A stretch of DNA of 64,000 nt. Source: Phycisphaerales bacterium. GTDB lineage: Bacteria > Planctomycetota > Phycisphaerae > Phycisphaerales > UBA1924. The DNA is taken from assembly GCA_007693785.1 (NCBI GenBank), contig RECY01000023.1, positions 124,001-188,000 of the forward strand, read 5' to 3'. The notes under the pieces were generated by a model. That model was not told the origin of the DNA, ran no database searches, and saw only the letters and a list, made by a program, of their open reading frames with translations. Each line of letters begins with the position of its first letter. Position 1 is the stretch's first letter. Below, one piece after another: positions 1-64,000 of the stretch. The translations under genes and the position numbers were made by a program.

Positions 1-2945
1 TCTTCGGGTTCGCCGGGCGGGTCGCCGGGCTTGGCGGGGGGCTTGACGCCCGGCTTTTCGCCCGAGGTCGCCTTCGGCCCGGCGCCGATCTGCAGTTCTG
101 GCCCCGGGCCCGCGCGCTCGCCCACCTCCGGCGGCGGGGCGACGCGCTGCTTCTGGATGCGTTCTTTCGCCTTCGCGCGGGCCGCCCCGAGCGCGTCCAT
201 CTGGGCCCCGGGCTTCTGCTTCGCGGGCGAGGCCGCCCGGCGCACGAGCCCGACCAGCACCGCCGGATCCAGGCGCACACGCCGGATCGCAACGTCGATG
301 AGCAGCAGCACCAGTGCCGCGAGGGCCAGCGGGATCCAGATCGCGCGCGTCGTCACGGGCATCTCCAGCCCGTCGCGCCGCCACAGGTCCGCCTGTCGGG
401 CGTCGGGCGGGAGCAGGCGCCCGCCCGTCGCGTCGGCGACCTGGCGCAGCAGCGCCAGGTTCGGCTCCAGCGAGCGGAACTCGTCGCTGAACGGTCGCGT
501 GATCGCGGCCTGGGCCGAGCCGCGCACCGGCGGGCCGCCCTCGGGCCCCGGGGCGCTGTACTGCAACGCGACCAAATAGCTCCCGGCGTCCCGCGTCTCG
601 ACGCTCGTCTCCCACCGCCCCGGCCCGACCTGGCGCAGCGTCACGTCGCGCCCCTCGCCCTCCGGCGTGCTCAGTCGGCCTTGAAAATCGGCGAAGGGCA
701 GACGCTCGCCCTCGGGCGTGAAGGCTTCGACGATCAGGCGGGTCTCGTCGCCGCGGGTTTCGGTCACGATGCGGACGTCGGCCGAGCCGCTCGGGCGCAT
801 CGCCCATCGCACGTGCTGGGACCAGAACGCGCGGTACGCCTCCCAGTTCTGCCACGCGGCCGCCCACCGCCCGCCGGCGTCGGTCGTGAGCGCGAACACG
901 CGCCCGAGCCCGTACTGCCACTGGGCCGCGAGCGGGTCGTCCTCCACGGGCGATCGGAGCGTGACGAGCGCGAGGCCTTCGCGCGGCGCGGTGACGACGT
1001 AGCCGCCGATGGAGGGGACGCCGCCGATCCCGCGGAGCGCCTCGCTGGGCGCGCCGGTGCGGATGGGCGCGATCGGCTCGCCCTCCCAGATCAGCGAGCG
1101 TCGGACCGTCTGCGCTTCTTTGACGAAGATCTGCGGGATCGTCGCTTCCTGCCCGGCGGGGATGTTGTAAAACCGCCCGTTGGTCGCGGCCGCGAGGCGC
1201 TGCATCCGCGTCTGGTCCATGACGCCGTGGCTGGCGATGACAACGATGGAGACGGTGATCTGCGCCTGCTGGAGGGCGCGGACGATCGCGGGCGAGGGCC
1301 CCGAGGGGTCGCCGTCGGTGATGACGATGATGTGTCGCTGCCCGGCGTCGACGCCGCCGAGCCCGTTGACCGCGAGCTGGAACGACGGGTCGAAGTTCTT
1401 CATGTCGCCGAAGGTCAGGTTGTTGATCGACCGCTTCACCGCCGACCCGTCGCCCACAACGCTCATCGGGTGGACCCACGACGTCCCCCCGGTCCACTGA
1501 TACTCGATGATCCCGACCAGGTCGAGGCGGCTGAGCGCGTCGACCGCGGCGTTGGCCGTCTGCTTCCCGAAATAGACGCCCTGGGCCATCTCGACCGAGT
1601 GGATGATCAGCGCCAGCGCGCCCCGCGGCATGTTCCGGCGCTGCGGCGGGTCGAGCTGCACCGGCAACGCGTCCTCGAGCGGCGAACCGATCCACCCCCC
1701 CGCGCCGTACGACCGATCCCCGCCGGTCATGATGAGCCCGCCGCCGGAGTCGTGGACGTAGCTCCGCATCGCCTCCTGCTGGCGCTGGCTGAAGGGGTAG
1801 GACTCCTGGTTGACCATGATGACCGCGTCGTAGCGGTTGAGCTCGGTCAGCGTGGTCGGGGCGTTGCTGCTGAGGCGCGCGTCCACGTTGAGCCCGCTGA
1901 CGCGGAGCACGTCCTCCAGCGACGCCGACTCGCGCGGGTCGTCGCTGAGCACCAGCACGCGTCCCTCGCCCGCAACAAACGTGACCGCCAGCGCCCGGTT
2001 GTTCTCCAGGATCGTGTCACCCTCGGGATCGTCGGGCTCGAAGACGGCCTCGTACTCCTGCGGGCCGTCGCGTGTCGCGACGATCTGCACGCTCTCCACG
2101 TTGGTCCCCGCGTTCAACGTCACGGGCACGCTCCGCGAGCCGTCCTCGCCGAGCTGCATCGCCTCGCCGTTGACCAGGACGCTGAGCCGCCCGGTCGTGG
2201 GGCGCGTCGCGGTGAGCACGGGCTTGAGGGCGATCGTCTCGCCCACGCGCGCGGTCGCGGGGGCGACCAGGCGCTCGACCACGACCTCGCCGCCGATCTC
2301 GCGGACCAGCGGCATCACGTCGATCGGCACGCCCGCCGCCCGGGCCGCCTCGGCCGCCTCGAGCAGGCTCCCCGCCGTCTCGTTCCCGTCGGTCGCGAGC
2401 ACCACGCGCGTCGCCGCGTCCGACGGGCGGCTCGCCAGCGCCAGACGCAGCCCCGCCGCGAGGTCCGTCCCGTCCGGGCTGCCCACGAAGATCCGCTCCA
2501 CGCGGTCCGTGCGCGCGCTCGGCAGCGCCTGCACGTACGGCTCGCGCGCCACCGTCACCACGCCCAATCGATCCGACACCGAGCGGTTCGTCTCGCTCGC
2601 ACGCTCCACGTAGAGCGACGCCTGCTGCTGCAACGACGCCGGCACGCTCCGGCTCGTGTCCAGCACCACCGTCACCGACACGTCCTCGCCCTCGTCCCGC
2701 AGGTGCGGCTCGGTCAGCACCAGCACCAACGCCGTCAGCAGCAGCACCCGCGCCGCGATCGCCGTCACCCGGACGCGACCCCCCAGCCCCGCCAGACTCT
2801 TCCGGCTCAGCCACAGCGCCAGACCCACCGCGATCGGCCACACCATCAGCCAGCCCGGCTCGTCGAGCTGCAACGGGCCCACCACCAGCGCCCCCAGCAC
2901 CCCGGGCGCACCCGTCGCGCTCAGCAGCGCGTGCGGGGCGATCAC
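1..2945 (-). CDS. VWA / glutamine-amidotransferase-like membrane protein (C-terminus cut by window edge)
   Basis: An open frame of at least 981 codons runs off the left edge. The GTG start at 2945 overlaps the stop of the upstream NHL gene (GTGA), which fixes the start and suggests translational coupling. Two membrane segments (about residues 31-48 and 60-80) precede a VWA domain with an intact MIDAS motif DTSRS at 96-100. A central part resembles the class I glutamine-amidotransferase-like fold used by Planctomycetota BatA-type proteins (LVLSDDPRES, then GGGLIMTGGDRSYGAGGW). A second VWA-like domain follows; its MIDAS position reads IIHSVEM, so it probably binds no metal, although TDGDPSGPSP is kept. 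A third membrane helix (IPLALAALVLLLIDV) leads into a charged, Pro-rich tail. Cell-envelope location is inferred; no enzymatic role is evident. Confidence 0.85.
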   Translation of the reverse strand, partial: MIAPHALLSATGAPGVLGALVVGPLQLDEPGWLMVWPIAVGLALWLSRKSLAGLGGRVRVTAIAARVLLLTALVLVLTEPHLRDEGEDVSVTVVLDTSRSVPASLQQQASLYVERASETNRSVSDRLGVVTVAREPYVQALPSARTDRVERIFVGSPDGTDLAAGLRLALASRPSDAATRVVLATDGNETAGSLLEAAEAARAAGVPIDVMPLVREIGGEVVVERLVAPATARVGETIALKPVLTATRPTTGRLSVLVNGEAMQLGEDGSRSVPVTLNAGTNVESVQIVATRDGPQEYEAVFEPDDPEGDTILENNRALAVTFVAGEGRVLVLSDDPRESASLEDVLRVSGLNVDARLSSNAPTTLTELNRYDAVIMVNQESYPFSQRQQEAMRSYVHDSGGGLIMTGGDRSYGAGGWIGSPLEDALPVQLDPPQRRNMPRGALALIIHSVEMAQGVYFGKQTANAAVDALSRLDLVGIIEYQWTGGTSWVHPMSVVGDGSAVKRSINNLTFGDMKNFDPSFQLAVNGLGGVDAGQRHIIVITDGDPSGPSPAIVRALQQAQITVSIVVIASHGVMDQTRMQRLAAATNGRFYNIPAGQEATIPQIFVKEAQTVRRSLIWEGEPIAPIRTGAPSEALRGIGGVPSIGGYVVTAPREGLALVTLRSPVEDDPLAAQWQYGLGRVFALTTDAGGRWAAAWQNWEAYRAFWSQHVRWAMRPSGSADVRIVTETRGDETRLIVEAFTPEGERLPFADFQGRLSTPEGEGRDVTLRQVGPGRWETSVETRDAGSYLVALQYSAPGPEGGPPVRGSAQAAITRPFSDEFRSLEPNLALLRQVADATGGRLLPPDARQADLWRRDGLEMPVTTRAIWIPLALAALVLLLIDVAIRRVRLDPAVLVGLVRRAASPAKQKPGAQMDALGAARAKAKERIQKQRVAPPPEVGERAGPGPELQIGAGPKATSGEKPGVKPPAKPGDPPGEPE

Positions 2946-4168
2946 CGCGCACCCCCGCGCGTCGCGACCATCCCCGAGCTCTCGGTCACCGCGTGCTCGC
3001 CCGGGATCACCTGCACGCGGTTGTTCCCGCTATCGAGCACGAACACCTCGCCGCGAAGAGCCGCGATCGCCCACGGGCTCGCGAGCTGCCCCACGCCGCG
3101 ACCGGGCTCGCCGAGCACGCCTAGGCTCGCGCCCGTCTCCAAGTCGATCCGGTGCAGGCGGTTCCCGCCGTTCTCCGTGACGATCGCCGACCGACGCCCG
3201 TCGCGCGCGCGCTCGAGGATCATCCCGAACGGGTAGGTCAGCCCGGGCGTGACCTCGCCCGCCTCACCCTCCGCCCGAGGCATCACACGGTCCGTCGCGC
3301 GGGCCGTCGCGCCGAGCGAACCCGCCCAGGCGATCAGCTCGCCGTCCAGCGTGAACCGCCCGATCCGGTGGTTGCCGCTGTCGGTGATGATCAGCTCGCG
3401 CCGCACCGCATCGAGCACGACCGTCTGCGGGCGGTTGAACACCGCCTCAGCGTCGTCCGGGCGACCGACGCCGTGCCGACCGAAGGCGAACGCGAACCGC
3501 GCCTCGCCCTCGTGAAGCTTGAAGACGCTGACCCGGTCGTTCCCGCCGTATTCCGCGACGTAGATCCGCTCGACGCGTGCCGGGTCGTCGGGCGCGGTCA
3601 GGACCGCGACGTCGGTGGGGTAAATGAATTGCCCGGGCTCGACGCCGTACCCGCCCCACGTCAGCAAGATCGGCGGCGTGCGCTCGATCGCCCGCCGACG
3701 CTGCCCGGTCGCCTCGCCGAAGCCCTCGGGCAGCTCCGGGAGCTCGTAGACCACGATCCGCTGGTTGTGCGTGTCCACCACGTAGAGCGCCGGGTCGCCC
3801 TTCGGGCCCATCGCGACCGTCAGCCCGACGGGCATCCCCAGCTCGATCTGCGGCATCGTCCAGAACTGCACGCAGTCGCCGGTCGCCGGGTCGATCCGCT
3901 GCACCCGGGCGAGCTTGTCCACGATCCAGAGCGTGCGCCCGTCGGTGGTGATGGCGCGGGGAAAGGCGTACTGACCGGGGCTCCGCCCGCCCTCGCCGAG
4001 GACGCGGCTCGCGGGCAGACGCCCGCCCTGGAAGCGTGCATCGCCCTCGCCGCAGGCGATCGGCAGCAAGGCCGCGACGAACGCGGCTCCGACCACCAGC
4101 CCCCGAACACAGCATCGCCCCAGCCCCAAGCGTGACCTTCCCCGCCGCGCGCAAGACGCCGACGCCAC
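2942..4168 (-). CDS. NHL-repeat beta-propeller lipoprotein
   Basis: 408 residues. An Arg-rich N-terminus, a hydrophobic stretch and the sequence LLPIAC (Cys39) look like an imperfect lipobox, so export and lipidation are probable. The body has repeated NHL-type blades, each with a VVD, VAE, ITD or VLD strand followed by xxNxRI or xxNHRIxxF (for example VVDTHNQRIVVYELP, ITDSGNHRIGRF and VLDSGNNRVQVI), which form a beta-propeller. NHL propellers usually act as protein or carbohydrate interaction scaffolds. The gene lies 22 bases after the ABC permease and overlaps the VWA gene by 4 bases, so the three are probably one transcript. The partner of the propeller is unknown. Confidence 0.8.
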   Translation of the reverse strand: MASASCARRGRSRLGLGRCCVRGLVVGAAFVAALLPIACGEGDARFQGGRLPASRVLGEGGRSPGQYAFPRAITTDGRTLWIVDKLARVQRIDPATGDCVQFWTMPQIELGMPVGLTVAMGPKGDPALYVVDTHNQRIVVYELPELPEGFGEATGQRRRAIERTPPILLTWGGYGVEPGQFIYPTDVAVLTAPDDPARVERIYVAEYGGNDRVSVFKLHEGEARFAFAFGRHGVGRPDDAEAVFNRPQTVVLDAVRRELIITDSGNHRIGRFTLDGELIAWAGSLGATARATDRVMPRAEGEAGEVTPGLTYPFGMILERARDGRRSAIVTENGGNRLHRIDLETGASLGVLGEPGRGVGQLASPWAIAALRGEVFVLDSGNNRVQVIPGEHAVTESSGMVATRGGAR

Positions 4169-4190
4169 GACCGATCCACTGTCGTGCAGG

Positions 4191-5894
4191 CTACCGGAAC
4201 CGGCGACGCCCCGCGCCCAGCATCGCGAGCGCCCCGGCGAGCAGGAGCGGGGCCGCGGTCAGCCCGACCATCCACACCGCCGCGACGGAGAGATCGTCGA
4301 GGCGCGCAAAGTGCAGGGCGTCGAGCATGCGTCGCGCCAGGGCGTCGCGCCCCGGCGGGCTGACGATGACGGCCGCCTCCACCTCGTGCGCGCTCAGCAC
4401 CCCCATCAGCACCCCCACCCCCAGGACCGGGCCCAGCACCGGCCAGGCCGCCGCACGGCACCAGCCCCGGATCCCCCGCACGCCGCTCGCGCCGTCCAGA
4501 CGGCGAAGGTCAACCAGCGCCCGCGGCTCCGCAGCCGCCAGCCACACCCCCGCCAGCACCGGCAGAAACGCGAAACGGGCCGCGTGCGCCACCACCACGA
4601 TCCAGGGGCCCCGCTCGACCGCACGCGGGACCTCCACCCCCGCCGCCCGTGTCCAGGCGAGCACCTCCACCGCGCCCGCGCCCAGGATCACCCCGGGCGT
4701 CGCGGCCAAGCCAACCGCGAGCCCGACCGCGACCGCGCGCCAGAGCCCCGAGCCGCGTCCGCCCCCGCACGCCGCCATGGAAAGCAGGGTCAACCCCGCG
4801 CCGAAGACCGCGAGGATCGCGCCGGTCTCGACCGAGGCTCGGACCGCGCCGCCCTCGGCCGGCCAGAACCGCCCCCACGCCGCCGGATCCCGCACCGCCC
4901 AGATCAGCAGCGCGATCGGGACCCCGAGGCTGAGGACGCCCATCGCGATGCCGCCCCAGAGCGCCCGCGGGCGGGGCGGAGCGCGCCCGGCGAGGTCGTC
5001 CTCGTCGCGCCCGAGCGATCGCTCGGCCCGGACCGCGGCCCAGAGGCCCACCGCGCCCGCCAGCAGCACCATCGGCCACGACGACGCGAGCACCCGCCAC
5101 GCCCGGTCCGGGCCCGCGAGCGCCAGCTCCAGCCAGACGCGGATCGCGTAGGTGTCAACCTGCGCGACATGCAGCGGCACGGCCGAGCCGAGCGCCACCA
5201 CGAGCAGCAGCCCGAAGGAGGCGAGCAGCGCCCCGCGGTGCATCGAGGCGAGCGCGACCCATCGCCGGGGGCCCCGGGATTCGAGTCGGAGCGCCTCGTG
5301 CGGGCCCGGGCCGACCGAGCGGGCGGCCGAGCCGAGGACGAGCGCCGCGATCGGCCAGGCCCAGAGCGCCAGCCCGAGCACCGCGAGCGAGCGGCCGGCA
5401 AGAACGGGTGCCCAGGTGACGCCCTCGCTCCCGATCCGTCCGAGCCAGTCGCCGAGCCACATGCCGGGGCCGCGGATGACGTTGAGCCCCGCGTAGGCGA
5501 TGTACCCCGGGAGCAGGACGGGCGCCAGCACGATGCCCGGGGCGATCGCCGCGAGCCAGCGGCGACGCCCGACGCCCCCCCACGCCCCGCTCCAGACCGC
5601 GGCGGCCGGGATCGCGAGCAGGACGGCGAGGCCCGCGACGAAGGCCGCGACCCCGATCGAGCGGGCCAGCAGCCCGAGGCTCGGCGCGAGGGCCGCGAGG
5701 TCGGCATCACCCCCGACAATCGCTCGTCCGGCCGCGATGAGCGTCGGCCCAAGTGTCCACAGCGCCAGCGTCATCACGACCGCGCCGAGGGTGATGGCGG
5801 GCGCACGCCGGCTGCCGCTGTGCGCACGCGAGCGGGCGCGGGGACGGGGGTCCCTCGCGAGCGGTTCGCCAGTTGCGCCCGATTGCCCTATCAT
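4191..5894 (-). CDS. Two-domain ABC transporter permease (iron/thiamine-type, FbpB/ThiP-like)
   Basis: 567 residues with about twelve hydrophobic segments in two similar halves, the layout of fused permeases such as FbpB and ThiP that import ferric iron, thiamine or polyamines. Each half contains a cytoplasmic loop resembling the EAA motif: EALRLESRGPRRW in the first and DLRRLDGASGVRGI in the second. I start at ATG 5894 (MIGQSGATG). An upstream in-frame ATG at 6008 would add 38 Arg/Gly-rich residues and is less likely. No ATPase or substrate-binding protein is encoded next to it in this window, so the substrate cannot be deduced. It heads the NHL-VWA gene set and is divergent from accB. Confidence 0.8.
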   Translation of the reverse strand: MIGQSGATGEPLARDPRPRARSRAHSGSRRAPAITLGAVVMTLALWTLGPTLIAAGRAIVGGDADLAALAPSLGLLARSIGVAAFVAGLAVLLAIPAAAVWSGAWGGVGRRRWLAAIAPGIVLAPVLLPGYIAYAGLNVIRGPGMWLGDWLGRIGSEGVTWAPVLAGRSLAVLGLALWAWPIAALVLGSAARSVGPGPHEALRLESRGPRRWVALASMHRGALLASFGLLLVVALGSAVPLHVAQVDTYAIRVWLELALAGPDRAWRVLASSWPMVLLAGAVGLWAAVRAERSLGRDEDDLAGRAPPRPRALWGGIAMGVLSLGVPIALLIWAVRDPAAWGRFWPAEGGAVRASVETGAILAVFGAGLTLLSMAACGGGRGSGLWRAVAVGLAVGLAATPGVILGAGAVEVLAWTRAAGVEVPRAVERGPWIVVVAHAARFAFLPVLAGVWLAAAEPRALVDLRRLDGASGVRGIRGWCRAAAWPVLGPVLGVGVLMGVLSAHEVEAAVIVSPPGRDALARRMLDALHFARLDDLSVAAVWMVGLTAAPLLLAGALAMLGAGRRRFR

Positions 5895-6031
5895 CCGCCC
5901 ACTCTTTCTCGGGGTGCCCCGCGGCACGCGACCGCTCGCCCCCCACGCACGCCCGGCGTCCGAACGCCCGCACCGCCGACCACCACACGCGCTCCCAACC
6001 TCGACCACACCTCACGCACAGGGTGACCCGA

Positions 6032-6499
6032 ATGATCGATATCCGCAAGCTCAAAGAACTGGTCCGCCTCATGGTCGAGAACGAGCTCTCCGAGCTCGAC
6101 CTCCGCGACCAAGAGGAAACCGTGACCATTAAACGTGGGCACGCCGACCAGCCCGTCGTCCACTACGCCCCTCAGCCGATGGCCCACACCCCCCAGCCCG
6201 CGAGCGGCGGCGCCGGCACGGGCACGAGCGCCCCGCCCCCCGACACCTCGGGCGACGGGCTCATCGCGATCGAGAGCCCCATGGTCGGGACGTTCTACTC
6301 CGCCCCCACGCCCGACAGCGACCCGTTCATCGTCGCCGGCAGCAGCCTGAGCCCCGGCTCGACCGTCTGCCTCGTCGAGGCGATGAAGGTCTTCAACGAG
6401 ATCAAGGCCGAGATCGGCGGCACCGTCGAGCGTGTGCTCGTCAACAACGGCGACAGCGTCGAGTTCGGGCAGAAGCTCTTCCTGGTCAAGCCGGCCTGA
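6032..6499 (+). CDS. accB: Biotin carboxyl carrier protein of acetyl-CoA carboxylase
   Basis: 155 residues. It carries the covalently bound biotin that shuttles CO2 between biotin carboxylase and carboxyltransferase in the first step of fatty-acid synthesis. The N-terminus MIDIRKLKELVRLMVEN is the classic AccB dimerisation segment and sets the start at 6032; no strong Shine-Dalgarno is visible. A Pro/Ala/Gly-rich linker (about 55-85) precedes the biotinyl domain, which contains ESPMVGTFY and the biotinylation motif EAMKV (target Lys near residue 119). accC follows after 123 bases containing a long inverted repeat. The carboxyltransferase genes accA and accD are not in this window. Confidence 0.95.
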   Translation: MIDIRKLKELVRLMVENELSELDLRDQEETVTIKRGHADQPVVHYAPQPMAHTPQPASGGAGTGTSAPPPDTSGDGLIAIESPMVGTFYSAPTPDSDPFIVAGSSLSPGSTVCLVEAMKVFNEIKAEIGGTVERVLVNNGDSVEFGQKLFLVKPA

Positions 6500-6510
6500 G
6501 CCGGGCTGAC

Positions 6511-6612
6511 GCCCGAAGGCACCAGGAGCCGGGCACCAGGCACCGGTGTTTCCGTTCTGATGATGGCCTCGATCCCAATTCCCACTGGCGCCCGGTGCCC
6601 GGTGCCTTCGGC
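6511..6612. repeat. Imperfect inverted repeat between accB and accC
   Basis: The left arm contains CGAAGGCACC and GGGCACC, and the right arm (6588-6612) contains GGTGCCC and GGTGCCTTCG. The RNA can fold into a long stem over almost the whole intergenic space. It could be a REP-like insertion, an mRNA processing or stability element, or a partial terminator that sets the accB to accC ratio. There is no U-tract. Confidence 0.6.
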
Positions 6613-6622
6613 AGGACCCCTC

Positions 6623-7963
6623 ATGTTTCGACGCGTGCTGATCGCCAACCGTGGAGAGATCGCCCTCCGCATCCTCCGCGCCTGCCACGAGCTGGGCGTC
6701 GAGGCGGTGTGCGTCTACTCCAAGGCCGACGCCGACTCGCCCTATCTGCGCCTCGCGGATCGCGCCATCTGCATCGGCGAAGCGCCGGCGAAGGACAGCT
6801 ACCTGAACATGAGCCGCCTGATCGCGGCCGCCGAGATCGCCGACGTCGACGCGATCCACCCGGGCTACGGCTTCCTCGCCGAGCGGGCCGACTTCGCCCA
6901 GGTCTGCCGCGACTGCAAGATCGAGTTCATCGGCCCCAGCCCCGAAGCGATGGGCAAGCTGGGTGACAAGGTCGAGTGCAAGCGCGTCGCCAAGCTGGCG
7001 AAGGTGCCGATCTTCCCCGGCTCCGAGGGCGAGATCGAGGAGGAGGCGGAGGCTGTCGAGGTCGCGGCCGAGATCGGCTACCCGGTCATCATCAAGGCGG
7101 CCGCCGGCGGGGGCGGGCGCGGCATGCGCGTCTGCCACAACGAGGCGACCCTCCGTTCGAATCTCAAAAATGCCCGCCAGGAAGCCCTCGCCGCCTTCGG
7201 CAACGGCGCGGTCTTCATCGAGAAGTTCCTGGAGAAGGCCCGGCACGTCGAGGTGCAGGTGCTGGGCGACAAGCACGGACACGCCGTCCACCTGTGGGAG
7301 CGCGACTGCTCCATGCAGCGCCGCCACCAGAAGATCATCGAAGAAGCCCCGGGCCCGGGCATCGATCGGCGGAAGATCGCGAGGGTCTGCGAAGGGGCGG
7401 CCCGCCTGATCGAGACCGCCAACTACGCGGGCGCGGCGACGGTCGAGTTTCTCATGGACGACGAGCAGAACTTCTACATGCTCGAGGTGAACACGCGGGT
7501 GCAGGTGGAGCACCCGGTGACGGAGCTGATCACGGGGATCGACATCGTGCAGATGTCGATCCGGATCGCGGCCGGGGAGGCGCTGCCGTTCAAGCAGCGG
7601 GACATCGAGGCGCGTGGTCACGCGATCGAGTGCCGCATCAACGCCGAGGATCCCGACAAGAACTTTATGCCGAGCCCCGGCAGGATCGAGCAGTGGGAAA
7701 TCCCCGGCGGCCCCGGCGTCCGTATGGACACCCACGTCGTCCCCGGCTACCGCGTCCCGCCCAACTACGACTCGATGGTCGGCAAACTCATCGTCCACGC
7801 GGGCACCCGCCAAGACGCGATCAACCGCATGGCCCGCGCCCTCCGCGAGTTCCAGGTCGGCCCGATCAAAACCGTCATCCCCCTGCACCAACGACTGATG
7901 CAGGACGCGGCCTTCCGCGAGGGCACGATGGACATTCACTACCTCGAGCGTTTGCTGAAGTAG
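6623..7963 (+). CDS. accC: Biotin carboxylase subunit of acetyl-CoA carboxylase
   Basis: 446 residues, the usual length. It carboxylates biotin on AccB using ATP and bicarbonate. The N-terminus MFRRVLIANRGEIALRI is diagnostic and sets the start at 6623, with AGGA seven bases upstream; an in-frame ATG at 6560 would add 21 residues not seen in the family. Visible motifs are HPGYGFLAE, the ATP-grasp glycine-rich loop AAAGGGGRGMR, the metal and bicarbonate region (MLEVNTRVQVEHPVTE) and ECRINAEDP. It is probably co-transcribed with accB. The downstream 166 bases hold a candidate promoter for the next gene. Confidence 0.97.
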   Translation: MFRRVLIANRGEIALRILRACHELGVEAVCVYSKADADSPYLRLADRAICIGEAPAKDSYLNMSRLIAAAEIADVDAIHPGYGFLAERADFAQVCRDCKIEFIGPSPEAMGKLGDKVECKRVAKLAKVPIFPGSEGEIEEEAEAVEVAAEIGYPVIIKAAAGGGGRGMRVCHNEATLRSNLKNARQEALAAFGNGAVFIEKFLEKARHVEVQVLGDKHGHAVHLWERDCSMQRRHQKIIEEAPGPGIDRRKIARVCEGAARLIETANYAGAATVEFLMDDEQNFYMLEVNTRVQVEHPVTELITGIDIVQMSIRIAAGEALPFKQRDIEARGHAIECRINAEDPDKNFMPSPGRIEQWEIPGGPGVRMDTHVVPGYRVPPNYDSMVGKLIVHAGTRQDAINRMARALREFQVGPIKTVIPLHQRLMQDAAFREGTMDIHYLERLLK

Positions 7964-7986
7964 ATCTTGATTTTCGTTGAATCATA

Positions 7987-8016
7987 TTGAATCGCCGACT
8001 TGATTCTTGGTAGGAT
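7987..8016 (+). promoter_or_regulatory. Candidate sigma-70 promoter for the lipase-like gene
   Basis: TTGAAT (7987-7992) and TAGGAT (8011-8016) are separated by 18 bases in a locally AT-rich patch. A start near 8023 would give a leader of about 105 bases before the ATG at 8130. Read by eye only. Confidence 0.35.
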
Positions 8017-8129
8017 CCGCGCGAGCGGGCGTGATGGGCGCCCGCCGAACAGGGATGCTCCGCGAGATCGCCCGCCCGGCGAGACGCGGGGCCGCGCCCG
8101 CACGAGCCAGCGTCGGGGGATGCTCAATC

Positions 8130-9533
8130 ATGGCTGATCGCGTGTTTCTGCTGCACGGGTGGTCTTCCAATACCACGACCACCTACGGCGCGCTGCGGCA
8201 CAAGCTCCGCGACGCGGGGTTTGACGCCACCGACCTGTTCCTGGGTCAGTACGTTTCGCTCGACGACAATATCCAACTCGGCGACCTCGCCAACGCGCTC
8301 GAGCTCGCTCTCCGCCAGCATCGCCCCGGCATCGGCGCGTCTTATCACTTTGTGACACACTCCACGGGCGCGCTCGTCGTGCGCGACTGGCTGCGGCGTC
8401 ATTACGCGCCCAACGATCGCACGTCCAAGGTGGGCAACGTGGTCATGGTCGCCGCCCCGCAGTTCGGCTCGCGCCTGGCCCACCACGGGCGGTCGATGCT
8501 CGCCGGGATGGTGAAGTTCGGGGACACGGGCCGCGAGATCCTCCACGCGTTGGAGCTCGGCAGCCGTCACCAGTGGGGCCTGGCCGACGACCTGATCGAG
8601 CGCGGCGCGATCGGCCCGCGCGCCGACGCACGGCTCATCTGCATCACCGGCGACAGCTACGAGGACAACCGATTCAAGAAACGCATCTTTCCCGCGGCCT
8701 TCGAGGACGGGTCCGACGGAACCGTCCGCACCTCGGCCGCAAACATCAACACACGACGCTTCCGCGTCCGCATCGCCGACGACGCCAAAGGCCAAACGGT
8801 CGCCAAGATCACCGCCGCCGGTGAGGTCACCAACGCCCCGTTCCTGATTCTTCCCCAGTACCATCACGTCGGGCAGAAGCACGGCATCATCGGCAGCATC
8901 AGCCAGGCATCGAACGAGGCGAACCACCCCGCCCTGCGAGCGATCGCCGACGCGCTCCGCGTCCGCACGAGGGCCGATTACAACGCCCTCGCGGCCCGCT
9001 TCGCCCAGCGCGTCGGCGCGATCACGCCCGAACCCGGCTCGACGGTCACGGCCGCCAGCAGCAAGCGGAAGACGTTCAGCCAGGTCGCGTTTCGCTTCCG
9101 CACCGACGCGGGCGAGCCGATCCGCGATTACCGAATCGAACTGCTCGTGGAGAAAGCCAGCGGGGACTGGGCCTCCAAAACGGTCAGCCACCTGCACATC
9201 AATAATCGCGACCCGGAAGTCGCGACATTGTTTTTGAACTACGAGCAGTTCGAGCCGCACTACACGTACGTCTTCCGTTTCGCCGCGGAGACGGGTACGC
9301 CGCTCGTGCAGCCCGTCACCGCCGAGATCGCCGTGACGGGCCAGGCCGTGCGAAGCATCATCGCGGCACACCGGACCTCGCAAATCGACGTCGAGATCGC
9401 CCGACGCCCCGCGGTACAGACCGCGCCGGATGAGCCGGGGCTGCTCACCTTCGTTCGCAGCGACGACCCGGACCTGGAGTTCGAATGGGACCGCCAAGGC
9501 CGACGGCGCAAGACCGGGCGCCCCACCGCGTAA
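8130..9533 (+). CDS. Lipase-like alpha/beta hydrolase with C-terminal beta-rich domain
   Basis: 467 residues. The N-terminus MADRVFLLHGWSSNT carries the HGW oxyanion-hole motif of lipases, and THSTGALVV supplies a GxSxG-like nucleophile elbow (Thr in place of the first Gly). The catalytic Ser is near residue 77; a His late in the fold (QYHHVGQKHG) is a plausible third residue. The start at 8130 puts the first beta strand at the N-terminus. After about residue 320 comes a beta-rich domain of unknown type (VAFRFRTDAGEP, YTYVFRFAAETGTP). No signal peptide is seen, so it probably acts inside the cell on esters or lipids; the substrate is unknown. It stands alone and ends in a clear terminator. 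Confidence 0.75.
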   Translation: MADRVFLLHGWSSNTTTTYGALRHKLRDAGFDATDLFLGQYVSLDDNIQLGDLANALELALRQHRPGIGASYHFVTHSTGALVVRDWLRRHYAPNDRTSKVGNVVMVAAPQFGSRLAHHGRSMLAGMVKFGDTGREILHALELGSRHQWGLADDLIERGAIGPRADARLICITGDSYEDNRFKKRIFPAAFEDGSDGTVRTSAANINTRRFRVRIADDAKGQTVAKITAAGEVTNAPFLILPQYHHVGQKHGIIGSISQASNEANHPALRAIADALRVRTRADYNALAARFAQRVGAITPEPGSTVTAASSKRKTFSQVAFRFRTDAGEPIRDYRIELLVEKASGDWASKTVSHLHINNRDPEVATLFLNYEQFEPHYTYVFRFAAETGTPLVQPVTAEIAVTGQAVRSIIAAHRTSQIDVEIARRPAVQTAPDEPGLLTFVRSDDPDLEFEWDRQGRRRKTGRPTA

Positions 9534-9591
9534 ACCACGCCAAAGCAGCGAAACACGGCACCGGTTCTCCGCAGCGCTTGCACCCGCGGGG

Positions 9592-9614
9592 CACGGGTTC
9601 GCCCGTGTTTTCTT
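9592..9614 (+). terminator. Rho-independent terminator after the lipase-like gene
   Basis: CACGGG-TTCG-CCCGTG forms a perfect 6-bp stem on a stable UUCG loop, followed directly by TTTTCTT. It lies in the gap between two convergent genes. Confidence 0.75.
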
Positions 9615-9622
9615 AACCGGGC

Positions 9623-9973
9623 TTAGAACAGCCAGAGCATCGCGGCCAGCACAAGCACGACCATCAAGAGCGCCATCAGCAACCCGGTCACGATGAGCAC
9701 GCTCTCGATTCTTCGGAGCCGCGGCGTCCGCTCACGCCCGCCGACGCGGATCTCCTTCATCTGCGCCCCGCCGAGCCAGATCACCGGGCGCAGCACCCGC
9801 CCGCACTCCGGGCACCTCGGGCGCTCACCTTGGGGCCAGTGTTGCCCGAACAAGTCGTAGTCGCATTTCGGGCAGGGCTCGTGCCGCTCGGCAAAGTACG
9901 CGTTGAGCACGCCGCGGGGCCAGTCCTCTCCCGAACGTCCCGCCGCACGCCCCGCCCGATCCCGCGGCCCCAC
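9623..9973 (-). CDS. Small zinc-ribbon single-pass membrane protein
   Basis: 116 residues, GTG start at 9973, four bases after the prfB stop, so it is probably co-transcribed and coupled. Two Cys pairs (CPKCDYDLFGQ and CPECGRVL) form a rubredoxin-like zinc ribbon, and a C-terminal helix (VLIVTGLLMALLMVVLVLA) anchors it in the membrane. A later GTG at 9910 is an alternative start. The ribbon resembles those of the proteins at 41469-42275 and 53451-56403, a recurring family here. Function unknown. Confidence 0.65.
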   Translation of the reverse strand: MGPRDRAGRAAGRSGEDWPRGVLNAYFAERHEPCPKCDYDLFGQHWPQGERPRCPECGRVLRPVIWLGGAQMKEIRVGGRERTPRLRRIESVLIVTGLLMALLMVVLVLAAMLWLF

Positions 9974-9977
9974 GCCC

Positions 9978-11082
9978 CTACCCCTTCACGTTCCGGCGGC
10001 GCTTCAGCTCCGCATCGACAAACTGATCGATCGCGCCGTTGAGCACCTTGTCCGGGTTGGCTTCGACGCCGGTGCGGTGGTCCTTCACGCGGTTGTCGTA
10101 GAGCACGTAGCTGCGGATCTGCGTGCCCCAGCCGCGGGAGATGTCCCCGCCGGCGACTTCCTTGATCTCGGCCGCACGCCGATCCTCTTCCATCTGCTCC
10201 AGCTTCGCCCGCAGGATCGCCATCGCCTGCGCCCGGTTCTGCGGCTGGTCGCGGTAGGTGCTCGCGACGACCATGATCCCCGTCGGCTTGTGGACCAGGC
10301 GGCAGGCCGAGGCGACCTTGTTCACGTTCTGCCCACCCGGCCCGCTCGACCGCGCGAAGAACGTGATCTCCAGGTCGTTCTCCGGGATGTCCAGGTCCGT
10401 CTCCTCGAACTCCGGCGTCACGTCCACCGTCGCGAAGCTCGTCTGGCGTTTGCCCTGGCTGTTGAACGGGCTCACCCGCGCCAGACGATGCGTGCCGCGT
10501 TCGCAGTTGAGGTAGCCGAACGCGTACGGGCTCTTGACGTGCAGCGTGACGCTGTCGATCCCGACCTCGGTGCCGTGGCTTTTTTCGACTTCCTCGACCT
10601 TCCACCCGTGGCCCTCGATGTAGTAGAGATACATCCGAAAGAGCATCTCGGCCCAGTCGTTGGCCTCCGTCCCGCCGTCGCCGGCCGAGATCGTCAGGTA
10701 GCAGCTCCGGTGGTCGTGCTTGCCGTTGAGCAGAGAGCGGAGCTCGATCTTCTCCATCCGCTCGACGAGCTCGTGGAGCTGCCCGTCGGCCTCGACGAGC
10801 AGCTCCTGGTCGCCGCCCTCTTTCGCAAGCTCGTAGGCCGTGCGCGCGTCGTCGAAATCGTCGGCCCAGACGCGGACCGGCTCGATCTGGGCCTTGATGA
10901 GCTTGAGCTCGCCGACGATCTTCTGGGCCGTCTTGGGATCGTTCCAGAAATCGGTCGCGTTCATCTGCTCTTCGAGCTCGCCGAGCTTGGCGGCCTTTTT
11001 ATCGTAGTTAAAGAGAGTCGCGGATCGTTACAATCCGCGCCTCAAGATCATCGATCACCGGCTGATGGGCGTCGTAGAACAT
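9978..11082 (-). CDS. prfB: Peptide chain release factor 2, expressed by +1 frameshift
   Basis: RF2 releases finished proteins at UGA and UAA. The long open part (10964 to 9978, 328 residues) lacks the usual N-terminus. Upstream, ATG 11082 (with GGAG five bases before it) opens a 24-codon frame beginning MFYDAHQPVIDDLE and ending CTT TAA. Skipping one T gives NYDKK and continues in frame into the long part. The joined protein is 367 residues, close to the 365 of E. coli RF2, and the junction aligns with the known LDYD frameshift site. The SPF codon-recognition motif falls at 204-206 and GGQ at 249-251, matching E. coli numbering within one residue. The stop in the site is TAA, not TGA. A small zinc-ribbon gene follows in the same direction. 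Confidence 0.93.
11007..11039 (-). promoter_or_regulatory. prfB recoding site: CTT TAA C with upstream hairpin
   Basis: On the minus strand CTT (11013-11011) is followed by TAA (11010-11008) and C (11007). In place of the Shine-Dalgarno-like stimulator seen in E. coli there is a 7-bp hairpin: CGCGGAT (11039-11033), loop TGTAACG, ATCCGCG (11025-11019). It ends five bases before the slippery CTT. Recoding is inferred from the alignment across the junction; the role of the hairpin is a guess. Confidence 0.85.
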
Positions 11083-11264
11083 GCGGGCTCCAGCCCTGGA
11101 GTGAGGGGGCACGCCAACCCGGACACCCCGGGTCGGCCGCGAGAACCCACGATCCTACGCGGGCCCTCGGGCAAGGAAAACCACGCCCGCGCGACCGGAA
11201 GCCGGGGCGGTGACGTTGGGAGAGGGACCGCCCCGTGCCGAAGCGGGGCGAGAAGGAGCCGAGT

Positions 11265-13001
11265 ATGCCGAACACCGCCGCCCGCTTGAACCAACCCCGC
11301 CGATCCCCGCGGCACCGCCCCCTGCTCGCGGCCTGCGTGGCCGGCGTCGCCCTCCTAGCGGCGTTCCCGCCGACCCTCCCGGCCTGGGCGGGCGATGGCG
11401 AGGCACAGCCCATGCGATACGCCGACTACATCGCGATGCTCGATCGGGACGGCCTCGAACACACGCTGATCGACCTCGACTTCCGCGGCGGAACGTTCGA
11501 GGAGTACGTCCGAGCCCTGCGCGAAGCCGCGAAGCCCGTCCCCGTCAACGTGCTCAACGTCGAAGAAGGCGAGGGCTACACGCTCGGCCCCGTCCAAGTG
11601 CGACACGTGACGCTCGAACAGGCGTTCGCAATTGTGCCGCGCATCGTGCGGTCCGGGCCGGAGCATCATCAGCTCCGGGTGATACGGGACGTCGACAGAG
11701 ACGCTCGACGCACAGGCGCTTCGGTCTATCGAATCGAATCTCGACAGGTTGCCTTGGCGCCCGGTGACGAGGTCGCCATCGGCCCGCTGCAAACCGAGCT
11801 CATGAACATCACGTCCTTCATCAAGCCCATGTACGGCTACGGGCGCGAATCGGTCCTCACGCCGGAAGAAGTCATGGAAGTGCTCACGCTCGCGATGCAG
11901 GCCGTCGCGTCGGAGCCCAAGCCGTCGCTCCAGCTCCACCGGCGCACGGGCACGCTGCTGCTCAAAGGCACGCCCGCTCAGATCGACGCGGCAAAAGCCG
12001 CCCGCGAAACGCTGAGCCAAGAAGTCAACATGCGTCACAACATCTTCGGGGGCCTCGATATCGGCGCACTCCATGAACGCCGAGAGCTCATTCGCGACCT
12101 CGAAACCCATCGGCAAGAGAGCCTTGCTGAAGCTAAACGCGCCGAAGACGAGATCGACCACTGGCGACACAGCGACCCGAGACCCAATAATGTCCTTATC
12201 GCAGAGCTACGCCGCGACGCCACGATGTACACCCGCCAAGCCGAAGCCCTCGCTGAAGAGATCGAGGACCAACGACGCGAGATCGCCGAGCTCGAAGCCC
12301 GCCTCGCCCTCGCCCGCGGCTCTTCCCCCGTCGACATCGAAGCCCCCGGCGTGCCCGAGCCCACCCTCCGCGCCATCGCCCGCGTCATCCTCGCCGCCGA
12401 CCCGACCGCCGCCGTCGAGGTCATCAGCCTCGCCGGTCGCCGGGGCCTCCGCGTCCACGAGATCCACGAACCCGCCGTGCGCGAGCTCATCGCGAAGATC
12501 ATCGAGAGCCTCGCGGGCGCTCAGAAAGATGTCAGGGATGGCACCACGCGACACGCATCACTGGAAGGCCAGATTCAAGACGCCCGGGCTGAACTGGAGT
12601 TGCAACGCATCGCCCTGAGTCGTGCAGAGCATCAGTTGGAGTGGATCCGTCAGGCACGCCGATCGCACGCAACGAGCGATCACGAGGTGCGATCTGGGGA
12701 GTACGAACTCCAGCAGGCGACCGTTCTGCATCAACGGGCGATCGCCCGATACGAAGCCGCTCAGGCCGAGCTCCGCGCCCGCGGCGGCTCCGCAGGCGAA
12801 CGCGAACTCGTGACGATCGATGGGATCGCCGCTTCAGACCGCCCCACGGTCGAAGCGCTGATCGCCATCATCCAGGACGCCGACAGCGCAGCCGAGATTC
12901 GGCTCACTCCCCAGAGCAGCTCGTTCCTTCAGATCGAACTCCCCAAACGCTACGCGGCTCGTGTTCGAACGCTTATCGATCGCGCCGTGACGCCGCAGTA
13001 A
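11265..13001 (+). CDS. Secreted protein with secretin-N-like segments and coiled coil
   Basis: 578 residues. AAGGAG just before ATG 11265 fixes the start; a GTG at 11235 would add ten residues. A signal peptide ends near residue 42 (LPAWAG). Two segments resemble the short N-domains of secretins: about 55-130 (LIDLDFRGGTFEEYVRAL) and about 190-250 (LHRRTGTLLLKGTPAQIDAA). A long charged coiled coil covers about 260-360, and a second helical stretch about 410-520. There is no secretin beta-domain, so it is not itself a pore. It lies just upstream of the sigma/anti-sigma pair in the same direction. I do not recognise a named family; an envelope role is likely. Confidence 0.65.
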   Translation: MPNTAARLNQPRRSPRHRPLLAACVAGVALLAAFPPTLPAWAGDGEAQPMRYADYIAMLDRDGLEHTLIDLDFRGGTFEEYVRALREAAKPVPVNVLNVEEGEGYTLGPVQVRHVTLEQAFAIVPRIVRSGPEHHQLRVIRDVDRDARRTGASVYRIESRQVALAPGDEVAIGPLQTELMNITSFIKPMYGYGRESVLTPEEVMEVLTLAMQAVASEPKPSLQLHRRTGTLLLKGTPAQIDAAKAARETLSQEVNMRHNIFGGLDIGALHERRELIRDLETHRQESLAEAKRAEDEIDHWRHSDPRPNNVLIAELRRDATMYTRQAEALAEEIEDQRREIAELEARLALARGSSPVDIEAPGVPEPTLRAIARVILAADPTAAVEVISLAGRRGLRVHEIHEPAVRELIAKIIESLAGAQKDVRDGTTRHASLEGQIQDARAELELQRIALSRAEHQLEWIRQARRSHATSDHEVRSGEYELQQATVLHQRAIARYEAAQAELRARGGSAGERELVTIDGIAASDRPTVEALIAIIQDADSAAEIRLTPQSSSFLQIELPKRYAARVRTLIDRAVTPQ

Positions 13002-13031
13002 GACCGCACCGCTTGAACCAGAGCCCCGCGC

Positions 13032-13583
13032 ATGCCCAACACCTCCAACCCCCGCGACACCCACGCACCGGCGGGCGGCGACGACCTCGCCGTCCGCCGG
13101 TGTACGCGCGCGATCGCACAAGGGGACGAGGCGGCCCTGGCGGCGCTCTACTCGGCCCAGTTCGACCGTGTCGTCCGCCTCGCCGCCGTGCTCACACGAC
13201 GCGACGAGGCCTTCTGCTTGGATATCGCGCAGGACGTCTTCATCCGCGTCGCACGCTCGATGAAGCCGCTCCCCTCGCACGCGGCGCTCGACGCCTGGCT
13301 CGCCGCCGCCGTGCGTTCGGCCTCGATCGACCGCCTCCGCGCCGACGCCCGCCGGGCTCGACGCGATCGCGCCCACGCCGACGGACGCACACCCGCGCAC
13401 GCGCACCCAGTCATGGCCGAGGACCTCGACTGGGTGCGGGCGCGCCTGCGCGAGCTCCCGCCGGCGGATCTCGCGTTGCTGCGGGCGCGGTTCGCCGAAT
13501 CTCGCCCGATCCCGACCGACGCCGAGCGCAGCCGCCTGCGCCGCGTGCTGGAACGCCTCCGCCAGACCCGGAGCTTCGCATGA
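13032..13583 (+). CDS. ECF-type sigma-70 family factor with shortened region 4
   Basis: 183 residues. Region 2 is recognisable: DEAALAALYSAQFDRVVRLA, then IAQDVFIRVARS (core-RNAP and -10 binding) and LDAWLAAAVRSASIDRLR. Region 4 is short: LRELPPADLALLRARF leads almost directly into SRLRRVLERLRQ. The central part of the helix-turn-helix that normally reads -35 DNA (GxSxxEIAxxLGxxxxTVxxR) is missing. The next gene starts inside its stop codon (ATGA), the usual arrangement for a sigma factor with its anti-sigma partner. Whether it directs transcription or only sequesters partners is open. Confidence 0.75.
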   Translation: MPNTSNPRDTHAPAGGDDLAVRRCTRAIAQGDEAALAALYSAQFDRVVRLAAVLTRRDEAFCLDIAQDVFIRVARSMKPLPSHAALDAWLAAAVRSASIDRLRADARRARRDRAHADGRTPAHAHPVMAEDLDWVRARLRELPPADLALLRARFAESRPIPTDAERSRLRRVLERLRQTRSFA

Positions 13584-14068
13584 ACCCCGAGCACCCCACG
13601 AGCAACCCGCCCGCCGACGACCGCGAGCCGCGTCGGGAAGCGATCCTGCACGCCGCGACGCTGGCGCTGCGCGCGCGCACACGCCGCCGGAGCCTGCTGC
13701 GCGGGATCGCGGCGACGGGCGCTCTGTTTGCGATGGGCGCGCTCGCCGCTTGGCGTCTCACGTCGCCCGCCGCGCCCCCCGACGTCGCGCCGACCGTCAC
13801 GCCCGCACCGCTCGCCGCCGGGTCGTCTCCCGAGCCCGAGCGGCCTCCGCTTGCGCTCGACAGCGACGCCCCGCCCGCCCCGATCGTCTCCCGTCGCGTG
13901 GTGCCGACGCCGATCTCGGAGTTGAGCGACGACGAGTTGCTCGACGCGCTCGCCGAGGCCGGGTACCGCACCGGGCTCGTGCGCACGCCGGACGAGGTCT
14001 GGCTCGTCGGGGATCCGATCCCGGCGTCCGCCGACCTCCGGGCCCGGACCGCCCCGGGCTCGCCCTGA
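13580..14068 (+). CDS. Putative anti-sigma factor, single-pass membrane protein
   Basis: 162 residues. The ATG at 13580 overlaps the TGA of the sigma-like gene, implying coupled translation in fixed ratio. A cytoplasmic N-terminus (PRREAILHAATLALRAR) is followed by one membrane helix (GIAATGALFAMGALAAWRL, about 45-63), a Pro-rich linker and a short outer domain with ELSDDELLDALAEAG. The topology and partner gene suggest an anti-sigma factor, but no zinc-binding HxxxCxxC anti-sigma motif is present. The call rests on context. Confidence 0.55.
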   Translation: MNPEHPTSNPPADDREPRREAILHAATLALRARTRRRSLLRGIAATGALFAMGALAAWRLTSPAAPPDVAPTVTPAPLAAGSSPEPERPPLALDSDAPPAPIVSRRVVPTPISELSDDELLDALAEAGYRTGLVRTPDEVWLVGDPIPASADLRARTAPGSP

Positions 14069-14114
14069 TCGCCGGGCGGGTATCGTCGCCGAGCGCACGC
14101 CAGCGCCGTGCGGC

Positions 14115-14120
14115 TATCCT
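14115..14120 (+). promoter_or_regulatory. Leaderless-type -10 box (TATCCT) six bases before ATG 14127
   Basis: TATCCT ends six bases upstream of the start codon, so transcription would begin at or next to the A of ATG. No Shine-Dalgarno is present. It is one of a set of TANNNT boxes at this spacing in the window. Confidence 0.45.
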
Positions 14121-14126
14121 GCGCCG

Positions 14127-14486
14127 ATGCCCCTGTGCCTGCTGGCGATCACGATCGGCGCGAGCGCGCCCGCCGACCCCGCGTCGGCGAGCGACGCGGG
14201 ACGCCTCGTCACGCTGCTGCTCCTGATCGCGGCGCTCGTGGTCGCGTTCGGCACGGGCGCGATCCTCGTGGTCGTGCTGCGTCGCGGGCGACGCCTGCGG
14301 GCCGACGCCCGATCGCCCGCGCGCGACCCGCGCCGCCCGCCCCCGCTCAGCGCGTGGTACGAAGCCGGGCGACGCGCCAGCCCCGATAACGACGCGGGCG
14401 ACGGCGAGCCCGATGACCGCGACCCGGACGATCGCGATGATGCGCCCGACGACGGGCCCCGCGGAGGCGCCGATGCCGACCGCTGA
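14127..14486 (+). CDS. Small membrane protein, function unknown
   Basis: 119 residues. A short N-terminal hydrophobic stretch (PLCLLAITIGAS) may be a signal peptide. A strong membrane helix (VTLLLLIAALVVAFGTGAIL, about 29-48) follows, and then an Arg-rich segment and an Asp/Pro-rich tail. It has its own TATCCT box and overlaps the next gene by 14 bases. The start at 14127 is the only one that keeps the hydrophobic N-terminus. No family recognised. Confidence 0.55.
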   Translation: MPLCLLAITIGASAPADPASASDAGRLVTLLLLIAALVVAFGTGAILVVVLRRGRRLRADARSPARDPRRPPPLSAWYEAGRRASPDNDAGDGEPDDRDPDDRDDAPDDGPRGGADADR

Positions 14487-15249
14487 TCGCCCCCGCCCGC
14501 TCGTGCTGATCACCGGCGGCGCTCGACGCGTCGGCGCGCAGATCGCCGCCGCCTTTGCCGCCGCCGGGTGCGACCTGGTGGTCACGTACAACCGTTCCGA
14601 GCGCGAGGCCGAGCACGCGGCCGAGCGGTGGCGGAGCACCGGCGCCCGCGTCACGCTCGCGCCGCTGCCGCTGGACGACCCCGCCGAAACCGACGCCCGG
14701 GCCGAGGCGCTCGCCGCCGAGATCACCCGATCAACCGGGCGGCTCGACGTGCTCGTGCACAACGCGAGCGCGTATTTCAGCACCCCGCTCGCGGAGACCG
14801 ACCCCGCCGACGGCGCCCGCCTCTACGCGATCAACGCCCTCGCCCCGCTGCTGATCACCAAGCGCTTCGCCCCGCTGCTGGCGCGCACAGCGCTCGCGAC
14901 CGGGAGTTGCGTCGTCTGCATGTGCGACATGCACGCGATGGGGCGTCCACGAAAAGACTTCGCGGCTTACAGCATGAGCAAAGCCGCCCTCGCGGAGATG
15001 GTCCGCTCGCTCGCGCGGGACCTGGCCCCGCGGACGCGGGTCGTGGGCGTCGCGCCGGGCGTGGTGCAGTGGCCCGACGAGGGGCACGAGTCCGACGAAG
15101 ACGCCCAGCGGGCCTATCTGCGTCGGGTGCCGCTGGAACGGGCGGGGACCGCAGAGGAAGCCGCCGAGGTCGTCCGCTGGCTCGCGCTGGAAGCGGGGTA
15201 CATCACGGGCGAGATCCTTCGCCTCGATGGCGGACGCTCGCTGGCGTGA
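14473..15249 (+). CDS. SDR oxidoreductase, pteridine reductase / FolM-like
   Basis: 258 residues. The Rossmann signature TGGARRVGAQIA and the NADPH-type Arg pair match pteridine and dihydromonapterin reductases. LVHNASAYFSTPL is the SDR NAG motif region, and the catalytic YSMSK is present. The usual catalytic Ser is replaced by Asp in CDMHA, as in PTR1 and FolM, which supports a pterin substrate over a FabG-type ketoacyl substrate. The C-terminus (GYITGEILRLDGGRSLA) is typical. The start at 14473 (MPTADRPRPLVLITGG) overlaps the preceding small gene by 14 bases. Likely role: NADPH-dependent reduction of pterins. Confidence 0.78.
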   Translation: MPTADRPRPLVLITGGARRVGAQIAAAFAAAGCDLVVTYNRSEREAEHAAERWRSTGARVTLAPLPLDDPAETDARAEALAAEITRSTGRLDVLVHNASAYFSTPLAETDPADGARLYAINALAPLLITKRFAPLLARTALATGSCVVCMCDMHAMGRPRKDFAAYSMSKAALAEMVRSLARDLAPRTRVVGVAPGVVQWPDEGHESDEDAQRAYLRRVPLERAGTAEEAAEVVRWLALEAGYITGEILRLDGGRSLA

Positions 15250-15608
15250 AGCCCTTCTCCCGGGGCGATCTGGTCTCGCATGTAATCACATGTATAACAA
15301 GTGTTTACGAGACTTCTTGATTGGCTTTTGATCAGGCTCGTTCTGTCACAATGATTTTCTGAGAAAATCATTGTGTGCTTTGGCACGATCTGATAGCCTC
15401 GGATCTCGGGTCGGAGACGACGCTTGCGCGGGCTTGGGAGAGCCGAGCGCGGGTCACATCGCTTCGTCCTGATCAGCCCTGCCGCGGATCGGCCGCGTCG
15501 GGGGACTCACGCGGGCGAGAACGGGCCTGAACCTCCGTTCCGCCGAAACACCCAGGCCCGTCGCCGAATGAGAGCGGCCCGGGCCCGCCCTCGAGGAGAG
15601 CACAAGAC
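15250..15608. other. Intergenic region upstream of the HAF-repeat PEP-CTERM gene
   Basis: No gene seen. The first half (about 15280-15400) is unusually AT-rich and contains the perfect hairpin listed separately. The second half contains ACGGGCCTG and CAGGCCCGT arms (about 15523-15563) that could form a structured 5' leader. GAGGAGAG before ATG 15609 is a good ribosome-binding site. Confidence 0.5.
15347..15375. repeat. Perfect 13-bp AT-rich inverted repeat
   Basis: CACAATGATTTTC, loop TGA, GAAAATCATTGTG. The arms match perfectly with a three-base loop in an otherwise very GC-rich chromosome. There is no U-tract after it, so a protein-binding operator for the downstream PEP-CTERM gene fits at least as well as a terminator for the FolM-like gene. 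Confidence 0.7.
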
Positions 15609-16739
15609 ATGGCACGCACCACCACCACCGTCCCGCAATGGGCCGCAACCTTGCTCGCCGGCGCGATCGCGATCGCCGCCGGGCAGGCCTCGGCTCAGTT
15701 CACGGTCCACGAGATCCCCACCCTCGGCGGCGACCGGAGCACCGCGCTCGGCGTCAACAACGCCGGGCAGGTCGTCGGGAGCGCCCGCAACGCCGACGGG
15801 CTCTTCCAGCCCGTGCTCTGGGAGAACGGCGTCCTCACCAACCTCAACCCCTTCGCCGGCACACAAGGCAACGCCAACGCCATCAACAACAACGGCGAGA
15901 TCGTCGGCTTCATCAGCAGCACGCCCGGCACGGTCCAACGCGGCTTCTACTGGAACGCCGGCGACCTCGCCCTCCTCGAGCCCACATCCGGCAGCAGCGC
16001 CCAGTGGACCGAGGCCATGGGCATCAACGATCACGGGCAGATCTCCGGCTCCGCCCAGGTCGCCGGGTCCAACGGCTTCCAAGCCTACATCTGGGACCGT
16101 GACAACACCTCCCCGGTCATCAGCGTCCCGCAGGTCTCCGGCACCGGCGCCGGCTTCTACGCCGGATACGCCATTAACAACAACGGGCAGATGACCGGCT
16201 ACTACCAGAGCAACCTCGGCTTCGAACAACCCTGGCGAGGCTACATCTACCAGACCTCCAACAACCTCTCGACCGACGTCGGCACCCTCGGCGACGACAA
16301 CTCCTACGTCGAAGCCTGGGCCATCAACGACAAGGGCCACGTCGTCGGCTATACCGACACCAACCTCTTCTTCGACACCCGGGCCTTCATCCTCACCGAA
16401 GACGGCATGCAGAACCTCGGCACCCTGGGCGGCGACTTCAGCAGCGCCCTCGGCATCAACAACGATGACTGGGTCGTCGGCACCTCACGCAACGAATCCG
16501 GCCAGGCCCGCGCCTTCCTCTGGCGCGACGGCGTCATGGAAGACCTCAACGACTTCATCGACCCCGACTCCGGCTGGATCCTCGAGCGCGCCCAGGGCAT
16601 CAGCGACACCGGCTGGATCATCGGCCTCGGGCAGCTCAACGGGGAGTTCCGCGGCTTCGCGATCCTGATCCCCGCGCCGGGCGCCGGGCTCCTCCTCGGG
16701 CTCGCCGGGCTCGCGGCCGCTCGCCGACGCCGGAACTGA
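15609..16739 (+). CDS. Secreted HAF-repeat protein with PEP-CTERM-like sorting tail
   Basis: 376 residues. A signal peptide (ATLLAGAIAIAAGQASAQ) ends near residue 31. The body consists of HAF-type repeats, each with a GxLGG...SxAxGINNxGxVVG pattern, such as ALGVNNAGQVVGSA, AMGINDHGQISG, AINDKGHVVGYT and LGTLGGDFSSALGIN. These predict a beta-propeller-like extracellular domain. The C-terminus IPAPGAGLLLGLAGLAAARR plus two more basic residues is the PAPGA version of the PEP-CTERM signal, which an exosortase would process after export; no exosortase gene is in this window. It is preceded by a 359-base gap with a perfect AT-rich hairpin, and a strong hairpin lies 120 bases after the stop. Confidence 0.85.
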   Translation: MARTTTTVPQWAATLLAGAIAIAAGQASAQFTVHEIPTLGGDRSTALGVNNAGQVVGSARNADGLFQPVLWENGVLTNLNPFAGTQGNANAINNNGEIVGFISSTPGTVQRGFYWNAGDLALLEPTSGSSAQWTEAMGINDHGQISGSAQVAGSNGFQAYIWDRDNTSPVISVPQVSGTGAGFYAGYAINNNGQMTGYYQSNLGFEQPWRGYIYQTSNNLSTDVGTLGDDNSYVEAWAINDKGHVVGYTDTNLFFDTRAFILTEDGMQNLGTLGGDFSSALGINNDDWVVGTSRNESGQARAFLWRDGVMEDLNDFIDPDSGWILERAQGISDTGWIIGLGQLNGEFRGFAILIPAPGAGLLLGLAGLAAARRRRN

Positions 16740-16858
16740 ACCACCCCGCACCACCTCTGACCCATCCAGCCGGAGGCGGCCGACCGAGCGCTGGCTTCCC
16801 ATCCCTCTGCGCCACGCTCGTCGGCTCCTCCGGTCACTGAACCTCTCTCACGAGAGCC

Positions 16859-16888
16859 GGCGTCGCGGGCCGACACGCCCGCGACGCC
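16859..16888 (+). terminator. GC-rich hairpin, probable terminator
   Basis: GGCGTCGCGGGC, loop CGACAC, GCCCGCGACGCC: a perfect 12-bp stem followed only by CTTGCC. It sits between the PEP-CTERM gene and the next gene. The poor U-tract makes termination likely but not certain. Confidence 0.5.
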
Positions 16889-17024
16889 CTTGCCACGGAC
16901 GCCCCACCGCCCCGCAAAACCGCCTGCGCGGCACGGGCCCGTAGACTTGCCCTTTCCCCCTGCCCCACCCGGGCGGGTTCACACGCCTCGCCCGTCGCCC
17001 CCTCGCGACGGGGCACTCGGAGCG

Positions 17025-18281
17025 ATGCACCGCGTGGTCGGCCCCATCTCCAAACACGCGACCACCCGCCCCGCCCTGCCCCGCATGGACGCGGCCGTCG
17101 CCGAGATCGGGCGCGACCTCGCCGGGCGCATGGGCGCGGTCCTCGACGCGATCCCCGGCGGCCCGCAGCACCGCCCCCAGCAGCTCGCCCGTACGCTCGG
17201 GGTCAACGTCGTGCTGACCAGCCGCCTGCTCAAGGCGACGCAGAGCACCGACGCGATGGCTGTCGCGCACGTGATCCCAGGCCCGGAGCCGCTCCGTCGC
17301 GTGCTCAAAGCCGCCGAGCGGCTCGAGGTCGACGCCGACGCCCTCCGGGCCGCGAGCGAGGCGATCGACCGCTTCGAACGCCTCATCAACGCCGACGCTG
17401 GCGACCGGGCCGCCCTCGACACCATGATCAGCGCCTGGCTCCCCGACGTGCGGGAGAAGCTCGACCTCGCGAGCCGCCAGGCCGTCTTCAAGGGCATGAG
17501 CCACATCCGCGGCTACGCCGCCGAGACCGGCCTGACCTGCGCGATCATCCATCCGGCCCAGGGCCCCGTCGTCGAAGGCCAGGCGTGCAAGTTCGACCGC
17601 GTCACGGTCATGGGTCGCCTCGGCTTCCGCAAGCTCCGCGCGGGCGTCCGCCCCGCGCTCAGCACCGTCAGCTGCAGCAGCGCCCGCGGCCCCGTGCTCA
17701 CGATCGACGGCGACCCCGTCGACGAGGGGCACGACATCATCCTGCGCGACTTCTCCAGCAATTCGCTCTCGGACTCGCTCGAGATCGTTCGGGAAAACGA
17801 CGTCATCCGCTACGTGCTCGGGGGCGACCGCGTCGGGCTGCGCACGGCTGTGGACGTCGCCGCCGCCGAATACCGACCGCGGTCCATGGGCAAGAGCACC
17901 AGCAAGCAGTACTCCGTGCTCTTTGAATGGATCGACGAACCGATGCGACGCCTCGTCTTCGACGTGCTGCTGCACAAAGACGTCCACCCCGGCGTCGACC
18001 CGCAACTCGCGATCTATCACGCCGGCTTCAACGGGCTCCCCGTCTTCCTCGACCCCCGCTACGCCCCCGACCTGGTCCCCATCAATGCCTCGATCACCCC
18101 GCTCGGCAGCGGCGTCCAGCGGTTCCGGGTCTCCTCGATCCCCGACTACGTCCCCATGCTCGAGCACATCTGCCACAAGCTCGGATGGGATCCCAACGCC
18201 TTCCGCGGCTTTCGCCTGCACGTCGATTACCCGCTCGTCGGGTGCGTCCACATGATCGGCTTCGAGCTGCCCAAGGCCTGA
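17025..18281 (+). CDS. Conserved protein of unknown function with HTH-like N-terminus
   Basis: 418 residues from ATG 17025, which has GGAG close upstream; ATG 17085 is an alternative. Residues about 45-75 (PQQLARTLGVNVVLTSRLLKA) look like a helix-turn-helix, followed by a helical region to about 150. The larger C-terminal part mixes alpha and beta elements (GLTCAIIHPAQGPVVEG, STVSCSSARGPVLTIDGDPV). I see no signal peptide, membrane helix or catalytic signature. It may be a regulator with a large sensor domain, but that is inference. It converges on the yacL-like gene with only 14 bases between stops. Confidence 0.65.
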   Translation: MHRVVGPISKHATTRPALPRMDAAVAEIGRDLAGRMGAVLDAIPGGPQHRPQQLARTLGVNVVLTSRLLKATQSTDAMAVAHVIPGPEPLRRVLKAAERLEVDADALRAASEAIDRFERLINADAGDRAALDTMISAWLPDVREKLDLASRQAVFKGMSHIRGYAAETGLTCAIIHPAQGPVVEGQACKFDRVTVMGRLGFRKLRAGVRPALSTVSCSSARGPVLTIDGDPVDEGHDIILRDFSSNSLSDSLEIVRENDVIRYVLGGDRVGLRTAVDVAAAEYRPRSMGKSTSKQYSVLFEWIDEPMRRLVFDVLLHKDVHPGVDPQLAIYHAGFNGLPVFLDPRYAPDLVPINASITPLGSGVQRFRVSSIPDYVPMLEHICHKLGWDPNAFRGFRLHVDYPLVGCVHMIGFELPKA

Positions 18282-18295
18282 CCCCCCCGCAACCG

Positions 18296-19666
18296 CTACC
18301 GGCGCGGGTTCCGCCCGGTCGGCCTCGGGCGCCGAGGCGGGGGCGACGCCGACGAGCGATCGGTGCCTTCTCCCATACCCCCCCCGCCGCCGAACCCCTC
18401 CGCCCGCTCGCGATCCGTCCCGTCCGCGTCCGGCGCTGAACCGGGCGTCGTGTTGGGCGCGTCGTCCGGCCCGTCACGCTCGCCGGTCACGCGGCGCAGC
18501 CGGTCGGCCGCCTCGTCCTCGGGCGTCCGCGCGAACACCATCCGCCCGGCCGAGGTCTGGATCGTGCTCACCACCACCAGCTCCACCGTCTCCCCCACGC
18601 GGTCCGCGCACCGCTCGGCGACGACCATCGTCCCGTCTTCCAGATACCCCACGCCCTGGTCCGGCTGCTCCCCGACACGCACCAGGCGGAGGCGCATCGC
18701 CTCGCCCGGGGTCACCGGGCTGCGCATCGCGCCCGCGACGTCGTGCACGTTCAGCACCTCGGCGCTCTGGATCCCCGCGACGCGGACCAGGCCCGCGTCG
18801 GTCGTCACGATCACGCCCGGCAGCTGCTTCGCGAGCGCGATGAGCTGCTGATCCGCCCCCGTGCCGGAGACGCTGCGCTCGTCGAGCGCCACGTCCACGC
18901 CCGCCATCCGCTGGAGCTTGGCGACCATGTCCAGCCCGCGACGCCCGCGCTGCCGCTTGAGCCGATCGCCCGAGTCGGCCAGCGTCTGCAGCTCGCGGAC
19001 CACAAACCCGGGGATCACCAGCTGGCTCTGGACGAGCCCCGTCTGCGCGAGGTCCACGATGCGGGCGTCGATCAGCGCCGACGAATCCAGAACCAGCGGG
19101 CGCGTCCCGCGGATCTGCTTGGCAAACTCCACATACGGGATCACAAGGCGGAAGTCGTCCTGCGTCTGGAGCACCGTCGAGATGCCCAGGTAGGCGAGGC
19201 AGATGCCGATCAGCAGCTTGATCGCCGCGACCACTTCCGTGCGCTCAAACTCGTAGCTCCGCGCCAGCACGTCTACGACGACGCCGATCGCCGCCGTCAC
19301 CAGCATCGCCCCCAGGAGCCCGAAGAGGATGCTGAACAGGGTCGAGATCTTCTTCTGTGGCGTGAAGATATCGACCAGGATCGCCAGCAGCCCCGCGACC
19401 GCCGCGACCGCCAGCGTCCAAGGCCACCGCGTGGTCAGCACGTCGGAGACCCCGCTGTCCACGCCGCGGTAGATCGTCAGCAGCGTCACCGTCGCGAGGA
19501 TCACGATGAACGCCAGTCGCAGGACGCGGACCAGCGCCTGGCGCTGGCGTCGGGCGAGCTCGGCGGGGGTCAGGTCCGTCGGCTCGTGCCCGAGCCAGCC
19601 CCCGCCCCCCCCGACGCCGTCGGGCGTGTGCGTCGGCTCGCCCTGTTGTCCCATTCGTGCGCTCAT
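18296..19666 (-). CDS. PIN and TRAM domain membrane protein, YacL-like
   Basis: 456 residues from ATG 19666; a TAGACT box lies eight bases upstream and no Shine-Dalgarno is present. Four membrane helices fall at about 55-175 (ALVRVLRLAFIVILATVTLL and following). A PIN nuclease-like domain follows (LVLDSSALIDARI, then GADQQLIALAKQ and VTTDAGLVRVAG), with the acidic residues expected for metal binding. A TRAM-like RNA-binding domain follows (about 330-400: GVGYLEDGTMVVAE), then a disordered Pro/Gly/Asp tail. This is the layout of Bacillus YacL and its planctomycete and actinobacterial relatives. Membrane-anchored RNA processing is the family expectation; the actual substrate is unknown. Divergent from the SRP RNA gene. 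Confidence 0.85.
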   Translation of the reverse strand: MSARMGQQGEPTHTPDGVGGGGGWLGHEPTDLTPAELARRQRQALVRVLRLAFIVILATVTLLTIYRGVDSGVSDVLTTRWPWTLAVAAVAGLLAILVDIFTPQKKISTLFSILFGLLGAMLVTAAIGVVVDVLARSYEFERTEVVAAIKLLIGICLAYLGISTVLQTQDDFRLVIPYVEFAKQIRGTRPLVLDSSALIDARIVDLAQTGLVQSQLVIPGFVVRELQTLADSGDRLKRQRGRRGLDMVAKLQRMAGVDVALDERSVSGTGADQQLIALAKQLPGVIVTTDAGLVRVAGIQSAEVLNVHDVAGAMRSPVTPGEAMRLRLVRVGEQPDQGVGYLEDGTMVVAERCADRVGETVELVVVSTIQTSAGRMVFARTPEDEAADRLRRVTGERDGPDDAPNTTPGSAPDADGTDRERAEGFGGGGGMGEGTDRSSASPPPRRPRPTGRNPRR

Positions 19667-19717
19667 GCGGGGAGAGTCTATTCGATCCACGCCCGCCGCC
19701 CCGTGCGGAGCCTGCGC

Positions 19718-19723
19718 TATGAT
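19718..19723 (+). promoter_or_regulatory. -10 box (TATGAT) for the SRP RNA gene
   Basis: TATGAT is a near-consensus -10 hexamer seven bases before the proposed SRP RNA 5' end. No matching -35 hexamer is seen at 17 bases. Confidence 0.5.
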
Positions 19724-19729
19724 GGGTTC

Positions 19730-19900
19730 AGCGCGGGGCAGGCCTCCGCGTGTGCCCGTCGTCGAGGTCGGCGGCCGGGCCCGGTGCACGGGTGGCCCGT
19801 GAACCTGGTCAGGGCTTGACCGCAGCAGCCATAAGCGGCCGTCGCCCGGTGCCGCCGGTGTCCTGGCCGCCGACCACGACGATGGGCGCAGCACAAAACC
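19730..19900 (+). ncRNA. ffs: Signal recognition particle RNA (4.5S-type, possibly with Alu part)
   Basis: The conserved SRP core is at 19801-19838: GAACCTGGTCAGG, then GCAGCAGCCATAAGCGG. Flanking arms pair over a long distance: GGTCGGCGGCC (about 19766-19776) with GGCCGCCGACC (about 19865-19875), extended outward by GTCGTCG and CGACGAT. A stem-forming segment before this (GCGGGG CAGG CCTCCGC) could be the Alu-like 5' part of a long bacterial SRP RNA. The apical loop between GGTCAGG and AGCAGCC is GCTTGACCGC and not a GGAA-type tetraloop. The RNA partners with Ffh for membrane targeting of nascent proteins. The 3' end is uncertain by several tens of bases. Confidence 0.82.
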
Positions 19901-19961
19901 CCGCCCGCGACACACGCCGGGGAGCCTCGCAGCCCGTCCACAAAGATTGGGTCTTTCCGGC

Positions 19962-20360
19962 TTATGCCGCGGCCTGTGCCGACGGACGCTCGATCCCCAG
20001 CCGGAACTCCGAGCCCGCACGCTCGCACCGGACCACCACGCCGATCGCGCTGGGCACTCGGCTCTCGTGCGGGAACAGGCTCACCCGCGTCCCCACCGCG
20101 ACCGCCACCGGCGAAACCATCCCCAGCCCTGTCGCGCTCACGTCCCGCACCGTCACACCGGCGAGCAGGCTCGTCCGGGAGCGCGTCCGGAACGCCGCGA
20201 CCGCGGTCCCCTCCACCGCCTCGCGGTGCGCCCGGCGCCGATCGAACCGCAGCGACTCGACCTCGTGCGCCCACTTCACATCCACCAGTTCCGGTGTCCA
20301 GGGCGACGCTTCGCCAGACGCGGAACGATCGTGCCAAGGCTGACGGGGTGCAACAGACAT
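19962..20360 (-). CDS. PilZ-domain-like protein
   Basis: 132 residues, ATG at 20360 with GGAGG well placed upstream. RFDRRRAHREAVEGTAVAAF matches the RxxxR start of PilZ domains, and VRDVSATGLGMVS matches the following D/NxSxxG motif; together these bind cyclic-di-GMP in the family. The domain covers about residues 36-125 and there is little else, so it would act as a small diguanylate-responsive adaptor. Cytoplasmic. The adjacent genes (SRP RNA downstream, DAHP synthase upstream) do not suggest a target. Confidence 0.7.
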   Translation of the reverse strand: MSVAPRQPWHDRSASGEASPWTPELVDVKWAHEVESLRFDRRRAHREAVEGTAVAAFRTRSRTSLLAGVTVRDVSATGLGMVSPVAVAVGTRVSLFPHESRVPSAIGVVVRCERAGSEFRLGIERPSAQAAA

Positions 20361-20532
20361 GCGGACGCCTCCGAGCGGCGCGTCCCCTCCAGAACGCTTA
20401 GACAGCGCTTCGGCTCAACCCGCCCGGGACTTCACCCAGAGCGTCCGGCTGCACAGGAGATTCGCACCCAAGCCCGGACGGGAAGCGGCGAACCCCATCG
20501 CTCACGCGAACCGGGCCTCACCCGAACTGGGC

Positions 20533-22050
20533 TCACCCGAGCCCGAAGCCCCCGCCGCCCGATCGCCCGTCGCGCAACCATCCCGCGGTGCGGAACGCGA
20601 GCTCCAGCGCCTGCTGATAGTTCAGGCGAGGGTCGCACGGGCTGGCATAGTTCACGTGCAGCCCGTCCTCGGTGACGCCGGCCGCCCCGCCGACGCACTC
20701 GGTGACGTCCTCGCCGGTGAGCTCGAAGTGAACGCCGCCCATGACGGTGCCCGCCGCCTTGTGCGCGGCAAACGTGCGCTCGAGCTCGGCCGCGATGTCG
20801 TCGAAGCTCCGCGTCTTGATCCCGGAGGCCGTCGTCATCCCGTTGCCGTGCATCGGGTCCGACACCCAGAGCACCAGCCGCCCGCTCGCGCGGACCGCCT
20901 CCAAGAGCGGCGGCAACCGCTCCTCGACCTTCCCCGCCCCCATCCGCGTGATGAAGACCAGCTTGCCCGGCTCGTTCTCCGGGTTCAGCGCCTCAGCCAG
21001 GCGGACCGCCTCTTCGCCCGTCATCCCCGGGCCGACCTTCACACCCACCGGGTTCCGCACGCCTCGGAAGAACGCGACGTGCGGGCCGTCGAGCGCCCGC
21101 GTCCGCTCCCCGATCCAGGGCAGGTGCGTCGTGAGCAGGTAGTGCCCGTGACGGCGCGGGACCGTCCGCGTCTGGGCGGATTCATAATAAAGATTCAACG
21201 CCTCGTGGCTTGTGAAGAACTCCACCTGCGTCAGCTCGTCGATCCGCTTATCCCCGAGCGCCTCCATGAAACGAAGCCCGTCGAGCAGGCGTTCCATCAT
21301 CCGCTGATAGTCCGCCTTGCGGCTCGGCGGCAGATCCGCGTGGTGGAAGAAGCTCAGGTCCCACTGCTCCGGGTGGTGCAGGTCGGCGAACCCGCCCCGC
21401 GCGAGACTCCGGATGAAGTTGATCGTCAGCGCCGCGTGCTGATACGCGTGGACGAGCATCCCCGGCTCCGGGCGGCGGCTCTCGGCGTCGAACGGGGCCG
21501 CGTTGACCAGATCCCCGAAATAGCTCGGCAGCGTGATCGGGCCCTGCCCGTGATCGCGCGTCTCCGTCGGGCTCGACCGCGGCTTCGCGTACTGCCCCGC
21601 GAACCGGCCCACGCGCACCACCGGCTTCTGACCGCCGTGGACCAGCACGAGGCTCATCTGGAGCAGGATCTTCAGTTTGTTCGTAATCGTCTCGGGGCGG
21701 CACTCGGCCAGCGTCTCGGCGCAGTCGCCGCCCTGCAATAAAAATCTTTCACCCCGCTGCGCCTCGCTCAGCTCGCTCTTCAGGCGCTCGATCTCCCAGC
21801 TCGTCACCAGCGGCGGGAGGGTGCGGAGCTTGGCGACCGCACGCTCGAGCGAGGCCGCGTCGTCGTAGTCGAACTGGTGCGCGCCGGGGCGCTCGCGCCA
21901 GGCTTCGGGCGACCACGCGTCGCGCGGCGTTCCCGAAAAAACGCCCGTGCGGTCGCGGTTTTGATCGCTTGGCGCGAAGGCGGCGTCCCCCTCGCGATCG
22001 CGGGCGTGCGTCGGGTTGGCGGGCTCGGGCGTCATCGTTGTCGGGCTCAT
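20533..22050 (-). CDS. Class II 3-deoxy-7-phosphoheptulonate (DAHP) synthase
   Basis: 505 residues. It condenses phosphoenolpyruvate with erythrose 4-phosphate, the first step of the shikimate pathway. It belongs to the plant and mycobacterial type II family, as shown by FLLQGGDCAETL, VVRVGRFAGQYAKPRS, SHEALNLYYE, GVRNPVGVKVGPGM, WVSDPMHGNG and GGVHFELTGEDVTECVGG. Metal-binding and PEP-binding residues lie in these motifs. The first 30 residues (EPANPTHARDREG) are poorly conserved, so ATG 22035 is also possible. No Shine-Dalgarno is seen. Monocistronic and divergent from the histone-like gene. Regulation by aromatic amino acids is usual in the family but cannot be seen here. Confidence 0.95.
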   Translation of the reverse strand: MSPTTMTPEPANPTHARDREGDAAFAPSDQNRDRTGVFSGTPRDAWSPEAWRERPGAHQFDYDDAASLERAVAKLRTLPPLVTSWEIERLKSELSEAQRGERFLLQGGDCAETLAECRPETITNKLKILLQMSLVLVHGGQKPVVRVGRFAGQYAKPRSSPTETRDHGQGPITLPSYFGDLVNAAPFDAESRRPEPGMLVHAYQHAALTINFIRSLARGGFADLHHPEQWDLSFFHHADLPPSRKADYQRMMERLLDGLRFMEALGDKRIDELTQVEFFTSHEALNLYYESAQTRTVPRRHGHYLLTTHLPWIGERTRALDGPHVAFFRGVRNPVGVKVGPGMTGEEAVRLAEALNPENEPGKLVFITRMGAGKVEERLPPLLEAVRASGRLVLWVSDPMHGNGMTTASGIKTRSFDDIAAELERTFAAHKAAGTVMGGVHFELTGEDVTECVGGAAGVTEDGLHVNYASPCDPRLNYQQALELAFRTAGWLRDGRSGGGGFGLG

Positions 22051-22425
22051 TCCGGGGCGGCGCAGGAGCGCGATCGCGTGGCTTTTCGTGAGCGGCGCAC
22101 GGTGCGCGGCGATGCGAAACGGAGGGTAGGCGGGGTGTCGGCATTTGCTGCGCCGACGATGACTTGCGTGTTTTTTCCAAGGAAATGCTGATTCGGGGGA
22201 CGGGCGGGTCCGATTGGAAGTGCACGTGAGTTCCGTGTCAGGCCCGCATGGGGTGGGCGGCAAGGAACATGGCGGAAGGGACCCGAAGCCCGCACGGACG
22301 CGGGACGCCCGGCACGAACGCGACCCACGGACGGGCACGCGTCGGAGGCCGACGCACAACGACCGGCCGTCTCGCCGGTCCGCCCCGAAGCCGCGAACAC
22401 GATACCCATTGATGGAGTGACCCCG
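22051..22425. other. Divergent intergenic region, DAHP synthase / histone-like gene
   Basis: No gene seen in 375 bases. It must hold two divergent promoters, but no convincing -35/-10 pair was recognised. GGAG at 22414-22417, nine bases before ATG 22426, serves the histone-like gene. Confidence 0.4.
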
Positions 22426-23097
22426 ATGCCGACCAGGACCAACACCAAGCGGACCACCGCCCGACGCACCACCACCACGAAGCGGGCCGCCACCAAACGC
22501 CCCGCCGCCAAGCGCACCACGGCCAAGCGCACCGCCACCAAGACCGCCGCCAAGCGCACCCCGGCCAAGCGCACCGCCACCAAGGCGACCCGCAAGGCGA
22601 CCCCCACGACCGCCGCCCGCAAGCCCGCGGCCCGCAAGTCGCCCTCGCGCACCGCCACCAAGCGCACCGCGACCCGGACCGCGACCCGCACCACCAGCCG
22701 CACCACCGCCAAGCGCCCCGCCGCGAAGCGCACCCGCACCACCACCACGGCTCGCGCCGCGGCCCCCCGCAAGAGCACCGCGCGGAAGCCCATCGCCAAG
22801 CGCGCCACCACGGCCCGCACCACCGCGACGCGTCGCCCGACCGCCAAGCGCACCGCCGCCACGACCCGCAACACCATCAGCCGCACGGGCGCCCGCACCA
22901 CCGCTCGCAAGAGCACCGCGCGCCAGCCCGTCGCCAAGCGCACCGCGGCCAAGCGCACCAACACCAAGATCAACAACAAGCCCGTTGCCCGCAAGACCGG
23001 CGCGAACCGTCGCTCCGTCAAGCCCACCGGCGGCAACAGCTTCCGCCTCGTCGGGCGCTCCAACCGGGCGAGCCGCCCCCTCCGCCGCGCCGCCTGA
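22426..23097 (+). CDS. Histone-H1-like Lys/Arg/Thr-rich DNA-binding protein
   Basis: 223 residues, almost entirely Lys, Arg, Thr and Ala in degenerate KRTxxKR and RTAT repeats (for example AAKRTTAKRTATKTAAKRT). The only different sequence is the C-terminal NSFRLVGRSNRASRPLRRAA. Such H1-tail-like proteins (AlgP, Hc1/Hc2 and BpH families) bind DNA non-specifically and compact the nucleoid. The protein has no folded domain and would be extremely basic. GGAG precedes the ATG at 22426; a GTG at 22417 is less likely. A very strong terminator follows, consistent with an independent and possibly abundant transcript. Confidence 0.8.
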   Translation: MPTRTNTKRTTARRTTTTKRAATKRPAAKRTTAKRTATKTAAKRTPAKRTATKATRKATPTTAARKPAARKSPSRTATKRTATRTATRTTSRTTAKRPAAKRTRTTTTARAAAPRKSTARKPIAKRATTARTTATRRPTAKRTAATTRNTISRTGARTTARKSTARQPVAKRTAAKRTNTKINNKPVARKTGANRRSVKPTGGNSFRLVGRSNRASRPLRRAA

Positions 23098-23129
23098 GAC
23101 GCGCCACGCGCAACGCACGACCGATACGA

Positions 23130-23161
23130 ACAACGCCCCCGCACGAGCGCGGGGGCGTTGT
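23130..23161 (+). terminator. Strong hairpin terminator, probably bidirectional
   Basis: CAACGCCCCCGC, loop ACGAGC, GCGGGGGCGTTG: a perfect 12-bp stem extended by one A-T pair and followed by CTATT. It lies between the histone-like gene and the convergent PHP-glycosyltransferase gene and could serve both. Confidence 0.75.
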
Positions 23162-23222
23162 CTATTGGATGATGCGGAACACGGACCGGGCGGACGATGC
23201 GACGCCCCCAAGGGCGCACGCT

Positions 23223-25898
23223 TCAGACCCCCTGCGCCCGCGCTCCCTCTGCTGTCTCGAACGATGCTTTCGCTTCGCGGGGGCTCTCGCCCTCGCCGGC
23301 GCCCTTCGCCTCGATCCCGCGGAGCGCCAGGTGCCGGTGCCACGCCTCGACGTGGACCTGCCAGAAGTGCTCGAAGCTGTGCTTCAGGCTGTACGCCTGC
23401 ATGCTCTCGTGGGCCGCCGCCGACATCGTCCGACGCATCTCCGTCTGCTCCACCAGCCGCACGATGTGGTCGGCCCACAGCCCCGGGTCGTCCACCGGCA
23501 GCACGAAGCCCGTCTCGCCGTCCCGCACCACTTCCTTCGGCCCGCCCTGATCGCTCACGATCACCGGCAGCCCGCTCCCCTGGCTCTCCATCACCACCTG
23601 CCCCAGCGTGTCCGTCACGCTCGGGAAGACGAACAGGTCGCTCGTCGCGTACAACGCGCTCAGCTCCTGACCGTGACGGAAGCCCAAGAAATGCGAGTCC
23701 GCCTTCTTCAGCTCCGACTCCATCTTCGCCCGGTACGGCCCGTCCCCCACGATCACCAGCTCCGCGTCCAGCCCGCGCTGACGCATCTGCTGCTGCGCCA
23801 GCTTCCACGCGCCGCACAAGAACGGCACGTTCTTCTCCACGCTCACACGACCGACGTACAGCACCTTCACGCTGTTCGGACGCACCGTCGGCGCCACGCG
23901 CTTCCACACCGATTCGTCCTTGTGACGCACGTGGAACACCTCGGCATCGAACCCCGGCAGCAGCGGCGTGCACTTGTCCCGGTCCAGCCCGAGCCGCCCC
24001 AGGCTCTCCACGTAGTCCTCGCTCCGCGTGAAGACCGCGCTGAACGGGTCGTAGAAGAACCGCATGTACTTCTGGCAGAGGTACGTGAACGCGTGGTCGT
24101 CGAAGAGCTGGTCGATGTAGGCCGGGAAGTCCGTGTGGTAAACCCCCAAAACCGGGATCCGCAGCATCCGCGCCGCGATGAACCCGATCATCCCCACCGC
24201 GCCCGGCGTCGAAATGTGGATCACGTCCGGCTGGTGCTTGTCCAGGTGACGCAGGATCGGCACCAGGGGCGGGAGCACCGCCTCGAGCTGCTCGTACTTG
24301 GGCATCTGCCACGCGAAGACCGGCTTGAAGTTGAACACGTTCGGCGCGTCCGGCACCGCCAGGCGCGTGCTCGTGATGACCTGCAGGTCCCGCCCGGTGC
24401 GCTCGGCCTGCTCGCCGACGTTCTGGATGAACCGGCTGACGCCGTTGACGTCGCCGAGCGTGTCGGTGAACAGGCTCACACGCATGGGGCGCTCCAAGAC
24501 GCTCGTCCCGTCGCCGGGCTCCGAGATGTGGTGCTCGAGGCTCTCCAGGAACGCGCGTTCCTTATTTTGGTGGAACAGGCTGAACACATACGGCAGCTGC
24601 GCCGCCTGCACCAACAGGTACCCACTCAGGCAGTCCAGCACGCCCTGGCGGTCGCGCTTCTTCCAGCGCTTGGCCGTCCGCGTCGAGAGCGCGTCGTTGA
24701 GCGCACGCGCAAGGTCGTCGGCAAACTCGGCCATCCGCTCGTGGTCGCTCAGCGCGCTCCCCTGGCTCGCCCACGCCTCCGGCTTCAGACGCTCGCGGAT
24801 GTCCGGGTACTGCTCCAGCAGCGGCACGATCGTCTCGCGCAAGCTATCCAGCAGCGGGCGGCTCCGCCGACGCTTGCGCTTGATCATCTTCCGCTTAACC
24901 GTGTGCGCCGCCAGCCGAGCCCGGCTCGGGGCCGGCGCCGCAACCCCTGCAAAACGCAGCAGCTTCGACCCGATCGTCTGACCCAGCGGCTTCGCACGCA
25001 GGTGCAGCTTGTCCGCATAATAGTGCGCGCCGACCGTCGTCACCTGGTGCGCCAGCGTCGAGCTGTGCCCCCCCACGCCCCCCGCCTCGCTCCGCCCGCT
25101 CATCGCGTACCGGAAGAACTCCGCCGGGTCGGTCACCTTCGCCCCGCCCTCGCCGCGGACCTCCGTCCACGTGCGCCCGATGTTCAGGAGACCGTGGTCG
25201 TCGCTCCCGCCCGTGCGCGCCTTCTGCCACGCGCGGGGCCACTTCGCCTCCAGCCCGTGCGACTCGCTGAGGCGCTGCACCGCGGCCGGGGTGAGCTGAT
25301 CCAGAAACCGCTCCAGCGTCGCCCGGTGCGTCGCCGAGTGCGCCCCGTTGAGCATCTCAAAGCCCTTGAAGAGCAACGCCGCACGCTCGATGTGCCACCG
25401 CGTCAGGCGACCGTTCTGGATGTACAGCGGGTGCGCCAAGGCGTGCGGCAGGCTGTGCTCCTTCAGCCAGTCCGCGAAGACGTACACGTCCTTCCGCAGT
25501 TCCAGCCGGTCGATCTCCTCGGCCCGCTCCGGCGTCAGCATCCACGTCAGCACGTGCAGCTTGCAACGGTCCTCCGGAAAGTAAACCGTCACCTCCTGCC
25601 CCACGATGAAATCCTGGAATCCGCGCTCCACCAGCTCCATCGCGCCCTTGATCGTGTCGTGGTCCGTGATCGTGACCAGGTCCATCCCCCGCGCCTTCGC
25701 GAGGTCGTACACCTTCTCCGGCGGGCTGTAACACTCCGGCGCGCCGATGAACCCCAGCGCCGCCAGCGCCGGCCCGTCGCTCGCCCACGAGTGCGCGTGC
25801 GCGTCCAGTCGCGTCGCACCGGAAGGGCGTGACCCAGCCGAGCTCATGCCGTTGCGAGCGTGGGCGGCCCCGGGCAACTCTGTGCGCGTCGTGCTCAT
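23223..25898 (-). CDS. PHP-domain / GT4 glycosyltransferase fusion protein
   Basis: 891 residues from ATG 25898 (ATG 25847 also possible). The N-terminal third is a PHP metal-dependent phosphoesterase-like domain: RLDAHAHSW, VTITDHDTIKG, the middle HALAHPLY and GGSDDHGLLNIG near residue 231 supply the usual His/Asp metal ligands. A basic helical linker (VKRKMIKRKRRRSRP) joins it to a GT4 glycosyltransferase from about residue 470: FTDTLGDVNGVSRFI, GVYHTDFPAYI, VLYVGRVSVEKN, VIVGDGPYR and the donor-site block FPSVTDTLGQVVMES. The two domains are usually separate proteins. A lipid or polysaccharide glycosylation role coupled to a hydrolytic step is inferred. No neighbours in operon. Confidence 0.85.
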   Translation of the reverse strand: MSTTRTELPGAAHARNGMSSAGSRPSGATRLDAHAHSWASDGPALAALGFIGAPECYSPPEKVYDLAKARGMDLVTITDHDTIKGAMELVERGFQDFIVGQEVTVYFPEDRCKLHVLTWMLTPERAEEIDRLELRKDVYVFADWLKEHSLPHALAHPLYIQNGRLTRWHIERAALLFKGFEMLNGAHSATHRATLERFLDQLTPAAVQRLSESHGLEAKWPRAWQKARTGGSDDHGLLNIGRTWTEVRGEGGAKVTDPAEFFRYAMSGRSEAGGVGGHSSTLAHQVTTVGAHYYADKLHLRAKPLGQTIGSKLLRFAGVAAPAPSRARLAAHTVKRKMIKRKRRRSRPLLDSLRETIVPLLEQYPDIRERLKPEAWASQGSALSDHERMAEFADDLARALNDALSTRTAKRWKKRDRQGVLDCLSGYLLVQAAQLPYVFSLFHQNKERAFLESLEHHISEPGDGTSVLERPMRVSLFTDTLGDVNGVSRFIQNVGEQAERTGRDLQVITSTRLAVPDAPNVFNFKPVFAWQMPKYEQLEAVLPPLVPILRHLDKHQPDVIHISTPGAVGMIGFIAARMLRIPVLGVYHTDFPAYIDQLFDDHAFTYLCQKYMRFFYDPFSAVFTRSEDYVESLGRLGLDRDKCTPLLPGFDAEVFHVRHKDESVWKRVAPTVRPNSVKVLYVGRVSVEKNVPFLCGAWKLAQQQMRQRGLDAELVIVGDGPYRAKMESELKKADSHFLGFRHGQELSALYATSDLFVFPSVTDTLGQVVMESQGSGLPVIVSDQGGPKEVVRDGETGFVLPVDDPGLWADHIVRLVEQTEMRRTMSAAAHESMQAYSLKHSFEHFWQVHVEAWHRHLALRGIEAKGAGEGESPREAKASFETAEGARAQGV

Positions 25899-26071
25899 CC
25901 GTTCGGCCCCCCACACACGCCCGAGCATGGCCCCCGCGCCTCCGGCGATCGCGGACCAAACCACACGGACACCAGATCTTAGCGTCCGCAAACCCGCCCC
26001 GCACAAGCCGCGCACAACCTTTGCCACCGGTTCACACGTCCCAAACAGAGCCGATCGCCCGCCCGGGGCCC

Positions 26072-26099
26072 TTGACTCGCCGCGCCGAACGCCTGCAAT
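26072..26099 (+). promoter_or_regulatory. Candidate promoter for the AhpD-like gene
   Basis: TTGACT (26072-26077) and TGCAAT (26094-26099) with a 16-base spacer, about 45 bases before ATG 26145. Visual match only. Confidence 0.35.
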
Positions 26100-26144
26100 C
26101 CCACGCAGACCGACGACGCACCCTCCCCAGAAAGGACCAACCCG

Positions 26145-26678
26145 ATGGCACGACTCCCGCTCATCGATCCCGCAGCCGCACAAGGCGAAACCAAGCAACT
26201 CTTCGACGGCCCGCTCAAGGGCAAGCACCTCAACATCTTCAAAGCCATGGGCAACAGCCCCGCCGCCCTGCACACCTACCTCGGGATGGCCGGCGCCCTT
26301 GCCAAGGCGCAGCTCTCCGAGAAGGAACGCGAGGCGATCCAGCTCGCCGTCGGCGAGGCGAACCGGTGCGACTACTGCGTCGCCGCCCACACGAAGATCG
26401 GCGTCGGCGCCGGCCTCACCGAGGACCAGGCGAAAGAAGCCCGGCGCGGCAAGGTCACCAGCGACGCCAAGCTCCACGCGCTCGTAACGTTCGCCCTGGC
26501 GCTCAACGAGAAGCGCGGGTGGGTCAGCGACGACGACCTGCAGGCGGTCCGCGACGCGGGCTACGCCGACGCCCACATCGCCGAGGCCGTCGCGGTCTTC
26601 GCGCTCGCGATCTTCACCAACTACTTCAACCACGTCGCGGAGACCCCGGTCGACTTCCCGGACCCCGGCGCGATCTGA
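26145..26678 (+). CDS. Carboxymuconolactone decarboxylase / AhpD-like protein
   Basis: 177 residues, AAAGGA before the ATG. The AhpD-like redox motif is intact: Cys75-x-x-Cys78 followed by His82 in RCDYCVAAHTK, with a preceding helix EREAIQLAVGEAN. Proteins of this fold act as thiol-dependent peroxidases or alkylhydroperoxidase partners; a second helical segment (EAVAVFALAIFTNYFNHVAE) is typical of the single-domain peroxidase-related subgroup. Cytoplasmic. No AhpC is nearby. It has its own candidate promoter and a strong terminator, so it appears monocistronic. Confidence 0.85.
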   Translation: MARLPLIDPAAAQGETKQLFDGPLKGKHLNIFKAMGNSPAALHTYLGMAGALAKAQLSEKEREAIQLAVGEANRCDYCVAAHTKIGVGAGLTEDQAKEARRGKVTSDAKLHALVTFALALNEKRGWVSDDDLQAVRDAGYADAHIAEAVAVFALAIFTNYFNHVAETPVDFPDPGAI

Positions 26679-26702
26679 GACCCCCCGGGATCCAAAAAAG
26701 GA

Positions 26703-26741
26703 CCCCCCGGGCTGGCGGAACGGACCAGCCCGGGGGGCTTG
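26703..26741 (+). terminator. Strong hairpin terminator after the AhpD-like gene
   Basis: CCCCCCGGGCTGG, loop of nine bases, CCAGCCCGGGGGG: a perfect 13-bp stem followed by CTTGC. It begins 25 bases after the stop. Confidence 0.65.
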
Positions 26742-26913
26742 CAGGGGATGCCGAGATGAGGTCGCCGGGGCCGCCCCGTCGATCCGGCAACAGTGCCATC
26801 CAATCCCACCTCCGACGAACCGCCCGCCCCCACGACCCCAGGTTCGGGGTGAAGCTGCACCGACCATGACGCCTGGGCAACCTTCACGCCCCTCCCACCC
26901 CCTCTCCCCCCCT

Positions 26914-27063
26914 GTGCCACTGACCTTGTCCCCAAGGTCAGTGCTCCCCGGCCTCCCTACACCCCCTCCCCCCGCTCCCAAATCCTTCAGCCCCATAACA
27001 AACCAGCAAAAGAAGAAACAGGAAGACCCGGGGCACTGACCTCTCAGAAGAGGTCAGTGGCAC
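26914..27063. repeat. REPIN-like element: two inverted hairpins, 150 bp
   Basis: The left hairpin is CACTGACCTTG-TCCC-CAAGGTCAGTG (26918-26943) and the right hairpin CACTGACCTCT-CAGA-AGAGGTCAGTG (27034-27059). The outer ends form a perfect 13-bp terminal inverted repeat: GTGCCACTGACCT and AGGTCAGTGGCAC. A pyrimidine-then-purine-rich spacer of about 90 bases separates the hairpins. A second copy lies at 32493-32645. It sits between the AhpD-like gene and coaD. No transposase of the REP type is encoded in the window. Confidence 0.75.
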
Positions 27064-27105
27064 ACCCGGATCCCTTCCCCCTCGCATCCACCCCCGCCGC
27101 TCCGC

Positions 27106-27111
27106 TACCCT
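27106..27111 (+). promoter_or_regulatory. Leaderless-type -10 box (TACCCT) before coaD
   Basis: TACCCT ends seven bases before the coaD ATG, and no Shine-Dalgarno is present, which fits a leaderless transcript. Confidence 0.4.
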
Positions 27112-27118
27112 CTCCCTC

Positions 27119-27676
27119 ATGCCCCGGAAACACCTCGCCGTCTTCCCAGGCTCCTTCGACCCGATCACCTTCGGGCACCTCGACGTCATCGCCCGCGGGC
27201 GCAAGCTCTTCGACGAGCTCGTCGTCGGCGTCGGGCGCAACCCCGGCAAGGACCAGCTCTTCAGCCCCGAAGAACGCGCCGACATGGCCCGCCAGCTCGC
27301 CGACGAGATGGTCCGCGACGACCCCGACGGCGCCCCCGTCCGCGTTGAGACCTTCGCCGGGCTGACCGTCGATTTCGCCCGGCGTGTCGGGGCCGCCGCC
27401 CTGCTCCGCGGCGTGCGCAACCTCAGCGACCTGCAGTACGAAGTCCAGCAGGCCGTCACCAACCGACAGGTCGCCGGGCTCGAGACCGCCTTCGTCGTCG
27501 CGGGTGAGAGCTTCGCCTATACGTCCAGCAGCCTCATCAAACAGATCACGGCCGTCGCCGACGACCTCGCCGTCCTCGACACCATGGTCCCCCAGCTCGT
27601 CGTCCAGCAGCTCCAAGCCAAGCGTGCCCAAGGGCACCCGCTGCTCGAGCGCCTGCGGGCCGACCTCGCCGGCTGA
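27119..27676 (+). CDS. coaD: Phosphopantetheine adenylyltransferase
   Basis: 185 residues. It joins ATP and 4'-phosphopantetheine to give dephospho-CoA, the penultimate step of coenzyme A synthesis. Family motifs are complete: AVFPGSFDPITFGHLDVI with the HxGH-like nucleotide site, LLRGVRNLSDLQYEVQQA with NRQ, and ESFAYTSSSLIKQI. It is about 20 residues longer than E. coli CoaD, mainly through a small insertion (DEMVRDDPDGAPV) and a longer C-terminus. The start at 27119 begins directly with the first strand. No ribosome-binding site; a TACCCT box lies seven bases upstream. The next gene follows after 46 bases with its own box. Confidence 0.95.
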   Translation: MPRKHLAVFPGSFDPITFGHLDVIARGRKLFDELVVGVGRNPGKDQLFSPEERADMARQLADEMVRDDPDGAPVRVETFAGLTVDFARRVGAAALLRGVRNLSDLQYEVQQAVTNRQVAGLETAFVVAGESFAYTSSSLIKQITAVADDLAVLDTMVPQLVVQQLQAKRAQGHPLLERLRADLAG

Positions 27677-27710
27677 TCGCCCGGGGGCGGGCTCGGGGCG
27701 GGCCTCCCCC

Positions 27711-27716
27711 TATCCT
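27711..27716 (+). promoter_or_regulatory. Leaderless-type -10 box (TATCCT) before ATG 27723
   Basis: TATCCT ends exactly six bases before the start codon of the MBL-fold gene, which has no Shine-Dalgarno. Confidence 0.45.
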
Positions 27717-27722
27717 CCGCCC

Positions 27723-28436
27723 ATGGAACCCGACGTCCGTGTGATCAGCATCGGCGCGCTGGCCGCCAACGCGATCTGGAACGAGAAAGCCCCCGTCCGC
27801 GCCGGGCACAGCACGAGCGTGCTCATCCGCGCCGACGCCCCGAGCGGTCGCCCCGGCGACCCGCCCCGCGTGATCCTCGTCGACCCCGGCCTGCCCCCGG
27901 ACGCCCTTGCCGCCCGCCTCGCCGAGCGCGCCAACTGCACGCCGGAGCAAGTCACCCACGTCTTCCTGACCAGCTTCCGCCCGGAGCTGCGCCGCGGGAT
28001 CACGCTGTTTGAGCGCGCGACTTGGTGGATCGGGGAGCGCGAACGCGAGGCCGTCGGCGTTCCCCTCGCCGCCGCCGCGAAGCGCGCGATGGAAGCCCAG
28101 GACCGCGAAGCCGCGGGCGCGATCCAGCAGGAGCTGGCGATCCTGCAGCGCTGCCAGCCCGCACCGGACCACCTCGCCGACCGGGTGGACCTCTTCCCCC
28201 TCCCCGGCGTCACCCCCGGGCTCACCGGGCTGATCATCAGCGGGCTCCGCCACACCACGCTGATCACCGGCGACGCGATCCCCACCGCCGACCACCTCGC
28301 CGAGGGCAAGCTGTTCAACCCGACCGTCGACGTGGAGCAGGCCCGCGCCAGCTTCGAGGAAGCCGTCGAGATCGCCGACCTGATCATCCCGGGGCGCGAC
28401 AACTGGTTTGTGAACCAGACGAAAAAAGCGTTCTAA
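27723..28436 (+). CDS. Metallo-beta-lactamase-fold protein lacking the metal motif
   Basis: 237 residues. The order of elements follows an MBL-fold hydrolase: HSTSVLIRAD, VILVDPGLPPDALAARL, then THVFLTSFRPELRRG at the position of the metal motif THxHxDH, later FPLPGVTPGLTGLII (in place of TPGHTPGS) and TTLITGDAIPTADHL. All His ligands of HxHxDH are replaced, so zinc hydrolysis by the normal mechanism is unlikely; a late acidic residue (GDA) is kept. It may be a binding or structural relative. Its stop overlaps the convergent alcohol dehydrogenase by four bases. Confidence 0.7.
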   Translation: MEPDVRVISIGALAANAIWNEKAPVRAGHSTSVLIRADAPSGRPGDPPRVILVDPGLPPDALAARLAERANCTPEQVTHVFLTSFRPELRRGITLFERATWWIGEREREAVGVPLAAAAKRAMEAQDREAAGAIQQELAILQRCQPAPDHLADRVDLFPLPGVTPGLTGLIISGLRHTTLITGDAIPTADHLAEGKLFNPTVDVEQARASFEEAVEIADLIIPGRDNWFVNQTKKAF

Positions 28437-29503
28437 AGGGTCGCCATGTCAATCACGAAGCGGTATTTCACGTCGCCCTTGAGCATGCGCTCGTAGGCGG
28501 TGTTGATGTCCTGGATCGCGATGGGCTCGATCTCGCTGACGATGCCGCGCTCGGCGCAGAAATCGAGCATTTCTTGCGTCTCGGCGATGCCCCCGATCAG
28601 CGAGCCGGCCAGGCTGCGACGCCCAAAGATCAGCCCGAAGACCTGCGGCGAGGGGTGCGGGTGCTCGGGCGCGCCGACGAGGCACATCGTCCCGTCGATC
28701 GCGAGCAGGTTGATGAACGCGTCGAGGTTGTGGCTCGCGGCGACCGTGTTCAGGATGAAGTCGAAGCTCCCCGCGTGCGCCTGCATCTGCGACTCGTCCT
28801 TGGAGATCACCACCTCGTCAGCCCCGAGACGCTTGCCGTCCTCGATCTTGCTCGGCGAGGTCGTGAACAGCACCGTGCGGCAGCCGAAGGCCCGCGCAAA
28901 CTTCACGCCCATGTGCCCGAGCCCGCCGAGCCCGACAATGCCGACCTTCTTGGGCGAGCCGTCTTCTCGGGGCTCATCGACGCGCCAGTGCTTGAGCGGG
29001 GAGTACGTCGTGATCCCTGCGCACAGCAGCGGGGCGGCGCCGGCCAGGTCGAGCCCCTCCGGCACGCGGAGCACGAAGCCCTCATCGACGACGATTGACT
29101 TGGCGTACCCGCCGTAGGTCATCTTGCCGGGCAGGTGCTTGTCGGTGCTGTTGTAGGTAAAGATCGCGCCGCTCTTGCAGAACTGTTCGAGGCCCTTGGC
29201 GCAGTGCGCACACGTGCGGCAGGAATCGACCATGCACCCGACGGCCGCCGTGTCCCCGGGCTTGTAGCCCGTGACCTGCGCCCCCACCTTGACCACACGC
29301 CCCACGATCTCGTGCCCGGGCACCACGGGAAACGTGACGCCCGCCCACTCGCCCCGCGCGGTGTGCAGGTCCGAGTGGCAGACGCCGCAGTGGAGGATCT
29401 CGATCTCGACGTCGGTCGCCCCCGGGTCCCGGCGTTCGATCGACGCGGCGGCAAGAGGCGACGTGGCGGACTGGGCGGCGAACGCGGGGGTGTTGGTGGG
29501 CAT
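28433..29503 (-). CDS. Zinc-dependent alcohol dehydrogenase (YahK / cinnamyl-alcohol type)
   Basis: 356 residues, MDR superfamily. The catalytic zinc site is shown by CGVCHSDLHTARGEW and GHEIVGRVVKVG, and the structural zinc by four Cys in CRTCAHCAKGLEQFC. VGIVGLGGLGHMGVKFA is the dinucleotide-binding loop; FTTSPSK after the next strand suggests NADP(H). Closest in pattern to E. coli YahK and plant cinnamyl-alcohol dehydrogenases, which reduce a broad range of aldehydes. TAGAAT lies six bases before the ATG and no Shine-Dalgarno is present, so it may have a leaderless promoter although it follows the upstream gene by 34 bases. Confidence 0.9.
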   Translation of the reverse strand: MPTNTPAFAAQSATSPLAAASIERRDPGATDVEIEILHCGVCHSDLHTARGEWAGVTFPVVPGHEIVGRVVKVGAQVTGYKPGDTAAVGCMVDSCRTCAHCAKGLEQFCKSGAIFTYNSTDKHLPGKMTYGGYAKSIVVDEGFVLRVPEGLDLAGAAPLLCAGITTYSPLKHWRVDEPREDGSPKKVGIVGLGGLGHMGVKFARAFGCRTVLFTTSPSKIEDGKRLGADEVVISKDESQMQAHAGSFDFILNTVAASHNLDAFINLLAIDGTMCLVGAPEHPHPSPQVFGLIFGRRSLAGSLIGGIAETQEMLDFCAERGIVSEIEPIAIQDINTAYERMLKGDVKYRFVIDMATL

Positions 29504-29509
29504 GGGCTT

Positions 29510-29515
29510 ATTCTA
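29510..29515 (-). promoter_or_regulatory. Leaderless-type -10 box (TAGAAT) before the alcohol dehydrogenase
   Basis: On the minus strand TAGAAT ends six bases before ATG 29503. Good -10 match, no -35 and no Shine-Dalgarno. Confidence 0.45.
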
Positions 29516-29537
29516 CGGCTTCATCGCTCGGCCGCGC

Positions 29538-30713
29538 TCAGGGACGCCCGCTCTCCCCGCGCTCGGGGTGCCAGTCTTGCACGTGGTAGATCTCGTTGTC
29601 CGCATCGATTCTCAGGTAGTGCATGGTGTAATCAAACAGCATGTACAGCACGTGCGTTCGCCCGGCTTCCTCGTACGCGCGCAGGCCGACAACCCAGCCC
29701 TCGGCGGTCAGCAGCGGCTCACCCGTCCGGTTGTCGAAGACCGTGACTCGCCTGTTTCCCAGCGGGCTCTCGCCCGCCACGGTGTGATTCGTCGTGACGG
29801 CGAAACGGGTGAGAAGGTTCATCCGAAAGGGATCGCTGTCCGACATCCACGAGTCGAAGCCAAGCATTTCGGATCCGAGAATGGGCAGATGGCCGAAGGT
29901 GTGCCCCGCGACGTGGACGAGTCCGTCTTTGCTCTGGCGGACGATGTCGGCAAAACCCGAGACGCCGAACACGCGCTGATCAGGCTCGTCTTCGAGCGCG
30001 ATGCGCACAGGCTCGACGGGCTCGTCACCGAGCGCAATCTGCCAGAGGTCCGATGTCGGGACTTGCCACGCCTGCCAAGTCGGTGAGTGCAGAATTGTCG
30101 CCCCGTCCTCGTCATAGAAAATAGTCACGCGACGCCCGAGGGGCATCGAGCCTGAACCCTGAACCTCGAAGCGATCGGTGTCCACCACGATCGCGTGGAT
30201 GACGTGCTCGCTCCGCTCATCCCTATGGGCGAGACATTGTGTCACGGTGACGAGCAAGCGCCCGTCTTCCTCGTCGTGCCAGAGCATGGGCTGGAGTGAA
30301 GGCCCGAACGCCGAGAGATCCAACGAGGTCAACGCCGCGAGCGTCGGCAGAGCGTCGAGGCCGACAGCGTCCGGATCTTCCGGCGATGCAAGCTCGGCGA
30401 GCGACCAGAACTGCATCTGCTTGTCATAGTTCACCGTCACCGCGTACTGATCCGCGAACGCGCCGCCTGAAAAGCGATTGGCCTCGGGATGGCGCACAAA
30501 GCGGGCTGTCGGCCGGAGCGACCGAAGATCAACCACAAACAACACCGTTGGCTCCGATGTGAAGCATTCCATCATCCCAAACGGCTGCCGGGTGCTGACG
30601 GACTTGCTGTCCCAGAGCACGCTCATGAACTCCGTCGCTTCGACGGCGGACAAGTCCGCGGGAGCCGCCGCCCCGAGGAGAGCCGACGAAAGGATCGTGG
30701 CGAACATGGGCAT
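29538..30713 (-). CDS. Secreted protein of unknown function, probable beta-propeller
   Basis: 391 residues from ATG 30713. A short signal peptide (MPMFATILSSALLGAAAPA) is followed by a long beta-rich domain with repeated VVDxxx strands (TVLFVVDLRSLRP, AIVVDTDRFEVQGSG, RRVTVFDNRTGEPL) and no catalytic signature. The pattern suggests a beta-propeller reporting or binding domain. Base composition is a little lower in GC than neighbouring genes, and the 5' region (30714-30856) contains a clear AT-rich promoter-like stretch. I do not recognise the family. The alcohol dehydrogenase follows after 34 bases. Confidence 0.6.
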   Translation of the reverse strand: MPMFATILSSALLGAAAPADLSAVEATEFMSVLWDSKSVSTRQPFGMMECFTSEPTVLFVVDLRSLRPTARFVRHPEANRFSGGAFADQYAVTVNYDKQMQFWSLAELASPEDPDAVGLDALPTLAALTSLDLSAFGPSLQPMLWHDEEDGRLLVTVTQCLAHRDERSEHVIHAIVVDTDRFEVQGSGSMPLGRRVTIFYDEDGATILHSPTWQAWQVPTSDLWQIALGDEPVEPVRIALEDEPDQRVFGVSGFADIVRQSKDGLVHVAGHTFGHLPILGSEMLGFDSWMSDSDPFRMNLLTRFAVTTNHTVAGESPLGNRRVTVFDNRTGEPLLTAEGWVVGLRAYEEAGRTHVLYMLFDYTMHYLRIDADNEIYHVQDWHPERGESGRP

Positions 30714-30761
30714 CACGGGTCTCCAAGAACAAGGATTGGTCACATCCGTCCAATGAAAATG

Positions 30762-30790
30762 ATTGTACAAAAGCCATAGCCCGTGTGAAA
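30762..30790 (-). promoter_or_regulatory. Candidate promoter for the secreted protein at 30713
   Basis: On the minus strand TTTCAC (30790-30785), a 17-base spacer and TACAAT (30767-30762). A start near 30755 would give a leader of about 42 bases. The -10 is good and the -35 weak. Confidence 0.35.
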
Positions 30791-30856
30791 TGCTTCAAAC
30801 CCGAAACGGTTCCATCGGAAATGAACCGTCCGCCGACTCAGTGCCCCACCAGCGGG

Positions 30857-32428
30857 TTACTCCCGCCCGTCCACGGTGTAATTCGAAGATTCCTTCGTGA
30901 TGCGGATGTCGTGCGGATGGTTCTCCACCACCGTCGCGCCGCTGACGCGGCAGAAGCGGGCCGTGGTGCGCAGCGATTCCACCGTTGGCGTCCCGCAATA
31001 ACCCATCGCGGCCCGCAGCCCGCCGACCATCTGGTACACAAACTCCGCCAGCGGCCCGCGGTAGGGCACCAGCCCCTCCACGCCCTCGGGCACAAACTTC
31101 GGCGAGCCCGGCTTGTCGTCCCCCGCGCCGCTCTGGCTGTACCGGTCCGCGCTCCCGGCCGCCATCGCCCCCTCGCTCCCCATCCCACGGTAGCTCTTGT
31201 ACCGGCGCCCGTGGCTGATCACCAGCTCCCCCGGGCTCTCGTCCAGCCCCGCAAAGAGCGAGCCCATCATCACGCTGCTCGCACCCGCCGCGATCGCCTT
31301 CGCGATATCCCCCGACTGACGCACGCCCCCGTCGGCGATCACCGGCACGTCGCGACCCGAGCGCTGCACGCCGCGGACGGCGTTCATGATCGCCGTCACC
31401 TGCGGCACGCCCACCCCCGTCACGATCCGCGTCGTGCAGATCGATCCCGGGCCGATGCCGACCTTGACCGCGTCGGCCCCCGCCTCGATCAGGTCCATCG
31501 CCGCCTCGGCGGTCGCGATGTTCCCCGCGATCACGTCGATATCGTGCCTCGCCTTGATCTCCCGAACCGTGCGCAGCACGTTCTCGCTGTGCCCGTGCGC
31601 GGTGTCGACGATCACCACGTCCACCTCGGCCGCCAGCAGCGCCTCCACGCGCTCGAACTGCCCGACCCCCACAGCCGCCCCGCACCGCAATCGCCCGCGG
31701 TCGTCGGTGTTCGCGCTCGGATAGGCGCTCAGACGCTCGATGTCGCGCATCGTGATCAGCCCGGCCAGACGGAAGTCGCCGTCCACCAGCAGCAGCTTCT
31801 CGACCTTGTTCTTGCTCAGGATCACCTCGGCCTCGGCGAGCGTGGTCGTCGGCGGCGCGGTGATCAGCCCCTTGTCCGTCATCACCTCGCGCACCGGGGT
31901 CGACTCGTGCCCCACGAACTTCAGATCCCGGCGCGTGAGGATGCCGAGCAGCTTGCCCTTGCTCCGCAGGTCGTCGGCCCCGCCCTCGGTCACCGGGAAC
32001 CCGCTCACGTGGTGCTGACGCATCAGCTGCTTCGCCTTGCCGACCGAGTCGCCCGGGCCGAGCGTGATCGGGTCGGTGATGACGCCGTTGGCAGTCCGCT
32101 TGACCTTCGCGACCTCGCGCGCCTGGCTCTCCGGGCTCAGGTTCTTATGAATGATCCCGATGCCGCCCTCTTGCGCGAGCGCGATCGCGAGGGCCGACTC
32201 GGTGACGGTGTCCATCGGGGCGCTGATGAGCGGGATCTTGAGGCGGACGCGCGGCGTGAGTCGTGTCGACGTGTCGGCCTCGCCAGGCACGATCGAGCTC
32301 CGCTGCGGGATCAGCAGCACGTCGTCGAAGGTCACCCCTTCGAAGACGATCCGGTCGAACGGGTCGACGGGCGAGGGCTGAGACGCGGAGGGGGTGGACG
32401 CCGGGTTGGAAATCGTGTGGGCCGCCAT
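30857..32428 (-). CDS. guaB: Inosine-5'-monophosphate dehydrogenase
   Basis: 523 residues. It oxidises IMP to XMP with NAD+, the committed step of GMP synthesis. [14 protein letters not shown] opens the TIM barrel; two CBS regulatory domains occupy about 118-235; [11 protein letters not shown] carries the catalytic Cys331; the flap ([13 protein letters not shown]) and [19 protein letters not shown] are typical. The first 28 residues (Ala/Ser/Pro-rich) are longer than usual, but no later start codon fits. TATGTT touches the start codon, so the exact transcription start is unclear. The CBS domains in this family sense purine nucleotides. Confidence 0.97.
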
Positions 32429-32492
32429 AACATAGTGTCGCCACCCCCCGGGGGTGGGTCAACCGAACGGAAGCATTCGCCCCCGCCCTGCG

Positions 32493-32645
32493 CCACGGAC
32501 CTTGTCCGCAAGGTCAGTGCTCCCCGGCCCCCCTCCCTCCACTCCCTCCACTCCCTCGCTCCCCAGGTCCCAAGCCCAACAACAAACCAGCATCGAAGAG
32601 CAAGAGACCCAGAAGCACTGACCTCTCAGAAGAGGTCACTGGCAC
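32493..32645. repeat. REPIN-like element, second copy
   Basis: The left hairpin is GACCTTG-TCCG-CAAGGTC (32498-32515) flanked by CAC and GTG; the right hairpin CACTGACCTCT-CAGA-AGAGGTCACTG (32616-32641) has one mismatch. Spacer length and flanks (CTCCCCGG after the first hairpin, CAACAAACCAGCA inside) match the copy at 26914-27063. Confidence 0.72.
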
Positions 32646-32664
32646 ATCCGGCCCCCTCCGGTGC

Positions 32665-32692
32665 CACGGCTTGGCTTCCGAGCCAACCCGTG
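32665..32692. repeat. Related solitary hairpin with different arms
   Basis: CACGGCTTGGCT-TCCG-AGCCAACCCGTG with one C-C mismatch, flanked by GTGC and GTGCTCCCC as in the REPIN-like elements. The arm sequence differs from the other hairpins while the flanks and loop type are kept. Confidence 0.6.
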
Positions 32693-32712
32693 CTCCCCCT
32701 CTCCTTCTCGCC

Positions 32713-32748
32713 CCCTCTCCCGTCCGCGGGAGAGGGCCGGGGTGAGGG
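32713..32748. repeat. CCCTCTCCC...GGGAGAGGG dispersed repeat
   Basis: CCCTCTCCC-GTCCGC-GGGAGAGGG followed by CCGGGGTGAGGG. This sequence type is familiar as an intergenic repeat in many unrelated GC-rich bacteria. Confidence 0.6.
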
Positions 32749-32785
32749 CTCCCCCTTCTCCCCCTCCCCTCTCCCTCCCCTATGC

Positions 32786-32811
32786 CACTGACCTTGTCCC
32801 CAAGGTCAGTG
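32786..32811. repeat. REPIN-like left hairpin, third copy
   Basis: CACTGACCTTG-TCCC-CAAGGTCAGTG, identical to the hairpin at 26918-26943 and again followed by CTCCCCGGCC. No right-hand partner follows, so it is a half element. Confidence 0.7.
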
Positions 32812-32950
32812 CTCCCCGGCCCCACTCCCAGACCTTCTCCGCTCCCACCTCAGCAACCCCAAAAAAGCTCCCCCACGAACGGCTCCGCGTTTCCAGGGCA
32901 CCGCCCCCCCTCACCCCTTTGACCCCGCCCGCACCCCTCTACCATGCCCG

Positions 32951-34189
32951 ATGCCCACCACCTCTGCCCCCTCCCCCGCCGCCCTCCGCGAACGCATCCA
33001 GCCCGAGCTCGGCGAGCTCGTCGCGATCCGTCACGACCTCCACCGCCACCCCGAGCTCATGTTCGAGGAGCACCGCACCAGCGAGCTCGTCGCCCGCGAG
33101 CTCCGCGCCCTGGGCATCGAAACCAAGACCGCCCTCGCCGGCGGCACCGGCGTCCTCGGGTATCTCCCCCCCACCACCGAGAGCGGGACCGAGACCGACG
33201 CCCGCGCCACCGCCCTCCGGGCCGACATGGACGCGCTCCCGCTCACCGAGATCACCGCCAAGCCCTACGCCAGCACCGTCCCCGGGCGCATGCACGCCTG
33301 CGGGCACGACGGGCACACCGCCATCCTCCTCGGCGTCGCCCGCGTCCTCGCCAAGCTCGAGCACCGACCCCGGCCGGTCACCTTCGTCTTCCAACCCGCC
33401 GAAGAAGGCGGCGCCGGCGGCGAGAAGATGTGCGACGACGGGTGCCTGCTCGGCGAGGCGGGCGGCGGGCTCGGCCTCCCCGTCGGCGAGATCTTCGGGC
33501 TCCACGGGTGGCCCTCCATCCCCCTCGGCAACGTCAGCACACGCCCCGGCCCGCTGCTGGCCGCGACCGATGAGTTCGACATCCGCGTCGTCGGCGTCGG
33601 GGGGCACGCCGCCTACCCGCACCTGGCGCGCGACCCCGTCGTCGCGGCCGCCGCGATCGTCACCGCCCTCCAGACCATCGCCAGCCGCACCGCCAGCCCG
33701 CTCGACTCGGTCGTCTGCACCGTCGGCAAGATCGCCGGCGGCACCGTCAACAACGTCATCCCGGAAGCCGTGGAGCTCGTCGGCACCGTCCGCACACTCC
33801 GCGCCGAAACCCGCGCCGCCGCCCGCGGGCGTCTTTTTGAGATCGCCGAGGGCGTCGCGAGTGCGCACGGGTGCAAGGCCGAGATCGCCTGGAACGACGG
33901 CTACCCCGTCACCAGCAACGACGCGGCCCTCACCGACGCCTTCTTCAACACCGCCCGCGCCACGCTCGGGGAACACCGCGTCGAGCTCACCCCCGAGCCC
34001 GGTATGGGCGGCGAGGACTTCAGCTACTACGGGCAGCACGTCCCGGCCTGCTTCTACCTCCTCGGCCTGCTCGCCAAGGGCGACGACCCCGCCCGCGTCC
34101 CCCAGCTCCACCAACCCACCTTCGACTTCAACGACGACGCGATCGCCACCGGCGTCGAACTCATGGCCGCCCTCGCCACAAGAGCCTGA
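32951..34189 (+). CDS. M20 family metal-dependent amidohydrolase (amidase/carboxypeptidase)
   Basis: 412 residues. It resembles the IAA-amino-acid hydrolase, hippurate hydrolase and N-acyl-amino-acid amidohydrolase group. Metal ligands are seen in RADMDALPLTE, MHACGHDGHTA and FQPAEEGGAGG; the dimerisation domain contains GVGGHAAYPHLARDP and GTVNNVIPEAVELVGT; the last ligand is in PGMGGEDFSYY. No signal peptide, so cytoplasmic hydrolysis of N-acylated amino acids or small peptides is expected. The start at 32951 has a TACCAT box five bases upstream and no Shine-Dalgarno. Two palindromic repeats follow the stop. Confidence 0.9.
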   Translation: MPTTSAPSPAALRERIQPELGELVAIRHDLHRHPELMFEEHRTSELVARELRALGIETKTALAGGTGVLGYLPPTTESGTETDARATALRADMDALPLTEITAKPYASTVPGRMHACGHDGHTAILLGVARVLAKLEHRPRPVTFVFQPAEEGGAGGEKMCDDGCLLGEAGGGLGLPVGEIFGLHGWPSIPLGNVSTRPGPLLAATDEFDIRVVGVGGHAAYPHLARDPVVAAAAIVTALQTIASRTASPLDSVVCTVGKIAGGTVNNVIPEAVELVGTVRTLRAETRAAARGRLFEIAEGVASAHGCKAEIAWNDGYPVTSNDAALTDAFFNTARATLGEHRVELTPEPGMGGEDFSYYGQHVPACFYLLGLLAKGDDPARVPQLHQPTFDFNDDAIATGVELMAALATRA

Positions 34190-34199
34190 CCGCCCGCCC

Positions 34200-34313
34200 G
34201 CCCCCGCTCCAGCGGGGGAGGTGCCGAGCAAAGCCAGGCGGAGGGGATCCAGAAGCAAACGCCCTCCCCCGCTCCAGCGGGGGAGGTGCCGAGCGAAGCG
34301 AGGCGGAGGGGGC
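34200..34313. repeat. Two tandem copies of a CTCCCCCGC...GCGGGGGAG repeat
   Basis: Copy 1 (34200-34246) and copy 2 (34262-34313) each have CCCCCGC-TCCA-GCGGGGG followed by AGGTGCCGAGC(A/G)AAGC(C/G)AGGCGGAGGGG. A related copy is at 62883-62935. This type is widely seen as an intergenic palindromic repeat in bacteria. It fills the gap between two convergent genes. Confidence 0.7.
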
Positions 34314-34318
34314 TTCCC

Positions 34319-36556
34319 TCAACCTCCCACCACACCCCACACCCGCAGCACCTCCGCCACACTCCAAGCCTGCGCAAAGCACCCGCCCGCCCGCTGCGGC
34401 TCGCGCGCGTCCCCCTCCGCGTCGAACACCTCCGCGATCGCGCCGGGGCAGTCCGCGTCGAGCTGCTCGACCAGCGGCTCCAGCATCGCGCGGGCCTCCG
34501 CACGCGCCGACGCATCCCGCCCATGCGCGCGCCACCAAGCCTCGGCCAGCGGGCCCGCGAGCCAGGGCCACGCCGTCCCGTTGTGGTACGCGCCGTCGAG
34601 CTCGAACAGCGGGCCCCGGAAACGCGGGCGGTAGCCCGGCGACCCCGGCGCGAGCGTGCGCACGCCGCGGGGCGTCCACAGGCGCTCGCGCACCGTGCGC
34701 ACGACGCCGAGCTGCTGCTCGGGCGTGAGCGCCGAATGCTCAAGGCTCACCGCGAAGACCTGATTCGGGCGCACGTCCCCGCTGGTGCGCCACACGCCGC
34801 GATCGTCGGGCGTGAGGGCATCCGCGAGGCACCCGAGGCGATCGCTCCAAAACTTCGCGCGGAGGCTCTCGCCCGCGCGAGCCGCGAGCGTTCGCAAGCG
34901 TGACGCCTCGCCGGGGTCGGTCGCTTCGATCGCCCCGGCGAGCGCGCGCAGGGCCTGGTGCCAGAGGGCCTGGATCTCGACGGGCTTGCCGTGGCGCGGG
35001 GTGAAGGTGACGCCGTCGCGCTGCGCGTCCATCCACGTGAGCTGCGTGCGTTCGTCGCCGGCGGCGATCAGCGCGTCCTCGGGGTCCATCGCGATACGCG
35101 CACCGGCAGAGTGGCGGCCCGGGATCGTGGTGCCGCGCTCGTAGGCGCGGAGCACGTCGAGGCAGGCGGGCGCGAGCGTGCGCTCAAAGAGCGAATCGCC
35201 CGCCTCGCCCGCGCCGTGCGATTCGCGGTAGGCGCAGCACGCGACCACGAACCAGAGCGGCGCATCGACCGTATTGTACATCGGCTCGTCGGTCTGGTCG
35301 TCGAAGTGGTTGGGGATGATCCCGTCGCGCCGGAACGCGGCGAACGTTTCGAGCACGCGCCCCGCCTCGCCGAGGCGCCCCGTCGCGAGCAGCAGGCCCG
35401 GGAGCGCGATCATCGTGTCGCGCCCCCAGTCGCTGAACCACGGGTAGCCCGCGATCACGCTCGTGCCGGGCTCGCGATCATCCGCCCCTGCACCCCCGAT
35501 CGACCGCCGCCGGACGACGTACGCGTCGCTCGCGCACACGAGGCGATCGAGCGACGCCGTGCGCTGGCGATCGGCCCGCTGCGCACCGCTCGGCGGGCGC
35601 GCACGCGCCGCCGTCGCCATCAGCGCTTCGAGGCGCGCACGCTCCGCGTCCTCCACCTTGTGATACGTCGGCACGTGATCACCGTCGGTCGCGAGCGTCA
35701 CCTCCACCGCCAGCGTGCGCACGCCCGCGGGCAGTGCGCAGGCGAGCACGCCGGGGCTGAACAGGTCCTCCGTCGCGTCGAGCCCCCGGGCCGCCTCGCG
35801 CTCGTAGTGCAGGCCACGCCACGCGATCGGTGAAGGGTCGAACGCGACGCGTGACACGCGGCCTCCCTCGCCCGCGCGAACCCAGACCGCGTGCTCGCCC
35901 GCGCGCACGACCACGCCGCTCTCGATCGCCTCCGCGTTAAACCCGCGGATCTCCGCGGGCGTGCCCTCGTGCCCGGGGAGGGGCTCGCCGTGGTCGGCCG
36001 TCGCGGTAAAACCATCCCCGAGGCGCACCAGCCCGTGAAAATCTCGCAGCGAGACGAGCGGACGAAGCTCCAAACGCAAGTCGCCGTGCGCGTCACCCCC
36101 CCGCTCGATCTCGTACCGCAGCACCGCGGCGTTGCGTTCGCGAACCAGCGCAAGCCGCTTGACGACACGCACCCGCTCGCGCCCCACCGTCAGCCTGTAG
36201 AACCACGCGCACCCAACCTCTCGCTCGAACCGCTCCAGCCCCGAGTGCGCTCGCACACGCTCGGCGCCTTCAAAATGGAACAAGCTCATCGCCCCCGGCC
36301 CATCGACCCCGGTGCCGAGCGCCACGCTCGCGGGGACCACGCGGTCCGCGATCGCGTTCAACGCCATCACGCGCCCGACCGGCGGGCGCGTGGCGGCGAC
36401 GAGCAACCCGTGATACCGGCGCGTGTTCACCCCAAGCGCCGTCCCGGCGGCGAACCCGCCGAGCCCGTTGGTCAGGAGCCACTCGACGCCGAGCGATGCG
36501 CCCGCGCCGTCGCGGGCATACCGGGGCACGTGCGGACGGTGCGGATCGCGGTTCAC
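34319..36556 (-). CDS. Glycogen debranching enzyme (amylo-alpha-1,6-glucosidase, GH133-like)
   Basis: 745 residues, GTG start at 36556. The N-terminal domain opens with VEWLLTNGLGGFAAGTALGVN and RRYHGLLVAATRPP, typical of the archaeal/bacterial GDE family. The (alpha/alpha)6 catalytic barrel has AGYPWFSDWGRDTMIALPGL, GIIPNHFDDQTDEPMYNTVD, APLWF, WMDAQRDG, PVEIQALWHQAL and the late ELDGAYHNGTAWPWLAG. The acidic residues in DWGRD and the late ELDGAYHNG are the candidate catalytic pair. It hydrolyses alpha-1,6 branch residues in glycogen. Cytoplasmic. TACAGT lies exactly six bases before the start and no Shine-Dalgarno is seen. Confidence 0.93.
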   Translation of the reverse strand: MNRDPHRPHVPRYARDGAGASLGVEWLLTNGLGGFAAGTALGVNTRRYHGLLVAATRPPVGRVMALNAIADRVVPASVALGTGVDGPGAMSLFHFEGAERVRAHSGLERFEREVGCAWFYRLTVGRERVRVVKRLALVRERNAAVLRYEIERGGDAHGDLRLELRPLVSLRDFHGLVRLGDGFTATADHGEPLPGHEGTPAEIRGFNAEAIESGVVVRAGEHAVWVRAGEGGRVSRVAFDPSPIAWRGLHYEREAARGLDATEDLFSPGVLACALPAGVRTLAVEVTLATDGDHVPTYHKVEDAERARLEALMATAARARPPSGAQRADRQRTASLDRLVCASDAYVVRRRSIGGAGADDREPGTSVIAGYPWFSDWGRDTMIALPGLLLATGRLGEAGRVLETFAAFRRDGIIPNHFDDQTDEPMYNTVDAPLWFVVACCAYRESHGAGEAGDSLFERTLAPACLDVLRAYERGTTIPGRHSAGARIAMDPEDALIAAGDERTQLTWMDAQRDGVTFTPRHGKPVEIQALWHQALRALAGAIEATDPGEASRLRTLAARAGESLRAKFWSDRLGCLADALTPDDRGVWRTSGDVRPNQVFAVSLEHSALTPEQQLGVVRTVRERLWTPRGVRTLAPGSPGYRPRFRGPLFELDGAYHNGTAWPWLAGPLAEAWWRAHGRDASARAEARAMLEPLVEQLDADCPGAIAEVFDAEGDAREPQRAGGCFAQAWSVAEVLRVWGVVGG

Positions 36557-36562
36557 GCACGA

Positions 36563-36568
36563 ACTGTA
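36563..36568 (-). promoter_or_regulatory. Leaderless-type -10 box (TACAGT) before the debranching enzyme
   Basis: On the minus strand TACAGT ends six bases before GTG 36556, which would make the GTG the first transcribed codon. Confidence 0.45.
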
Positions 36569-36641
36569 CGAGCCGCGGCAGCGCCATGCCCAGGAGCGTG
36601 AGGCCCCGCCCGGCCTCGTCGGCGTCGCTCCGGGGCGATCC

Positions 36642-39125
36642 TTACGGGCACGCCCCCTGGGTCTCCAGCCAGAGGGCGATGTAGGCGTGGAGATCGCTGA
36701 CGCTCACCACGCCGTCCGGCTCGGACGAGGCCGGGGAAGCAACATCCGCCGCCAAGTCGCCGGCGACCCACAGCCCGAGGTAGTAGTTCAAATCGGCGAC
36801 ATCGACCACCCCGTCCGGCACGCCATCGCCACCCGACCCGGTGAGGTCCGCCGGACAGGGGTTCGTGGTGCTTGGGCAGAGGCGGAGCGTGGCGATGGTG
36901 GCCGACGGGATCGGCGTGCCGCCGGGTTCATCGGCGACATTTAAGAACCCCCCGCCGAGGGCGATCGCGGGGCCGAGGTCGTCCTCGAGGAAGACCATGG
37001 CTCGCGCGCCGGCGTTGGGCCCGCCGGGGGCGGCCCGCCAGCCGTGGTCGTCGTAGATCGCGAAGTTCCGCACGGGGATGCCCCCGGCTTCGGTGAAGTC
37101 GCCGCTGACGTAGAGCGCCGGGCCCGAGCCGGTGTCGATGACCCGGAGCGCGGTGACCGGCCCGTTGACCCCGCCGCCGACGCCTGACCACGACTGACCG
37201 TCCCAGCGGGAGAGGTACGCCTCGGGCTGCTCGGGGGTCGCGGTGAAGTTACCGCCGGCGTAGAGCGCGGGGCCGGTGCCGTCGTCGAAGACGGCGAGGG
37301 CGCGGGCCGCGGCACTGCCCGGCGCGACCACGCCGAGCCCCGTCCCGACGCCGGACCACGACTGCCCGTCCCATCGGGCGATGCGTCGTGCTTCTCCGGC
37401 ATCGCTGACGGCGGTGAAGGCGCCCGCGAAGTAGACCGCGGGGCCAGTGCCGTCGTCGAAATCGGTGATCGCGTAGACGAGGCCGCCGACGCCGCCGGAC
37501 AGCGTGGACCACGCGTTGCCGTCCCAGGCCGCGACGCGGCTGGCGAGTTGGGTGCCGACCCTCGCGAAAGCGCCCCCGACAAAGAGTCTCGGTCCGTCGG
37601 CGGTGTGCGTGCCGTGCAGCGCGGTGACGTTGCCGAGAGGTTGGTCCGTGGTAACGGGGGTGATCGATTGCCCGTCCCACTTGAGGAATGTGGTCGTCCC
37701 GGACGCCCCGATGTAGAGCGCTGGGCCGTCGCCCAGATCAAACGCCGTCATGGACAGCCCAGGGGTGTTGATGCCCGCGCCGACCGGAGCCCACGCGTGC
37801 CCCTGGCGCCGGGCGAGAAACCGGTTCTGCGTGTCGCTGCCGAGCCTGTGAAAGGCGCCCGTCGCGTAAAGCTCCGGCCCGCTGCCGGTGTCGAAAAACT
37901 CGAACGCGTCGATCGAGCCGAACGGGCCGTCGCCGGTCGGGCTCCACGACTGCCCGTCCCACCACGCGACGGAGTTGAACGTGCGCCCGCCTTGATCGCG
38001 GAAGTTGCCGCCGAGAAACAGGCGGGGCCCTTGCCCGTCGTCGTAAGTGTTCAGCGTGTAGAGGTCAAAAGCGGTGGTGAGCGAGCCCAGAACCGTCGTG
38101 CCCTGCCCGTCATAAACTTGGACATTGATACCCGTCAAGTACAGCTTTTCACCGTCTCCAAGGTCCGCGACGTGGAGCCAGCGATATCCGGGCAAGCCGG
38201 CTCCCTCGACCGGCTCCCACGAACCGTCGATCCGGTTGAAGCGCCGCACGCCTTGCTGGAACGACGCGGCGTAGAGCTCGCGCCCCTGCCCGCGGTCGTA
38301 GGTGGCCATCGAAACCACGTCGCTGAAACCGCTCGCGAATCGCACCCACCCCTCACCGTCCCATCGCGTAAACCAGCCGGCTTGGCCCATGGCGTAGAGC
38401 ACCGGGCCGTCCTCGTCTTCCGTCGCGTGAATCGCGTAAACCCTTTGTGGGTTGGCTACTGACCCGATGAAGCCCGCGGGGGACCACTGCTGCCCGTCGG
38501 TGCGGGCGATGTGATAGAAACCGGTGTTTGATCCGGAGCGGCGGAAGTCCCCGACGGCATACAGCATCGGGCCGTTCCCGTCGTCAAAGACTTCCAGCAT
38601 CTGCACCACGGACGGCCTGGTGGATGTCTGACCCGTGAGCCCCTCACCGACCGGCACCCAGTCCGTGCCGTCGAACCGCACCACGTTGACGAGCTGATTC
38701 GTCGCCGTGCGGATCCGCCCGCCCGCGTAGAGCTCAGGCCCGTTTCCGGCGTCGAAGACCACGAGCGTCCGCACGTCCAGATCCGAAGCACCCATGGGCA
38801 GAGACCCGACCGCCGACCATGACGACCCGTCCCACTTGAACACGCCGGAGCCCGGGGCGCAACTGATCCCGACCCGGATCTGACCGGCGACGTAGAGCGC
38901 CTCGCCGCTCCCATCATCCCAGACCAACGAAGCTCGAACCGGAGTTCCGCCAGCATAAGGGTTGACGCCCGGCGGGCAGTCCCCGGTTTCCCACACCGCC
39001 TGGCACGGCTCATCGCCCGCAGCGGGAGGCGTGAAGCCGCCGAACGCCATCGCGAGCAAGATGCAGGGGAAGAGCGCACACCAGACCCGGCGGGCCGAGG
39101 CCCCTCGAGAGAACACGGTTGACAT
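36642..39125 (-). CDS. Secreted repeat protein with C-terminal dockerin-like domain
   Basis: 827 residues from ATG 39125, with GGAG eight bases upstream. A signal peptide (CALFPCILLAMAFGG, ending PPAAGD) is followed by about fifteen blades of the form DDGxGPALYxxGxF...GxxxxxxVAxWDGxxWS, giving one or two beta-propellers. The C-terminus has two Ca-binding dockerin-like segments, DGVVDVADLNYYLGLW and DGVVSVSDLHAYIALW, preceded by CPADLTGSGG and closed by a final Cys. Such tails are common in secreted Planctomycetota proteins. The ligand is unknown. It is divergent from the fibro-slime gene across a 411-base gap. Confidence 0.85.
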   Translation of the reverse strand: MSTVFSRGASARRVWCALFPCILLAMAFGGFTPPAAGDEPCQAVWETGDCPPGVNPYAGGTPVRASLVWDDGSGEALYVAGQIRVGISCAPGSGVFKWDGSSWSAVGSLPMGASDLDVRTLVVFDAGNGPELYAGGRIRTATNQLVNVVRFDGTDWVPVGEGLTGQTSTRPSVVQMLEVFDDGNGPMLYAVGDFRRSGSNTGFYHIARTDGQQWSPAGFIGSVANPQRVYAIHATEDEDGPVLYAMGQAGWFTRWDGEGWVRFASGFSDVVSMATYDRGQGRELYAASFQQGVRRFNRIDGSWEPVEGAGLPGYRWLHVADLGDGEKLYLTGINVQVYDGQGTTVLGSLTTAFDLYTLNTYDDGQGPRLFLGGNFRDQGGRTFNSVAWWDGQSWSPTGDGPFGSIDAFEFFDTGSGPELYATGAFHRLGSDTQNRFLARRQGHAWAPVGAGINTPGLSMTAFDLGDGPALYIGASGTTTFLKWDGQSITPVTTDQPLGNVTALHGTHTADGPRLFVGGAFARVGTQLASRVAAWDGNAWSTLSGGVGGLVYAITDFDDGTGPAVYFAGAFTAVSDAGEARRIARWDGQSWSGVGTGLGVVAPGSAAARALAVFDDGTGPALYAGGNFTATPEQPEAYLSRWDGQSWSGVGGGVNGPVTALRVIDTGSGPALYVSGDFTEAGGIPVRNFAIYDDHGWRAAPGGPNAGARAMVFLEDDLGPAIALGGGFLNVADEPGGTPIPSATIATLRLCPSTTNPCPADLTGSGGDGVPDGVVDVADLNYYLGLWVAGDLAADVASPASSEPDGVVSVSDLHAYIALWLETQGACP

Positions 39126-39536
39126 GGGATCATCTCCGAAACGGCAAGACGGTCGAGCGGCCATCCCCGCCCGGAGCAAAAACACTATACCAGCATCCAG
39201 ACAAACAACACGCTCTGAACCAGACATTGACAAAACGATAAAGCCGTCCGTGCCCGCCCCAGCAGGGTTTCCCGTTGGACGCACCGATCGCCACAACGTT
39301 CCCGACGCGACACCAGAAGCCGCTAATCACCGATTTCATACAGCTTGCCCACCCCGCACACCCCGCCCGCTCCATGCCGATTTCCCCCCCAGCGCCTGGC
39401 ACGCACCCCGCCCTGTTTGCCACGCTTCACACCGTGTGAGTTTGGCGCGGTTCTGCAGGGGAACCTCGAAAAACCACCGGGTCTTGGGTGGCACGACGGA
39501 CCACACCCGTCGGGCCGGTTCGGGAGGCGATCACCA
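39126..39536. other. Divergent intergenic region, dockerin / fibro-slime genes
   Basis: No gene seen. Locally AT-rich at 39180-39240 and 39320-39350. TCACAC-C-GTGTGA (39427-39439) is a short perfect palindrome that could be an operator. GGGAGG nine bases before ATG 39537 is the ribosome-binding site of the fibro-slime gene. Confidence 0.4.
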
Positions 39537-40493
39537 ATGCAGCATCACATCAATCACCGGCGAACCACCCCATGCCGGAGCCTCGCGGCTTCCCTCGCCC
39601 TGCTCGCGGCCTCGGCCTCGGGCAGCACCGGCGTCGGCACGCCCGATCACGCCGACCAGTCCGGCATCAGCGACGCCGCACCGCCCGCCCAGATCGTCCT
39701 CACCGGCGTGGTCCGGGATTTCCGGGCCGACCACCCCGACTTCCAACGCATGAGCCGCAACGCCGCCGGCAGCACCGCCGGCGGGCTCTACGCGCGAATG
39801 GTCCAGGACGAACTCGGGCCCGACGGCAAGCCCGTCTTCCGCAGCAAGGGCTACCGCGTCACCAGCCAGTGGCGCAACGCCGCCGGGAAGTCGATCCTCC
39901 CCTTCGCCCAGGACAAGCCCTATTACGACGTCCTACCCAGCGACCAGATGGGCGCGACCGAGCCCCTCGGCGACGCCGTCGAGAGCGCGCAGACCTTCCA
40001 CCAGTGGTACCGCGACGTGCCCGGCGTCAACATGAGCAAGCAGATCCCCATCACCCTCGTCCGCAACGCCGAGACCGGCACCTACGTCTTCGACGACCGC
40101 ACCGACCCCCACTACGCCCAGCTCGGCGGGTTCTTCCCCATCAACGACGACCTCTACGGGAACTACGAGAACAACCGCAACTACCACTTCACCTTCGAGC
40201 TCGACACCACCTTCACCTACCACGCCGGGCAGAACCAGACCTTCACCTTCGACGGCGACGACGACGTCTGGGTCTTCATCGACGGCAAGCTCGTCATCGA
40301 CCTCGGCGGGCTCCACAACCGCATGGAGCAGACCGTCGAGCTCGACCGCCTCAACTGGCTCGAGGACGGGCGGTCCTACAGCCTCAAGTTCTTCTTCGCC
40401 GAACGCCACACCAGCGACAGCAACTTCCGCATGGAAACCAACATGGACCTGCGCAACGCGCGACTACCGATGACCGCCGCGCTCTACGACTGA
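39537..40493 (+). CDS. Secreted fibro-slime (PA14-like) domain protein
   Basis: 318 residues, with GGAGG before ATG 39537. A signal peptide (SLAASLALLAASASGSTG) ends near residue 32. The domain is recognised by VLTGVVRDFRADHPDFQ at its start and by the block FTFDGDDDVWVFIDGKLVID, followed by LGGLHNRMEQTVELDRLN and YSLKFFFAERHTSDSNFRM. This fibro-slime domain is a PA14-related, Ca-dependent beta-sandwich that usually binds sugars. No sorting tail or membrane anchor is present, so it is probably released. Its gene ends in a strong hairpin shared with a convergent lipoprotein gene. Confidence 0.88.
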   Translation: MQHHINHRRTTPCRSLAASLALLAASASGSTGVGTPDHADQSGISDAAPPAQIVLTGVVRDFRADHPDFQRMSRNAAGSTAGGLYARMVQDELGPDGKPVFRSKGYRVTSQWRNAAGKSILPFAQDKPYYDVLPSDQMGATEPLGDAVESAQTFHQWYRDVPGVNMSKQIPITLVRNAETGTYVFDDRTDPHYAQLGGFFPINDDLYGNYENNRNYHFTFELDTTFTYHAGQNQTFTFDGDDDVWVFIDGKLVIDLGGLHNRMEQTVELDRLNWLEDGRSYSLKFFFAERHTSDSNFRMETNMDLRNARLPMTAALYD

Positions 40494-40553
40494 TCCCGAA
40501 CGAACCGGGCACGCCCGGGCCACCGATTGCCGCCCGCTGGGCGAGAGAGAGCG

Positions 40554-40588
40554 CGACGCCGAACGCACACGCGTTCGGCGTTGTGCTT
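40554..40588 (+). terminator. Hairpin terminator, probably bidirectional
   Basis: ACGCCGAACGC-ACAC-GCGTTCGGCGT: a perfect 11-bp stem, extendable by two pairs, followed by TGTGCTT. It lies between the fibro-slime gene and the convergent lipoprotein gene. Confidence 0.65.
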
Positions 40589-40602
40589 CAGCCGCGACCC
40601 GC

Positions 40603-41097
40603 TCAGTAGACGCGCCCCGGCCCGTAACCCGGATGGCTCGGCTGGTACGGCACATAGATCGGCGGGCGCGCCGGGGGGCGGTACGCCGGCGGACGAGGCG
40701 GGGGCGCGAAGATCGGCCCCGGACGACGCACCGCCCGTGGCGGCGTCCCCGGCGCGGGCACGTACACCCACTGGTTCGTCGAACGCGAGAACGTCAGGCG
40801 ACGGGCGCTCGCCAGCGACGGGCGCGGCTCGCTCGGCCACGCGTTCAGCACCCCGTGCGAGCCCGAGCCCGCGTGCGCCAGACGACCGTCCGAACGCGAG
40901 CCCTCCGCGCCCTCCCCGGCCGCACCGCGCGACGCGAACACCGCGGCCCCCGCGTCCGCGGGGCCCGCGCCGTGCCCCACGACAGGGCCCGCATACCGCA
41001 CCGGCACCGGCTTGGACATGCACCCCGACAAACCAACCGCGCACAACAGCAGAGCCGCAACACCAGAGACACGCGCCCGATGACCATGAGCCAACAC
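40603..41097 (-). CDS. Pro-rich lipoprotein
   Basis: 164 residues, GTG start at 41097 with GGAG upstream. The signal peptide VSGVAALLLCAVGLSGC ends in a good lipobox LSGC (Cys26), so the mature protein should be lipid-anchored. The rest is low complexity and Pro/Arg/Tyr-rich, especially the tail (PRPPAYRPPARPPIYVPYQP), with a middle YVPAPGTPPR. No folded domain is recognised. An envelope structural or spacer role is possible but unsupported. Confidence 0.6.
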   Translation of the reverse strand: MLAHGHRARVSGVAALLLCAVGLSGCMSKPVPVRYAGPVVGHGAGPADAGAAVFASRGAAGEGAEGSRSDGRLAHAGSGSHGVLNAWPSEPRPSLASARRLTFSRSTNQWVYVPAPGTPPRAVRRPGPIFAPPPRPPAYRPPARPPIYVPYQPSHPGYGPGRVY

Positions 41098-41417
41098 AAC
41101 CGCTCCGATCTGAACTTGTCCCCGACCGCCCGCCCACACACACGGGCCGAGCACCTCGCCTCCGAACCTACCCCCCCGGAACCTACACCCGAAGCTGCCA
41201 CCAGAACCCGCCGAAGACCAGCCGATCCGCAGGCAGGCCGCGAAAAACACCCCGAAACCCCGTGCCCTCGCCCGCCACCACGCCTTTTCTCGGACGCCGC
41301 CCCCGATCGGGCCGCGCAACGCCGACAGCAACACGCCCACGCGCGCCGCCCTCAAGACCACAACAAGAACCCGACCCCCGCGCCCAGCCCGCACCCGCAC
41401 CCCACGCCCGCACGGAA
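41098..41417. other. Intergenic region between lipoprotein gene and tRNA-Arg
   Basis: 320 bases, GC-rich, no gene or clear repeat seen. It must carry the promoter of the lipoprotein gene and the tRNA 3' trailer. Confidence 0.4.
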
Positions 41418-41491
41418 CACCCGGAGCAGGGCTCGAACCTGCGACCTGCGCTTTAGGAAAGCGCTGCTCTATCCAACTGAGCTATCCGGGC
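41418..41491 (-). tRNA. tRNA-Arg (anticodon CCU)
   Basis: Cloverleaf of 74 bases on the minus strand. The acceptor is GCCCGGA with TCCGGGT, the D-arm AGCTCAGTTGGATAGAGC, the anticodon stem GCGCT/AGCGC around loop TTCCTAA (anticodon CCT), and the T-arm GCAGG-TTCGAGC-CCTGC. The 3' CCA is not encoded. It reads AGG codons. Its 5' end overlaps the last 23 bases of the upstream gene on the same strand. Confidence 0.95.
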
Positions 41492-42275
41492 ACGACGCGA
41501 TTCTACGCGGACGAGCCCGAGAGCGAGGGGTGTGCCCACACTCGGGGCAGGGGGCGTTCGGCTGCACCCCCTGCCGGTTGTAGTTGCAGAAGGGGCAGCA
41601 TCCACGCCGGACTCTGAGCTGTCCACGACCAGTTCTGTACCACGCTGGCAGGCTGAGCAGTCCGAACACGATCGTGAAATAGAACAGCAGGTTCAATACG
41701 AGTTTATGCCAGATTACGCTTGTAGGCAGGACGGTCCAGCCGACCCCACTGTATCTGGATTCACCGGCGAAAAACTCCACCACAAAATCTGGTGCGTGCA
41801 TCTCGGTGTCAAATCCCGCGGTCGCTTGCTCAAAGCGATTCGGTCTTGCAAACCGTGCGACAGTGGCGATATTGGACTGAAACGGAAAGCCAACCCGGAG
41901 CTGCTCAAACGACTTGACATGTTCGCTACTCTTAGCATGAGTCTTGAAAATATTTTCTGCCACAATGCGATCTGCTTTAGAAGGAGTTAGCAAAAATGGA
42001 TCCTCGCGCACAAACAGACGCTTCCGGGCCGCAAGACCTGGCTCGTGTGCCCACTCGGTGAGCACGATGTGCTCCCAGAAACGCCCTGATTGTACGTCAA
42101 GTCTCCATTGACGATCTGGATTCTGCGTTGAAGAAAACTTTGTGTAATACGGCGAAGATGCTATCTGATTCCATCGCACATCGTGTGAAAACCGGTAAAT
42201 ATACATCCCGGCACACAATGTTCCGGCGACCGCCAAAAAAGCACAAACAGCAGATAAAATAATTTTAATACGCAT
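41469..42275 (-). CDS. Two-helix membrane protein with C-terminal zinc ribbon; 3' end inside tRNA-Arg
   Basis: 268 residues from ATG 42275. An N-terminal membrane helix (IILSAVCAFLAVAGTLCAG), a charged domain of about 170 residues, a second helix (LVLNLLFYFTIVFGLLSLPA) and a zinc ribbon (CPFCNYNRQG then CPECGH) follow in order. The last 18 residues (TPRSRARPRRIASCPDSS) are basic and the stop TAG is the one within the GGATAG at the 5' end of the tRNA. GC content is visibly lower than in surrounding genes. It follows the Cys-rich gene by 25 bases, so both are probably one transcript with the tRNA. Function unknown. Confidence 0.65.
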   Translation of the reverse strand: MRIKIILSAVCAFLAVAGTLCAGMYIYRFSHDVRWNQIASSPYYTKFSSTQNPDRQWRLDVQSGRFWEHIVLTEWAHEPGLAARKRLFVREDPFLLTPSKADRIVAENIFKTHAKSSEHVKSFEQLRVGFPFQSNIATVARFARPNRFEQATAGFDTEMHAPDFVVEFFAGESRYSGVGWTVLPTSVIWHKLVLNLLFYFTIVFGLLSLPAWYRTGRGQLRVRRGCCPFCNYNRQGVQPNAPCPECGHTPRSRARPRRIASCPDSSVG

Positions 42276-42300
42276 ATAATGAATTACAATCTTATAATTG

Positions 42301-43371
42301 CTAATATATGTGAATGCAGTCGCCCCATCCAGTCTCACTGACTGTGCCGGGTCTCGATTCGCGGCAGGCTGGCGTGGGCTGCGCTCCGGGCGGAGGAGCC
42401 CAGGCAGGAGGACAAGTTTGCGGCGGTATACCGGGATTTGTGTTGCCATTAATACAGCAACTCGTTGTTGAGCAACGAGTTCGCTCTCGCCGCTCCATGC
42501 ACTGGAACCAACGCCCATTAATCCGAATCGATCTGGTGCGAGTCCTGAACTCTTGCCAGCACCGCGTCCAGTCATAACACAGATACCATCCAAACCCGGG
42601 GACAATCCCGTTGCTATCACGGCACCCGGCAGGTGTCCAGTTCGGACGAGGCCCGACATCGGTCCATGGTGTTCTACGTACGATGACAAAGTTCTCAGAA
42701 ACATCATCGATTTCATCATCGTCATCGATGATGATCATGTCATCACTATTGTTGTTTGCATTATTCTCAATCAATCCTCCGGCAAATAGCGCCAGGTTTT
42801 CGATGCGGTTCTCCCAGCCATCAGTGATGGTGGATTCCGGTAAAATCAATGCGGCTGGATAGCCGCCTTGAACAAGAATATCAAGCAGTGCGTCGCTATT
42901 CGGGGTATTTGCTAGAACCTCTGAAAGAGGATCATCAGCCAAAACACCGTTCGCATATGCTTGCGGAACGGCGGCTTGAGGGTTGTCGAGCCACTCTGGA
43001 TCATCTTCAAGTCCCCACGGCAAATCCGCGGTGTCTTCCAGGATATTGTGCTGAGAAACATACTCTACAGCAAGCCACGGATTCTGTTCCGCCCACGAGG
43101 CTCTCGACCATTCATCGCCGTCCCGAAAGTACCAGACAGCAGTTAAATTGTGACCAACGACTACATCGGCGTGGAGTGTTGCCAAGAACTGGTCAACATG
43201 GTGGTTCCCGTTGTCGTCTACCCAATAGATCGGCGTGAACGTCCAATCACCGATCTCGAATCCGATCGGTGACACGCGCTGCTCGCCCCAGCCGCCGCCT
43301 TGCGGCTCCGCGAACGCAACGCTTGCAGCGAGCAAGCTCGCCGCCCCAGCGACATACCATCCCAATTTCAT
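42301..43371 (-). CDS. Secreted Cys-rich protein of unknown function
   Basis: 356 residues from ATG 43371 ([20 protein letters not shown], signal peptide ending near residue 22). The middle is acidic with an Asp/Asn run ([20 protein letters not shown]) that may bind calcium. The C-terminal 110 residues contain about twelve Cys, including [11 protein letters not shown] and the final GDCIHIY, suggesting a disulphide-stabilised exported domain. Base composition is clearly less GC-rich than the window average. The start lies in a tandem 17-bp repeat that also creates a six-codon leader frame. No family recognised. Confidence 0.6.
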
Positions 43372-43399
43372 GCGGGCACCCCTTTCATGCGGGCACCCC
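43366..43399. repeat. Tandem 17-bp repeat over a start codon, creating a mini-leader ORF
   Basis: TTTCATGCGGGCACCCC occurs twice with no gap. On the minus strand each copy has an ATG. The upstream one (43388) reads ATG AAA GGG GTG CCC GCA TGA, and its TGA overlaps the real start ATG at 43371. Confidence 0.7.
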
Positions 43400-43654
43400 T
43401 TCAACGGGTGCCTAAGTGTAAAGATCACAATTTGCTCAAAATTCTCAACGAACTTTGCTCACGCCGAACGTAATGGCATCGAGCTTTGGAGTAAAGAGAT
43501 TGTCTCACTATTTTTGCGATTTTGTAGATTAATTCTTCTCGAACCCATTCTGCTGTGGGGGTTGATCTCGTCTTTCGGCGGTACTTCAAGGGGTTTCCGC
43601 GGCAGGGATTCCCACCCCTCGCCCGCCCCTCGCCCCTCCCTACCATCCCGCCCC

Positions 43655-44758
43655 ATGGAAGCAGGCATCGTCGGTCTCCCCAACGTCGGCAAGAGCACCC
43701 TCTTCAACGCCCTCACGGCGGCGGGAGCGTTAGCTGCCAATTACCCCTTCGCCACCATCGAGCCCAACGTCGGCGTCGTCCCCGTCCCCGACCCCAGGCT
43801 CCACACCATCAACCGGCACATGGCCACCCAGAAGCTCGTCCCCGCCATGCTCCGCCTGGTCGATATCGCCGGGCTCGTCCGCGGCGCCAGCAAGGGCGAG
43901 GGCAAGGGCAACGCCTTCCTCAGCCACATCCGAGACGTCGACGCGATCGTCCAGGTCGTCCGCTGCTTCGACAAGGCCCCCGGCGGCGAAGAGATCACCC
44001 ACGTCGACGGCTCGGTCGATCCCGTCCGCGACATCCAGACCATCGAGGCCGAGCTGATCCTCGCCGACCTGCAGACGGTCGAGAACGCGCGCGGCAAGGC
44101 CGAGCGCGCCGCGCGTGGCAAGGACCGCGACGCCCTGGCGCGCCTCGCCGCGATCCAAGCCGTGCAGGCGACGCTGGAGGAGGGCCTGCCCGCGCGCTCC
44201 GCGAGCGTGACCGATCCGGAGGCGATCCGCGGGATGCAGATGCTCGGGCTGATCACGACCAAGCCGATGCTCTACGTCGCGAACGTCAGCGAGGACGACC
44301 CGACCGGGCAGGGGCCGCTCGCGATGCGGGTGCGCGCGCACGCCGAGGCGAACGGGGGCGAGGTCGTCCCCGTCTGTGCGCGCATCGAGAGCGAGCTGAG
44401 CGAGCTCGACGAAGAAAGCAAGAGCGAGATGCTCGCCGACCTCGGCATGCCCGAGCCCGCGCTTAACGCCCTCGCCCGGGCGGCCTACCGCCTCCTCGGG
44501 CTCCAGAGCTTCTACACCGCCGGCGAAAAAGAGATCCGCGCGTGGACGATCCCGAAGGGCACCAAGGCCCCGCAGGCCGCCGGCGTGATCCACACGGACT
44601 TTGAAAAGGGCTTCATCCGCGTCGAGTGCTACAGCGTGAACGACCTGGACGAGCTCGGCACGGAGAAGAAGATCAAGGAAGCCGGTCGCCTGCGGATCGA
44701 GGGCAAGGAATACGTGATGCAGGACGCGGACGTCTGCCATTTCCTGTTCAGCCGTTGA
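43655..44758 (+). CDS. ychF: Ribosome-associated GTPase/ATPase YchF (OLA1 family)
   Basis: 367 residues; the family norm is about 363. It is a ribosome-binding P-loop NTPase that prefers ATP. Motifs: [15 protein letters not shown] (Walker A), [39 protein letters not shown] (Walker B and switch) and the NxxE that replaces NKxD (NVSED), the mark of ATP preference. The C-terminal TGS-like domain has [22 protein letters not shown]. The start at 43655 ([12 protein letters not shown]) has a TACCAT box eight bases before it and no Shine-Dalgarno. Divergent from the low-GC secreted gene. Confidence 0.96.
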
Positions 44759-44966
44759 GCTCGGGCGGATCCTCGAGCGCTGCAGCGTTCCCGATAGGCA
44801 AAATCACCTCAGCGACACACCCGCCCTATTTAGGTGGATACGATCACGGCATTGCTGCTCGCTCCGCGCTCGGAACCCGGGCGTGACCAGCGGGCATTCA
44901 TCCGCCCCGCGCGGCCCGAGCCAATCGCTCGACCCGCGGCTCACAGAGAGACAGGAGTCAAGCAAA

Positions 44967-45854
44967 ATGCGCACACCCACCGCAGCCCTTTTGGTGAGCA
45001 CCGGCCTGACCTGGCTGGTCGCCAGCAGCGCCCACGCCCAGTTCCAACTGGTCGGCGCCGAATTCCGCAATCCCACCTTCGCAGGCAACACGACGCTCTG
45101 GGACATCGACCAGGCGACCGGCGCCGCGAGCAACCCGCGTGAGATCACCGCGGACGTGTCGCTCGGGCTGAGCTTCGGGCCGGACGGACGCCTCTACAGC
45201 TTCACCGATAGTTTCGGGAGCATCAACGGCGTGCCGAACAACGGCGCCCTCTACACGATCGACGTCGCGACCGGCGCCGCCGCCCCCGTCGCGGGCAACC
45301 TCGGGCTCGATGCCTTCGGCGAAGGCGACCTGGACTTCAACCCGCTCACCAACGAGCTGTTCATCTCGACCAGCTCCGGCGGCACCACCGCGCTCCACAC
45401 CGTCGATACCACCACCGGGCTGGCGAGCACGATCGGCGCGATGGACGCGACCAACGCCAGCGGCATGGCCTTCCAGCCCGGCAGCGGGCGACTCTTCCTG
45501 CTCGACACCACCTTCGCCTTCCCCCCGACCACCAGCTTCTTCTACGAGATCGACCCCGCCAGCGGCGCCACGCTCAACGTCGTCGAGCTCGGCGTGCCCT
45601 TCGGGACCGTCGCCGGTATGGCCTTCCACCCGGTCACCGGTGAGCTCTACCTCGCCGACGGAGACTTCAACGGCACCAACCTGCTCTACACCATCGACCT
45701 GAACACCTTCGACCTCAGCGTGATCGGCGAGACCGTGCCCGGGCAACCGCCGGCCGACCTCGGGGGCCTCGCGGGCCTCGCCTTCATCCCCTCCCCCGGC
45801 GCCGCGGCGCTCTTCGCCCTCGCGGGCTGCCTCGGCGCCCGACGCCGACGCTGA
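44967..45854 (+). CDS. Secreted beta-propeller protein with PEP-CTERM-like tail
   Basis: 295 residues, AGGAG before ATG 44967. The signal peptide (LLVSTGLTWLVASSAHAQ) ends near residue 25. The body has repeated DIDQATGAA, TIDVATGAA, TVDTTTGLA, EIDPASGAT and TIDLNTFDL strands with GLSFGPDGRLYSF and GMAFHPVTGELYLAD, a DUF4394/NHL-like propeller. The C-terminus SPGAAALFALAGCLGARRRR is a PEP-CTERM-like sorting signal. It should be exported and processed by an exosortase encoded elsewhere. A perfect 13-bp hairpin follows. Confidence 0.8.
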   Translation: MRTPTAALLVSTGLTWLVASSAHAQFQLVGAEFRNPTFAGNTTLWDIDQATGAASNPREITADVSLGLSFGPDGRLYSFTDSFGSINGVPNNGALYTIDVATGAAAPVAGNLGLDAFGEGDLDFNPLTNELFISTSSGGTTALHTVDTTTGLASTIGAMDATNASGMAFQPGSGRLFLLDTTFAFPPTTSFFYEIDPASGATLNVVELGVPFGTVAGMAFHPVTGELYLADGDFNGTNLLYTIDLNTFDLSVIGETVPGQPPADLGGLAGLAFIPSPGAAALFALAGCLGARRRR

Positions 45855-45888
45855 TCCCGATCGCCACACCGCTCCAGATCCCAGCAGA

Positions 45889-45919
45889 CCCGGCCCATCC
45901 GTCGCTCGGATGGGCCGGG
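45889..45919 (+). terminator. Hairpin, probable terminator
   Basis: CCCGGCCCATCCG-TCGCT-CGGATGGGCCGGG: a perfect 13-bp stem 35 bases after the PEP-CTERM gene. It is followed by CTCGCG, with no U-tract. Confidence 0.5.
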
Positions 45920-45979
45920 CTCGCGCGCACCCGCACCACCCCGTGCCCACCCGCCACGGGCGCTATCGTTCAACCGACC

Positions 45980-48007
45980 ATGACACCAGATCACCGCGTA
46001 ACGGTCCTCCCCGCCGCCTCGGACACCGGCTCGATGGAACAGCAGCGCTGGACCCTCCAGGACGCCGCCGACCTCTACGGCGTCGACGCGTGGGGCGCGG
46101 GCTACGTCGCCGTCACACCCCGCGGCACCATCGAAGTCCGCCCCACGCAGGACCCCAGCGACGCGATCGACCTCGACGAGGTCATCGAGGGCCTCGCCGA
46201 GCGCGGCTTCACGACCCCCGTCCTCCTCCGCTTCCCCGACCTGCTCCGCCACCGGCTCCAGACCATCCGCGACGCCTTCGACACCGCGATCGCCGACAAC
46301 GAATACACGAATACCTACCGCGGCATCTACCCGATCAAGGTCAACCAGAGCGCCCACCTCGCCGAGGCGATGCGCACCTTCGGCAAGGAAGTCGGCTTCG
46401 GGCTCGAAGCCGGGAGCAAGCCCGAACTGCTCGCCGTCCTCGGGCTCACCGCCCAGCCCGGCTACGAGCAGACCGTCGTCATCTGCAACGGGTACAAGGA
46501 CGAGGAATACCTCGAGACGGCCGTTCTCGCGACCAAGCTCGGGCGCGAGGTCGTGCCCGTCATCGAGCGGTTCCGCGAGCTTGAGCACCTGATCGCGGCG
46601 GCCGAGAAGCACGGCGTCCGCCCGCGCATCGGCGTCCGGTGCAAGCCTTCCAGCCGCGGGCAGGGACGCTGGGGCGCCTCCACCGGCGAGCGCAGCAAGT
46701 TCGGGCTCAGCGCAACCGAAATGCTCAGCCTCGTCGAACGCCTCAAGCGCCACAACATGCTCGACTGCCTCAACCTGCTCCACTTCCACATCGGCAGCCA
46801 AGTCCCGGACATCCGACGCTTCAAGGACGCCGTCAGCGAGCTCGCCCGCGTCTACGTCGAGCTCGTGCGCCTCGGCGCGCCCATGGGGCGGATCGACGTC
46901 GGCGGGGGGATGGGCGTCGATTACATCGGCTCGGGCTCGGCCCGCGACGGGAGCATGAACTACTCCGTCGCCGAGTACGCCAGCGACGTCGTCCACCGCA
47001 TCAAGACCGTCTGCGACGAGGCCGACGTCCCCCACCCGGAGATCCTCACCGAGTCCGGGCGCGCGATGGTCGCGCACTCCTCGATCCTGATCTTCGACGT
47101 CTTCGGGCGGACACGCTTCACCGCCGACCCGGATATGGCGAGCGTCCGAGCCCTCATCGAGGACCCGGGCGATAACACCCCCCAGCCCGTCGCCGACCTC
47201 GCCGACGCCTTCGAGCGCCTGCCTAGCACCGATACCGCCGACGACCCGGCGGCGTACCTCGTCGAGATCTGGCACGACGCCGAGGGCGCGCGCGACGACG
47301 CCGAGAACCTCTTCGGCTACGGGCACCTCAGCCTCACCGCCCGCGGGGCGGTCGAGCGCCTGCACGCCGCGATCGGTCGCGGGGTCATGGCCGCCGCGCA
47401 GCGACTCGAGATCGAACGCGAAGAGTTCGACGCCCTCCCCGACCGCTTTAGCGACCTCTACTACGCCAACCTCAGCATCTTCCAATCCATCCCCGACTCG
47501 TGGGCGATCGACCAGCTCTTCCCCGTCTGCCCCATCCACCGCCTCGAGGAGCGCCCCACACGCCTCGGCACCTTCGCCGACCTCACCTGCGACTCCGACG
47601 GCAAGCTCGACCACTTTCCCAACCCCGACGGCGGGCCCACGCGCCGCACCCTCCCCATGCACGAGGTCCGCGAGGGCGAGCCCTACCGACTCGCCGTCTT
47701 CATGGTCGGCGCGTACCAGGAAGTCCTCGGCGACCTCCACAACCTCTTCGGCGACACCCACGCCGTCCACGTCCAGCTCGACGACGAATCCGGCTGGGCG
47801 ATCGAGGACGTGGTCAACGGCGACACCGTCCGCGAGGTGCTCGAATACCTTCAGTACGACGTCGCCGACCTCCGCGAGGCCGTGCGCCGTGAGGTCGAAC
47901 GCGCGATCCGCAAGAACGTCCTCACCCCGCGCGACGGGCAGGACTTCCTCCGCCATTACGACGACGGGCTCGACGGCTACACCTACCTCGAGGACCACCC
48001 GCGGTGA
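45980..48007 (+). CDS. speA: Biosynthetic arginine decarboxylase
   Basis: 675 residues, full length for the family. A PLP enzyme that makes agmatine from arginine for polyamine synthesis. The PLP lysine is Lys120 in GIYPIKVNQ; GLEAGSKPELLAVL, HFHIGSQVPDIR, DVGGGMGVDY and the C-terminal ICPIH-type motif (FPVCPIHRLEERPTR) are all present. ATG 45980 is taken as start; ATG 46034 (MEQQRWTLQDAADLY) is also possible. The last codons overlap thiL by four bases. A TATCGT hexamer lies ten bases upstream of the start. Confidence 0.95.
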   Translation: MTPDHRVTVLPAASDTGSMEQQRWTLQDAADLYGVDAWGAGYVAVTPRGTIEVRPTQDPSDAIDLDEVIEGLAERGFTTPVLLRFPDLLRHRLQTIRDAFDTAIADNEYTNTYRGIYPIKVNQSAHLAEAMRTFGKEVGFGLEAGSKPELLAVLGLTAQPGYEQTVVICNGYKDEEYLETAVLATKLGREVVPVIERFRELEHLIAAAEKHGVRPRIGVRCKPSSRGQGRWGASTGERSKFGLSATEMLSLVERLKRHNMLDCLNLLHFHIGSQVPDIRRFKDAVSELARVYVELVRLGAPMGRIDVGGGMGVDYIGSGSARDGSMNYSVAEYASDVVHRIKTVCDEADVPHPEILTESGRAMVAHSSILIFDVFGRTRFTADPDMASVRALIEDPGDNTPQPVADLADAFERLPSTDTADDPAAYLVEIWHDAEGARDDAENLFGYGHLSLTARGAVERLHAAIGRGVMAAAQRLEIEREEFDALPDRFSDLYYANLSIFQSIPDSWAIDQLFPVCPIHRLEERPTRLGTFADLTCDSDGKLDHFPNPDGGPTRRTLPMHEVREGEPYRLAVFMVGAYQEVLGDLHNLFGDTHAVHVQLDDESGWAIEDVVNGDTVREVLEYLQYDVADLREAVRREVERAIRKNVLTPRDGQDFLRHYDDGLDGYTYLEDHPR

Positions 48008-49014
48008 CCACCCCGCCCGCCAGCGCGAGCCCCGACACCCGGCCCGGCACCCCGCGCGACACCCCGGGCGACACCCCGGGCGAAAACCGTCTCCTCGAGC
48101 ACATCGAACAACGCACCCGCGCCCTCTTCGCGACGCGACCCGACGTCCCCGTCGGCCCGGGCGACGACTGCGCCGTCATCCGCACGCCCGCCGGCGATGA
48201 CCTGCTCATCACCGTCGATCAGCTCGTCGCGGGCGTTCATTTCGACCCCGCGACCACCTCGCCCGATCAGATCGCCCGCAAAGCCGTCGCGCGATCGGTC
48301 AGCGACATCGCCGCGATGGGCGGCTCCTGCTGGCTCGCGACCGCGACCGCGCTGCTGCCCCAGGGCTACGCGGACGCGCAGGAGCTGTTCGATCGCGTTC
48401 ACGCGCACGCCGAGGCGTTCGGGTGCCCCGTCGTCGGGGGCGACATCGCCTCGGGTCCGTCGTCCCCACTGACGCTGACGGTGACCGTTTTGGGCCGCCC
48501 GCACCCCGCCCGCGGGGTGGTGCGGCGCAGCGGCGCGAAGCCCGGCGATCGCGTCTACGTCACGGGGCGTCTCGGGGGCTCGCTCGCCTCCGGGCGTCAC
48601 CTGCGGTTTGAGCCGCGACTGCACGAAGCGCGATGGCTCTGCGACACCCTGGGCGACCGCCTGCACGCGATGATCGATCTCTCCGACGGGCTCGGCCTCG
48701 ACGCCGACCGCCTCGCCCGCGCCTCCGGCGCGGATCTGGAGCTCGACGCCGCCGTCATCCCGCAGCACGCCGACTGCCCCGGCTGGCGGGCCGCGATGAG
48801 CGACGGCGAGGACTACGAGCTCCTGTTCACCTGCGACCCGGACGCGACCCTCCCCGACCGCTGCCCGGGCCCGGACGCCGACACGCCCGGCCCCAGCCTC
48901 CGATGGATCGGACGCGTCCTCGAACCACGCGACACCCGGGCCCCGCACGCCCGTGTTGTCGATGAAAAAGGCGAGCAACGCCCCGTCCGCCACATGGGCT
49001 TCGAGCACGCCTGA
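48004..49014 (+). CDS. thiL: Thiamine-monophosphate kinase
   Basis: 336 residues. It phosphorylates thiamine monophosphate to the active cofactor. The GTG start at 48004 overlaps the speA stop (GTGA), giving coupling. Motifs: VPVGPGDDCAVI, ITVDQLVAGVHFDP, RKAVARSVSDIAAMGG, VVGGDIASGP, GRLGGSLASGRHL, MIDLSDGLGLDADRLARAS and SDGEDYELLFTC, the AIR-synthase-like nucleotide-binding pattern. Residues 1-30 are a low-complexity Thr/Pro/Asp extension. The pairing with arginine decarboxylase has no known metabolic logic. Confidence 0.95.
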   Translation: MTTPPASASPDTRPGTPRDTPGDTPGENRLLEHIEQRTRALFATRPDVPVGPGDDCAVIRTPAGDDLLITVDQLVAGVHFDPATTSPDQIARKAVARSVSDIAAMGGSCWLATATALLPQGYADAQELFDRVHAHAEAFGCPVVGGDIASGPSSPLTLTVTVLGRPHPARGVVRRSGAKPGDRVYVTGRLGGSLASGRHLRFEPRLHEARWLCDTLGDRLHAMIDLSDGLGLDADRLARASGADLELDAAVIPQHADCPGWRAAMSDGEDYELLFTCDPDATLPDRCPGPDADTPGPSLRWIGRVLEPRDTRAPHARVVDEKGEQRPVRHMGFEHA

Positions 49015-49067
49015 TCAGCCCCCGACACCCCCGCGCCACACCGCGCCCCGACGCGAACAATCCACCG

Positions 49068-49769
49068 ATGCCCCCGACCGAGATCATCGACCGACACTGC
49101 CCCGACGAGCGCGCCACCCGACGCCTCGGCCTCGACCTCGGCGCGGTGCTTCGACCGGGCGACGCCCTCGAACTCGTCGGCCCCCTCGGCGCGGGCAAGA
49201 CCACGCTCGTCCGCGCTATCGCCGAGGGCCTCGGGCTCGACACCCAGGCCGTCAGCAGCCCGACCTACGTCATCGTCCACGAGTACGCCGAACCGCGCCC
49301 GAGCGATCCGGACGAGGACGACGACGACCGCCCCGCCCCGCCGACACTCGTCCACGCCGATTTCTATCGACTGGGCGAAGCCGACGAGCTCGACGCGCTC
49401 GGGTGGGACCGCCTCACTTCCCCGGACGCGCGCACGATCATCGTCGCGGAGTGGCCCGAACGCGCCCCGGGCGCGCTCGACGCCCAGCCCGGCGGCGTCG
49501 CCCGCCTCACCATCGAGCCGACCGGCGCGACCACCCGCGACGTGCGTCTCGAGATCCCCGACTCGTGGCGCGACCGGGCCGCCTTCGACGCCCTCCGCCC
49601 GCGAGCCGCCACCGTCTGCCCGGTGACCGGGCGGCCCGTGCCCGTCGAGAGCCCCACGTGGCCCTTCGCCGATGAGAAGGCTCGCCTCGCCGACCTCGAC
49701 CGCTGGTTCACCGAGCAGTACACCGTGAGCCGCGAGATCCGCGAGACCGATCTCGAACTCGGCGACTGA
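49068..49769 (+). CDS. tsaE: TsaE (t6A synthesis ATPase) with degenerate YacG-like C-terminal tail
   Basis: 233 residues; TsaE alone is about 155. Residues 1-165 are TsaE, the ATPase that regenerates the TsaBD complex making threonylcarbamoyladenosine in tRNA: Walker A GPLGAGKTT (38-46), SSPTYVIVHEY, LVHADFYRL and VAEWPERAP. An acidic insertion (DPDEDDDD) lies near 85. Residues 180-225 resemble YacG, the gyrase-inhibitor zinc finger: CPVTGRPVPVESPTWPFADE, then KARLADLDRWFTEQYTVS. The YacG pattern is CPxCxxPV...PFCSxxCxxxDLxxWxxxxY; only the first of its four Cys remains (Cys184). AACAAT lies six bases before the start. Confidence 0.88.
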   Translation: MPPTEIIDRHCPDERATRRLGLDLGAVLRPGDALELVGPLGAGKTTLVRAIAEGLGLDTQAVSSPTYVIVHEYAEPRPSDPDEDDDDRPAPPTLVHADFYRLGEADELDALGWDRLTSPDARTIIVAEWPERAPGALDAQPGGVARLTIEPTGATTRDVRLEIPDSWRDRAAFDALRPRAATVCPVTGRPVPVESPTWPFADEKARLADLDRWFTEQYTVSREIRETDLELGD

Positions 49770-49810
49770 GCCCCCGACAGAGCGATGCCGCCGGATCGCC
49801 GGACGCCGGG

Positions 49811-49816
49811 TACGCT
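49811..49816 (+). promoter_or_regulatory. Leaderless-type -10 box (TACGCT) before the ExbB-like gene
   Basis: TACGCT ends exactly six bases before ATG 49823; no Shine-Dalgarno. Confidence 0.4.
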
Positions 49817-49822
49817 CCGGGC

Positions 49823-50578
49823 ATGAGCGTGCAAGCGGTGCAACCGGGCGCGGCGCCCTCGCCGATGGGCGAGCCCTTCGGGCTCTGGGCGTTGTTCGTG
49901 CAGTCGCTGGACGTCTTCACGCTCGTGCTCGTCGCCGGGTCGCTGTTCGCGGTCGCGTGGATCGTGCGCTGCGCGATCGAGGTGCGCGGGTCGCGGATTT
50001 TGCCGCCGTCTTCGGTCGCGAGCGCGCGCGCGCTCATCGCGGGCGCGGGCGACCGGGGCGCGTGGCGGAGGTTCGCCGAGAGCGAGGGGACATTCCTGGC
50101 GCTGGTGGTGCGCGCGGGGCTGGCGGCGTCCCCGCGCGGGCGCGCAGCCGTGCGAGAAGCGGCCGAACTCCGCGCCAGCGCCGAGACCGCGTCGTGGTTC
50201 CGTCGCATCGAGATCCTGAACGTCATCGGTAACCTCGCCCCGCTCGTCGGGCTCGCGGGGACCGTGTGGGGCATGATCCTCGCGTTCAGCTCGCTCAGCG
50301 CCGCCGGCGGGGAGGCCGGCCCGGGGGAGCTGAGCGCCGGGATCAGCAAGGCCCTGTTTCACACGCTGCTCGGGCTGCTGCTGGCGATCCCGTGCCTCCT
50401 GGCGTTCGGGTTGTTCCGCGCGGTGGTGGACCGGGCCTGCACCGAAGCGATGGTCCTCGCCTCAGAACTGGTCGAGCGTCTCCCACTCAGCGACAATTTA
50501 AGCAATGGGCCGATTAATGGCCCGGACGACGGGCCGAGAGACGAACCGGGCTCGCCCGGCGAGAAAGTGCGGGGCTGA
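49823..50578 (+). CDS. MotA/TolQ/ExbB proton-channel family protein
   Basis: 251 residues. Three membrane helices in the ExbB order: FTLVLVAGSLFAVAWIV near 35-52, then LNVIGNLAPLVGLAGTVWGM and ALFHTLLGLLLAIPCLLAF after a long cytoplasmic loop. The conserved pore segment NLAPLVGLAGTVWGMI is clear. With ExbD partners it forms a proton channel that powers an envelope process: outer-membrane uptake through TonB, or Tol-like functions. The tail has a short Gly/Pro/Asp repeat (NGPINGPDDGPRD). It is followed within three bases by the first ExbD. No TonB gene is in view. Confidence 0.9.
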   Translation: MSVQAVQPGAAPSPMGEPFGLWALFVQSLDVFTLVLVAGSLFAVAWIVRCAIEVRGSRILPPSSVASARALIAGAGDRGAWRRFAESEGTFLALVVRAGLAASPRGRAAVREAAELRASAETASWFRRIEILNVIGNLAPLVGLAGTVWGMILAFSSLSAAGGEAGPGELSAGISKALFHTLLGLLLAIPCLLAFGLFRAVVDRACTEAMVLASELVERLPLSDNLSNGPINGPDDGPRDEPGSPGEKVRG

Positions 50579-50581
50579 GTC

Positions 50582-51004
50582 GTGCGCCGGCGCATCTTCC
50601 ACGCCCCGCACGCGACGGGCAAGATCAACGTCACGCCCATGATCGACGTCGTGATGGTGCTGATCATCTTCTACCTGCTCGTCGGCAAGCTCGCCGGCGA
50701 CCGACGCCCGCCGATGGCGCTCCCGACCAGCGCCGCGAGCGTCGAGCGATCCCCCACCGACCCGATCATCGTGAACGTGCGCACACCCGCGAGCGACGCC
50801 CCGGCGCGCGATCTCCGCGTCGAGGTCGAGCAGCGCGAGCTCGGGCCCGAGGCGCTCGGCGTGCTCCTGCGCACCGCCGAGCCCGGGCGCGCCGTCCTCG
50901 TGCGCGCGCCGCGTGACGCGTCGTGGTCCTCGGTCGCGCCCGTGCTCCACGCCTGCCGGGACGCGGGGCGATCGGTGCGACTCGCGACGGAGCCCGCGCC
51001 GTGA
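50582..51004 (+). CDS. ExbD/TolR family protein, first copy
   Basis: 140 residues, GTG start at 50582, three bases after the ExbB stop. A single N-terminal membrane helix carries the essential Asp: NVTPMIDVVMVLIIFYLLVG. The periplasmic part has the ExbD fold (LRVEVEQRELGPEALGVLL, then RAVLVRAPRDASW). It ends in a GTGA overlap with a second ExbD gene. It works with the ExbB channel to use proton flow. Confidence 0.88.
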   Translation: MRRRIFHAPHATGKINVTPMIDVVMVLIIFYLLVGKLAGDRRPPMALPTSAASVERSPTDPIIVNVRTPASDAPARDLRVEVEQRELGPEALGVLLRTAEPGRAVLVRAPRDASWSSVAPVLHACRDAGRSVRLATEPAP

Positions 51005-51513
51005 GCGGGTCGCCCTTCCACGCCGAGCCGTCCGCCGACCGCGAGCAGGACTCGGCCCGCCCGCGCTCCTTGCGCCGTCGCGACGCCCGGGCCGTCTGGG
51101 ACCTGCACATGGGCCCGAACATGACGCCGATGGTGGACGTCACGCTCGTGATCCTGATCTTTTTCATGGCGAGCACCGCCTTCATCGGCCCGGAGTGGGT
51201 GCTCGAGCTCGCCCCGCGCGATCGCCCGACGCCCGCCAAAGCGCAGGCCGCCCCGCGCGGGCCCGCGCTCCCCGGCGCGACGTTCGAGATCCGCCTCGCC
51301 ACCGACGCCGGGGGTGCACCGAGCCTTCAGGGGCTCGGGATCGAAACCGACGACCCGCGCGCGATGGCCCGAGCCGCGAGCGAGGTCGCGAGCGCCACCG
51401 ACGGCGCCGAGTTCGTCCTCACCCCCGAACCCGCCACGCCATACCAGCTCGTGCTGCGCGCACACGAAGCGTTCCACGCGCTCGGCGTGCCGATCCGCGT
51501 CGCGACCGACTGA
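51001..51513 (+). CDS. ExbD/TolR family protein, second copy
   Basis: 170 residues, GTG start at 51001 overlapping the stop of the first ExbD. An Arg-rich cytoplasmic N-terminus of about 38 residues precedes the helix NMTPMVDVTLVILIFFMAST with its conserved Asp. The periplasmic part includes TFEIRLATDAGG and ends GVPIRVATD. Two different ExbD proteins after one ExbB suggest a heteromeric stator, as in several TonB-rich or Tol-like systems. Confidence 0.85.
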   Translation: MSGSPFHAEPSADREQDSARPRSLRRRDARAVWDLHMGPNMTPMVDVTLVILIFFMASTAFIGPEWVLELAPRDRPTPAKAQAAPRGPALPGATFEIRLATDAGGAPSLQGLGIETDDPRAMARAASEVASATDGAEFVLTPEPATPYQLVLRAHEAFHALGVPIRVATD

Positions 51514-51522
51514 GGCGACGCC

Positions 51523-51942
51523 TCACAACCGCTCGCCGCGCGCGAACCGCGCCCCCACCTCGCGCAGCAAGCTTGCGAGCGTGTCATACTTCATCAATCC
51601 CGCCGCCTCCTCGAGCGTCGCCCAGCGGCGTTCCCGCGTCGCCTGCTCGGCCCAGCGGTCCAACTCGCGATCCAGCGGCACCAGGAAAACCTCCACCTCG
51701 CACCGACCGCCCCACTTCTCGTAGCTGTACCGCCCGATCGGCTCGACCTCGGCCTTGCCGATCACGCCAGCCTCCTCTAACGCCTCGATCTCCGCCATCT
51801 GACGCGGCGACTTGCCCGGGTCGATCAGCCCCTTGGGGATCGTCCACCCGCCGGAGTTGGCCGTCACAATCACGCACTCGACCGCGCCGCCGCCGGGGGG
51901 GCGTCGGTAGACGAGAGCCGCGGCTTGCGGGGTGATGGGCAT
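51523..51942 (-). CDS. NUDIX hydrolase, diadenosine/diphosphoinositol-phosphate type
   Basis: 139 residues from ATG 51942 (MPITPQAAALVYRRPPGG); a GTG at 52011 would add 23 Pro/Gly-rich residues. The NUDIX box is GKSPRQMAEIEALEEAGVIG. The invariant Arg of the REUxEE part is replaced by Ile, while the metal-binding Glu pair is kept. WTIPKGLIDPG and YSYEKWGGRCEVEVFLV are typical of DIPP/MutT-like enzymes. Substrate not predictable. It converges on the ExbD operon with nine bases between stops. Confidence 0.82.
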   Translation of the reverse strand: MPITPQAAALVYRRPPGGGAVECVIVTANSGGWTIPKGLIDPGKSPRQMAEIEALEEAGVIGKAEVEPIGRYSYEKWGGRCEVEVFLVPLDRELDRWAEQATRERRWATLEEAAGLMKYDTLASLLREVGARFARGERL

Positions 51943-52048
51943 GGGGGCGCCGCCACCGGGGGTGTCCGGCGCGCGGCGGGGTTGGGATGACGGTGCCGAG
52001 CCGGGTTTCACAACGCATCCTCCCGCTCGTGCGTGCCGCTCGCGGGGC

Positions 52049-53365
52049 TCAGCCCCGGGCCGCGGCCGGCTCCCCTGTTGACCAGATCGGGTATCGCCCG
52101 CAGAGTTCGCGAACTTCTTCGCGCACGCGCCCGGTGACGGATGCAGCGCCCGCCGAAGTGAGGACCTGCTCGATCCAGTCGGCGATGCGGGCCATCTCGG
52201 GCTCGCGGAAGCCGCGGGTCGTGGCGGCCGGCGTCCCGAGGCGGACGCCGCTGGTCTGCTTGGGCGGTCGCGGGTCCTGCGGGACGCCGTTCTTGTTGCA
52301 GATGATGCCCGCGTTCTCCATCCACCGCTCGGCGTCGGCCCCGGTCAGCTCGGCGCTCTTCGGGCGAAGATCCACGAGCATGAGGTGGTTGTCCGTCCCG
52401 CCGCTGGAGATGCGGAAGCCGCGCTCGGTCAGGGCCGACGCCAGCGCCTTCGCGTTGACCTTCACCTGCTGCTGATACCGCTTGAACTCGGGCTTCAACG
52501 CCTCGCCGAACGCGACGGCTTTCGCCCCGATGACGTGCATGAGCGGACCGCCCTGGGTGCCGGGGAAGAGGGCGCGGTTGAACTTCTTGGCGAGGTCTTC
52601 GTCGTTGGTGAGGAAGAGCCCGCCGCGCGGGCCGCGGAGGGTCTTGTGGGTCGTGGTCGTGACGACGTGGCAGTGCGGGAAGGGCGAGGGGTGCTCCCCG
52701 GCCGCAACGAGCCCGGCGATGTGCGCGATGTCCGCGTGCAGGATCGCCCCGCACTTGTCGGCGATCTCGCGGAACCGCTTGAAGTCGATCTCACGCGGAT
52801 AGGCGCTGTAGCCGCACATCAATAGCTTGGGCTTGTGTGCCATGCACACACGCTCCACGGCATCGTAATCGATCCGCTCAAAATCCGGGTGGGCCGTGTC
52901 GTAGTGCAGCGGGTAGTGGACGGGGTTGAACCACTTGCCGCTCATGTTGACCTTGAGCCCGTGGGAGAGGTGCCCGCCATCGGAGAGCTCAAGGCTCGCG
53001 AACGTGTCGCCGGGCTGGAGCAGCGCGAGGAACAGGGCCGCGTTGGCCTGCGCGCCCGAGTGCGGCTGCACGTTGGCGAATGCGCAGCCGAAGAGGCTCC
53101 GGGCCCGGTCGATCGCGATCGTCTCGATCTGATCGTGCCAGACGCACCCGCCGTAGTAGCGGGCCCCCGGGTACCCCTCGGCGTACTTGTTCGTCAGGCA
53201 CGTCCCCATCGCGTGCATGACCGCGGGCGAGGCGTGGTTCTCGCTGGCAATGAGCTCGATGGTCGTGTCCTGACGCTCGCCCTCTTTCTCAATGAGGTTG
53301 GCGATCTCCGGATCGGCGTCGCGGAGAAGGGCGAGGACGTCGCTGGTGATGGGGTCGCTGCTCAT
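52049..53365 (-). CDS. glyA: Serine hydroxymethyltransferase
   Basis: 438 residues. A PLP enzyme converting serine and tetrahydrofolate to glycine and methylene-tetrahydrofolate, the main one-carbon source. [50 protein letters not shown] and the PLP-lysine motif [15 protein letters not shown] (Lys241) are all standard. The start is ATG 53365. TAGAAT lies five bases upstream and no Shine-Dalgarno is visible, so a leaderless transcript is likely. Confidence 0.97.
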
Positions 53366-53370
53366 GGGCG

Positions 53371-53376
53371 ATTCTA
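53371..53376 (-). promoter_or_regulatory. Leaderless-type -10 box (TAGAAT) before glyA
   Basis: On the minus strand TAGAAT ends five bases before the glyA ATG. Confidence 0.4.
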
Positions 53377-53450
53377 GGGGTCGCCCGCCGCCCCAGTGCG
53401 GCCTAGCCCCGTGCCAAGGGCTCGCCCGGCGGGGTCCTTTCAGATCGGGT

Positions 53451-54404
53451 TCAGATCAGGGCCACCGCCATGAACAAGACGGCAAAGACGCCGACGATGC
53501 CCGCGATCACTGAGAGCAACGCCCAGACCAGCCAAGCCCTGTGCATGCGGAAACCAACGACGAAGGCGCGATTCCAGTACCAGGCCAGCCAGACCGCGTA
53601 GGGCACGAGGCCGTACATCAATGCCTCGCCCACGTGTTCCGAAATATCGAAATAAGCCCAATAGAACCGCTCGCTGAGCGGGCTCGCGATCCCCCAACGG
53701 CTCTGATCAATCAGGGCGCGGGCGATGCCGACGAGCGAATAGCATGTTTCGACCGCCGCCAGCACGGTTGGCGCGATCAGCGCATAGGCCGCCGCTCGAG
53801 CGACGTGCGCCACGCGCAGCTTCGCGAGCCGGCGGCTCTTGACCAGCGCCAGCAGCACCGCGGGGTACGCCAGCGCCGGGAGCGTCAGCACGACCAGGAT
53901 CATCAGGATCACATCCAGGTGCCAGTCGATCCCACCACCCACAACGGACCCGTACGGGAGGAGCAGCCCGGCCCGTGCGAAAAGGTGGAAGTACGGATCG
54001 CTCCAAGACTCGGCCCCTGACAGCAGCAAAGCCGCGAAGAACGAGACCCGGGCGATGAACCCCAGCAGCAAGAACATCACCGGCAGCCCGACCGCCCACG
54101 CCACGAGCCGCCCGGGCCGGATCTCATGGTGCAACTCCACGCGCCGCCAGAACCGGTTCGGCAGCACAAGCCACCCGATTGTGCGCACGAACGCCGCCGG
54201 CAGCCGCCCCCGCGGCTCGTGCTCCCAAAACCCCGCCAGCCGCCCGTAGGCCGGGTTCAGCACGTCGCGGCACAGGAACCCCTCCCCGCACTCCGAACAC
54301 GTCAGTTCCATCGGGCACCGCGACGGCTCCAGACGGCCCCACGACGCGACCTCCCCCGAAAGGTCGTAGCCGCAGCGGGGGCAGGATGGAGACGATGCCG
54401 GCAC
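53451..54404 (-). CDS. Zinc-ribbon multi-pass membrane protein, paralogue 3 of 3
   Basis: 317 residues from GTG 54404, chosen because [17 protein letters not shown] then lies as close to the N-terminus as in its two paralogues; GTG 54437 is an alternative. The N-terminal ribbon has two Cys pairs (CPRCGYDL and CSECGEGF) around RCPMELT. A shared block follows: [10 protein letters not shown], then [19 protein letters not shown]. Five or so membrane helices follow, ending [18 protein letters not shown] and [18 protein letters not shown]. The tandem paralogues and shared blocks define a family with no recognised function. It is last in a minus-strand series of three. Confidence 0.72.
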
Positions 54405-54442
54405 GCGGAAATCATAACTTCTGATCGCGCCCCGCACCCGGC

Positions 54443-55417
54443 TCAAAATAGTGGGGGCAAGAACACTACCGCGATGCGAGCCCCGACGCCGACCGCGAGC
54501 ATCGCAGCCGCGAGCAGTGCCCATGCCCAGAGGACGCCGCGCATTTTGCAGCCGACGACCATCGCCTGATGCCAGTACCACGCGAGCCAGATCATGTACA
54601 CGTAGAAAAAGTAATGCTTCAAATAGCTCATCGGCTGTGATGCGCTGAGCTGCCCCCGCCACAAGGCGTAGTTCACGAACACTTCATCAACCCCACGAGA
54701 GCCCACCATCGTCACCGGCTGCACGATCACGCGCGAGGTCACCACGACCGAGTACCCGAGTTCGATCAACGCCGCGAGAATAAAGATCACGAGCCCGTAC
54801 GGCGCGGCCCGCATCACGACCGCGGCCCGCATCGCGTCACGCCATACCGCGAACCACGCCAACAGGGCCGCCGGATAGACGAGCGCCATCACCATGTACG
54901 GCAGGAGCGTGAAGACGAGCAGGAAATAAGCATCGGACCAGTCGTACCCGAACTGACTGTGCGTCCCGAAGGGAAGCGTGTAGATATCGCTGAGGCTCGC
55001 GTGGTAGCTGGGATTGAGCCGGTCCGCGATCCCACGGAGCGGCAGCCACACAAAGCTCAGCGCCCGCACCCCCATCGCGAGCACGAGCAGGACGATCGGC
55101 ACGCCGAGCACCCAGCCCACCAGACGCGCCGGACGCACCTCGTGGTGCCAGCGCAGGCGCCCCCAGAACCGGTTCGGGATCGCGAGCCACCCCAGCGTGC
55201 GCACGAACGCGCCCACCAGCCGCTCCCGCGGCTCGTGCTCCCAGAACCCCGGCAGGCGCGAGTCTGGCCACACCACCTCGCGCGACGCGGACGTCTGCCC
55301 GCACTCCGAGCACATGATCTCCATCGGGCATCGCGCCGGCTCCAGACGCGACCACGACGCGGCCTCGCCGGAGAGGTCGTACCAGCAGTTCGGGCAGTAC
55401 GAATAACAAGTCGCCAC
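54443..55417 (-). CDS. Zinc-ribbon multi-pass membrane protein, paralogue 2 of 3
   Basis: 324 residues from ATG 55417. The layout is that of its neighbours: ribbon CPNCWYDLSGEAASWSR and CSECGQTS around RCPMEIM, then FWEHEPRERL, LAIPNRFWGRLRWHHEVRPA, and about six membrane helices, with LAWYWHQAMVVGCKM before the last. It differs most in the central helices and loops. 59 bases separate it from paralogue 1 and 38 from the next start. Function unknown; membrane location is clear. Confidence 0.75.
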   Translation of the reverse strand: MATCYSYCPNCWYDLSGEAASWSRLEPARCPMEIMCSECGQTSASREVVWPDSRLPGFWEHEPRERLVGAFVRTLGWLAIPNRFWGRLRWHHEVRPARLVGWVLGVPIVLLVLAMGVRALSFVWLPLRGIADRLNPSYHASLSDIYTLPFGTHSQFGYDWSDAYFLLVFTLLPYMVMALVYPAALLAWFAVWRDAMRAAVVMRAAPYGLVIFILAALIELGYSVVVTSRVIVQPVTMVGSRGVDEVFVNYALWRGQLSASQPMSYLKHYFFYVYMIWLAWYWHQAMVVGCKMRGVLWAWALLAAAMLAVGVGARIAVVFLPPLF

Positions 55418-55476
55418 GCTTCCGATCTCCCCCGCTCACGGCCGGTGCGCCACGCTCGCACGCCGCCCGCACCGGC

Positions 55477-56403
55477 TCAGATCACGATCCAAGTCCCGTA
55501 CGAGGTCATCATCACCGGTAAGAACGCGATCACGCTCAGCAGCGCCCACACCGGCCACCCCATGTGCAGGCGGTAATTCGCGACCATCGCGCGGTTCCAG
55601 TACCACGCGAGCCACACGAGGCTGAGCGGGTAGTACACATACCAGATCGGGTTCAGCAGCCCGTACAACGCGATCAGGTGCGTCATCGCAAGCGGGACGC
55701 CCACGCCGCTGAAGAGATACGTCGGCTCGACCAGATCGCTCACCGCGATCCAGAGCACGACGCCGATCTCGATCATCATGAAAACGCTGAACACCGTGGT
55801 GCTGTACACCGTGGCTCGGATCACGTGCGCCATGCGCAGCTTCGCCCATCGACGGCTCGTATCCAGCACCGTGAGCATCACCGGGTACGCTAGCAGGGGC
55901 CAGAAGAAGGCCAGGACCGTGAGCAACTTATCCAGGGCGTACCAAGCCGCGGGATGCATCCCGGCGTACCCATACCGCGCGGGGGTTGGAGCCAGCGTGA
56001 AGCCCCAGTGCACCACGCCGATTGCCATGAACTTTATAAAAATCGCTTGCACGCAGATCGAAGCCAGGATGAGCACCATCGGGACGCCGAACGCCCACAC
56101 GCCGAGTCGTCGCCAGCGGATCTCGTGGTGCAGGCGGACGCGCCGCCAGAACAGGTTCGGGATCGCGAGCCAGAGGAGCGTGCGCACGAATGCGCGGACG
56201 CGCCGCCCACGCGGCTCGTGCTCCCAGAAGCCGTTCAAACGCTGATACTTCGGGTTCAGCGCGTCCCGGCAGAGAAACCCGTGCCCGCACTCCGAGCACG
56301 TCAACTCCATCGGGCACCGCGCCGGCGCCTGGCGACCCCACGACGCGACCTCCCCGGCCAGGTCATAACCACAACGCGGGCAGCTCGCCGGTCGCTCGGG
56401 CAT
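55477..56403 (-). CDS. Zinc-ribbon multi-pass membrane protein, paralogue 1 of 3
   Basis: 308 residues from ATG 56403; TAGGCT lies seven bases before it and no Shine-Dalgarno is present, so this gene probably carries the promoter for the three. Ribbon [17 protein letters not shown] and CSECGHGF around RCPMELT; block [10 protein letters not shown] and LAIPNLFWRRVRLHHEIRWR; about six membrane helices; closing [18 protein letters not shown] and [14 protein letters not shown]. Conserved Trp/His-rich blocks on the cytoplasmic side suggest a binding surface. No enzymatic motif. Confidence 0.78.
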   Translation of the reverse strand: MPERPASCPRCGYDLAGEVASWGRQAPARCPMELTCSECGHGFLCRDALNPKYQRLNGFWEHEPRGRRVRAFVRTLLWLAIPNLFWRRVRLHHEIRWRRLGVWAFGVPMVLILASICVQAIFIKFMAIGVVHWGFTLAPTPARYGYAGMHPAAWYALDKLLTVLAFFWPLLAYPVMLTVLDTSRRWAKLRMAHVIRATVYSTTVFSVFMMIEIGVVLWIAVSDLVEPTYLFSGVGVPLAMTHLIALYGLLNPIWYVYYPLSLVWLAWYWNRAMVANYRLHMGWPVWALLSVIAFLPVMMTSYGTWIVI

Positions 56404-56493
56404 GTCGCCCAGCCTACCGGAGCCGCCCGCGTGAGGGGTGGGTTCGTGATGGGCAGGTTCGCGCGTGGCAGGCGGGCGCCTGCCCCGGCGGGA

Positions 56494-57327
56494 TCAGTCC
56501 CCGCCGCGGAGCTTGGCGAGCAGACGCAAGATCTCGATGTACAGCCAGACGAGCGTCACGAGCAGTCCCGCCCCGGCGTACCACTCCATGTACTTCGGCA
56601 GCCGCTGCTGCGCCCCGGCCTCGATGAACTGGAAATCCAGGATCAGGAACAGGCTCGCCAGCCCGACCAGCAGCAGGCTGAACCCGATGCCTAGCGGCGA
56701 GCTGTCGGCGTACAGGTTCGGGAGCCCCAGATTGAAGAACCCGTTCCCCACAATCAACGCCAGCATGTAGAGCAAGACCGCGCCGAGGGCGCACATCATG
56801 ATCTTCGCCATCATCCCGCCGATGCGGACCAGCCCCGTCGCGTACGCCATCAGCAAGCCCGCGAGCACGCCGAAGGTCAGCAGCACGGCCTGGAAGATCA
56901 TCCCCGTCGCTTCGGGGTTGACCGCCGCCCCGCTCTCGCTCGGCCCCAGCCAGCGGGCCGCGATGAAGATGCTGAACCCCGAGACGTACACGCCCTGCAA
57001 AATCGCGTAAACCGGCGCAAGGAACGGGCTCAGCTTGTGCACAAAGCTCATGCCGAGGAAGACCAGCAGCCCGACCAGGGCCGCCCCGATGCTGATCCCG
57101 ATCAGCCCGCCGAAGTTGCCGTTGTTCGCCATGCCCGAGAGCGGCGTCCAGGCCACGACGGCCGTCGAGATGCACAGCCCGACGAGGATCGCCGTCGCCG
57201 TCACCGTCCCGTTGATCGTCATGACCCTCGCCGGCGCGTCGAGCGTCCGCCCGTCGCCCGAGGCCAGGTCGTCCCAACGCTGCGGGTTCTCAAAACCCCG
57301 GAGCGCGGGGTTCGCGGTTCGAATCAT
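56494..57327 (-). CDS. Bax inhibitor-1 / YccA family membrane protein
   Basis: 277 residues from ATG 57327, preceded by GAGGAGG at good spacing. Seven membrane helices: TINGTVTATAILVGLCIST, GLIGISIGAALVGLLVFLGM and others. The family signature regions are present: APVYAILQGVYVSGFSIF in the middle and LASLFLILDFQFIEAGAQQR near the end with its conserved Asp. Members are pH-sensitive Ca2+ leak channels or protease-associated (FtsH-linked) proteins; which applies here is unknown. An extended -10 promoter lies about 110 bases upstream. Confidence 0.9.
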   Translation of the reverse strand: MIRTANPALRGFENPQRWDDLASGDGRTLDAPARVMTINGTVTATAILVGLCISTAVVAWTPLSGMANNGNFGGLIGISIGAALVGLLVFLGMSFVHKLSPFLAPVYAILQGVYVSGFSIFIAARWLGPSESGAAVNPEATGMIFQAVLLTFGVLAGLLMAYATGLVRIGGMMAKIMMCALGAVLLYMLALIVGNGFFNLGLPNLYADSSPLGIGFSLLLVGLASLFLILDFQFIEAGAQQRLPKYMEWYAGAGLLVTLVWLYIEILRLLAKLRGGD

Positions 57328-57651
57328 CTGCGGACCTCCTCTAAACACAACTGCAGACCGCCCCGAACGCGGACGACCCACGCACCATTCTCGCGGCACC
57401 ATCGCCCGACGCCCGCGGCTTCTGCAGAATCAGCAAACATCATACCAACACGCAGGGGCCGAGCCGCACTCGGGGCGTATCGTTTCCCGCCGTCGCGGCC
57501 CTCGCCCGCCCGGGCGTCCCACACTTCTCCCGCGACCGGGTGAAACCCACGACCCGCTCGCCCCAACACACACCCTGCCGCACCTGCCGCGCGACAGCCC
57601 CCATGCCCCGCGCCCTACCAACCGGCTTCGGGCGCCCCTCGGAGATCGACC
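57328..57651. other. Divergent intergenic region, BI-1 gene / efflux operon
   Basis: 324 bases. It contains the minus-strand promoter listed next. No clear promoter was recognised for the efflux operon on the plus strand, and no small gene is seen. Confidence 0.4.
57439..57447 (-). promoter_or_regulatory. Extended -10 promoter for the BI-1 gene
   Basis: On the minus strand TGG-TATGAT (57447-57439) is an extended -10 element. No -35 match. Transcription from about 57432 would give a 105-base leader with a Shine-Dalgarno. Confidence 0.45.
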
Positions 57652-58974
57652 GTGCGAAAGTGGCTCATCGGGATCGTGCTGCTGGTGCTCGTGCTCGGGG
57701 GCCTCGTGCTCGGGGGGGTGATGCTCCGGGGCGCGGGCGCGTCCGACGCCACCGAAGCCGGCGCCGGCGGGTGGTCGCGCCTGACAAGCCGCCAGCCCGG
57801 CACCACCGAGGTCATGCTGCGCGAGGCCGTCACGGGCGACCTGGCGCGGACCGTCGCCGCCCCGGGCTCGATCGAGCCGCGGACCAACGTCGCGATCTCG
57901 GCCCAGGTCTCGGCGCGGATCATCGCCCTCCCCTTCCGCGAGGGAGACACCGTCGAAGCCGGCGACGTGATGGTGCGTCTGGACGCGCGCGACCTGGCCG
58001 CCGCCCTCGCCTCGGCCGAGGCCCAGCTCAAGAGCGAAGAGGCCCGCCTCGACGGCGCCCGCGCCGGGTTCATCCGCGCCCAGGCCGCCTTCGGGCGCGC
58101 CCGCGAACTCTTCGACTCCAAAGACATCGCCAAGGCGGACCTGGACATGGCCGAAGCCGAGTATCTCTCGGCCCGCAGCCAGCTCGGCATGGCCGAGCAG
58201 GGCATCGAGATCGCCAAAGCCGCCATCGCCCAACGCGAGAAGGACCTCGACAACGCCATCATCACCAGCCCTATTGCCGGCACCATCACCAACCTCAACA
58301 CCGAGGTCGGCGAGACCGTCATCGTCGGCACCACCAACAACCCCGGCTCGATCATCATGGAGATCGCCGACCTCGGCGTCATGCTCCTCAAAGCCCAGGT
58401 GGACGAGACCAACATGGCCGCCGTCGAGCCCGGGCAACGCGCCCGCGTCTACATCAACGCCTACCCCGACATCACCTTCGAAGGCCACGTCCAACGCATC
58501 GGGCTCAAGCGCCAGGTCGCTCAGGACGGCGTCGGCTACTTCGACACCGAGATCCTCCTCGAACCCCACGACGACGCGCCGATCCTCCGATCCGGGCTGA
58601 CCGCCAACACCGAGATCGAGGTCGAACGCCTGTTCGACGTCGTCAAGGTCCCCAGCCAGGCCGTGCTCGATCGGCGCATCGACGAACTCCCGCGCGAGGT
58701 CGTGGACGCGAGCCCGCACGCCGACGCGGCCCGCACCTTCGCCCGCGTCGTCTTCGTGATGACCGACGCCGGCGAGGCCCACGCCCGCCCGGTCCGCACC
58801 GGCCCGAGCGATCTGACCGAGACCGCGATCCTCGCAGGGCTGGAGGCGGGCGAACGCGTCGTCGTCGGGCCCTTCCGAGAGCTGGTCAACCTCAAGCACG
58901 GGCAAAAACTCAGAGACCGCGACGCGCCGAAGCCCACCGCAACCAGCGACGACGCGTCCCACACGCCCGGATAA
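57652..58974 (+). CDS. MacA-like periplasmic adaptor of a tripartite efflux system
   Basis: 440 residues, GTG start at 57652. An N-terminal membrane anchor (WLIGIVLLVLVLGGLVLGGV), then the barrel-sandwich halves (VAAPGSIEPRTNVAISAQVS with IIALPFREGDTVEAGDVMVR, and ITSPIAGTITNLNTEVGETV) around a helical hairpin of about 100 residues (LASAEAQLKSEEARL). The beta-barrel (QVDETNMAAVEPGQRARVYI) and a membrane-proximal domain follow. It should link the inner-membrane ABC pump with the TolC-like protein encoded downstream. The next gene starts ten bases after its stop. Confidence 0.92.
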   Translation: MRKWLIGIVLLVLVLGGLVLGGVMLRGAGASDATEAGAGGWSRLTSRQPGTTEVMLREAVTGDLARTVAAPGSIEPRTNVAISAQVSARIIALPFREGDTVEAGDVMVRLDARDLAAALASAEAQLKSEEARLDGARAGFIRAQAAFGRARELFDSKDIAKADLDMAEAEYLSARSQLGMAEQGIEIAKAAIAQREKDLDNAIITSPIAGTITNLNTEVGETVIVGTTNNPGSIIMEIADLGVMLLKAQVDETNMAAVEPGQRARVYINAYPDITFEGHVQRIGLKRQVAQDGVGYFDTEILLEPHDDAPILRSGLTANTEIEVERLFDVVKVPSQAVLDRRIDELPREVVDASPHADAARTFARVVFVMTDAGEAHARPVRTGPSDLTETAILAGLEAGERVVVGPFRELVNLKHGQKLRDRDAPKPTATSDDASHTPG

Positions 58975-58984
58975 ACCGCACGCC

Positions 58985-59799
58985 GTGACCATCCGCATCC
59001 GCCAACTCGAAAAGACCTACAAGGTCGGCGTCGAAAAGGTCCACGCCCTCCGCGGCATCGACCTCGACGTCGAGCGCAACGAGTTCGTCGCGATCATGGG
59101 CGCCTCCGGCTCCGGCAAGTCCACCCTCATGAACATCCTCGGCTGCCTCGACAAGCCGACCGCCGGCAGCTACGAGCTCAACGACCACCCCACGCACAAA
59201 ATGGGCGCGGCCCGACTCGCCAAAGTCCGCAACCGCGAGATCGGGTTCATCTTCCAGTCCTTCGAGCTGCTGCCGAGGCAGTCCTCGCTGCGGAACGTGA
59301 TGCTCCCGATGCTCTACTCGCCGGCGCACATGTTCAGCGCCCGGCGCCGAGCCAAGGCCGCCCTCGACCGCGTCGGGCTCGCCGACCGCGCCGGGCACCG
59401 CCCCAACCAGCTCTCGGGCGGGCAGCGCCAGCGCGTCGCGATCGCCCGGGCGCTGGTCAACGAACCCGCGATCCTGCTGGCCGACGAGCCGACGGGCAAC
59501 CTCGACAGCAAGACGACCGACGAGATCATCGCCCTGTTCAAGCAGCTCCACGCCGAGGGGCAGACGATCGTGATCGTGACGCACGAGGAGGACGTCGCCG
59601 GGCACGCCGAACGGATCGTGCGCCTGCGCGACGGCGAGATCCTGAGCGACGAGCGGACCGCCGACGACCCGATCCACCGGGACTGGCTGGAGCGCGTGGC
59701 GCGGACGAACGAGACCGCCAAGGCCGTGCGCGAGGACAAGGCCGCCCTCGCCGCCCGAGCCGCCGGGGAGACCGCGAACCGCGGCGCGGAGGCCGCCCC

Positions 59800-59803
<4 letters not shown>
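58985..59803 (+). CDS. MacB/LolD-type ABC transporter ATPase
   Basis: 272 residues, GTG start at 58985. A complete nucleotide-binding domain: Walker [10 protein letters not shown] (39-47), Q-loop [15 protein letters not shown], signature [17 protein letters not shown], Walker [14 protein letters not shown] and H-loop [10 protein letters not shown]. An extra Ala/Glu-rich tail of about 45 residues ([20 protein letters not shown]) is unusual for this family. It powers the permease encoded next, whose start overlaps its stop (GTGA). Confidence 0.94.
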
Positions 59804-61041
<1,238 letters not shown>

Positions 61042-61049
61042 ACACCGCC

Positions 61050-62879
61050 ATGACCGAGGGGGACCGCACGACCATGCCGCGCCACAGATCATCACCCCGC
61101 GCCGCCGGCGCGTTGCTGCTCGCCGCCTGCGCGCTCCCCGCCTGCTCCGCCAACCCGCTCGCCTCCAGCGACCGCGACTACGGTCGACGCATCGCCGCCC
61201 CCGAGCGCACGCGCGAGATCGACGCCTTCCGACCCGAGGACTTCCTGACCCGCCCCACGCGCACGCTCGACGAGGCCGCCGCCGAGGCCGATGCGCTCCG
61301 CACCCGCGCGCCGCTCTTCGACGACCGCGCCCGAGTGGAGCTGGCGATCGAGGACGTCCGGGCCGCGGCCCTCAGCAACAACCTCGACCTCCGCGTCGCG
61401 CTCGTCGCCCCCGCGATCGCCCGCGCCCGCCTCTCCGAAGAAGAAGCCGCGTTCGAGGCCACCTTCACCACCGACTTCCGCTGGACCGAGACCGACGCCG
61501 CCACCGCGACGGATCTCGCCAGCGCCCAGGCCCGCGTCCAGCGCCTCGTCCCCGCGATCGACGTCCCCCTCCGCACCGGCGGCACCGCCCGCGTCGCCCT
61601 GCCCATGAGCCGTAGCAGCGACAACAACCAGTTCCGCACGCTCAACCCCGCCTATACCACCGACCTCGAGTTCTCCATCAGCCACCAACTCCTCCGCGGG
61701 GCCGGGCGTCGCGCCAACACGCACGCGATCCGCGTCGCCGCCTACGACCGGCGCGCCACGCTCGCGCAGACCAAGGTCGAAGCGATCCGTCAGCTCGCCA
61801 ACACCGACCGCGCCTATTGGCGACTCTTCCGCGCCCGTGCCGAGCTCGACGTCGCCCAGCAGCAGCTCGAACTCGCGCAGTCGCAGCTCGAACGCGCCGA
61901 GCGCCAGGCGAACGCGGGCGCGGTGCCGGAGATCGAGGTCATCCGCGCCCAGGCCGGCGTCGCCTCACGCCTCGAGGGCATCTTCATCGCCCACGCCGAC
62001 GTGCTCCGCACGCAACGCGAGCTCAAACGCCTGATCAACGCGCCGGAGCTCGACATCGGCGGGCAAGCGGCCCTGGTCACCACGACCGACCCGGAGCCCG
62101 TCGAACTCCTCTTCGACGCCGAGGGCCTCGCCGCGGCCGCGCTCGAGCGCCGCATGGAGCTGCTCGAGCTCGAGCTCCGCCTCGCGCAGGACGCCAGCAC
62201 CATCGAGTTCACCGAGAACCAGGCCCTGCCGCTGCTCACCGCCGACTACACCTACCGCATCAACGGCCTCGGCGGCACGCTCGGCGACAGCTTCGAGCTC
62301 ATGAGCGACCGCGACTTCACCGACTGGGAGCTCGGCCTGCGCGCCCAGATCCCCATCGGCAACGAGGCCGCCAAGAGCCGCGTCCGCGCCGCCATCCTCA
62401 CACGCCTCCAACGACTCCGCACGCAGCAGGCCCGCCAAGTCGCCATCCGCCAAGAGGTCTACGACGCCGTCGATCAGACGCGCTCCACCTGGCAACGCGT
62501 CCTCGCCGCCCGCCAGAGCGTCGTGCTCAACACGCGCGCCTTCGAAGCCGAGCAACGACAGTTCGGCGTCGGGCGCGCCACCAGCAACGACGTCCTCGAA
62601 GCCGCCGCCGCCCTCGCCGACGCGCAGGTCGCCGAGATCCGCGCCATCACCGACTACCAGCTCGCCAAGATCGACCTCGCCGTCGCCACCGGCATGCTCC
62701 TCGGCGCCGCCGGCGTCCGCTTTGACGAGGAAACCTACGAACCCGCAAACTTTCAAGCCGCCAAAGACGCACCCCCGAGCGACAAGCCCGACGACCAACA
62801 ACCCGAACTGCTCGAGGCCACCACCAGCTTCATCAACGTCGCCCCCGAAGCCCCCAAGCCCGACCGCGGCCCGGAATAG
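61050..62879 (+). CDS. TolC-like outer-membrane efflux lipoprotein
   Basis: 609 residues from ATG 61050; ATG 61074 would begin closer to the signal. The signal peptide [14 protein letters not shown] ends in a lipobox LPAC, so it is lipid-anchored as in OprM. The body has the two-fold OEP pattern: [20 protein letters not shown] and long helices with [19 protein letters not shown] in the first half; [27 protein letters not shown] and [20 protein letters not shown] in the second. The Pro/Asp-rich tail is extra. It completes the operon with MacA and MacB-like proteins, nine bases after the permease stop. Confidence 0.9.
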
Positions 62880-62882
62880 CCC

Positions 62883-62935
62883 GCTCCCCCACCCCTGCGG
62901 GGGGGGAGCTGTCGGCGTAGCCGCCTGAGGGGGCC
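62883..62935. repeat. CTCCCCC...GGGGGAG palindromic repeat
   Basis: CTCCCCC-ACCCCTGCGGGG-GGGGAG followed by CTGTCGGCGTAGCCGCCTGAGGGGG. Related to the pair at 34200-34313. It sits between the convergent TolC-like and P-type ATPase genes and may also stop transcription. Confidence 0.6.
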
Positions 62936-62965
62936 GTCCCACCATTGCTCACAGCCGCCCCACGC

Positions 62966-64000
62966 TCAGCGCCCGCGCAGCAGCCGCAGCGCGTTCAGCA
63001 CCACCACGATCGTCGACCCCTCGTGCAGCAGCACCGCAACCCCCAGCGGCGCGATCCCCACTGCGCCCAGCGGGGCGATCAGCGCGATCACGACCAGCGC
63101 GATCGCCAGATTCTGACGCACCACCGCGTTCGACCGGCGGCTCAGCGTGTGCGCATCCGCCAAGCGGCGCAGGTCGTTGCCCATCAGCGCCACGTCGGCC
63201 GTTTCCACCGCCGCGTCCGCGCCTGCCGCGCCCATCGCGACGCCCACCGTGGCGCGGGCCAGCGCCGGCGCGTCGTTCACACCGTCACCGATCATCGCGA
63301 CCGAGCCGTGCTCGCGCAGCAACGCTTCCACCTCCCGCACCTTGTCCCCGGGGTGCAGCTCCGCACGCACACTGTCAACCCCCACCGCCTCGCCCACGCG
63401 CCGCGCCGGGCCCTCGCGATCGCCCGTCAGCATCACCAGCGTGCGCACGCCGCCGTCGCGCAGCCTCGCCACGGCCTCCGCCGCCGAGGGTCGCACCTCG
63501 TCACCCAGCGCGATCACCGCGACCGGCTCGCCCCCGACATGCACCACAGCCGTCGTGCGCCCCTCCCGCTCAGCACGTTCGACCGCCTCGCGCACGCCGA
63601 CGGGCCACGCCGACGCGTCCTCCCCCGCCCCCGCCCGCGCGATCTCCACACGCACGCCCTCCACCACGCCCGACGCCCCGCGCCCCGGCGTCTGCGCCAC
63701 CTCCGACGCCTCGGGCAACGACCCGAACCGTGCGCGCGCCTCCTCCGCGATCGCCTCAGCCAGCGGGTGCGTCACCCGTGCCTCCACCGCGCCCGCAAGG
63801 CGCAGCGCATCCTCAAACCCGGGCTCCGCGTACACCTCGTGCACGCTGGGTTTGCCCGCGGTCAGCGTCCCCGTCTTATCCAGCGCGATCGCGCGCACGC
63901 GCCCGAGCGATTCCAGGTGCGCCCCGCCCTTGAACAGCACGCCGAGCCGCGCCCCGCGCGCGACGCCGCACAGCACCGTCGCCGGCGTCCCGATCGCCAG
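62966..64000 (-). CDS. P1B-type heavy-metal ATPase (N-terminus beyond window edge)
   Basis: At least 344 residues; the gene continues past the right edge. Visible from the window edge: LAIGTPATVLCGVARGARLG (just after the expected CPC-type metal helix, which is outside), the phosphorylation motif ALDKTGTLTAGKP, the P1B His-Pro pair in VTHPLAEAIAEEA, TGDREGPARRVGEAVGVD, and the hinge MIGDGVNDAPALARATVGVA. The last helices end in PLGVAVLLHEGSTIVVVLNA, resembling the Zn/Cd/Co group (ZntA, CadA, CoaT) more than copper pumps. It would export divalent metals from the cytoplasm. The stop is at 62966. Confidence 0.93.
   Translation of the reverse strand: MAIGTPATVLCGVARGARLGVLFKGGAHLESLGRVRAIALDKTGTLTAGKPSVHEVYAEPGFEDALRLAGAVEARVTHPLAEAIAEEARARFGSLPEASEVAQTPGRGASGVVEGVRVEIARAGAGEDASAWPVGVREAVERAEREGRTTAVVHVGGEPVAVIALGDEVRPSAAEAVARLRDGGVRTLVMLTGDREGPARRVGEAVGVDSVRAELHPGDKVREVEALLREHGSVAMIGDGVNDAPALARATVGVAMGAAGADAAVETADVALMGNDLRRLADAHTLSRRSNAVVRQNLAIALVVIALIAPLGAVGIAPLGVAVLLHEGSTIVVVLNALRLLRGR

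Follow-up and report, generated by a model that had tools for sequence, protein, structure and literature searches.

Background

Frameshift sites in prfB, the gene for release factor 2 (RF2), carry a Shine-Dalgarno-like (SD-like) element that a 2025 survey, in excerpt, calls 'hyper-conserved' (PMC12421855). The same excerpts put TAA at 1.4% of 8,164 prfB sites, spread over several phyla and not broadly fixed in particular clades, and the main text of that survey nowhere contains the string 'Planctomyc'. The motif of the prfB site is already written as YTT_TRA_C in an extract of PMC3711429. For the stimulator, the excerpted sections of PMC6321510 report that the +1 slip at CUUUGA is promoted by a duplex lying immediately upstream of the E site, and that in RF2-free E. 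coli lysate an artificial upstream hairpin was about 60% as effective there as the SD, this hairpin being effective only without RF2 and weaker than the SD. For bypassing in T4 gene 60, an extract of PMC5009743 presents the proposal that zippering of a 5' stem-loop at the exit pulls the mRNA. Here we compare these systems with a prfB locus from the Phycisphaerales and with its counterparts in the class and phylum.

Results

The window, by which we mean the whole 64,000-nucleotide stretch of Phycisphaerales DNA analysed, carries prfB on its minus strand. ORF1 (11008..11082, minus) is 24 codons long, starts at ATG 11082-11080 and ends CTT TAA, with CTT (11013-11011, minus) as its last sense codon and the internal stop TAA (11010-11008) followed by C at 11007 (together 11007..11010, minus). 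The slippery CTT T occupies 11010..11013 (minus), where P-site tRNA-Leu is proposed to re-pair from CUU to UUU. Skipping one T continues the reading as AAC TAC GAT... from 11009 to a stop at 9978 (RF2 body in the +1 frame, 9978..11009, minus, 343 codons plus stop), so that the total of 24 + 343 comes to the 367 residues across the junction that the original prediction had given. The +1-frame product is RF2 by its match to the NCBIfam prfB model TIGR00020 (403 bits vs a cut-off of 370), which begins at residue 2 and spans the residues between the junction and Met 10964; frame, coordinates and match all bear out a +1 frameshift in prfB at CTT TAA C. The genome encodes RF1, as a partial piece scoring better on RF1 models than on prfB, and an RF3 homologue, and the absence of partner factors, considered as a cause of UAA, was therefore rejected. 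A second copy of the prfB cassette was not found in the window's own assembly. Just past the prfB stop a small ORF with a GTG start (9623-9973, minus) carries two CxxC pairs, closes with a hydrophobic C-terminus, and is possibly co-transcribed with prfB.

We tabulated 196 genomes, comprising 75 of the order (the window's own included), 59 from other orders of the class, hand-picked from 164 and representing 17 of 20 families, as well as 62 taken from 140 in the rest of the phylum. Six of these 62 were not placed, genome G019 lacked a full-length RF2 match, and L013 was left out of pair counts because its upstream sequence was too short. The frameshift site was present in 67/75 order genomes, 59/59 of the other class members and 41/56 placed genomes from the rest of the phylum, the last two fractions not being random-sample estimates since those genomes were hand-picked. 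Comparison of the prfB 5' regions of relatives, in line with the check put forward with the original prediction, recovered the site in most of the order; relatives without an in-frame stop, which had been named as evidence against it, do exist and are a minority of 8/75. A sequencing error at 11010 is excluded by the 67 same-order genomes that share the site.

The claim of UAA where UGA is usual was correct. TAA stands at 45 of the order sites and TGA at 22; the counts are TAA 4 and TGA 55 in the other class members and TGA at all 41 sites in the rest of the phylum. Over all 167 sites in the phylum the stop is TAA 49 times, TGA 118 times and TAG never, that is, it is always readable by RF2. 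The base after it is C in 67/67 order sites and nearly always C in the wider sample, CTT T is invariant in a 50-row alignment and in 66 order sites, and ORF1 counted from the nearest ATG is 24 codons long in 61/66 order genomes. At eleven sites (L126, L127, L129-L132, L144-L146, L148 and L149; families f18, f20 and f23) the codon before CTT is TGG, not TCT. Within the order, one family has TGA in 6/6 genomes and the window's family TAA in 34/42, and on an RF2 tree of 108 genomes the stop codon switched at least 14 times, from which UAA and UGA look exchangeable in these genomes. In a crude count over 40 long non-overlapping ORFs of the window (69.5% G+C), TGA ended 25, TAG 11 and TAA 4; among the stops of this DNA UAA seems to be in the minority, yet at the prfB site of the order it predominates. 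UAA is tolerated and common in the order and is not the essential novelty of the site.

The 7-bp hairpin that had been noted five bases before CTT was confirmed at 11019..11039 (minus), with a stem of CGCGGAT (11039-11033) and ATCCGCG (11025-11019) closing the loop TGTAACG (11032-11026); we propose it as the stimulator of the frameshift. In the MFE fold the stem may continue outward past a G-A mismatch by pairing of GAG (11043-11041) and CTC (11017-11015), which reaches the E-site codon (11015..11043, minus). A 36-nt piece with the hairpin folds at -17.5 kcal/mol (z -4.6), and none of 200 shuffles folds as well. Numbered from CTT = 0, the stem has seven pairs, -26..-20 with -12..-6, and at least six of the seven are found at the same offset in 116/125 frameshifting Phycisphaerae genes: 66/66 in the order (all seven pairs in 63, six in 3) and 50/59 in the other class members (all seven in 43, six in 7). 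In the rest of the phylum, 0/41 sites have six or more pairs at this offset, the maximum being five. All three outer pairs are possible in 57/66 order sites and 11/59 of the other class sites. The nine class members without a good stem in this register belong to families f7, f8, f12, f13, f16 and f22; by eye, the two f16 sites L135 and L136 combine a GGGA element with a different six-pair stem, GAGCG(T/C)..(A/G)CGCTC, at a greater distance from CTT, which may represent an intermediate state. Inside the loop (-17..-15), a +1-frame stop codon occurs at 56/66 order sites and 5/59 of the other class sites, where it would halt ribosomes that shift too early. Hairpin energy is alike at order TAA sites (-14.4, n=45) and TGA sites (-14.9, n=21) and does not separate them.

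An Rfam search of 9900-11300 found nothing at the hairpin and one sub-threshold match elsewhere. A scan for stem plus slip site among named species genomes gave at least 119 places; among the 119 listed, 117 adjoin an RF2 match (worst E 0.005), the other two, next to the edge of a record or locus, show an RF2-like start past the junction, and the stops are TGA at 79 and TAA at 40. The titles of the listed matches are Planctomycetota and its subgroups, uncultured bacterium, or apparently mislabelled bins (L258, L286, L289). The titles of L258, L286, L289 and L203 (Actinomycetota, Leptolyngbya, Alphaproteobacteria and Isosphaera, respectively) look wrong, as all four have Phycisphaerae-type prfB sites.

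Since the peptide ARI..IRDS itself brings complementarity, pairing was tested at third codon positions. The pair -25/-7, both third positions, is G-C in 71 sites, C-G in 39, G-T in 7, T-A in 3, A-T in 1 and G-G in 5 (n=126), and both G-C and C-G occur inside each of the families f1, f11 and f18. In a tree-based covariation test on 108 of the 126 class sites, using the RF2 tree, -25/-7 formed standard pairs in 103/108 vs 53.5 +/- 17.4 under independent evolution of the columns, a value reached in 0/20,000 simulations, and in a scan of all columns from -60 to +39 it ranked top (103 vs 49 for the runner-up). The second third-position pair, -22/-10, was borderline on the tree (P about 0.05), and an independent-pairs test at -25/-7 gave 5 changes the same way, 0 opposite and 3 unchanged (p 0.0625, with too few pairs). 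A structure count over 50 rows gave a covariation of 0.261 vs 0.112 when shuffled (0/500) and at most 0.115 when slid; two of its five measures were not above the shuffles, namely pairs with two-sided change (2 vs 1.9) and further pair types (9 vs 7.5). RNAalifold recovered the stem when given the order by itself or a set chosen beforehand for pairing. It gave only 4 pairs in all 125 sites and likewise 4 in the 108-genome set, and neither the 50 diverse hand-picked rows nor the 59 other-class sites yielded a structure. A synonymous null that fixes the peptide and samples codons according to usage within the group predicts both third-position pairs in 11%; the observed figures are 66/66 order sites and 85% of the 59 other-class sites, and the mean MFE in the order is -14.6 vs -6.1 under the null. 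Third positions of the stem region in the order (-28, -25, -22, -10, -7, -4) are 88-100% conserved, and those of the loop (-19, -16, -13) 50-68%.

That no SD-like stimulator is visible at the window's site was likewise upheld, the duplex energy with the 16S tail being 0.0; means are -0.25 kcal/mol in the order, -3.5 in the other class members and -5.6 in the rest of the phylum. GG occurs within -9..-4 at 1/67 order sites vs 38/41 in the rest of the phylum, where the bases at -8..-4 are AGGTG, GGGAC, AGGAC and similar. GGGAC is kept at 39/59 other-class sites, and in most of that group GGG also belongs to the stem as its 3' arm. The order has C or T where other members have the middle G of this GGG, and its 5' arm carries the matching base, so that the stem keeps its pairing and the SD does not. 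Among relatives, 12/12 with the 16S 3' end available share GGATCACCTCCTTTCT there (a 16S match was found in 14/21 genomes), and the window's own assembly gave no 16S match. The order has lost the SD-like element though the anti-Shine-Dalgarno of relatives is intact, and the rest of the phylum (41 sites) shows the reverse. Class members without the hairpin have the stronger SD, -4.29 (n=9) vs -1.58 with it (n=116), at a p of 0.0012 that is not corrected for relatedness. On the RF2 tree, an independent-pairs test (7 pairs, median p 1) gave no support for a link between SD loss, scored by GG, and UAA.

The eight order genomes without the prfB frameshift are L060, L061, L064, L088 and L089, all of one family, and L017, L027 and L079; with five in one family they do not stand for eight independent losses. 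Both third-position stem pairs are in register in 0/8 of them, and two, L061 and L064, still fold strongly by other pairings (-12.5 and -15.7). The hairpin, not UAA, is the more unusual element of the site: it is found in most of the class, it covaries, and it is absent where the frameshift is absent. The suggestion that 'the site works differently' was right.

Discussion

From the frame, the slip site, the hairpin and its covariation, the loss of the SD-like element, and the absence of the hairpin where the stop is absent, we consider it probable that this is a variant of the autoregulatory +1 frameshift of RF2, with a local mRNA hairpin serving in place of the internal SD. Stimulation by the hairpin, the pulling step and the feedback we infer. 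After 24 codons the ribosome would pause with P-site CUU and A-site UAA, and the hairpin, unwound by its passage, would refold behind it at -26 to -6 (CUU = 0 to 2), which places the 3' arm near the position of the SD helix in other bacteria. Refolding may loosen the E site, pull the mRNA outward, or both, perhaps with the outer pairs that reach the E-site codon as its final step, and would favour a slip of the peptidyl-tRNA-Leu one base forward, from CUU to UUU. It is this position of the stem, together with its possible extension to the E-site codon in the order, that leads us to read it as a stimulator. Slow termination, from little RF2 and at UAA also from little RF1, would leave time for the slip and RF2 would be made, and fast termination would abort RF2 synthesis. 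UAA is read by RF1 too, so feedback on total release activity would follow.

Several other explanations deserve consideration. An ordinary prfB frameshift with a weak or cryptic SD, in which the inverted repeat merely reflects the naturally complementary codons of the peptide ARI..IRDS, is unlikely. In its favour, RI..IR yields CG.AT/AT.CG complementarity, the synonymous null already gives 5.5 of the 7 pairs in the order, and GGGAC is retained at those 39 other-class sites. Both third-position pairs are nevertheless far above that null, one of them switching among G-C, C-G, T-A and A-T, and almost no SD pairing is left in the order. Less likely again, in our view, is a role of the hairpin in transcription, either as attenuator or terminator or by inducing slippage of RNA polymerase at the T run. 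A terminator scan does include it, as a 9-pair stem followed by ACTCTCTTTA, and for an IS element PMC5009743 describes polymerase slippage stimulated by a stem-loop in the nascent RNA; but the T-rich tail is not kept, with TGG before CTT at 11/59 other-class sites and TCG or TCC at 12/67 order sites, the slip run is merely three T, and polymerase slippage does not need the conserved RF2-readable stop or the nearly constant fourth C.

Very little probability, slightly below that of the transcriptional explanation, attaches to synthesis of RF2 mainly from the internal ATG at 10964, with ORF1 a relic or leader. Met is found at this position in 120/125 frameshifting genomes, but the same Met is present in all 8 order genomes without the internal stop, and being kept with or without that stop it looks like an ordinary conserved residue, which weakens this alternative. 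The constant length of ORF1 and the inclusion of the residues from junction to Met in the prfB family-model match also speak against an internal start. Least probable of the four is a DNA operator for a prfB regulator. The repeat is a palindrome, and operators can drift symmetrically; against this, its distance to CTT is invariant in 116/125 genes, none of the 8 order genomes that lack the stop has it in register, and the 3' arm plus slip site occurs exactly only once in the genome, with one other place at 2 mismatches.

Within the preferred reading of a hairpin-stimulated frameshift, a more specific proposal is somewhat doubtful. The class may have swapped the mRNA-16S duplex for an intramolecular spring, in which zippering of the stem, its final pairs invading the E-site codon, would drive the slip; in the Phycisphaerales the SD contribution would be gone, and as the stop there is mostly UAA, the loop would sense RF1 plus RF2. 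The natural series of sites with SD only, with both elements and with the hairpin only suggests that the stimulator was replaced while the rest of the cassette stayed. With this series one can test whether the SD simply provides an exit-site duplex and whether RF1 is tied to RF2 control through UAA, and if the hairpin stands in for the SD, AGGGGGUAU in its place should keep frameshifting.

UAA alone at a prfB site was already known; its prevalence within an order, and a hairpin in the place of the SD at prfB, are new as far as our literature searches show. Titles and the beginnings of abstracts yielded neither a natural hairpin-stimulated prfB site nor a Phycisphaerae case, and earlier notice in supplements or in work on Flavobacterium prfB is possible. 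The E. coli-type prfB (AGGGGG UAU CUU UGA C) shares with the sites described here a short ORF1 that soon meets an in-frame stop readable by RF2 and followed by C, the slippery CUU U, and continuation into RF2. Unlike it, this order is without the SD-like element, has a covarying hairpin instead, and carries UAA at 45/67 sites. In T4 gene 60 the ribosome bypasses about 50 nt, and we know of no release-factor feedback there. That is long bypassing, whereas the prfB site here would make a one-base shift; the likeness lies in a 5' stem-loop at the mRNA exit, which the extract of PMC5009743 presents as proposed to pull the mRNA 5'-ward and the ribosome forward. With the artificial H1/H2 hairpins, as described in the excerpts of PMC6321510, our sites share a stable stem close upstream of the slip site, in place of the mRNA-16S duplex, and by this likeness the Phycisphaerae stem would stimulate the +1 slip. 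Those hairpins are synthetic stems of 12 bp placed before UGA and studied in vitro, whereas the Phycisphaerae hairpin is natural, has 7 bp, precedes either UAA or UGA, and is found in most of the class.
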